Shown piece after piece: positions 1 to 30,544 of a stretch of DNA of 30,544 nucleotides (the first letter of the stretch is position 1; each line of letters begins with the position of its first letter). Location of the stretch: NCBI GenBank assembly GCA_021734045.1, contig JAIPJR010000032.1, positions 1 through 30,544 of the forward strand, read 5' to 3'. The notes beneath the pieces are model-generated. The model had not been told where the DNA came from, searched no databases, and saw nothing but the letters and a program-made list of their open reading frames with translations. Position numbers and translations under genes: made by a program. This DNA comes from Fidelibacterota bacterium (GTDB taxonomy: Bacteria; Fidelibacterota; UBA8477).

Positions 1-13
1 CCTTCTTAATTGG

Positions 14-391
14 ATGGAGGGCATACGCAGTACCGTTTTGCATGTTCAAGTCGATAAATTTTATTTAAGGGCTTATCTTCATTATATTATGGCAGTTACA
101 GCGGTACTTTTTTATCTAAGTGGGACAGTAGTGATTTTATTTCCAGAATTCGATGGCCAGAATGATTGGTCTGTGTTTTTATTCAAAGCCTCAGAATGGT
201 CTGGTACACTCCTGTCCGACCCTCCAGAAGGCCACCTGGCCTGGCTTTCAAAACAGGAGATTGCGGAAATTCCATTATGGGAGGGCGATCGCATTTTTCT
301 GCCCTGGTTAAATGAACCGGGGATTTTCTCCGCGGTTTTCTACTATAAGCAGAAACGTCTCCAGAGATACGCCGTCACCTGGCACAACTGA
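14..391 (+). pseudogene. C-terminal remnant of a NUDIX hydrolase (MutT/8-oxo-dGTPase-like)
   Basis: From about residue 38 the 125-residue reading frame resembles the C-terminal half of MutT/MTH1-like NUDIX hydrolases: a PEFDGQNDWSVFLF strand segment, then PEGHLAWLSKQEI and LWEGDRIFLPWL, the usual end of this family. The NUDIX box (G-x5-E-x7-R-E-x-x-E-E-x-G), which should lie just before the PEFDG segment and binds the metal, is missing. The preceding residues are hydrophobic and unlike the family, and the DNA there is AT-rich. The other two plus frames hit stops early and do not supply the box either. I infer a gene that lost its 5' half by rearrangement or deletion. The frame is open to base 2, so a start outside the window is possible. 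An alternative is a fused or very divergent protein. Confidence 0.6.
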
Positions 392-492
392 GATTAATGT
401 CTAAAACTAACTGATTGTAACTTGCTCACACACCGGGACTCTTATCTATGACTGAAATGATAATGTACCGTTGATGAGAGGACAGTGATTCT

Positions 493-1122
493 ATGATAAC
501 TACGGAAAATGACTTGAAACCAGTAGACCCTGAAATAAAGAAGGCCCGTACAAGCGTACCCATTCTGGATGCGCTTGCCAGACGATGGAGCACCCGTGGA
601 TTTGATCCGGAGCGACGGATTTCCACGGCGCAATTAACAGCAGTTGCGGAAGCAGCCCGATGGGCACCTTCGGCCAATAACAATCAGCCCTGGCGGTACA
701 TTTTCATCGATCGTGAAGCTGAGTCTCGTCCGGTGGCAGAGCGGGCTTTAAAACGGGGAAATATATGGGCGAAGCGAGCAAATTACCTCATCATCGCACT
801 CTATCGTGAAACCTTTGATAAACATGACAAGACCAATCCCTTAGCCGGCTTGGAATTGGGACTTTCTCTGTCGAATCTCATGAATCAGGCCACAGCAGAG
901 GGTTTGGCTGTGCATCCCATGGCCGGGTTTGAGGAAAAAGTGTTACTGGCAGGGCTGAAGGTTCCGGCAGATTATCGCATCCCGGTCATGCTGGCGTTGG
1001 GACATTATCACCCAACCCGGGATTTGAAAGATTGGCAAATTGAGAGTGAGCATAAGATACGGGAAAGAAGGCCTTTATCGGTTATGGTGAATTTCCGGGG
1101 ACAATTCAGTGATGAATTTTAG
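493..1122 (+). CDS. Nitroreductase family protein (FMN-dependent)
   Basis: This is a 209-residue protein of the nitroreductase fold. The N-terminal ARRWSTRGF segment matches the R-x-S-x-R-x-F pattern that contacts the FMN phosphate, and WAPSANNNQPWRYIF is the family's A-P-S-x-x-N-x-Q-P-W signature. The C-terminal part contains LALGHY, close to the usual IGYP-type position. Members are homodimeric cytosolic flavoproteins that use NAD(P)H to reduce nitro compounds, quinones or related acceptors; the physiological substrate cannot be read from the sequence. The ATG is preceded by a GAGAGGA Shine-Dalgarno-like stretch at a suitable distance. The gene ends only five bases from the stop of the convergent acyltransferase gene, so there is no room for a separate terminator. 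Confidence 0.9.
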   Translation: MITTENDLKPVDPEIKKARTSVPILDALARRWSTRGFDPERRISTAQLTAVAEAARWAPSANNNQPWRYIFIDREAESRPVAERALKRGNIWAKRANYLIIALYRETFDKHDKTNPLAGLELGLSLSNLMNQATAEGLAVHPMAGFEEKVLLAGLKVPADYRIPVMLALGHYHPTRDLKDWQIESEHKIRERRPLSVMVNFRGQFSDEF

Positions 1123-1127
1123 TCACT

Positions 1128-2243
1128 TCAAATGTCCCGTTCATACCAGCGGTGCGTTTTGTAATGCTTCCCCCCGGCCGCTTCAATACCCGCTTTCATG
1201 AGGTGATTATCTTCAGCAGTCCAGGCCGCCTCCGCCGCCACAATTCCCTTCTGGCGCGCCAGTTTGTATCCGTGGGCAAAAATAGCCGCCTCAAGCCCTT
1301 TATTGCGATATTCCGGAACCGTTCCAAAGATGGAAACACGCAGACGGTTAATCTTCTTTTTATACAATAACAGCTTCACCAGACTCAGTGGATCCGACTT
1401 ACCATTCACATGCTTGAATGCCAAATGCCAGTCCGGCAAACTGAGCACGAACGACGCCGGCTCGCCATTATAAAAGCCCAAAATGACAAAATCCGGATCC
1501 ACTATAGGTTTTAATTGCTTCACCATTGAGTCAATCATTTCCGGGGGCACATCAATATGATCATCCACACCGACAAACCCGCGGTTTATGATTTGTCGAA
1601 TCAATTCCGCATCCCGGCGAATGTGTTTCATATCCAGTGTACGAACCGTGACGTGGCCATTTTTCTTCAGACGTTCAGCGACAGGTATCAGTCGATCGGG
1701 GATGGTTCCATTTAACGGCAATTCAAAAGAGAGCATGTTTTTGGTACATTCATACCCCCGCTCAAGCCATAATTTCTCATAATAGGGTGGATTATAATTC
1801 ATCCCCAAATAAGGCTGACTGAAATTGTGAACCAACAAGCCCCAGTACTGATCGTTTTCCGTCAAACTGATGGGACCACGAGTGCGAGACAATCCCCGGG
1901 ACCGGAGCCAGTTCTCTCCCGCATCGAACAAGGCATTGGCCACATCGGGATCGTTCGTGGATTCAAAGAATCCGACTCCTCCCAGTTTGCCACCGTGATT
2001 TTGAGCCCGGATTTTTTCATGAATGGCCATAATCCGCCCCACCAGTTGGCCATCTTTCACCGCGATAAATCCCTGGGCGGCACCGTGGCTGTAAAATTCA
2101 TGGGAGGGCTTGAACCAGGACTTCTGTTCCATCTCCAGGATAGGCACCCAATTGGGGTCACCAGCATAAAGCCGGTAGGGGACATCAATAAACTGGCGGA
2201 TTTCCCGCCGGGACTGGACCGGAATGATTGTAATACCGCTCAT
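1128..2243 (-). CDS. GNAT-like N-acetyltransferase domain protein
   Basis: A 371-residue soluble protein of a widespread bacterial family annotated as GNAT-fold acyltransferase or YghO-like. The N-terminal half carries DVPYRLYAGDPNWVP and the segment GFIAVKDGQLVGRIMAI, a strand pair with the VGRI turn typical of GNAT proteins. The middle holds RGPISLTENDQYWGLLV and YNPPYYEKLWLERGYE, characteristic of this family. The C-terminal part has a second GNAT-like core (ISIFGTVPEYRNKGLEAAIF has the acetyl-CoA-binding R-N-K-G-like turn). The acceptor substrate is unknown. It faces the nitroreductase tail to tail and is divergent from the TonB receptor gene, with 126 bases between them. The start follows an AAGGTGAAAAG purine-rich stretch on the minus strand. 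Function beyond the fold is not assigned. Confidence 0.75.
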   Translation of the reverse strand: MSGITIIPVQSRREIRQFIDVPYRLYAGDPNWVPILEMEQKSWFKPSHEFYSHGAAQGFIAVKDGQLVGRIMAIHEKIRAQNHGGKLGGVGFFESTNDPDVANALFDAGENWLRSRGLSRTRGPISLTENDQYWGLLVHNFSQPYLGMNYNPPYYEKLWLERGYECTKNMLSFELPLNGTIPDRLIPVAERLKKNGHVTVRTLDMKHIRRDAELIRQIINRGFVGVDDHIDVPPEMIDSMVKQLKPIVDPDFVILGFYNGEPASFVLSLPDWHLAFKHVNGKSDPLSLVKLLLYKKKINRLRVSIFGTVPEYRNKGLEAAIFAHGYKLARQKGIVAAEAAWTAEDNHLMKAGIEAAGGKHYKTHRWYERDI

Positions 2244-2369
2244 ATCTTTTCACCTTCTGATGCTGTAAATTAAACACTATGAGAAAAGATGGAAGTGAAT
2301 TGACTGGAACACGGATTTAATGATTTTCGTAGAAGCGCTGATGCTGAAGAGCCGGAAAGGAAAAAATAA

Positions 2370-4550
2370 GTGAGAAACAGAGTTAAATTGCGCGTAATAA
2401 TCACCGGGATACTCATACTTAGCAGTTCAGCCTGGGGACAGATTACTTCGATTTCCGGAACGATCCGGGATGCCCGCACGCAGGAGCCTCTGCCGTTCGC
2501 AAACCTGGTTATCATGGGAACCCGCCTGGGCGCCAGTTCCAATATTGATGGCTATTTTTACCTGGGAAATATGAAGCGGGATTCGCTGGATGTGGTGGTG
2601 AGCTACATCGGCTACCAAACATATCGCACGCGACTCTATTTCAGGGGTGAACCCCATGAGGTTTTACGTATTTACCTACGTCCAAAAACCATCGGCCTTC
2701 AGGAAGTACTGGTGGAAGATTCGTTGCTCCTGCAAGCGCGTCCGGAGCCGGGGTTAAAAGAGACACCGCCGGTGGATTCCCTGATCCGGTTGCTTCCGGA
2801 CACCCTCCCCATTGTGGCTGGCTACACCGTTAATCTGAATCCTCCCCGCAAGTGGCTCCGTACAACCCACGACTATATTGGGTATTCACTGGATGAGGTA
2901 CCCGTTTACAATACACGCCATCTTTATGGCATTTTCCAGCCCTTCAATCTGGATGCGACCAAATATATTCAACATTATGTCCTGGGCGGCAGCGCCAATC
3001 AGGGTTTCACCAACAGTAATTTCACCAATCTGGTTTTTAATGAAGGTAATCGCAGCGGATTCCAGGCTCAGGGAAAATTGGGTATGCTGGAGAGTAATCT
3101 CACCACATCCGGTCCCCATCCACTGGGAGGATCCTGGTATGTGAGTGGTCGGCGAGTTGATTTTGACAGCATTTATTCCCGGATGAATTTCCCCACGAGT
3201 AATTTGTTGGCGACCACAACACCCGACTATTATTTCTATGAGTTGAATGGCAAAGTCACCTTCGATTTTTCCGATAACAGCACCGCCTCGTTCAGCTTCC
3301 TCACCTCCCACGATAAATTACACTGGTATGGTGATGCGGATTCGGTTTACGCCCAGTCGTTTTGGGATGATGGTGTGTGGACTGCCCGGGCACAGCACCG
3401 TTTTTCGCACCAACTGGCTGTTCACGGGAGTCTCTACCGAACCCGGTACTACAGTTACCTGCGAGGGAATTCGGTGCCCCTCTGGAATAACCAATCCCTC
3501 ACCAATGCCCTGGCCAATGAATTGGTTACCTATGGTGGTTATGTGGAAGGAGAATACTTTACAGCAAAAAATAACACGATTACGGCTGGCTTACACACCC
3601 AGCTACTCTCCCCCACATTGAACTACGCTGATTCCAGCCAGGCGAATACCGACCGAACCACGCTTATGGTCACCTACGCCAGCTATCGCCACGCATTACC
3701 CTGGCATCTGGCAGCTGAAGCCGGACTGAGAGCAACTTTGAACACCAGGTTATCCCAAATGTTTTGGGATCCGCGCTTGCAGGTGATCTGGCAACCCAGT
3801 AATGTGTACGCCTTCAATGCCCATATTGGTAAATACTCCGGCATGCTGGCTGAAATTTCACTTCCCACGACCATTGAACAACCTATCCTGGATATCATTC
3901 TACCATACGATAAGAGTATCGCTCCCGGGGCAGATTGGCTGATAGGATTAGGCACCAACTGGACACCGCTGGTGGGCTATGAACTGCAGGCGAATTTGTT
4001 CTATACCATTCTGGACCATCCCACGACGGTAGATGCAGTGTGGACTGAAAATGTGGCCACGCTGGATAATTGGCTGCAGGAATTAAAATCCGGGCGACGA
4101 TACGGATTGGATATTGTGATGGAACGGCGCCTGCGGACACTCAGCAGCATAATTCACTATCAGTTGGGACAGGAATACTGGACAGATAATGCGGATTTTG
4201 AATTCAAAGCACCGGCCAGCCGGACCCATCGTCTGTCTATGGAAGTTGAGGGAGATATTTCGGAAAAAGCCGGGTATTCGGTGGGCTATAAACTGGCCTC
4301 CGGGAAACCCTACCTGGATGCAGGGAATCAGGAACAAACCGGGGATATTTACAACCGGCTGGATGCGACGCTGTATCGCGATTTCCAATTAAAAGGAATC
4401 ACCGGTCGGGTAACACTGGCTATTTATAATATCACCAATTCAAAATCCGATGCAGTATCGCCGGCAGCACGGGTACTCACCTCCCAGGAAGACCGGGAGT
4501 TCGCCCTACTGCCTTTCCTACCGACGGTTAATTTCTATTTTCAATTTTAG
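2370..4550 (+). CDS. TonB-dependent receptor with carboxypeptidase-like N-terminal domain
   Basis: A 726-residue outer-membrane protein. Residues 1-24 form a signal peptide ending in SAWGQ. Residues 26-105 are a carboxypeptidase-D regulatory-like beta-sandwich (SGTIRDARTQEPLPFANL, SNIDGYFYLGNM, VVSYIGYQTY) as in SusC-like and FCB-group receptors. A plug-like region follows (EVPVYNTRHLYGIFQPFN, about residues 175-240), then a long run of alternating beta strands to a terminal phenylalanine (VNFYFQF), the BamA recognition feature of barrels. The barrel is shorter than that of SusC proteins and no SusD neighbour is present, so the cargo is unknown. The start is GTG, chosen because a GGAAAGGA ribosome site lies about nine bases upstream and it gives a full signal peptide. 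Two hairpins follow the gene. Confidence 0.88.
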   Translation: MRNRVKLRVIITGILILSSSAWGQITSISGTIRDARTQEPLPFANLVIMGTRLGASSNIDGYFYLGNMKRDSLDVVVSYIGYQTYRTRLYFRGEPHEVLRIYLRPKTIGLQEVLVEDSLLLQARPEPGLKETPPVDSLIRLLPDTLPIVAGYTVNLNPPRKWLRTTHDYIGYSLDEVPVYNTRHLYGIFQPFNLDATKYIQHYVLGGSANQGFTNSNFTNLVFNEGNRSGFQAQGKLGMLESNLTTSGPHPLGGSWYVSGRRVDFDSIYSRMNFPTSNLLATTTPDYYFYELNGKVTFDFSDNSTASFSFLTSHDKLHWYGDADSVYAQSFWDDGVWTARAQHRFSHQLAVHGSLYRTRYYSYLRGNSVPLWNNQSLTNALANELVTYGGYVEGEYFTAKNNTITAGLHTQLLSPTLNYADSSQANTDRTTLMVTYASYRHALPWHLAAEAGLRATLNTRLSQMFWDPRLQVIWQPSNVYAFNAHIGKYSGMLAEISLPTTIEQPILDIILPYDKSIAPGADWLIGLGTNWTPLVGYELQANLFYTILDHPTTVDAVWTENVATLDNWLQELKSGRRYGLDIVMERRLRTLSSIIHYQLGQEYWTDNADFEFKAPASRTHRLSMEVEGDISEKAGYSVGYKLASGKPYLDAGNQEQTGDIYNRLDATLYRDFQLKGITGRVTLAIYNITNSKSDAVSPAARVLTSQEDREFALLPFLPTVNFYFQF

Positions 4551-4602
4551 GAGAACCGTAAGCGGACCTGAGTCACAAGCAGACAAATAATTGGGATTAA
4601 AT

Positions 4603-4634
4603 AGAAAGCGCTCCGGATTAAGGGAGCGCTTTCT
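4603..4634. terminator. Perfect 12-bp hairpin after the TonB receptor gene
   Basis: The arm AGAAAGCGCTCC at 4603-4614 is matched exactly by its complement at 4623-4634, with an eight-base loop. It lies 52 bases after the receptor stop and before the end of the convergent minus-strand unit. Neither side has a long T tract (the plus side ends in TTTCT), so it may act as a terminator, a 3' end stabiliser, or both. Confidence 0.5.
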
Positions 4635-4642
4635 GATCAATG

Positions 4643-4685
4643 AGCAAAGAGGAGGGGCCCTGTGAGGTTGGGTCCCCTCTTTGCT
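4643..4685. terminator. Second, imperfect GC-rich hairpin between convergent genes
   Basis: AGCAAAGAGG at 4643-4652 pairs with CCTCTTTGCT at 4676-4685, and GGG/CCC runs inside extend the stem with small bulges. It sits eight bases after the first hairpin and 44 bases before the stop of the minus-strand secreted protein gene. With short T/A-rich ends on both sides it is a plausible bidirectional terminator. Confidence 0.5.
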
Positions 4686-4729
4686 TATGTGGGTTGTATA
4701 GAGGCCCTTGTCAAAAAGTCACGCACCAA

Positions 4730-5587
4730 CTAATCAAACTCGTCAAATCGAACCTTGTACGTGACGTAGGATATGTTACGCGAATCTACGCCGGAAGGCA
4801 AGAGAACTTCGAGGTAGAATGAACCTTTCTGATTGGGTGATAATGCGGACTCACTCACGACACCGCTGAGATAGGACACCTGCTCACCGGAAATGAAGGT
4901 AGAATCCTGAGCGATGATGTTGGTTTTACTATCATGCAGACGAAAAACAACCCGTACAAAATCCGCCCGGCGTAACCCCTTATTAATGACCTGCCCGGTA
5001 TAAGCCCGCTTTTCCGGATAATTCCGCTCTTCATAACCACCATTCAATTCCACCAGAGCGTGGGGTTTTTCCTGGGCACTCACACCTTTAATAGTGGTAC
5101 GATCTAACGTCAACTGTCCGATAGGTGTCTGTACAATAATCCGGTCTAAGTTCTCCGCAATAATCTTTCCCACCACTACAGTTCCGTTTTGGAGGGTAAT
5201 TTCACTAACCTCATCCGGCCCCTGTGTTAAACGCTTGATCTCTCGCCTTAGCCGGTTGATGGAGGTCTGATTCTCTACCTTATCCAACCGTAGATTAAGC
5301 GCGTCCACCTTGCGCTGCATCTCGTCAATCTTATCCTGCAAACCCGCCGCATCTCCGGCATAGCTGGGTTCGAAAAACTGTTTCAAATCGCTGCCGGACT
5401 GAGATTGAGCTTTCGCCGGAGTTTCCTGAGTCTTAGAATCGGTGACAAGGGAATCCAGCTTGCGTAAGGTTTGTTCATCAGCTTGTTGACCATGGAGCGT
5501 TACCGCCAGGGTAAATACGAGATTGACTGACAGTAGAGTTATTGTCGTAGCAGGTTTACGATTTCGTCGGGTAGTTGAGGATTTCAT
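4730..5587 (-). CDS. Secreted coiled-coil protein with FxLYD-like C-terminal domain, function unknown
   Basis: A 285-residue protein. Residues 1-34 form a basic then hydrophobic signal peptide. Residues 35-80 are polar and low in structure. Residues 82-121 form a heptad-patterned coiled coil (LQDKIDEMQRKVDALNLRLD). Residues 128-169 are a small beta module (LQNGTVVVGKIIAE, IIVQTPIGQLTL) like the SH3/Sm-like domains found in periplasmic FCB proteins. Residues 178-283 resemble an FxLYD/DUF3426-type immunoglobulin-like domain (GQVINKGLRRADFVRVVFRLHD). A periplasmic or surface scaffold role is an inference. Its ATG overlaps the upstream lipoprotein stop by four bases (ATGA), which implies translational coupling and a shared function with that gene. 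Confidence 0.7.
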   Translation of the reverse strand: MKSSTTRRNRKPATTITLLSVNLVFTLAVTLHGQQADEQTLRKLDSLVTDSKTQETPAKAQSQSGSDLKQFFEPSYAGDAAGLQDKIDEMQRKVDALNLRLDKVENQTSINRLRREIKRLTQGPDEVSEITLQNGTVVVGKIIAENLDRIIVQTPIGQLTLDRTTIKGVSAQEKPHALVELNGGYEERNYPEKRAYTGQVINKGLRRADFVRVVFRLHDSKTNIIAQDSTFISGEQVSYLSGVVSESALSPNQKGSFYLEVLLPSGVDSRNISYVTYKVRFDEFD

Positions 5588-6681
5588 TCTGCAGCCGCCT
5601 TTCGCTGTGCAACTAACGCAGTCTGCTGTAACTGATCTTTCAAAAGCGGCAATTCAACGGCATCCACAATAGCCTTAACCTCCGGATAGTACACAAAATT
5701 TTCCGGATTCTCCAACATCCCAATCAAGGTTTCAGCCACCCCCTGCTCCGGATAATTGGTCAGCCCCACTAAAGCTTGTTTACGAATCCGGATTGGAAAG
5801 ATATCGTCGGTAGCGACGGCAACCAGGACCGGTTTTATCGCCGGATCATTATAGCGCTGTAATGACCGTGTAATGGCATCCACCATGGTGAAATAGGCCG
5901 CCTGCTCACTATGCAATGCCTCCACCAGCGCCAGAATGACCTGTCCGTTCTTTAATTCATCGGTGGCAGAGAGGGCAAAATCACGAATCTGCGTCTGGCT
6001 CGCAGGGTCTTGTAGCAATTGGGCCAGCAATTTCCCGATTGCCGGGTCATTTTTCCGCCCCAATAGCGTTATGGCCTTGTTGCGAACATCCAATGGTACC
6101 CGTTTATCGGAGGCAAGGGCCATGAGGACGGGCACCACCCGTTCATCATCCAGTTTTCCCAAAACACGCGTCATGGTGGCTTCAAAGGCTTTAAAGTCAT
6201 TTTCAGAGTGGGTGTACAATGCCAGGAGGCTGGCCACACTCCGGTCATCCGCCTGCTCCTCGATCACCCGCAGCATGATGTCCCGCTCGTCCATATAATA
6301 CTGACGGGTCTTTTCCAGCGCTTTGATGGCTGTTGCCACATTTTTCTGGCCTGGATTATCGGCTAATCCCTGGACAGCGGCCATGAAGAGGTCGTGATCC
6401 TTCAAACTGCCTTCTTCCAATGCTTTACGAATAGCGATAAGACCATTGGGATCCGCACTGTTAACGATGGATTTTAAAGCTTGTAGCCGGGCTTCTTTTC
6501 CCACGGCAGGGTCCTCAAAAATCTGGACTAAATTCACCATCGCCTTTTTATTGCCATCCCGGTAGCGATCGTACATCTGGTTCACACCTTCCACCGTCGC
6601 AGTTGGTGCACTGCTACAGGAGAAAATGAAAATGGCGACAAACCCCCCAATCACGACTCCCCGAAACAATCTGCTGCCCAT
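5584..6681 (-). CDS. HEAT-repeat lipoprotein
   Basis: The protein has about 365 residues when started at the ATG at 6681. That start is preferred over the longer frame (6768) because GGAAGGA lies directly upstream and it places a lipoprotein signal at the N terminus: a basic start, a hydrophobic stretch, then IFSCSS with the lipid-attachment cysteine at residue 22. The rest is a run of helical pairs of about 30-40 residues, typical of HEAT/PBS-lyase-like repeats (KEARLQALKSIVNSADPNGLIAIRKAL, cut here for brevity; DERVVPVLMALASD; LDVRNKAITLLG). Such repeats usually mediate protein contacts. It is transcribed after lpxH and overlaps the next gene by four bases. Its partner is probably the coiled-coil protein encoded next. 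Confidence 0.8.
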   Translation of the reverse strand: MGSRLFRGVVIGGFVAIFIFSCSSAPTATVEGVNQMYDRYRDGNKKAMVNLVQIFEDPAVGKEARLQALKSIVNSADPNGLIAIRKALEEGSLKDHDLFMAAVQGLADNPGQKNVATAIKALEKTRQYYMDERDIMLRVIEEQADDRSVASLLALYTHSENDFKAFEATMTRVLGKLDDERVVPVLMALASDKRVPLDVRNKAITLLGRKNDPAIGKLLAQLLQDPASQTQIRDFALSATDELKNGQVILALVEALHSEQAAYFTMVDAITRSLQRYNDPAIKPVLVAVATDDIFPIRIRKQALVGLTNYPEQGVAETLIGMLENPENFVYYPEVKAIVDAVELPLLKDQLQQTALVAQRKAAAE

Positions 6682-6776
6682 ATGAATCCTTCCGATTTTC
6701 CCTGTTGCATTGACAGAGAAATTGCGGTTCAAAGGTTTAAAAGCTTTTTTGAGTTTATCCATTTTCAAGTTTCAAG

Positions 6777-7538
6777 TCAAGGTAATTCCCTTTGTGGCAA
6801 GGACTTAACCGGCCATTGCTTAAGTAACAGATTCGCTCCGTCATAATAACCGAAGGAAAAATGGTCCAACCAGTCTCCGATGGTGAGAAAGGCCTTCTCC
6901 CCGATGTGCTCAATTCTCGGCCAATGGACATGCCCGGTGACAAAGAAATCAGCCCCTTCTGCGAAGATTTGCTGCGCATACACTATATTTTCCTGCACCC
7001 GGTTCTCTAATACAGCCTCCGTTTCAGCATTCAGCGTACGGGATTGATAGGAAACAAACTTTGCCAACCAATGCCCCACATCCGGATGCAACCAGCGAAA
7101 GGCAGCGATGAGAACAGGATGACGCAGAAATCTACGGAGCAGCCGGTACCCCCGATCATCTTTCGCCAGACCGTCACCATGGATCAAATGCCAGCGCTTC
7201 CCGCCAAAATCCAGCATCACCGGTCTCAGGTGAACCTGAATGCCTAAGTCGGTGGTAAGAAATTTTCCCAGCCAATAATCATGGTTCCCGGCTACATAAT
7301 GAATCGTCACACCGTGCTTGCGCAATTCAGCCAACTTCATAAAGACATCGAAATAGCCGGCGGTAATGACATGACGATATTCAAAATAGAAATCGAACCA
7401 GTCACCCACGATAAACAAGGTGGCCTGTTCAGCTTTAATCTGGTCTAATAACCCGAAAAGCTCCTGCCGGCGCAGAGCTTCCGTTTCATCCACATGGAAT
7501 TTTAAATGGACATCGGAAAGAAAATAGGCGGTTTCCAT
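6777..7538 (-). CDS. lpxH: UDP-2,3-diacylglucosamine hydrolase-type metallophosphoesterase
   Basis: A 253-residue calcineurin-like metallophosphoesterase. All five metal-binding blocks are visible: SDVHL (D9, H11), GDWFDFY (D46), GNHDYW (N85, H86, D87), HGDG (H120) and TGHVHWPR (H203, H205). The GDWFDFYFEY segment and the HGDGLAKDDRGYRLLRRFLR region are typical of LpxH and its relatives, which hydrolyse UDP-2,3-diacylglucosamine to lipid X at the cytoplasmic face in lipid A synthesis. This is the form seen in FCB bacteria, where LpxH-like proteins are of this length. It is the first gene of a three-gene minus-strand unit. No strong ribosome site precedes the ATG, but the SDVHL block starts at the usual distance, so the start is likely right. 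LpxG or another phosphoesterase is a less likely alternative. Confidence 0.82.
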   Translation of the reverse strand: METAYFLSDVHLKFHVDETEALRRQELFGLLDQIKAEQATLFIVGDWFDFYFEYRHVITAGYFDVFMKLAELRKHGVTIHYVAGNHDYWLGKFLTTDLGIQVHLRPVMLDFGGKRWHLIHGDGLAKDDRGYRLLRRFLRHPVLIAAFRWLHPDVGHWLAKFVSYQSRTLNAETEAVLENRVQENIVYAQQIFAEGADFFVTGHVHWPRIEHIGEKAFLTIGDWLDHFSFGYYDGANLLLKQWPVKSLPQRELP

Positions 7539-7633
7539 AAGCGGATTAAACTAACTGCATACGCTTACCGGCGCCATGCCAAAATGGTTGGTTTCAGGGC
7601 GCGCTTCTCAGTGCATTTCTGCTTTTAATTCGG

Positions 7634-7662
7634 TTGACAACTCATGGATGAATGGTTAAAAT
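7634..7662 (+). promoter_or_regulatory. Sigma-70-type promoter of the BMC shell gene
   Basis: TTGACA at 7634-7639 is a perfect -35 box, followed after exactly 17 bases by TAAAAT at 7657-7662, a five-of-six match to the -10 consensus. Transcription would start near 7669, giving a leader of about 45 bases before the GTG start of the shell protein. Confidence 0.72.
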
Positions 7663-7714
7663 CACCTTCACAATGATGGTATTAGGATAAAATTCGAAGG
7701 ACTGGAGGAACGAA

Positions 7715-8038
7715 GTGGCTACGTCATTAGATGCGCTGGGAATGGTAGAAACCCGTGGATTGGTCGGGTCGATTGAAGCAGCTGATGCCATGGTTAAAGC
7801 TGCCAATGTTCGCCTTATTGGTAAAGAACATGTTGGAGGTGGTTTTGTCACGGTGATGGTACGTGGTGATGTAGGTGCTGTAAAAGCTGCAACCGATGCT
7901 GGTGCTGCCGCTGCCGAGAAGGTTGGCGAATTGGTTTCGGTGCATGTGATTCCCCGGCCCCATACCGAAGTGGAGACCATTTTACCTGGTGGTGGAGGCG
8001 GTTCCGGCTCAAAAACCGCAGCCAAACCTGTAAAATAA
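7715..8038 (+). CDS. Bacterial microcompartment hexameric shell protein (BMC-H, PduA/EutM type)
   Basis: A 107-residue single-BMC-domain protein that should form flat hexamers tiling a microcompartment facet. Residues 6-91 align by eye with PduA/EutM/Ccm[21 protein letters not shown], then [20 protein letters not shown] and [12 protein letters not shown]. The pore loop that is typically G-S-G in PduA/EutM is here GGGF (residues 41-44), after KEHV. The C terminus adds a glycine-rich tail (residues 92-99) and a lysine/alanine end, longer than in minimal CcmK-like proteins. The GTG start is supported by GGAGG at 7704-7708. The gene has its own promoter and terminator and no neighbouring vertex protein, signature enzyme or regulator. 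It may complement a compartment operon elsewhere in the genome. Confidence 0.95.
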
Positions 8039-8063
8039 TTTCAACCAAAGAAATTATGCATTC

Positions 8064-8094
8064 ACAGCCCCTGTCATCAGGGGCTGTTTATTTT
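8064..8094 (+). terminator. Rho-independent terminator of the BMC gene
   Basis: ACAGCCCCTG (8064-8073) and CAGGGGCTGT (8078-8087) form a perfect 10-bp stem with a TCAT loop, followed by TTATTTT. It lies 26 bases after the shell-protein stop codon. Confidence 0.9.
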
Positions 8095-8180
8095 ACCAGA
8101 CACAGCGAAACCGGGAACAAATTCGCCGGTTATTCGATTTCAAATGCGGTCAGGCCATGCGGGGGTATAGAGTCAATAAA

Positions 8181-8209
8181 TTGACAATCAAGAGGCCCGG
8201 CGTTATTTT
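8181..8209 (+). promoter_or_regulatory. Candidate sigma-70 promoter for the envelope gene run
   Basis: TTGACA at 8181-8186, a perfect -35 box, is followed after 17 bases by TATTTT at 8204-8209, a four-of-six -10 match. It lies between the BMC terminator and the start at 8253, giving a leader of about 35 bases. It is likely the main promoter for the plus-strand run that begins there. Confidence 0.55.
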
Positions 8210-8252
8210 CATCCTGAAGCAATCAAACCAATGATACTCAAAGATCGTAACC

Positions 8253-11200
8253 ATGAATAAATTCAAATCAGTCCTTACCTTTCTGACCCTGATACTGGTG
8301 TTTGCAGGACATGCCCATGGTCAATTCGGCAAAAATAAGATCCAGTATAAAGAGATGGATTGGTCATTTATCCAGACTGAGCATTTTGATGTGTATTTCT
8401 ACAAAGGCGGTAAAAATGTGGCCTCATTTGCCGGTGCCGTGAGCGAACGGGCGTACAGCACCATCGCCTACCAGTTGAACTGGGACCTGACCAAGCGGAT
8501 TTCCATTATTATTTACAATTCCCACAATGACTTTCAACAGACCAATGTAACACTTGAATACCTTTATGAAGGGATTGGTGGATTCACTGAACTGTTCAAA
8601 AACCGAGTGGTCATACCCTTCGAAGGGAGTTATGAGCAATTTCGCCACGTGCTGCATCATGAGTTAACCCACGCGGTTTTAAATGACATGCTCTACGGCG
8701 GGAATGTCCAATCGCTGGTGAGTGGACGCGTGCGGGTGGAAATGCCCCTTTGGCTCAGTGAAGGTTATGCGGAATACTCCTCTCTGGACTGGGACTCCAA
8801 CACCGACATGATTATTCGGGATGCCGCTATTAACGGCCAACTGCCGCCTATCCGAGCACTGGATTATTACATGGCCTACAAAGGCGGCCAGAGTGTCCTG
8901 CGATTCATTGGTGAAACCTACGGTGTCCAGCGCATTGGCGAAATTTTCCATACCCTCAAACGCCAAAAAACCATTGATAAGACCATGAAACACACCCTGG
9001 GTGTTGACTTGAAGGGGCTGACGGAAAAATGGCATTTTCAGATTCGGAAGGAGTACTGGCCAGACATTGAAGGACGCTCAATCCTGAAAGACATCGCCCG
9101 CCCCATGACCGACCATGTGGAATTGGAAAACTATTTCAATGTGAGTCCCGCCATTTCACCCGATGGCGGCCGAATCGCCTTTCTCTCGGACCGGAGTGGC
9201 TACGCAGATATTTATCTCATCTCATCGGAAGATGGTCGCGAGGTAACCCGGATTGTCTCCGGTCAACGCACACCTGACCTGGAAGAGTTGAAATGGCTCA
9301 GTCCCGGCATTAGCTGGTCACCGGACAGTCGCAAGCTGGTTTTCGCCAGCAAAGCCGGTGATAATGACGCCCTGGTCATTTACGATACTCAGACGGATAA
9401 AAAGAAAATTATCAAATCCAATCTTGATGGTATTTTCACTGCGGCCTGGTCACCAACATCAGATAAAATCGCCTTCAGCGGATTGTACAAAGGGGCGATT
9501 GACCTATATATCTATGATTTAAACACCAAGGAACTGCGTCAGCTCACATCCGACTTTTATCGCGATAATGACCCGGCCTGGTCTCCGGATGGTAAAACCC
9601 TGGCCTTTGTCTCCGATCGTAACGATCATCTGAACCCCACTGAAGAGCGCCCGGATGAGGTTAGCACGAATGCACGCTTGCTTGAACATCCCTATCAGCA
9701 TACAGATATTTTCACCATCGATGTGGAGACCCGCGCGATTGTCCGCATCACCAATACGCCCCGGGATGAAGATTCACCGGAATTTGCTTCTACCGCACCA
9801 TTTCTCGCCTATACCTCCGACCGCTCCGGGATCTGGAATATCTATCTCTACAACCTGGAAACCGGCGAAGAGTACCCCATCACCAATGTGCTCACCGGCG
9901 TGTTTCAACTGAGCTGGGGGGATGACGATTCCCGGTTGGTGTTCGCCGGATACGAACAGGGTGGCTGGGACATTTATGAAATCAGCAATCCCCTCGATCT
10001 CTCGGCACTTCCGGAGCCACCACGATCCAATTTCCTGAAGCGAGAGGATTTGCAGATTGATGTGACCTACTCCGACCTGCCCAAGCTGGAACAACACAGA
10101 ATTAACAGTGATCCCTACAGCCGCTACATTTTCAGCCCTCAGTTTGAATCCAAATTGCAGCCGACCGATACCACACGGATTGATTCTATCCTGGGAAAAA
10201 ATCTCTCCTACCAGGACAGTACCGGTACCTATGTTGTGCATCCCTATAAAACGCGATTTACCATTGACCTGGTGGATGCACGTGCCGGTTACGATAATTT
10301 TTTCGGTTTTCAGGGAAATGCACTTATGGTCTTCTCTGATATACTGGGAAATCATCGCATTCAATTTGGATTCGAGCTGTATAAAAACCTGTCCAACTCA
10401 GATCTACTTCTGGGCTACGACTACCTGGCCAAACGCAATAACTACCACCTTCTGGCTTTCCATTTTCCCGATGACTATTGGTGGACCTGGCCCAGCCTGC
10501 GGGTGCGCAACTATGGTATCTCCGCCGGTATTTCCCATCCCTTTTCAAAATTCCAGCGCATTGAAATGGGGCTTACCTGGTTCAATATTAATCAGGAATA
10601 CTACATCTACGACGATTATGGTCAGTACCTGCCACTATCCGACTCCACCATTTCAACAGTACTGCCACAGTTTAGTTGGATATTTGATAATGTCCTGTAT
10701 GGTTATTACTACCCCATCGACGGTTGGCGCATCAATCTTGGTGCGCTCTTCTCACCGAATTTTATCACATCCGACCGGGAATTCGCCACCGTCTCCATGG
10801 ACGCACGCCGCTATTTTAAGATTGGGAATGACTACTCCTTCGCGTTTCGCTTGAGCGGGGCCAGTAGTCACGGTGCACACCCTCAAAATTTTTATGTGGG
10901 TGGTGTTGCTAACTGGCTGAATGGTGCTTACGCTTACCGCAATATTCCCAACGATTACGATTATACCGACTCCTATTTTTCCCGCTGGATATTCCCGGTT
11001 CGCGGTGCCGATTATTTTCAACTCTGGGGTCAGCATTACGCGCTATTCAACGCAGAATTCCGCTTCCCATTTATCCAATATCTCATTTTTAAATGGCCGC
11101 TACCCATCGGATTCAATGATGTGCGTGGCCTGGTTTACCTGGATTACGCCAAAACCTGGCAGAATAGTCCGTCTGATGGTAAGGTCCACGATAAATTATT

Positions 11201-11351
11201 CTCAGGTGCAAATGATTTCCTAAGTTCAGGTGTTGGGATGCGAATTAACCTGGGCTATTTTATCCTGCGTTATGATTTGGCGTATGATTTATCCAATGCC
11301 ACGCTCTTCTCAAAACCCCAACACATTTTCTCCCTGGGGATAGATTTCTGA
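8253..11351 (+). CDS. Outer-membrane protein fusing a gluzincin peptidase domain, a TolB-like propeller and a BamA-like barrel
   Basis: A 1032-residue protein with a signal peptide ending HAHGQ (residues 1-24). Residues 30-275 are a peptidase-MA-like gluzincin domain: HELTH at 136-140 gives the zinc histidines and general base, and WLSEGYAEY carries the third ligand candidate, E170. Residues 290-590 are WD40-like/PD40 propeller blades as in TolB (SPDGGRIAFLSDRSG, SWSPDSRKLVFAS, AWSPDGKTLAFVSDR, FLAYTSDRSGIWNIYLY). Residues 640-1032 are rich in alternating aromatic strands and end in LGIDF, as in BamA/Omp85-type surface-antigen barrels. Similar architectures are known in FCB-group genomes; the substrate is not known. 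It starts a co-directional run and lies seven bases before mlaE, which suggests an outer-membrane maintenance role. Confidence 0.85.
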   Translation: MNKFKSVLTFLTLILVFAGHAHGQFGKNKIQYKEMDWSFIQTEHFDVYFYKGGKNVASFAGAVSERAYSTIAYQLNWDLTKRISIIIYNSHNDFQQTNVTLEYLYEGIGGFTELFKNRVVIPFEGSYEQFRHVLHHELTHAVLNDMLYGGNVQSLVSGRVRVEMPLWLSEGYAEYSSLDWDSNTDMIIRDAAINGQLPPIRALDYYMAYKGGQSVLRFIGETYGVQRIGEIFHTLKRQKTIDKTMKHTLGVDLKGLTEKWHFQIRKEYWPDIEGRSILKDIARPMTDHVELENYFNVSPAISPDGGRIAFLSDRSGYADIYLISSEDGREVTRIVSGQRTPDLEELKWLSPGISWSPDSRKLVFASKAGDNDALVIYDTQTDKKKIIKSNLDGIFTAAWSPTSDKIAFSGLYKGAIDLYIYDLNTKELRQLTSDFYRDNDPAWSPDGKTLAFVSDRNDHLNPTEERPDEVSTNARLLEHPYQHTDIFTIDVETRAIVRITNTPRDEDSPEFASTAPFLAYTSDRSGIWNIYLYNLETGEEYPITNVLTGVFQLSWGDDDSRLVFAGYEQGGWDIYEISNPLDLSALPEPPRSNFLKREDLQIDVTYSDLPKLEQHRINSDPYSRYIFSPQFESKLQPTDTTRIDSILGKNLSYQDSTGTYVVHPYKTRFTIDLVDARAGYDNFFGFQGNALMVFSDILGNHRIQFGFELYKNLSNSDLLLGYDYLAKRNNYHLLAFHFPDDYWWTWPSLRVRNYGISAGISHPFSKFQRIEMGLTWFNINQEYYIYDDYGQYLPLSDSTISTVLPQFSWIFDNVLYGYYYPIDGWRINLGALFSPNFITSDREFATVSMDARRYFKIGNDYSFAFRLSGASSHGAHPQNFYVGGVANWLNGAYAYRNIPNDYDYTDSYFSRWIFPVRGADYFQLWGQHYALFNAEFRFPFIQYLIFKWPLPIGFNDVRGLVYLDYAKTWQNSPSDGKVHDKLFSGANDFLSSGVGMRINLGYFILRYDLAYDLSNATLFSKPQHIFSLGIDF

Positions 11352-11358
11352 TGCGAAC

Positions 11359-12132
11359 ATGACCCGGCTCATGGAATGGATCGGTCGCGGAACGCTGGAC
11401 TTTGTCTCAGCAACCGGTTCCGCCTTTGTTCTGCTGGGCCGTTCCCTGAGTAACCTGCACTACATCCATGCGGATCGTGTCTTATACGTTCAGCAAATGT
11501 ACCGATTGGGTGTACGGGCTATTCCGCTGGTGACCATTATCGCCATTTTTGCCGGCGCGGTTTCGGCCTGGCAGGGCGCTTATCAATTGGAAGGAACGCT
11601 ACCCATGCGCTTCTTGGGTCAAATTGTTGCCGGCGGTATTCTTATGGAGCTTGGACCGGTACTCACCGCACTGGTTTTGGCCGGCCGGAATGGCTCCAGT
11701 ATCGCAGCCGAGCTGGCTACTATGGTGGTCACTGAGCAGGTGGATGCCATCGAAGCTATGGGCTTGAACCCCATTCGACATCTGGTTACGCCCCGGGTAA
11801 TTGCCATGATTATCATGGTCCCTATGGTGACCATGTGGGCTGATTTTGTGGCTATTTTTTCCGGATTCGCGGTGTCAAAATACTTTTTTAACCTGAATTT
11901 CAGCACCTTCTTCAACGGGTTTCAGGCTGTCTTTGACATGCGAAGTGATTTTTATCCCGGGTTGTTCAAAGCCACCATGTTTGGTATTTCAATCGGTGTA
12001 ATAAGCTGCTGGATCGGCTTGCGGGCCAGCTGGGGCGCCAGTGGTGTGGGTCGTGCCGCCATTGATGCATTTGTGCTCTCCTCAGCACTAATTCTCATTA
12101 ATGATTATATCCTGGCCACGCTCCTGTTTTGA
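11359..12132 (+). CDS. mlaE: MlaE-type ABC transporter permease
   Basis: A 257-residue inner-membrane permease of the MlaE/YrbE family. Recognisable blocks are IFAGAVSAWQGAYQL, GGILMELGPVLTALVLAGRNGSSIAAEL (the family's most conserved stretch, shown in part), TEQVDAIEAMGLNP, and the final GVGRAAIDAFVLSS. About five hydrophobic segments are present. MlaE partners with ATPase MlaF and substrate-binding MlaD to move phospholipids between the membranes. Neither partner is adjacent here, the next gene being radA, so they must be elsewhere or the permease works with other components. It follows the barrel protein by seven bases and is probably co-transcribed with it. An ATG at 11351 overlaps the upstream stop but runs into a TGA after three codons, so 11359 is the usable start. 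Confidence 0.92.
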   Translation: MTRLMEWIGRGTLDFVSATGSAFVLLGRSLSNLHYIHADRVLYVQQMYRLGVRAIPLVTIIAIFAGAVSAWQGAYQLEGTLPMRFLGQIVAGGILMELGPVLTALVLAGRNGSSIAAELATMVVTEQVDAIEAMGLNPIRHLVTPRVIAMIIMVPMVTMWADFVAIFSGFAVSKYFFNLNFSTFFNGFQAVFDMRSDFYPGLFKATMFGISIGVISCWIGLRASWGASGVGRAAIDAFVLSSALILINDYILATLLF

Positions 12133-12211
12133 TGGACGCGGCACAGCAACCCGAAAATTGACTCGTTCACACGCACGATAAAGGGACGGACTGGATTCCT
12201 GATTCATTCGG

Positions 12212-13564
12212 ATGGCAAAACAAAAAATAATTTACGAATGCGAACACTGCGGCACCCAGTATGCCAAATGGCAGGGCAAGTGCGATGTGTGTGGTGCCTG
12301 GGAAAGCATTCTGGAAATGCGCGCCACCGCCTCAACCCGCAGTGGTGAAACAACACCACCCCGCCAACTGAAATCCCTGAGCGAGTCCGCCAAACAGACC
12401 TTCCAACGCCTTGAAACGGGTTTGGAAGAATTCGACCGGGTGATTGGTGGTGGGTTTGTGCCCGGAAGCCTGGTACTCATGGGTGGTCAGCCGGGCATCG
12501 GCAAATCCACACTGCTCCTGCAGATTTGCGGCCGCCTGGCTGCCTCGGATATACCGGTTCTCTATTTCTCGGGGGAAGAGAGTCTCCACCAAGTAGCCGA
12601 TCGGGCTAACCGGTTGGGAACGGCTGAGAAAAATCTTCAGTTTGCCAATGAGCAGATCGTGGAAAATATCCAATCCGCCATTGAAAAACTCAAGCCAGCC
12701 GCCGTGGTTGTGGATTCCATTCAGACCACCTACAGTGACCGCAGCGATAACCTGCCGGGAAGTATTACCCAGGTAAGGGAATCGGCAGATCTTCTCATGC
12801 GCACCGCGAAAGCTGCCCACACTGTGATTATCCTGGTGGGCCATATTACAAAAGACGGCTATCTGGCCGGGCCTAAAATGCTGGAGCATGTGGTGGACAC
12901 CGTCCTCTACCTGGAAGGCAATCGTCAAAATCAATTCCGGATGCTCCGGGCAGTGAAAAACCGGTTTGGCTCCACCCATGAATTAGGCGTTTTTGAAATG
13001 GGAGTCCAGGGGTTGACGCCGGTCGTGAATCCCTCCGAGCTGTTTCTCAGCAACCGGGTACAGGATGTGAGCGGCACGGCCATTACCAGCCACCTGGAAG
13101 GTTCACGCTCCTTTCTGGTGGAAGTGCAGGCGTTGGTTTCGTCGGCTGTTTATGGGAATCCACAGCGCAATGTAACGGGTTATGATTTGCGCCGCTTATC
13201 CATGCTACTGGCGGTTCTGGACCGTCGGTTGGGATTTGGAATGGGAACCCAGGATGTGTTTGTGAATGTGGTGGGCGGACTAAAACTGGAAGAAACTGCC
13301 GTGGATTTAGGTATTCTCATGGCCATCCTGTCCAGCCTGAAAGATGTGCCTATTAATCCCCGCACGGTCATTATTGGTGAGGTGGGACTGGGCGGCGAAG
13401 TGCGGGCAGTAAGTCAATTACGGCAGCGGCTCGCCGAGGCCCGAAAGCTGGACTTTAAAACCGTCGTGTGTCCGAAAGCCAATCAAAAAGACCTGGCCAA
13501 CCTCAAAGGGATTGACATTATGGCTGTTCGAACCGTTTCAGATGCGCTGGAAGCCCTGTTCTAA
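12212..13564 (+). CDS. radA: DNA repair protein RadA
   Basis: A 450-residue protein matching RadA throughout and of normal family length. The N terminus has a four-cysteine zinc finger (C10, C13, C24, C27; YECEHCGTQYAKWQGKC). A RecA-like ATPase core follows with Walker A GGQPGIGKST near residues 90-99 and the RadA-specific KNRFG motif near residue 250. The C-terminal third is the Lon-protease-like domain (TGYDLRRLSMLLAVLDRR, IGEVGLGGEVRAV). RadA is a hexameric, single-stranded-DNA-driven helicase that extends D-loops in recombination and processes branched intermediates. It is 79 bases downstream of mlaE with no evident terminator, so it may be read from the same transcript. No strong ribosome site is seen before the ATG. 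Confidence 0.97.
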   Translation: MAKQKIIYECEHCGTQYAKWQGKCDVCGAWESILEMRATASTRSGETTPPRQLKSLSESAKQTFQRLETGLEEFDRVIGGGFVPGSLVLMGGQPGIGKSTLLLQICGRLAASDIPVLYFSGEESLHQVADRANRLGTAEKNLQFANEQIVENIQSAIEKLKPAAVVVDSIQTTYSDRSDNLPGSITQVRESADLLMRTAKAAHTVIILVGHITKDGYLAGPKMLEHVVDTVLYLEGNRQNQFRMLRAVKNRFGSTHELGVFEMGVQGLTPVVNPSELFLSNRVQDVSGTAITSHLEGSRSFLVEVQALVSSAVYGNPQRNVTGYDLRRLSMLLAVLDRRLGFGMGTQDVFVNVVGGLKLEETAVDLGILMAILSSLKDVPINPRTVIIGEVGLGGEVRAVSQLRQRLAEARKLDFKTVVCPKANQKDLANLKGIDIMAVRTVSDALEALF

Positions 13565-13676
13565 GGAATAATGGCACCCACGCCTATCTTCCGCTTTGGA
13601 AATCGCGTCCCCCCGCCTATCATTCGGCTCAGATTGAAATCAGGACCATGCAGCAGAAGCTATCGAATTTAACATC

Positions 13677-14819
13677 TTGGAAATTTTAGACCTTCACACT
13701 GATTCGAACACGCGGGCGCGTGCGGGTAAAATGGAAACCGCTCACGGCGACATTTTAACACCTGTATTTATGCCAGTGGGAACAGCCGGCTCGGTGAAAG
13801 CCCTTTCGCCTGACGATTTGCACGCAACAGGTGCACAAATTATTCTTGGGAATACCTACCACCTCTATCTGCGTCCCGGAACGGATATCATCCATCAGGG
13901 CGGCGGACTGCATCAGTTTATCCATTGGGATAAACCCATGCTCACCGATTCGGGTGGCTACCAGGTATTCAGTCTTGGTGAATTAAATCAAATCAACATG
14001 GACAGTGTAACCTTCCGCTCTCATCTGGACGGTTCTCTCCATACGCTTTCACCGGAGATCAGCATCCTGATCCAGCGTGAATTGGGCGCAGATATCTGTA
14101 TGGCATTTGACGAATGCACCCCCTGGCCGGCCACCCAAACAGAAGTTCAGGAATCGCTGAAACGCACCCACGCATGGGAGAAAGCCAGTCTGAAAGCCTT
14201 TCGTCAGGGCGCGCCTCTTTACGACCACCGGCAGCACCTGTTCGGCATTGTCCAGGGCGGCACCTATCCGGAATTGCGTCGCGCAAGCGCAGCAGTCATC
14301 ACCGCACTGGATTTTGACGGGTTTGCCATCGGCGGGCTTTCTGTTGGTGAGCCCAAGTCGGCTATGTTTGAAATGACGGAATTGGTGACGGAGTTACTGC
14401 CGGAAAACCAACCCCGCTATCTCATGGGTGTGGGGAAACCGGAAGATTTGGTGGAAGCGGTGAGTCTGGGCGTGGATATGTTTGATTGCGTCCTGCCCAC
14501 CCGCAACGCCCGACACGGTATTTTATTCACCTGGGACGGACCGCTGGTTGTGAAGGCCGGTCGTCATAAAGCCGATTTCCAGCCCGTTTCGGAATCCTGC
14601 AGGTGCTACACATGTCAAAATTTTTCCCGCGCCTATTTAAGACATTTATTTAATGCCAATGAAGTACTGGTTTTGCGGTTAGCCTCACTACACAATATTC
14701 ATTTCTATCAGGAACTCATGGCTGCTATGCGCACGGCTATTTTGGATGATAATTTCGTGGAATGGAAACGACAATTCTTATCCCGCTATCACGACATACC
14801 GGTGGAGGTGGATTCGTGA
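13677..14819 (+). CDS. tgt: Queuine/preQ1 tRNA-ribosyltransferase
   Basis: A 380-residue TGT enzyme, which swaps guanine 34 of GUN-anticodon tRNAs for preQ1 in queuosine synthesis. Visible motifs are TPVFMPVGTAGSVKAL, LTDSGGYQVFSL (catalytic base D91), GIVQGG, FDCVLPTRNARHG (nucleophile D270), and the zinc site C308-x-C310-x2-C313 with H339. The start is uncertain: the frame has no ATG, and the only usable codon before the conserved region is TTG at 13677, with an in-frame stop at 13635 upstream. The nearby ATG at 13648 is in another frame. No clear ribosome site is seen. The target is relevant locally, since the tRNA-Asn(GTT) in this window is a queuosine-type tRNA. SfsA follows after two bases. 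Confidence 0.96.
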   Translation: MEILDLHTDSNTRARAGKMETAHGDILTPVFMPVGTAGSVKALSPDDLHATGAQIILGNTYHLYLRPGTDIIHQGGGLHQFIHWDKPMLTDSGGYQVFSLGELNQINMDSVTFRSHLDGSLHTLSPEISILIQRELGADICMAFDECTPWPATQTEVQESLKRTHAWEKASLKAFRQGAPLYDHRQHLFGIVQGGTYPELRRASAAVITALDFDGFAIGGLSVGEPKSAMFEMTELVTELLPENQPRYLMGVGKPEDLVEAVSLGVDMFDCVLPTRNARHGILFTWDGPLVVKAGRHKADFQPVSESCRCYTCQNFSRAYLRHLFNANEVLVLRLASLHNIHFYQELMAAMRTAILDDNFVEWKRQFLSRYHDIPVEVDS

Positions 14820-14821
14820 CC

Positions 14822-15553
14822 ATGCCCCGTATGCGTATATCCGGGCCGCTTCTGGAAGGTGAATTCATCGCCCGCCCCAATCGCTTTCTTACAAAAGTAC
14901 GTGTAAAAGGGAAAACCGTCTGGGCCCATCTGCCCGATCCGGGACGACTGAAGGAGCTGCTCATTCCGGGTGCACGGGTACTGGTTGAACCCAAAAATGG
15001 CGCAAAACGCAAAACCAAGTTTGCTCTGGTGATGGTGTATCAGGGCGACCAGCTCATCTCTATCAATTCCAACCTACCCAACCGCTTTACCCGCTTCTGT
15101 TTGGACAATCATCTCATTCCGGAACTCGCGGACTGGACTGTCATTCGACCCGAATTTCAGGTTGGGCATTCCCGGTTCGACTTTCTACTGGGAAAAGGAA
15201 CGCAGAAAATGCTTCTGGAGGTGAAATCGGTGACACTGGTGGAAGATGGTGTGGCGAAATTTCCCGACGCAGTCACTGTCCGCGGCCGACGTCATGTGGA
15301 GCACTTGGGTGAAATGCACGCACAAGGCTACGCGGTAACGGTGCTTTTTATCGTACAGCGTCCGGATGCAACCATGTTCACGCCCCAATGGGAACGGGAT
15401 CCCGAATTCGCGCAAACATTAGCGGATGCGCCTGCCAAAGGCGTACAGATTCTTGTATATTCTGCTGAAATCACACCAGCATGCATGACGCTGAAATCAC
15501 GCCTCTCAATTGACCTGGAGAAAAAGCCCACAAGGGTGGCAGCACTCACATGA
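14822..15553 (+). CDS. sfsA: SfsA family protein (DNA-binding/nuclease-like)
   Basis: A protein of about 243 residues, close to the 234 of E. coli SfsA. The N-terminal OB-like domain shows RPNRFLTKVRVKGKTVWAHL followed by PDPGRLKELLIPGARV. The C-terminal domain has a PD-(D/E)XK-like site: D120 in FDFLL, then E133-V-K135 in LLEVKSVTLV, followed by FPDAVTVRGRRHVEHL. SfsA was named for stimulating sugar fermentation genes in E. coli; the fold suggests nuclease activity, but the cellular role is unclear. The ATG at 14822 is preferred because GGAGGTG lies about 11 bases upstream and it starts at the family's usual point; an in-frame GTG at 14816 is possible. The stop overlaps the next start by four bases. 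Confidence 0.95.
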   Translation: MPRMRISGPLLEGEFIARPNRFLTKVRVKGKTVWAHLPDPGRLKELLIPGARVLVEPKNGAKRKTKFALVMVYQGDQLISINSNLPNRFTRFCLDNHLIPELADWTVIRPEFQVGHSRFDFLLGKGTQKMLLEVKSVTLVEDGVAKFPDAVTVRGRRHVEHLGEMHAQGYAVTVLFIVQRPDATMFTPQWERDPEFAQTLADAPAKGVQILVYSAEITPACMTLKSRLSIDLEKKPTRVAALT

Positions 15554-17232
15554 AATATTCCATCACGACCAGTTTTATCACACTCAGCATCGGTTTGGGA
15601 TTGACGCTGCTGTACAATTGTGCCAGCGAGGGCGCACTGAGTGGTGGACCACCGGATACCACACCTCCCACGGTGATTTTCAGTCTGCCGGAACCTGCTG
15701 CCACCAGTGTCCCGGTGAACACGACGATTAACCTGGTCTTCAGCGAGAAAATGGTGCCTGCATCGGTTCGGCAGGCTGTGCGTGTCGCGCCTGAACCGGC
15801 CGGTGGGTTCGAAGTAAAAACCGGATGGCGGAAAGCAAAAATTACTTTCAACGAGCCACTGCGGCAGGACCAGACCTATCTGATTACCCTGGATAAATCG
15901 GCAACCGATTTGCGCCAAAACGGACTGGACGGCACATTTATTCTGGCATTCTCCACCGGCAATCGTTTGGACAAGGGCGTGCTGGCTGGACGGGTCGTGG
16001 GTGACAAGGATGTGCGACGCAAAGGGAATTTACTGCTCTATGAAAATACATCCCGTTCTCTGGATAGTCTGCGGTTGACGCGGCCACAATATGTCTTTCA
16101 ACCCAGTGACTCTGGTTATTTCACGCTGCCCTATTTGGTAGAACGGCCCTTCATGGTGTTCTACCACTGGGATAAAAATCAAAATAGAAAAATGGACACG
16201 GGAGATTATTTCGGTCGACCCCATTCTACCACCGTCTATCCCCAGCCGGATTCAGCCACGACGGAAATTCGGATTCGACCCGCAATGCTACCACCAGAAA
16301 ACATCAGCCTGCTGGGTGCCCGGTCACTTTCCCCTACCCTGCTGCGCCTGCGCATCAGCCGCTCGGTAACCGCTGTCCGATCTCGACGGGACTTAAAAAT
16401 CATGATTAATAACCAACCCGTTGATTTGCTCGGTATCTCCCCGATAGGTACCGATGAATACAGCGTTATCCTGCATACCACGCTGCCACTTACAGCTGCT
16501 GAGAACCATTTGTGGGTACAAGAATTTACCGATACAACCGGCGTCCGACTCAGCAGCGATACGCTCACCATTCAACCGGCGACTCGACGGGATTCCGTGG
16601 CTATGGATCTCCTGAGTGTGCGTTTTGAAAATGACAGGACGGCTATCTTACCCGCACCGGAAAATCACATCGCCCTTCAGTTTTCCCTGCCGGTGAACCA
16701 TTTCCCGGACAGCCTGTTTTCCCTGCGAACGATCGGTCCCGACACGGTGAAAATACCCGGGACGCTGCAGTTGGAGAATTCCATGCAAGCCCGGTTTCAG
16801 CCGGATACGCTGTTGCCAGGCGGTCGGGAATTGCAGTGGCGCCTCCTGGCAGGATCGGTGCGTGGCTGGTGGCAGGAAACGCTGCCAGATAGTGTGTACT
16901 CAGGGAAATTACGAACCCTATCGCCCGACTCGCTGGGTCAGCTCATTCTCACCCAGAATTCCGGTGAAACCCTGCGATTGGTGATGGAGGGTCCCCGGGG
17001 CGTGACCGAGTCGATCCTGCCGTCCGGCCTTCCAACCACAGTACCCGACCTGTACGCCGGGGAATACACCGCGTGGGCTTACCAGGACATCAATTCCAAT
17101 CATCGCTATGATTATGGCGGTTTCGCTATCCATGCCACGGCAGAACCATTCTGGGTATTTCCGGAGGCGATCCCGATTCGGGCGCGATGGGAATATGATG
17201 TGGGTTTGTGGGATTTTTCAGAAATCAGGTAG
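15550..17232 (+). CDS. Lipoprotein with Big_5-type Ig-like domain and two calcium-loop-like motifs
   Basis: A 560-residue exported protein. The signal peptide ends in LLYNCAS, with C24 as the lipidation site. The following GGPPDTTPPTVIFSLPEP is the hallmark start of the FCB-group Ig-like (Big_5) lipoprotein family, and residues 35-140 form that domain. Two acidic loops resemble EF-hand or dockerin-type calcium sites: DKNQNRKMDTGD at about 208-219 and DINSNHRYD near 513. The rest is beta-rich. Homologues are common, surface or periplasmic, and of unknown function. It overlaps sfsA by four bases and precedes dapF by eight, so it is translated within the same message. Confidence 0.85.
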   Translation: MKYSITTSFITLSIGLGLTLLYNCASEGALSGGPPDTTPPTVIFSLPEPAATSVPVNTTINLVFSEKMVPASVRQAVRVAPEPAGGFEVKTGWRKAKITFNEPLRQDQTYLITLDKSATDLRQNGLDGTFILAFSTGNRLDKGVLAGRVVGDKDVRRKGNLLLYENTSRSLDSLRLTRPQYVFQPSDSGYFTLPYLVERPFMVFYHWDKNQNRKMDTGDYFGRPHSTTVYPQPDSATTEIRIRPAMLPPENISLLGARSLSPTLLRLRISRSVTAVRSRRDLKIMINNQPVDLLGISPIGTDEYSVILHTTLPLTAAENHLWVQEFTDTTGVRLSSDTLTIQPATRRDSVAMDLLSVRFENDRTAILPAPENHIALQFSLPVNHFPDSLFSLRTIGPDTVKIPGTLQLENSMQARFQPDTLLPGGRELQWRLLAGSVRGWWQETLPDSVYSGKLRTLSPDSLGQLILTQNSGETLRLVMEGPRGVTESILPSGLPTTVPDLYAGEYTAWAYQDINSNHRYDYGGFAIHATAEPFWVFPEAIPIRARWEYDVGLWDFSEIR

Positions 17233-17240
17233 AAGGCAAT

Positions 17241-18050
17241 ATGCTAACATTTTTTAAATACAGCGCAGCGGGTAACGATTTTGTCATCATGGATAACCGC
17301 GCGGGACTGCTGGAATTTCAATCCCACCATATCCGGAAATTGTGTGACCGGCATTTTGGCGTGGGCGCGGATGGCGTCTTACTGCTGGAAGGTGACCCGG
17401 CATCCGATTACAGGATGGTCTATTTCAATGCCGACGGCTCCCGGGGCGAGATGTGTGGGAATGGCGCCCGGGCTTTATGTGCCTTCGCACAGCGTCTGGA
17501 CATTCCGCAACGTAGCAACCGATTCCTGGCTGATGATGGCGTTCATGGTTACCGGGTGGATGCGGACGGAATCTGGATCGAGATTTTGGTGACACCGGAA
17601 CGTCGGGATATGGAAATTAACGGAAATAAGGCCGCCCTCATGCATACCGGTGTGCCCCATCTGGTCTTGCCGGTTGATTCGATAGCCACCACGCCGGTGA
17701 CGGAAATTGGTTACCCCCTGAGCCGGATTTCAGAGCGATTTCCCCAGGGAGCCAATATCAATTTTTTAGAAATCGGTGGTGAGGTCCACAAAGTACGCAC
17801 TTTTGAGCGTGGCGTGGATGCTGAAACACTGGCCTGCGGAACCGGCGCTACGGCAGTGGCATTATACCTCACCGGGAATCATCAGGCAGAATGGCCGGTG
17901 TCGCTGGAATTTCCCGGTGGCATACTGTCTATTGACTATCAGGATAATCGCTACTGGCTCACCGGCCCGGTCGAAATGGTCTTTGAAGGACGGACCAGAT
18001 GGGATAGGTTACAGCATTCAATCGAAAGAATTGAGGATGCCGGGAGATGA
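17241..18050 (+). CDS. dapF: Diaminopimelate epimerase
   Basis: A protein of about 269 residues (family about 275). It converts LL- to meso-diaminopimelate for lysine and peptidoglycan. The two catalytic cysteines are seen: C72 in EMCGNGARAL and C199 in LACGTGATAVA. The start motif FFKYSAAGNDFVIMD matches the family (usual form H-G-x-G-N-D-F; here S-A-A-G-N-D-F). The ATG at 17241 is preferred over the longer frame at 17208 because the conserved strand begins right there and AGAAGG lies just upstream. The other conserved stretches (FGVGADGVLLLE, MVYFNADGSRGEMCGN) are intact, so the enzyme should be active. Confidence 0.96.
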   Translation: MLTFFKYSAAGNDFVIMDNRAGLLEFQSHHIRKLCDRHFGVGADGVLLLEGDPASDYRMVYFNADGSRGEMCGNGARALCAFAQRLDIPQRSNRFLADDGVHGYRVDADGIWIEILVTPERRDMEINGNKAALMHTGVPHLVLPVDSIATTPVTEIGYPLSRISERFPQGANINFLEIGGEVHKVRTFERGVDAETLACGTGATAVALYLTGNHQAEWPVSLEFPGGILSIDYQDNRYWLTGPVEMVFEGRTRWDRLQHSIERIEDAGR

Positions 18051-18201
18051 ACCAGGAGGAAAACCTTAACCGGTTGAATCTCCAGACCGGACACAACAAA
18101 CGGAATCCTCACTGTAATTCATCAATTAAATGGAAAAACTGTGTGCCAATACGATTGAAAAGTATCAGGCTAAACAAAAGAAAACAGATTGAGGGGTGCT
18201 T

Positions 18202-19272
18202 ATGTCGTTTTATGCTGTGATAATGGCAGGAGGCGTGGGCAAGCGTTTCTGGCCACAAAGCCGCAAAAAACACCCTAAACAATTGCTCAATATCACCGGC
18301 GATCAAAGTATGTTGCGCCTTACGGTTGAGCGATTAAAACACCTGACCGACATCGGGCGGATTCTCATCGTGACCAACTCGGACCAGGAGTCCGGGATCC
18401 GGGAGGAGATTCCCGAATTACCGAAGGAAAATATTATCATTGAACCTGCGGGTAAGAATACCGCCCCGGCAATTGGACTAGCGGCCATTCATGTCCACAG
18501 TCGGGATAAAGATGCGGTTATGGGTGTGTTTCCTGCCGACCATTTGGTGGGTCAAACGGATAAATTTGTCAATTACCTGAACGAAGGCATTGCGGTGGCT
18601 CAGGAAACCCAGGGTCTCATTACATTTGGCGTGGTCCCAACCCGTCCTGCCACCGGATATGGCTATATTCAATTCAGCGACGCCAATCATCAGGTGAAAT
18701 CAGCCTTCCCCGTGAAAACATTCGCCGAAAAGCCTAACCCGGAAACCGCCCGGGCATTCCTGAAAAGCGGTGATTTCTTGTGGAACAGCGGCATGTTTGT
18801 CTGGACTACGCAAGCCATCCTGGCGGCCATTGAAAAATATATCCCGGAATTATATGACAGCCTGGAGAACATCCGGGAAGCCATGGGCAACAATGCATTC
18901 GAATCGGTCCTGACCATTGAATGGGCTACACTCCGCAGTGAATCGGTGGATTATGGCATTATGGAGAAAGCCGATAATGTGTGGGTGGTAAAAGTGGACT
19001 ATCCCTGGAATGATGTGGGCTCCTGGGACGCTGTGTATGAAATCAGTCAAAAAGATGAAAATGGTAATGTGGTCCAGGGCGATGTACTCATGCGTGACAG
19101 CTCCAATAATCTGGTTTTGGCTGGAAAACGCGCCGTCTCTCTCGTGGGAATTGACGGGCTCATTGTCATTGATACACCGGACGCACTTATGATTGTACGG
19201 CGAGGCGATTCGGAAGATGTAAAGCATGTCGTGGATGAATTGGAACACCAAAATCGAGAGGAATTGCTCTGA
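18202..19272 (+). CDS. manC: Mannose-1-phosphate guanylyltransferase
   Basis: A 356-residue sugar nucleotidyltransferase making GDP-mannose from mannose-1-phosphate and GTP. The N-terminal signature is VIMAGGVGKRFWPQSR, followed by HPKQLL with the PKQ motif; VFPADHLV, FAEKPNPETA and WNSGMFVW are the other family blocks. It has only the transferase and short beta-helix parts and no fused phosphomannose isomerase domain, so it is the stand-alone type. The ATG at 18202 is preferred to an in-frame GTG at 18196, because GAGGGG (18191-18196) is its ribosome site. A 151-base gap separates it from dapF. GDP-mannose feeds surface polysaccharides and glycolipids, consistent with a glycosyltransferase-like gene at the right edge. 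Confidence 0.95.
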   Translation: MSFYAVIMAGGVGKRFWPQSRKKHPKQLLNITGDQSMLRLTVERLKHLTDIGRILIVTNSDQESGIREEIPELPKENIIIEPAGKNTAPAIGLAAIHVHSRDKDAVMGVFPADHLVGQTDKFVNYLNEGIAVAQETQGLITFGVVPTRPATGYGYIQFSDANHQVKSAFPVKTFAEKPNPETARAFLKSGDFLWNSGMFVWTTQAILAAIEKYIPELYDSLENIREAMGNNAFESVLTIEWATLRSESVDYGIMEKADNVWVVKVDYPWNDVGSWDAVYEISQKDENGNVVQGDVLMRDSSNNLVLAGKRAVSLVGIDGLIVIDTPDALMIVRRGDSEDVKHVVDELEHQNREELL

Positions 19273-19274
19273 CC

Positions 19275-19577
19275 GTGAAACCGGAAGCAATCAAGACCGC
19301 TTTTGAAGAACTGGCTGAAAAATTGGGCTATACCGTCCGCTACGAAAAAGGCGATTTCCGTGGTGGTGCCTGTCGGGTGGACCGTGACCGGCAGATTATC
19401 ATTAATTCTGCAGCACCGCTTAATCACCAGAATTATGCCTTTGCCCGGGTTTTCGCCGAGATGAATCCGGACTTGATTGAGCAGCATTTTTTACTGCCGG
19501 AATTGCGTAAAATGCTGGATGACATTCGCACCGAAAATCAGCGCCGGGAGGCCATGGAGAATCATGCGCTGGACTGA
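19275..19577 (+). CDS. Small protein of unknown function between manC and the phosphatase
   Basis: A 100-residue soluble, charged protein that I do not recognise. It starts at GTG two bases after the manC stop and ends 14 bases inside the phosphatase gene, so it is tightly coupled to both. An N-terminal helix (AFEELAEKLGYTVRYEKGDF) leads to GGACRVDRDRQIIINSAAPL, which looks like a strand-turn-strand, then helices (FARVFAEMN, LLPELRKMLDDI). Codon use and the continuous gene run support it being real. I infer a small accessory or regulatory protein, possibly acting with the phosphatase. No cysteine or histidine site suggesting an enzyme is evident. Confidence 0.72.
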   Translation: MKPEAIKTAFEELAEKLGYTVRYEKGDFRGGACRVDRDRQIIINSAAPLNHQNYAFARVFAEMNPDLIEQHFLLPELRKMLDDIRTENQRREAMENHALD

Positions 19578-21510
19578 CCAGATCGTTTCCGGAATCCTTT
19601 TGATTATTATCCTATCGGCATGGACCGCCCTGATCCATGGCGTAATTGGTTTTGACCGGCACATCATCTGGGCCTTGATCATCCAGTCAACGGGTATCGC
19701 GATGACCTTTCGTATCGTGCAATCCGGTGTGGTGAAAGCTGTCCTGCGTGTTATTTCGTCGGACTATTACGACCGTTACCAGCGGCTCCGCCAATTGGTG
19801 AGCCAGGTCCGGGAAGCGGAAAATTACCACAACATGCTGGCAGAAATCAAAACCGCCTTGCTGGAGATTTTCGATATTGATGTCATCGCGGTGTTTGTCA
19901 AACAGGGCAGCGTGTACCGGATTGAATCCGCCTCTGCGCCTGCGCCAATCGTGTTGGAAGGTATTCAATGTGAGCTTGACCATCCCCTACCTGCCGCGCT
20001 GCGGGAGCATCGTCACTACATCATCCCGGTAAATTACAGCATCGAAGAATTGGCCGCAGATGAACGAGCAGACACCGCCATAAGCTACCAAAGTTTTAAG
20101 CTCTTTCGGTACGCCATTCCGCTGCGTACCCAGGGATTTCTGACCGGATTTATCCTGGTAAATCGCATTCCCGGTGACCTGCTGACCCGGCGGCCGGGCG
20201 TGGCATTTTCTCAGATCATCGACCAAATCGCGGTCATGCTGGACGTGAAAAAACTCGCCTACCGATTAGAAATGGAAGCGGATAAGAAGAACATTCTGGT
20301 TTCCATCAGCGAGCGGATTAACTCATCTGCCAGTCCGGCGGCCTTGTTCAATTCCATTCTGGACCAACTGGACCGGGTTATGCCCTTCGATGCCTGTGGT
20401 GTCTTTCTCACGGCCAAAGATGAAGTAACTATCGATAAGTTTATCCAACGCGGCTATGACCGGCGGCGACTGAATCCACTCAAACTGAAAATCGGTCGGG
20501 GCATTGTGGGCAAATGTATCGCGATGCGGAAACCCTTTATGGCCCGGGATATTCGCAAGGATAAATCTTACATCGCCGGTCGCAACGAAACCCGGTCCGA
20601 ATTGTGTGTACCCATTGTGGCAGGAAATCGCTGCTGGGGTGCGGTGAATCTGGAATCGAACCGTATCGCAGCTTACACAATGGAAGATCAGCAATTTCTG
20701 GAGACCATTGCCACCCAGGCCGGTATAGCAATTGAGAATCTCGACCTGCAATCCCGCATGATGGAGCACCGGTTTGGGGAAGACATGGACCGGGCGGAAC
20801 AAATCCAGCGCTCGTTATTACCGGGCGATCTGCCCAACCACCCGGAGATGGAATTTGACCTGCAATTTGTTCCCTCGATGCAAATCAGCGGGGATTTTTA
20901 TGATTTGAAAGCCGAAGGCGAACAGAAATTTCTCCTGGCTATCGGTGATGTGGTGGGAAAAGGCATTCCCGGCGCCCTGCTCATGTCCAATTTTTACGCT
21001 GCCTATCAGAGTGAAATTAAATCGTCCCATTCTTTAGGCGAAGTGATGCAGGTTCTGAATCGACAGCTCACGGAGAATCTGGATGTGAGTCGTGAAATCA
21101 CCTTTTTCCTCAGCCGGGTGGATCTGGAGCGGGGTGTCTTGAACTATGTGAATGCAGGTCATCCGCCGCCCATGATTTTTCACAGGGATGGCACCTGGGA
21201 GCGACTGGAAGTGGGCGGACCGATTCTGGGTGCGGATAAAAATGCCGACTACCCGGTGGCGGAAGTAGCTCTGGTGAAAGAAGACCTGCTGGTGTTATAC
21301 ACGGACGGTGCCACGGAAGCCATCGATCCCTCACGCCAATTGTTTGACGAACAAGGTGTCATCGACTGCGTACAGGAAAATCTGGCCTCCCCGGTGGATG
21401 TGATTGGTTCAACACTGCTGGAACGCATTTACCAATTTACCAAGAGCAATCTTTTGAAGGACGATGTCACGCTGATATTGGCCCGCTATCAGCCCGGTGG
21501 AAATAAATGA
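19564..21510 (+). CDS. Membrane-anchored GAF-domain PP2C (SpoIIE/RsbU-type) phosphatase
   Basis: A 648-residue protein starting at the ATG at 19564; the longer frame from 19477 would overlap the previous gene by 101 bases and begins with non-family sequence. Residues 5-50 hold two membrane helices. Residues about 75-215 look like a degenerate GAF domain, and about 242-395 are a clear GAF domain (LKIGRGIVGKCIAMRKPF, WGAVNLESN). From about 410 the SpoIIE/PP2C catalytic domain follows: EQIQRSLLPGDLP, SGDFYD, IGDVVGKGIPGALLM, NAGHPPP, LYTDGATEA and DDVTLILAR, giving the metal-binding aspartates. Such enzymes dephosphorylate anti-anti-sigma (STAS) proteins in partner-switching stress pathways. No sigma, anti-sigma or STAS gene is nearby, so its target is unlinked. 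Confidence 0.92.
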   Translation: MRWTDQIVSGILLIIILSAWTALIHGVIGFDRHIIWALIIQSTGIAMTFRIVQSGVVKAVLRVISSDYYDRYQRLRQLVSQVREAENYHNMLAEIKTALLEIFDIDVIAVFVKQGSVYRIESASAPAPIVLEGIQCELDHPLPAALREHRHYIIPVNYSIEELAADERADTAISYQSFKLFRYAIPLRTQGFLTGFILVNRIPGDLLTRRPGVAFSQIIDQIAVMLDVKKLAYRLEMEADKKNILVSISERINSSASPAALFNSILDQLDRVMPFDACGVFLTAKDEVTIDKFIQRGYDRRRLNPLKLKIGRGIVGKCIAMRKPFMARDIRKDKSYIAGRNETRSELCVPIVAGNRCWGAVNLESNRIAAYTMEDQQFLETIATQAGIAIENLDLQSRMMEHRFGEDMDRAEQIQRSLLPGDLPNHPEMEFDLQFVPSMQISGDFYDLKAEGEQKFLLAIGDVVGKGIPGALLMSNFYAAYQSEIKSSHSLGEVMQVLNRQLTENLDVSREITFFLSRVDLERGVLNYVNAGHPPPMIFHRDGTWERLEVGGPILGADKNADYPVAEVALVKEDLLVLYTDGATEAIDPSRQLFDEQGVIDCVQENLASPVDVIGSTLLERIYQFTKSNLLKDDVTLILARYQPGGNK

Positions 21511-21786
21511 AATTTTACACCCCAATCAGTGACGGATCATTCGGAATGATTTTTGAAGAGAAATGAGCGCTATGCAACCAATGATTGTCTATAGAGGAGG
21601 ACTGCTCCGGTTCACACCGGGGCGAAAACGCCGGTTTTCCCTGTGTGGGCGCGGGGTCACCTGTTAGATTTACGCGCCAACGCAGATAATAATCCATATG
21701 CTGATTACATTTTCAATAGCAACCCCCCTTACAATCATTCAAACTGATAAAATATCACCAAAACTTGTTCCACGAGGAGGAAGGTC
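21511..21786 (+). other. 276-base intergenic region with GC-rich hairpins before the EF-G-like gene
   Basis: No gene of convincing composition was found. Besides the weak hairpin at 21536-21554, ACCGG (21616-21620) and CCGGT (21631-21635) form a stem extended by CG/CG, with an A-rich loop and a TTTT run after it. The flanking CACAC and GTGTG can form an outer stem. This could be a leader element or attenuator of the downstream gene, or a second terminator. The gene's ribosome site, GAGGAGGAAGG, lies just before its ATG. Confidence 0.4.
21536..21554 (+). terminator. Weak hairpin with T tract after the phosphatase gene
   Basis: ATCAT (21536-21540) pairs with ATGAT (21546-21550) around a TCGGA loop, followed by TTTT. 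The stem is short (five pairs), so termination would be partial. It is the only terminator-like element right after the plus-strand run. Confidence 0.4.
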
Positions 21787-23856
21787 ATGAAAGAGTATCA
21801 TGTGAAGGATATCCGTAACGTTGCCATTGTGGGCCACGCCGCCACCGGAAAAACCAGTCTGGTGGAGGCGATGCTTTACGCTACCGGAGCCACAACCCGC
21901 CTGGGTAATGTGAATGAAGGGAATACCAAATCCGATTACCTGTCAGCGGAAATTGAACGGCAACATTCTATTAGTACCGCCCTGCTGACCGTGGAGTGGA
22001 ATAGCTCAAAATTCAACATCCTGGATGCTCCCGGCGCCTCGGATTTTATCGGCGACGCCCTGAGCGCGGTGCGGGTTGCCGACGTGGGGTTGATTTCCGT
22101 GAGTGGCACCTCCGGTCTGGAAATGGGTACCGAGGTCATGTGGAATTTCTGTGAACAATTCAAAATTCCCCGAATTTTCGTGATAAATATGCTGGACAAA
22201 GAGCATGTGAATTTCCGTGGTGCTTTCGACGCCTTGAAATCGAGTTTTGGTAATCATGTCACCCTGCTCCAAATCCCCATCGGGGAGGGTGTTGGTTTTC
22301 ACAAAATCGCCGATATCATTCGCAAAAAAGTCCTGGTGTTCGATACCAAGTCGGGCAAGTACACCCAGGAAGATATTCCTGCCGACCTGAAAGACGAAGT
22401 GGACCAGCTCCATCTGGAACTGGTGGAACAGGTAGCCGAGACCGATGATTCGCTGATGGAAAAATATTTTGAAGAGGGCTCGCTCAGCGAGGATGATTTG
22501 CGGGCCGGTTTGCGGGATGGTATTATCCACAAACAGATTTTTCCCGTGTTTTGTACCGCTGCCGCGGCAATGACCGGTGTAACCCGGTTATTGGAAATTA
22601 TCGAGAAATATGTCCCTTCACCAGCTGAGACGCTGCCGGAAATCACCACCGAGGGAACCGAACTGGTGTGTGACGAAAATGGCAATGCCGCAGCTTATGT
22701 ATTCAAAACATCCAGCGAAGCGCATGTGGGTGAATTAAGCTTTTTCCGGGTCTATTCCGGCAAAGTGGTAAGCAATATGGACATGGTGAATAAATCCCGT
22801 AATACCACGGAGCGCCTGGGGCACATCTATATTGTGAATGGCCACGATCGTCACGAAATCAGTGCCCTCATGGCCGGTGACATCGGTGCCACAGTTAAAC
22901 TGAAGGACACGCACACCGGCGACACCCTCTCCCATCCCAAATCACCCGTGGTTATCAAACCGGTGGAATATCCGCCCCCAAACATCCAGGCCGCCATTGT
23001 TGCCAAAGCCAAAGGTGAAGAGGAAAAAATTAGTGCTGGTCTGGTAATGCTCCATGATGAAGACCCCACATTCTTCTATGAAGTCGATCCCGAATTGGGG
23101 CAAACCATTATCAGCGGCCAGGGGGAATTGCAGCTCCAAATCGCCTTTAATAAACTGAAAGAACGCTATAAAGTTGATGTGCTCATGGTGGAGCCAAAAA
23201 TCGCCTATCGTGAGACCATTAAAGGCAATGGCGAATCAAAATATCGTCATAAAAAACAGAGTGGCGGTGCCGGTCAATTCGCCGAAGTATGGATGCGGGT
23301 AGAATCCCTCCCCCGCGGTGAAGGATTGGTGTTTGAAGAGACTTTGGTGGGTCAGAATGTGGACCGCGTTTTTGTGCCCTCCGTGGAAAAAGGTGTGAAA
23401 GCCACATCCCAGAACGGTCCGCTGGCTGGTTACCCGGTGGTGGATGTGAAAGCCGTTTTCTACGATGGGAAGATGCACCCGGTGGACTCAAAGGACATTG
23501 CGTTCCAAATCGCCGGGAAAGCCGCATTCAAGGAAGCCTTCCTGCAAGCCAAACCCTGCCTTTTGGAACCGATTTTTGACATCGAGGTGTCGGTCCCGGA
23601 GGAATTCATGGGCGACGTGATGGGTGATATCACTGCCCGACGCGGCCGGATTGGTGGCATGGACACGGATGGTCACTTTCAGGTTTTGAAAGCCAAAGTA
23701 CCACTGGCCAATTTATACAAATACTCCACGGTGCTGCGGTCGATTACCCAGGGAAAAGCATCCCACCGGCAGAAATTCAGCCACTACGAGGAAGTGCCTC
23801 GCGATGAGGAGCAAAAAATCATCGCTGCCGCTAAAGCTGCCAAAGAAGAAGAATAA
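21787..23856 (+). CDS. Elongation factor G-like translational GTPase (EF-G-2/FusA2 type)
   Basis: A 689-residue protein with all five EF-G domains: GTP-binding domain to about residue 270, domain II, domain III (GQGELQLQIAFNKLKERYKV), domain IV (YRHKKQSGGAGQFAEVWMRV) and domain V (DVMGDITARRGRIGGMDTDG). The GTPase motifs depart from canonical EF-G: P-loop is GHAATGKT (16-23) rather than GHIDAGKT; the G3 motif is DAPGASDF (80-87), with alanine where the catalytic histidine of DTPGHVDF stands; the G4 is NMLD (134-137), lacking the NKxD lysine. EF-G-2 paralogues are known to vary at G3. It is probably a paralogue acting in a specialised step rather than the main EF-G. A strong AGGAGGAAGG ribosome site precedes the ATG. 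Confidence 0.9.
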   Translation: MKEYHVKDIRNVAIVGHAATGKTSLVEAMLYATGATTRLGNVNEGNTKSDYLSAEIERQHSISTALLTVEWNSSKFNILDAPGASDFIGDALSAVRVADVGLISVSGTSGLEMGTEVMWNFCEQFKIPRIFVINMLDKEHVNFRGAFDALKSSFGNHVTLLQIPIGEGVGFHKIADIIRKKVLVFDTKSGKYTQEDIPADLKDEVDQLHLELVEQVAETDDSLMEKYFEEGSLSEDDLRAGLRDGIIHKQIFPVFCTAAAAMTGVTRLLEIIEKYVPSPAETLPEITTEGTELVCDENGNAAAYVFKTSSEAHVGELSFFRVYSGKVVSNMDMVNKSRNTTERLGHIYIVNGHDRHEISALMAGDIGATVKLKDTHTGDTLSHPKSPVVIKPVEYPPPNIQAAIVAKAKGEEEKISAGLVMLHDEDPTFFYEVDPELGQTIISGQGELQLQIAFNKLKERYKVDVLMVEPKIAYRETIKGNGESKYRHKKQSGGAGQFAEVWMRVESLPRGEGLVFEETLVGQNVDRVFVPSVEKGVKATSQNGPLAGYPVVDVKAVFYDGKMHPVDSKDIAFQIAGKAAFKEAFLQAKPCLLEPIFDIEVSVPEEFMGDVMGDITARRGRIGGMDTDGHFQVLKAKVPLANLYKYSTVLRSITQGKASHRQKFSHYEEVPRDEEQKIIAAAKAAKEEE

Positions 23857-23865
23857 TCCGAAGCT

Positions 23866-23916
23866 GCATTCGGGTAGCGTCTCTCTCGCGGCGTACTGGG
23901 GCGCTACCCGAAATGC
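23866..23916. terminator. Long inverted repeat after the EF-G-like gene
   Basis: GCATTCGGGTAGCG (23866-23879) pairs with CGCTACCCGAAATGC (23902-23916), a 14-bp stem with one bulged A and a 22-base loop. No T tract follows, so it may be a factor-dependent terminator or a 3' stabilising structure. Confidence 0.45.
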
Positions 23917-23991
23917 GATAAGACCTTACGAGAGGTGTCCTCTTGAGTTCATCGGCAATCATTACTTGGTTTAACAATAATAGAAAGAATT

Positions 23992-24489
23992 ATGGATAAA
24001 CTCTGGGCTCCCTGGCGAATGGAATACATCCTCTCGGAAAAATCTGAGGATCCGGGCTGCATTTTTTGTAATAAAAGCCAACCGGAGGCAAATGATCGTA
24101 AAAATCTGGTCCTTTTCCGGGGTCAACACGCCTTTATCCTTATGAACCTATATCCGTACAACAATGGTCACCTGATGATTGCACCCTATGAGCATGTGGA
24201 TTCACTGGAAAAGCTTTCCCTGGAAACGCTCACGGAGGTGATGGCGTTGGTCCAAAAATCAGTGGGGCTACTGCGGAAAACCATGCGGGCTGAGGGATTC
24301 AACCTGGGTGTGAATCAAGGGAAAATCGCCGGAGCGGGTATCGCGGAGCATCTCCATTTTCATATTGTCCCCCGCTGGGCGGGCGACACCAATTTTATGC
24401 CGGTTACCGGTCACACCAAGGTGATGGTTCAGGGACTGACCGAAACCTTTGACCGGTTAAAAGAGGCTTTTGATCATTTGTCGGAGTGA
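23992..24489 (+). CDS. HIT family hydrolase (Ap4A phosphorylase/hydrolase-like)
   Basis: A 165-residue histidine-triad protein. The triad motif HLHFHIVPRW has H120, H122 and H124, with H122 as the likely nucleophile. The N terminus, DKLWAPWRMEYI, followed by GCIFC (C23, C26), is typical of the Ap4A-phosphorylase-like HIT subgroup, in which the cysteine pair may bind zinc. NLYPYNNGHLMIAPYEHV is the conserved N-P-x-N-x-G-H stretch. Such enzymes cleave nucleoside 5'-phosphate esters such as Ap4A or AMP-lysine; the substrate here is unproven. It follows the EF-G-like gene after 135 bases that include a long hairpin. Confidence 0.93.
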   Translation: MDKLWAPWRMEYILSEKSEDPGCIFCNKSQPEANDRKNLVLFRGQHAFILMNLYPYNNGHLMIAPYEHVDSLEKLSLETLTEVMALVQKSVGLLRKTMRAEGFNLGVNQGKIAGAGIAEHLHFHIVPRWAGDTNFMPVTGHTKVMVQGLTETFDRLKEAFDHLSE

Positions 24490-24544
24490 ATAGCCAAAAA
24501 AGGCGGGATAAAATGTTTCTTTTCCCCGCGCTTCGCTGACGAAA

Positions 24545-24625
24545 ATCACAAATCCCACCCCCCCCAAAAGAAAACTCAAATAAATTCAAAACCTCAATCT
24601 CCAATGACCAAAACAGGCCTGAGGA
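24545..24625 (+). repeat. CA-rich dispersed repeat, copy A
   Basis: Begins ATCACAAATCCCA and runs through CTCAATCTCCAATGACCAAAAC to GGCCTGAGGA. It matches copies B and C further right, but carries a run of eight C residues and a small rearrangement in the middle. Non-coding. Confidence 0.65.
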
Positions 24626-24788
24626 ATACGAAATATCTTTATTTCGTCATCCCGGATTTGATTCGGGATCTTCATTAAAATGGTGTTTAAGACCCTGAAA
24701 CAAGTTCAAGGTGGCGCAGAAGGGTTATCCGCGGACTAACTACCCGGCGAGAGTACATATTTGTAGCAAGTGGTTATGCTCTTACACC

Positions 24789-24812
24789 AAAAAGGCTGGA
24801 TTAATCCAGCCT
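24789..24812 (-). terminator. Minus-strand Rho-independent terminator after the tRNA-like segment
   Basis: A perfect 20-base palindrome at 24793-24812 (arms AGGCTGGATT and AATCCAGCCT) is followed on the minus strand by TTTTT (24789-24793 on plus is AAAAA). It would end any transcript coming leftward through the tRNA-like segment. Confidence 0.7.
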
Positions 24813-24822
24813 CAATAGCATT

Positions 24823-24919
24823 GCTCCTGAGGAGAGACTGGCTGAACCTCATCCGGCTTCTGCCGAATTCCTTCGCCTCTACTGCGTGGTCGAACTCCGC
24901 ATTCCATGCGATGGAATGC
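24823..24919 (-). other. tRNA-3'-end-like segment with hairpins (possible broken tRNA gene or small RNA)
   Basis: Bases 24823-24839 match the 3' end (T-arm and acceptor) of the tRNA-Asn at 24987-25003 in 16 of 17 positions. As in the real tRNA, a terminator follows directly on the minus strand. The upstream part (24854-24919) is not tRNA-like; it contains a CGGC/GCCG hairpin with a four-base loop and a 9-bp perfect hairpin GCATTCCAT/ATGGAATGC. I infer a tRNA gene whose 5' part was replaced, or a small RNA built on a tRNA end and its terminator. Confidence 0.45.
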
Positions 24920-24946
24920 TTGTTCTTTCTCATCTTAACCCTCAAT

Positions 24947-24986
24947 AATTATAAAAGGGCACCCACCTGGGTGCCCTTTTATAATT
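24947..24986. terminator. Bidirectional terminator of tRNA-Asn
   Basis: A 40-base inverted repeat with 19 pairs around a two-base centre: GGGCACCC/GGGTGCCC core flanked by AAAA and TTTT. It begins two bases after the tRNA discriminator base on the minus strand and would work on both strands. Confidence 0.92.
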
Positions 24987-24987
24987 G

Positions 24988-25059
24988 CTCCGGAGGAGAG
25001 ACTCGAACTCCCAACCTAGTGGTTAACAGCCACCCGCTCTACCATTGAGCTACTCCGGA
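24988..25059 (-). tRNA. tRNA-Asn(GTT)
   Basis: On the minus strand all arms pair fully: acceptor TCCGGAG/CTCCGGA, D stem GCTC/GAGC with loop AATGGTA, anticodon stem GGTGG/CCACT with loop CTGTTAA (anticodon GTT, Asn), variable AGGTT, T stem GGGAG/CTCTC with loop TTCGAGT, discriminator G. The length is 72 bases. CCA is not encoded (the next bases are CAATT), so it is added post-transcriptionally. A strong terminator follows. Its G34 is a normal substrate of the Tgt encoded at 13677-14819. Confidence 0.97.
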
Positions 25060-25066
25060 TGATATG

Positions 25067-25117
25067 TTGGAGCAGCGGTGGTTACAGCCACCCTCCCGAC
25101 GCGTCGGGTTACTCCAA
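25067..25117 (-). other. tRNA-like cloverleaf fragment upstream of tRNA-Asn
   Basis: TTGGAG (25067-25072) pairs with CTCCAA (25112-25117), enclosing two perfect hairpins: GGTGG/CCACC with loop TTACAG (25077-25092) and CCCGAC/GTCGGG palindrome (25095-25108). Read on the minus strand it follows the tRNA-Asn 5' half: GGAGTAAC, then GGGTGGCTGTAACCAC against GGGTGGCTGTTAACCAC. It lacks a T arm, and the anticodon loop has six bases. It ends eight bases before the tRNA. It is likely a shortened duplicate of the tRNA, not a working tRNA. Confidence 0.5.
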
Positions 25118-25249
25118 AATCTGAAAAAAGCGGCGCAAATATAGACCCGCTATCATGGGGTGTCAAACAAAATCAATTCCCCGCGATCCCTAATATTTCC
25201 ACGCTCGCGTCCCTTCCCAAAAAAGATCAACGCCTATTCGATTTGAGTA

Positions 25250-25882
25250 TCAGCTTAAACTGAAGGGCGGGTATTCATCAGTGGTGAGTAGAAAAGCATA
25301 AGCGCTCACCCGGAGGGACCAGCGCAAAACCCCAACCACAAATTCATACATTCCCAGGGGATAACGACCTGTAAAAAGAATGCTAAACCAGGCGATAATG
25401 GTGCAAATAACCACTGCCACATACAGGAAAGCCAGAACAATGATGTGCGGGAGCACCAAAAACCATTTAACCAGCGGCATCCCGCGGTGCAGGTTGTTCA
25501 TCACATCCGGATAGGCAATGTGGATGTGGTATGATTGCTCCTCGTCCGTAGATGGATATTCATCCCGCAGGAGGATAAGGTAGCCAAACACCCGGTAGCA
25601 AAACCGGGTAAGGGCTAGATTCCAATCAAACCACCAGCGGGGATATTTTTGACGGAACAGAATCATTAGTATGGTAGGGAAGAAAACTAACCCGCCCCCG
25701 TGATAGACAACCTCCCAACCTTCCCGCTCTAATTCATGATCAGGTGAGCCGCCAAGCAGGAGGCCGAGAATAACCATCATGGGAATAATCGTTATAATTC
25801 TGAAAAAACTGGTGAGACGATCCAGGTGCTCAGGATAGTCAATGGTGAGCCTGGCTGGATAATTGATGGGTTCAGTAGCCAT
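25250..25882 (-). CDS. DUF4389 domain membrane protein
   Basis: A 210-residue integral membrane protein of the DUF4389 family, function unknown. Two related halves are visible: the first with FFRIITIIPMMVILGLL, then WWFDWNLALTRFCYRVFGYLILLRDEYPS; the second with LVLPHIIVLAFLYVAVVI, then LGMYEFVVGVLRWSLRVSAYAFLLTTDEYPPF. The R-x-x-x-R-x-x-x-Y-x-x-L-x-x-D-x-Y-P pattern repeats in both. About four or five membrane spans are expected. The minus-strand ATG has GGAGGG a few bases upstream. It stands alone between the tRNA region and a repeat copy. Confidence 0.85.
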   Translation of the reverse strand: MATEPINYPARLTIDYPEHLDRLTSFFRIITIIPMMVILGLLLGGSPDHELEREGWEVVYHGGGLVFFPTILMILFRQKYPRWWFDWNLALTRFCYRVFGYLILLRDEYPSTDEEQSYHIHIAYPDVMNNLHRGMPLVKWFLVLPHIIVLAFLYVAVVICTIIAWFSILFTGRYPLGMYEFVVGVLRWSLRVSAYAFLLTTDEYPPFSLS

Positions 25883-26286
25883 ATGATACCCTCCCTCTGT
25901 TTGGATAATGGATGTAAAGTAAATCTGGTGTGATAAAAAACCACCTGTTCTCTGGTGAGGGGATTGAATATCCTTGTACTATCTGTTCGGCGTAAATCAC
26001 AAGATCCAATCACAAAAGTTCAAACAAATCCAAAATCCCAATTACCAATACTCAAAACGGGACCAAGGAGGACGAAAGAAAGAAGATGCTACAAAAAACG
26101 AGTCCAGCCTTATAGGGATCCTGACCAGGAGTCTTATGGACTTTTGGGGTGTGACACGAAGGAACTATCCACCTGTGATAATTGGGCAGCTCGGACGGCA
26201 ATGACACCAAACATTCCTTCCGCTTAAATATTTTATTCCCTATACTTCTCCCCTGTAAGGGATGGATGGAAAACATCGGAGGGGTT
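25883..26286. other. Intergenic region between divergent genes, with CA-rich repeat
   Basis: About 400 bases between the minus-strand DUF4389 gene and the plus-strand kinase. Contains CA-rich repeat copy B and an AT-rich patch (26227-26247) that might hold the kinase promoter. No convincing consensus promoter or gene was identified. Confidence 0.5.
25996..26078 (+). repeat. CA-rich dispersed repeat, copy B
   Basis: Starts ATCACAAGATCCAATCAC, runs through AAAGTTCAAACAAATCC and CTCAAAAC to GGACGAAAGA. By hand it agrees with copy C at about 41 of the first 49 aligned bases. Non-coding. Confidence 0.75.
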
Positions 26287-27285
26287 ATGACTGGAAGCAA
26301 GCCTGTTGCTCGCTCAGTGCATTTTAAGAAAAATCAGGATATTCAGGTAAAGCCTGGGAAAATCGCCCTGCTTACAGGTGCGGCCTATGTCATTCTGGCT
26401 GGGCTTTATATCATTTTATCCACACAGTGGGTGGCTATACGCGCGGACTCCGTGGATGTCTTTAAAATGTCTGAGCTCCAGAAAGGGCTACTCTATGTCT
26501 GGGTCACCGGGATCATGTTGTCGGCCTTCATCTGGATCATATTCACCCGGATTGCCGAACAGCAGAAGAAAATCGTGGAACAGCGTAACGCCCTCCTAAT
26601 TTCTGAACGCCAAGCCATCGCCGGAATGCTCTCGTCATCCGTTGCCCATGATATCAACAATATCTTATCTACCCTCTCCATGGCGCTGCACCTATTCGAA
26701 GACAAGCTGGAGCTGGATACAGAAGGAGAAGAACACCTGGGACACATTCGGAAAGGGCACGAGCAGCTCAAGAACCTCACCGAACGGCTGATGACCATCG
26801 GCCGGAGCAACATCAAATCGGATGTGCGGAGTTATCTTTTCGGGGATGTCCTACAGGAGGCGTTGGAATTTTCAAAATCCCATGATGATGTGCGATTTTG
26901 CGGAATCGATGCCACCTGTCCGGAAGAGTTGGAAATGTCAGGCTATCCGGACCTGGTTCAGCAGATGTTCTTTAATCTCCTGCTCAATTCGGCGCAGGCA
27001 GCCAGAAATTCCTGCGAATTAAAAATCCGGGTAGAAGAGGTGGCCAGTGATTTTGTCGCTATTGAAATTCATGATAATGGACCCGGTATCCCAAAAGACC
27101 AGCGGGAATTGGTATTCCAGCCCTTTTATTCGACCAAGGAAACCGGAAATGGCTTGGGAATGCTCTCCATCCAGGCTTGTGTTGAAGCGCATGGTGGTGA
27201 AATCGACATTGATACTTCAGAAGATTTAGGCGGGGCGAAATTTACTGTCACACTGCCGCGCAATGTGGCGTCGATGGACGCGTAA
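26287..27285 (+). CDS. Membrane sensor histidine kinase without a linked response regulator
   Basis: A kinase of about 332 residues. Two membrane helices lie near the N terminus (LLTGAAYVILAGLYIIL and LLYVWVTGIMLSAFIWIIF), separated by about 30 extracytoplasmic residues. A short coiled linker leads to the phosphoacceptor box VAHDINN (H121), as in NtrB/ZraS-like kinases. ATP-binding boxes follow: N box FNLLLNSAQAA (N230/N234), G1 DNGPGIP (D263), F box FQPFYSTK, and G2 GNGLGM. No recognised input domain is seen. ATG 26287 is chosen because GGAGGGG sits directly before it; an in-frame ATG at 26266 is possible. No regulator gene is adjacent, so its partner is elsewhere. Confidence 0.9.
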   Translation: MTGSKPVARSVHFKKNQDIQVKPGKIALLTGAAYVILAGLYIILSTQWVAIRADSVDVFKMSELQKGLLYVWVTGIMLSAFIWIIFTRIAEQQKKIVEQRNALLISERQAIAGMLSSSVAHDINNILSTLSMALHLFEDKLELDTEGEEHLGHIRKGHEQLKNLTERLMTIGRSNIKSDVRSYLFGDVLQEALEFSKSHDDVRFCGIDATCPEELEMSGYPDLVQQMFFNLLLNSAQAARNSCELKIRVEEVASDFVAIEIHDNGPGIPKDQRELVFQPFYSTKETGNGLGMLSIQACVEAHGGEIDIDTSEDLGGAKFTVTLPRNVASMDA

Positions 27286-27757
27286 TCTGCTGTGACCTGA
27301 GTGTATTGGCAACAAGGGACCGCTGTTTAAGGGCAATTTTTCCTGCTTCATCCGCTGATTAAATGGATACATCCTACGGTAGCGAAGGTGCTGAACAGCG
27401 CCTAGGAAGGGGTTTACAGACTTGATTTTGGGCTCTTTTTCAGACGCTCCAGCCACTGACGGATCATGGAAAAAGAACAAGGGAATTGGACGAAGCCCGG
27501 CTTCATGCAGGCTGTTTTAATTCATGCGCTAAACCTTCTGGCAATGAAACGGCTATTCACAAGTCCCAATCACCAAAGTTCAGACAAACCCAAAAGCTCA
27601 ATCTTCACTGACTAAAACGAGGCCTGATGACGAAGGAACAAAGCCCCCGACCCTGAAACGAGTTCCATTAGACTTTGGTCATGGGAAAACGGATTAAATT
27701 TGGCACAATGAAAGATACCCCAAAAGATCAGGGTGATGCCAAAGGTCTGTCCGCAGG
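27286..27757. other. Intergenic region between convergent kinase and helicase genes
   Basis: About 470 bases with no supported gene. Contains CA-rich repeat copy C (27555-27638) and the GACCCTGAAACGAGTTC unit (27649-27665) also seen near copy A. No strong terminator for either the kinase or the helicase was identified. Confidence 0.55.
27555..27638 (+). repeat. CA-rich dispersed repeat, copy C
   Basis: Starts ATTCACAAGTCCCAATCAC, runs through AAAGTTCAGACAAACCC and ACTAAAACGAGGCCTGA to GACGAAGGAA. It shares the AAAAC-AGGCCTGA end with copy A and the first half with copy B. Non-coding. Confidence 0.75.
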
Positions 27758-29092
27758 CTACCTGCCCCGAAATGCCGGGAAATGTGCCCGGGCGCTGCCA
27801 CCACGGGAACGCCGTCCCCGGCCGCGACCACCCACGCCAAAACTGCGTACTTCCGGTGCCGATGGTTGCGCCGCCGCTTCCGAATGCCAGGCATGGTTGG
27901 AATCGGTGGGAACCGATTTGCCCAGTAGTCGCTCAATATCCCGCAGCGTGGAGCGGTCTTCAAAGCTACAAAAGGAAATCGCATCACCCTCTGCCCCGGC
28001 CCGCGCCGTCCGCCCAATCCGGTGGACATAGGTCTCCGCTTCCGTGGGCATGTCATAATTGATCACATGGCTGATGTTATCCACATCCAATCCCCGAGCT
28101 GCCACATCGGTGGCCACCAGTACCCGGAATTGCCCCCGTTTAAAACCATTTAACGCATCGGTTCTGGCGGACTGACTCTTGTTCCCGTGGATCGCGGTGC
28201 TGCGAATTCCGGCGGTATGAAGTTTTTGCACCACCCGATTAGCCACATGCTTCATCTGGGTAAAGACCAGCACCTTGCTGATATCCTTATTTTCCAGTAA
28301 CGATACCAGCAAAGAGTCTTTTTGCCGTTTCTCCACGAAAAGGATTTTCTGGGAAATGCGTTCCACCGCCGGCTGATCCGGTGTAATGGTGACCCGCACC
28401 GGATTATTCACCATGGTGTAGGCCAGTTCCTGCATTTTGGGCGCCATGGTTGCGGAGAAAAACAGCGTCTGGCGTTCAGCAGGGATTTTAGACATTATCC
28501 GCCGAATGTCGGGGATAAAGCCCATATCCAGCATGCGATCCACTTCATCAAGAATGAAAACCTTCAGCTCGTGGAGTTTCACCACGCCCTGATTCATGAG
28601 ATCTAACAATCTACCCGGTGTGGCTACCACGATATCGACACCCTGATTCATGGCTTTTACCTGCCGATATTGATTCACACCGCCAAAAATGGTGGTGTGG
28701 TTCACCTGTAAATAGCGACCATAGGTCCGGATGCTCTCGTCAATCTGGATGGCCAATTCCCGCGTTGGCGCTAATATCAATGCCCGGGGCGTTCCTTTTT
28801 TAGGACGCTGGGTGAAAGATGCCAGGTGCTGCAAGAGGGGCAGTGCAAATGCCGCGGTCTTGCCGGTTCCGGTCTGGGCCGTGCCCACCAAATCCCGTCC
28901 GTTCACCAGATGGGGGATGGATTGCTCCTGAATGGGTGTAGGCTGATCATAACCGGCGGAAACAATGGCGCGCTGCAATTCAGGGATGAGTTGTGTAAAG
29001 ACCCCCTGAAGGGTTTTATTCGAGGATTCTTGTTGTCTTTTTTGTGTAAATGTTTGCGCTTGCGCGCCAGAGGCGTGGATTTTTTCAGTCAT
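27758..29092 (-). CDS. rhlE: DEAD-box RNA helicase, RhlE type, with DEVD motif II
   Basis: A 444-residue helicase. Motifs in order: Q motif GYDQPTPIQEQ (48-56), I AQTGTGKT (72-79), Ia PTREL (109-113), Ib TPGR (158-161), II DEVD (182-185), III SAT (213-215), then HGNKSQ, V TDVAARGLDV and VI HRIGRTARAG. The layout follows RhlE rather than DeaD/CsdA, with no C-terminal RNA-recognition domain but a glycine/arginine-rich tail (GGRGRGRRSRGG) that commonly binds RNA. Motif II reads DEVD instead of DEAD; both acidic residues that bind Mg-ATP remain. The role is ribosome assembly or RNA turnover. The ATG follows AGGAAAG on the minus strand, and a hairpin-rich leader lies upstream. Confidence 0.93.
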   Translation of the reverse strand: MTEKIHASGAQAQTFTQKRQQESSNKTLQGVFTQLIPELQRAIVSAGYDQPTPIQEQSIPHLVNGRDLVGTAQTGTGKTAAFALPLLQHLASFTQRPKKGTPRALILAPTRELAIQIDESIRTYGRYLQVNHTTIFGGVNQYRQVKAMNQGVDIVVATPGRLLDLMNQGVVKLHELKVFILDEVDRMLDMGFIPDIRRIMSKIPAERQTLFFSATMAPKMQELAYTMVNNPVRVTITPDQPAVERISQKILFVEKRQKDSLLVSLLENKDISKVLVFTQMKHVANRVVQKLHTAGIRSTAIHGNKSQSARTDALNGFKRGQFRVLVATDVAARGLDVDNISHVINYDMPTEAETYVHRIGRTARAGAEGDAISFCSFEDRSTLRDIERLLGKSVPTDSNHAWHSEAAAQPSAPEVRSFGVGGRGRGRRSRGGSARAHFPAFRGR

Positions 29093-29252
29093 TTCTTTCC
29101 TGGTCCGGGGTTTCTATTTGATTCAAATCTCTGCCCGCCGGACGCGTGGAAAAGAAACGGCCGCAACCGTTGCGGCAATGGGGTATCACCACTCGTGGTG
29201 ATTATTATTCCCCTTGTTATGCGAACTTCATTCTGAAGTCTCGCGAAAGCGC
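29093..29252 (-). promoter_or_regulatory. Hairpin-rich 5' leader of the helicase gene
   Basis: Four consecutive hairpins lie before the helicase start: GCCGCA/TGCGGC (29160-29176), ATCACCAC/GTGGTGAT (29185-29202), ACTTCA/TGAAGT (29225-29239) and GCG-AAAG-CGC (29242-29252). On the minus strand they would be in the leader. DEAD-box helicase genes often have long regulated leaders; whether this one is regulated is inference. Confidence 0.45.
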
Positions 29253-29255
29253 GGC

Positions 29256-29284
29256 TATATACACTGGTTGCCAATAGCATGCAA
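29256..29284 (-). promoter_or_regulatory. Candidate promoter for the helicase gene
   Basis: On the minus strand TTGCAT (29284-29279) is followed after 17 bases by TATATA (29261-29256). The -10 is four of six and the -35 three of six, but spacing is ideal and the position gives a leader of about 155 bases that includes most of the hairpins. Confidence 0.3.
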
Positions 29285-29374
29285 GGAGTATTATGACTTT
29301 TCTTATCAATCGGGTCCGCCATTCTATTCTTACCACCTGGTCCATGGTCTATTCTGGTGAATTCCCAAAAGATT

Positions 29375-30544
29375 TTATGGCGGCTGCGTATGACGGCGCC
29401 AGATCTTCAATGAGGCAGGTTCAGACAATATCCGGTAATCTCCCGACAGGTCCCTGTCTAATCCGTGAAATTGGGTGGTGTCATAAACGATCAACGGGTA
29501 ACGCGTACTGGTTGCCAGGTTCACAAATTGAAGCGAATCCAGCAGGTGCAGACGACTGCGGGAGGATGTAGGCAGCACGCGGAGGAGCTGACGGCCATCC
29601 ACCTCCATGCCTTTTACCATGGAGCGTCGGGCAAACAGCGGCAGGATTGAATTGGCAGAAAGGAGTGTGTCCCCGACACTACTCGCTTGACGAATTTCCC
29701 GGGCGGCGACTCGGTTTAGCGTCTGATCATTGCTCTCATCATTTGCGCGGATTGTAGAAAGGAAAATGACCAGGAACGGAACCAGTCCCAGCAGATAAAC
29801 AGCCGTGAACGGTGCGCGCCACATCCGCCAGGCATTCGCCTGAAGAATAACCGACCAACCAGCGATGCCACCCAGCAGGAGAAAGGGAATAACCTGCTCG
29901 AAATACTGAACCTGCACCGGTTGAATCACAAATACGAAAAAGATGGTAAACACAAGCCCAACCATCAGAGCACTCATACTCAGTCGCACCGTTCCATTCC
30001 ATTGCTTGATCGGTTGAAACCATGCGGTGCGCAGGGTAAAAATGACCGGCAGGAAAAGGATGAGGGTTTGGGGATAGCCGAAGAACTTCACCAGCGTTAT
30101 CACGCGCTCAAGCCAGCTTTGACTCACCACCTCTATTCCCCAGCGCTGGTGAACGGTTACATTGTGGAGCCAGAAAAGCTTGGGGTCTTTGAAGAACAAC
30201 AGCACGCTGCCCAGAGATGCACACACCACACCCAATATCAGGAATCCGGTGTAGAGCCATTTACGCTTAACCGTGGGGAGTGGCCAGAATATCCACACGA
30301 TCAAAACCTGACTCACGAGCAGCAGCGCATGGGTCAGTCGGATATTCATGGCCACACCCGCCAGCGCACCGGAGATAAACAGCCAAATTTTCAGATTAGC
30401 GAAGCGTTTTTGTTCATCCTGCATCAGCAGCATGAGGAGCATGAAAGCCAGTATTCCGAAGAAATCACTGAACACCTGGGTCTTCACAGTGGTTTGCCAG
30501 GTGGGCATCAAACCGGAGAAGACTGCCAGAAAATAGACCATGAG
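29375..30544 (-). CDS. Polytopic membrane protein, GT-C glycosyltransferase-like (5' end outside window)
   Basis: At least 388 residues, cut by the right edge of the window; the frame stays open past the Met at 30541, so the true start is probably outside. About eight hydrophobic segments are seen (LAFMLLMLLM, ALLLVSQVLIVWIFWPL, WLYTGFLILGVVCASLGSVLLFF, and others), followed by a soluble C-terminal part of about 110 residues rich in R and S. The pattern fits dolichyl-phosphate-mannosyltransferase/ArnT-like (GT-C, DUF2029) enzymes, which add sugars to lipids or proteins from lipid-linked donors. The usual N-terminal catalytic loop motif is outside the window, so the assignment is by architecture only. 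A link to GDP-mannose synthesis by manC is possible. Confidence 0.55.
   Translation of the reverse strand, partial: LMVYFLAVFSGLMPTWQTTVKTQVFSDFFGILAFMLLMLLMQDEQKRFANLKIWLFISGALAGVAMNIRLTHALLLVSQVLIVWIFWPLPTVKRKWLYTGFLILGVVCASLGSVLLFFKDPKLFWLHNVTVHQRWGIEVVSQSWLERVITLVKFFGYPQTLILFLPVIFTLRTAWFQPIKQWNGTVRLSMSALMVGLVFTIFFVFVIQPVQVQYFEQVIPFLLLGGIAGWSVILQANAWRMWRAPFTAVYLLGLVPFLVIFLSTIRANDESNDQTLNRVAAREIRQASSVGDTLLSANSILPLFARRSMVKGMEVDGRQLLRVLPTSSRSRLHLLDSLQFVNLATSTRYPLIVYDTTQFHGLDRDLSGDYRILSEPASLKIWRRHTQPP

What the first reader, a model, noticed from the sequence alone, without database searches (positions are those of the whole stretch)
7634..8094. Solitary microcompartment shell gene as a self-contained expression unit
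A clear BMC-H shell protein sits alone between lpxH and an outer-membrane gene, with no vertex protein, trimeric shell protein, signature enzyme or regulator within the window. Yet it has a perfect -35 with a near-consensus -10 at 17 bases, a strong ribosome site, and a textbook terminator. This independence suggests constant, possibly high expression of one facet protein. Either it supplies a main BMC operon elsewhere (a satellite locus), or the shell protein is used for something other than a classical compartment, such as a surface array or a scaffold. The glycine-rich tail and GGGF pore loop differ from PduA and EutM and may set pore selectivity.
Basis: partly seen in the sequence, partly recalled or inferred. 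Interest (0 to 1): 0.72.

Follow-up and report, generated by a model that had tools for sequence, protein, structure and literature searches.

The report
Lone shell gene of scattered organelle
The lone shell gene is a normal facet protein of a bacterial protein organelle whose genes are scattered over the chromosome, and unlinked enzymes with docking tails suggest that the organelle digests the sugar of DNA building blocks, a job not yet assigned to this scattered type.

Summary
A canonical BMC-H gene (7715-8038) stands alone between lpxH and an outer-membrane gene, with its own promoter and terminator, conserved in the genus and in part in a second family. It is not solitary in function. The same genome holds a PduT-like BMC-T next to a PduS-like gene, and a BMC-P, each on another contig. 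No locus joins BMC-H and BMC-P, so there is no main operon. This is the layout that Sutter et al. 2021 named FRAG, with function unknown.

New here is the probable cargo. Unlinked in this genome lie an acetylating acetaldehyde dehydrogenase with a C-terminal encapsulation-peptide-like helix and a deoxyribose-phosphate aldolase with an N-terminal one. In 60 relatives, the dehydrogenase family (E<=1e-20) occurs in exactly the 17 genomes with BMC domains. Its close form recurs in 12 of 15 genomes of other phyla with dispersed BMC-H, where it often adjoins BMC-H. The aldolase is operonic with BMC-P in a Gemmatimonadetes genome, and all these parts form one operon in an Anaerolineae genome. Best reading: the facet protein of a genome-scattered deoxyribose (DNA-sugar) metabolosome. 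The surface-array and special-pore ideas are not supported. All evidence is sequence-based; nothing was tested at the bench.

The parts
7715..8038 (+). BMC-H shell protein gene (PF00936, EutM/PduA-like), 107 aa, GTG start
   Evidence: dN/dS 0.02-0.05 to three relatives
7634..7662 (+). promoter: -35 TTGACA, 17-base spacer, -10 TAAAAT
   Evidence: conserved in two congeners while flanks diverge
7623..7640 (+). conserved block TTTTAATTCGGTTGACAA covering the -35 box and the bases upstream of it; exact copies of its core only at this locus in the three genomes searched
7704..7709 (+). ribosome binding site GGAGGA, 5 bases before GTG
   Evidence: sequence; conserved in G001 and G002
8064..8095 (+). 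intrinsic terminator (10-pair stem plus T-rich tail)
   Evidence: hairpin kept in four genomes with paired changes
6777..7538 (-). lpxH-like phosphoesterase, divergent neighbour; the same divergent lpxH-like/BMC-H arrangement occurs in two Gemmatimonadetes (L058, L039)
8253..11351 (+). downstream peptidase-MA/WD40-like/Omp85 gene with its own promoter-like sequence (8181-8209); transcribed separately from BMC-H (inferred)

Best explanation
The gene encodes the main facet hexamer of a bacterial microcompartment whose genes are scattered over the chromosome (FRAG layout). Each piece is expressed from its own locus: BMC-H (this window), a PduT-like BMC-T with a PduS/RnfC-like electron carrier, and BMC-P vertex proteins. 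The likely cargo is encoded elsewhere: deoxyribose-phosphate aldolase (DeoC) with an N-terminal docking helix, and acetylating acetaldehyde dehydrogenase with a C-terminal docking helix. Inferred reaction: deoxyribose-5-phosphate, made from deoxynucleosides (a pyrimidine-nucleoside phosphorylase is encoded on the BMC-P contig), enters the shell; [quoted passage not shown] the dehydrogenase turns the acetaldehyde into acetyl-CoA before it escapes; PduS/BMC-T may pass the electrons out. Shown by sequence: the genes, their families, conservation, co-occurrence, and linkage in other taxa. Inferred: assembly, docking, substrate flow, electron transfer.
For: Own genome: BMC-T, BMC-P, PduS-like, acetaldehyde dehydrogenase TIGR02518 540 bits, below the curated cut-off of 620, DeoC TIGR00126 282 bits. 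The AldDH C-terminal amphipathic helix is conserved in two families of the phylum and in Ignavibacteria, Chlorobiales and Gemmatimonadetes; AlphaFold gives helix 505-516 after a low-confidence stretch. The DeoC N-terminal extension has an isolated helix 32-50 between low-confidence linkers; it is present in BMC-holding genomes and absent or short in BMC-less relatives. Co-occurrence: the AldDH family at E<=1e-20 is in exactly the 17 of 60 relatives with PF00936 over the cut-off; the close form (E<1e-200) is in the 4 dispersed ones, the other 13 hits being 29-34% identical AldDHs, operonic where read. In other phyla it is in 12 of 15 genomes with non-operonic BMC-H. Linkage elsewhere: BMC-H beside AldDH in L112, L087, L111, L039; nucleoside phosphorylase-DeoC-BMC-P-RpiB-BMC-P in Gemmatimonadetes L270; the full set in one operon in Anaerolineae L074. 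Position: deoC sits just upstream of a rumA-like gene, and in relatives with an SPU operon that operon sits at the same place.
Against: No experiment. In this genome cargo and shell genes are unlinked, so the pairing rests on helices, co-occurrence and linkage in other phyla. Docking helices are short, and the windows tested for amphipathicity were picked by eye; for DeoC the signal in single sequences is weak outside the window's own group (median shuffle p 0.06). Genomes are related, so co-occurrence counts are not independent. Only one BMC-P was found in this assembly (92% complete), where FRAG has a triplet; congener G002 has four and G003 three. No PduL-type phosphotransacylase was found. 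Phosphopentomutase and RpiB were not sought in this genome. The phosphorylase is near BMC-P only here, not in congener G001.
Confidence: 0.7

Rival explanations
1. The same scattered microcompartment, but for another aldehyde (for example from ethanolamine, lactaldehyde or amino acids); DeoC is only a housekeeping enzyme with an unrelated N-terminal extension.
For: The AldDH family is close to acetaldehyde dehydrogenases that also serve ethanolamine BMCs; the BMC-H just passes the EutM model (133.2 bits, cut-off 133).
Against: The extension is conserved in BMC-holding genomes and lacking in BMC-less relatives; orthologous DeoC is in shell operons in L270 and L074. Ethanolamine lyase genes were not sought.
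Confidence: 0.2
2. The BMC-H is a leftover or builds a lone scaffold or array, with no closed compartment in this organism.
For: Only one BMC-P and one BMC-T were found, none near BMC-H.
Against: Strong purifying selection on BMC-H (dN/dS 0.02-0.05) and on BMC-T, AldDH and DeoC where dS could be estimated; promoter and terminator conserved; all three shell classes present; the rdgB locus that carries the BMC-P pair in G002 and G003 is missing from this assembly, which points to a gap.
Confidence: 0.07
3. A true satellite of an intact main BMC operon that is simply not assembled in this draft genome.
For: 119 contigs, 92% complete; BMC-T lies near a contig end.
Against: G002 (89%) and G003 (95%) also show only scattered loci, and in both the PduS/BMC-T locus is complete without further BMC genes around it.
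Confidence: 0.06

Closest known systems
FRAG-type BMCs (Sutter et al. 2021, PMC8217296)
   Same: Shell genes at several chromosomal places, AldDH present, BMC-P triplet in relatives G002/G003, taxa such as Ignavibacteriae and Gemmatimonadetes share the parts.
   Different: Only one BMC-P in this assembly; FRAG shell subtypes (HMM colours) were not tested; a cargo assignment is proposed here that the catalog leaves open.
SPU (sugar phosphate utilization) BMCs (PMC4207490, PMC8217296)
   Same: DeoC plus acetaldehyde-consuming AldDH plus all three shell classes; a compact operon of homologous genes exists in Anaerolineae L074.
   Different: Here the genes are unlinked; SPU loci of the same order have an RpiB-DeoC fusion and a BMC-H only 52-55% identical to the window's.
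HO BMCs (Haliangium ochraceum type, PMC8217296)
   Same: There too an unlinked pfam01791 aldolase with an N-terminal docking-like extension was noted by Sutter et al.
   Different: HO has a main locus with the shell genes together; here even the shell is split.
Satellite loci such as CcmK3/K4 (PMC8217296)
   Same: Shell gene away from other BMC genes with its own promoter.
   Different: A satellite needs a main locus; none was found here.

Membership tests
BMC-H shell proteins (PF00936) | one PF00936 domain over the curated cut-off | tested here: met
   101 bits, cut-off 24.5
FRAG BMC | shell genes spread over several genomic places without a main locus | tested here: met
   three places here; five contigs in G002, four in G003
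FRAG BMC | BMC-P triplet | tested here: inconclusive
   one in G000, four in G002, three in G003; the rdgB/BMC-P-pair locus is missing from the G000 assembly
FRAG BMC | pfam00171 AldDH | tested here: met
   G000:C110:15810-17363
FRAG BMC | shell protein HMM subtypes of the catalog | not tested
   catalog HMMs not available
SPU BMC | DeoC-type aldolase (pfam01791) | tested here: met
   G000:C97, unlinked to shell genes
SPU BMC | RpiB (pfam02502) | not tested
   not searched in G000
SPU BMC | shell and enzyme genes in one locus | tested here: not met
Satellite locus (Axen et al. [quoted passage not shown]
   no locus with both PF00936 and PF03319 in G000; draft genome
[quoted passage not shown]
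   for single DeoC sequences the amphipathicity is weak outside the window's group
Encapsulation peptide on AldDH and DeoC | directs cargo into the shell | not testable with these tools
   needs a bench assay

The most novel reading that the evidence does not exclude
FRAG microcompartments in general, or at least those of FCB-type phyla, are deoxynucleoside (DNA-sugar) organelles assembled from five or more separately expressed loci. The cargo can be recognised genome-wide by docking helices on an unlinked DeoC and an unlinked acetaldehyde dehydrogenase, which would give a job to a BMC class of unknown function.
Probability: 0.5. Interest if true: 0.65.

Novelty: new member of a known kind. 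Interest (0 to 1): 0.5.

Why it matters
Scattered (FRAG) microcompartments were described in 2021 as enigmatic because gene neighbourhoods, the usual key to BMC function, are missing. Searching whole genomes for unlinked enzymes with conserved docking helices gives a concrete substrate to test and a way to read other dispersed organelles. It also suggests that a BMC can be encoded without any operon and be kept that way over family-level divergence.

Tried and rejected
PduL-type phosphotransacylase (PF06130): none in five genomes. A shared promoter motif among the scattered genes: the block TTTAATTCGGTTGACA recurs exactly only at the BMC-H locus. Overlap of the ends of the window contig and the BMC-P contig: no sequence overlap, although gene order in G001 and G002 places them side by side, which would put BMC-P about 12 kb from BMC-H. 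Phosphorylase-BMC-P linkage as strong evidence: dropped, because in G001 the phosphorylase is on a different contig from BMC-P. ACT-domain protein next to BMC-P as a third cargo: its N-terminal helix looks docking-like by eye but is not unusual by moment (p 0.34). Lone scaffold or surface array: rejected as the main reading. The phylum is not named by the tools; probably Marinimicrobia, because SPU loci of same-phylum genomes carry the RpiB-DeoC fusion that PMC4207490 reports for that phylum (inference).

Full report
What is there. The ORF 7715-8038 is a canonical BMC-H protein: PF00936 at 101 bits, 76 of 86 aligned residues identical to the PduA of PDB 7mmx and 75 of 91 to 4axj. Its promoter, ribosome site and terminator are present as described. 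Consensus counts alone are near chance, but the -35 block, the -10 and the 5'UTR are conserved between the window genome and two congeners while the flanking intergenic DNA is not, and a terminator hairpin persists in four genomes with paired changes. The gene after it has its own promoter-like sequence, so BMC-H is most likely a one-gene unit. It is under strong purifying selection (dN/dS 0.02-0.05).

The isolated place is old. The same divergent lpxH/BMC-H arrangement is in both congeners (G001, G002) and in G003 of another family, and an lpxH-like phosphoesterase lies divergently beside BMC-H in two Gemmatimonadetes contigs (L058, L039). In L039 the BMC-H gene is followed by a second BMC gene and by the aldehyde dehydrogenase discussed below.

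The rest of the shell. The genome (2.54 Mb, 119 contigs, 92% complete) has one BMC-T on C59, beside a PduS/RnfC-like gene cut by the contig end, and one BMC-P on C23. The BMC-T is PduT-like: TIGR02526 at 143 bits, below its cut-off of 250, with a cysteine in the motif CPGKY. G002 has four BMC-P genes on three contigs and G003 three on two. In G002 and G003 a BMC-P pair lies next to rdgB; neither rdgB nor that pair is found in G000 or G001, which suggests a gap in these drafts. No genome of this group has BMC-H and BMC-P in one locus. Sutter et al. (PMC8217296) call such systems FRAG: shell genes in up to six places, a BMC-P triplet, function unknown, in Ignavibacteriae and related phyla, Gemmatimonadetes and others.

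Cargo candidates. A search with a BMC-type AldDH found a homologue at G000:C110:15810-17363 and in G001-G003. It is an acetylating acetaldehyde dehydrogenase by family (TIGR02518, 540 bits, below the curated cut-off of 620) and ends in a linker and the helix GLTDEEVEKIIRDLNS. The helix is conserved as a pattern in G001-G003, in Ignavibacteria, Chlorobiales and Gemmatimonadetes and is more amphipathic than shuffles of itself in all twelve sequences tested (p 0.0004-0.03; windows chosen by eye). AlphaFold places a helix at 505-516 after a low-confidence stretch. DeoC at G000:C97:3536-4489 (TIGR00126, 282 bits) carries about 105 extra residues before its core, with an isolated helix at 32-50 between low-confidence linkers. 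Most genomes with BMC genes have such an extension; BMC-less relatives start close to the core, except G028 with a 60-residue extension. The features match the description of encapsulation peptides in PMC12339742. Sutter et al. noted an EP-like extension on unlinked aldolases for the HO type, not for FRAG in the passages read. No paper found in the library makes the link for FRAG; subscription journals and preprints are not covered.

Co-occurrence. Among 60 relatives the AldDH query at E<=1e-20 hits exactly the 17 genomes that have PF00936 over the cut-off. Thirteen of these hits are 29-34% identical AldDHs, which lie in the SPU operons in the genomes whose loci were read, so their co-occurrence is trivial. 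The informative part is that the close form (E<1e-200) is in all four dispersed genomes and no AldDH of this kind is in the 43 others. In other phyla the close form (43-52% identity) is in 12 of 15 genomes chosen for a BMC-H without BMC-P within 10 kb. The three exceptions (two Poribacteria, one Sumerlaeota) have a more distant AldDH; in the Poribacteria it has an N-terminal docking-like helix, and in one of them it adjoins BMC-H. These genomes are not independent samples.

Linkage in other taxa. BMC-H adjoins the AldDH in Acidobacteria L112, Pyrinomonadaceae L087, Poribacteria L111 (the distant form) and Gemmatimonadetes L039. Gemmatimonadetes L270 has nucleoside phosphorylase-DeoC-BMC-P-RpiB-BMC-P. 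Anaerolineae L074 has DeoC with an N-terminal helix, BMC-P, AldDH with a C-terminal helix, BMC-H, BMC-T and two BMC-P in one operon. In G000-G003 deoC lies just before a rumA-like gene; in relatives of the same order that have an SPU operon, the operon sits at exactly that place, and in BMC-less relatives a plain deoC does.

Reading. The window's BMC-H is most likely the facet protein of a dispersed metabolosome that splits deoxyribose-5-phosphate and captures the acetaldehyde. Confidence that it is a shell component of a scattered BMC: about 0.9. That the cargo is DeoC plus AldDH: about 0.65-0.7. Electron transfer by PduS and BMC-T is inferred by analogy with PduS/PduT. The fate of acetyl-CoA is open: no PduL was found. 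RpiB, phosphopentomutase and acetate/butyrate kinase were not searched for in this genome.

The pore motif is ordinary and the glycine tail is not conserved. A satellite role is right in spirit, but there is no main locus. A surface array is not needed to explain anything seen.

Noticed in passing
G000:C97 (L181 3536-5988); L121, L122, L125, L126, L128: The site just upstream of a rumA-like methyltransferase gene holds plain deoC, docking-helix deoC, or a whole SPU microcompartment operon in different members of one order; G012 keeps a lone BMC-P there. It looks like a replacement hot spot.
   Followed up: partly
window 6777-7538 and L058 9235-9897, L039 3-722: An lpxH-like phosphoesterase lies divergently next to BMC-H in the window's phylum and in Gemmatimonadetes; reason unknown.
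   Followed up: partly
L116 8023-8367 and 9846-10532: Congener G001 has a second, N-terminally truncated BMC-T copy 1.5 kb from the intact one.
   Followed up: no
L006 3397-3825: Next to the BMC-P gene is a small ACT-domain protein conserved in the genus; its role in or beside a microcompartment is unknown.
   Followed up: partly
L258, L259, L262-L264: In Acidobacteria the AldDH carries, in place of the docking helix, a C-terminal segment with a conserved motif (VCEDDVRxA...TIITPAARDLG) like one seen at the N-terminus of RpiB in L270.
   Followed up: no
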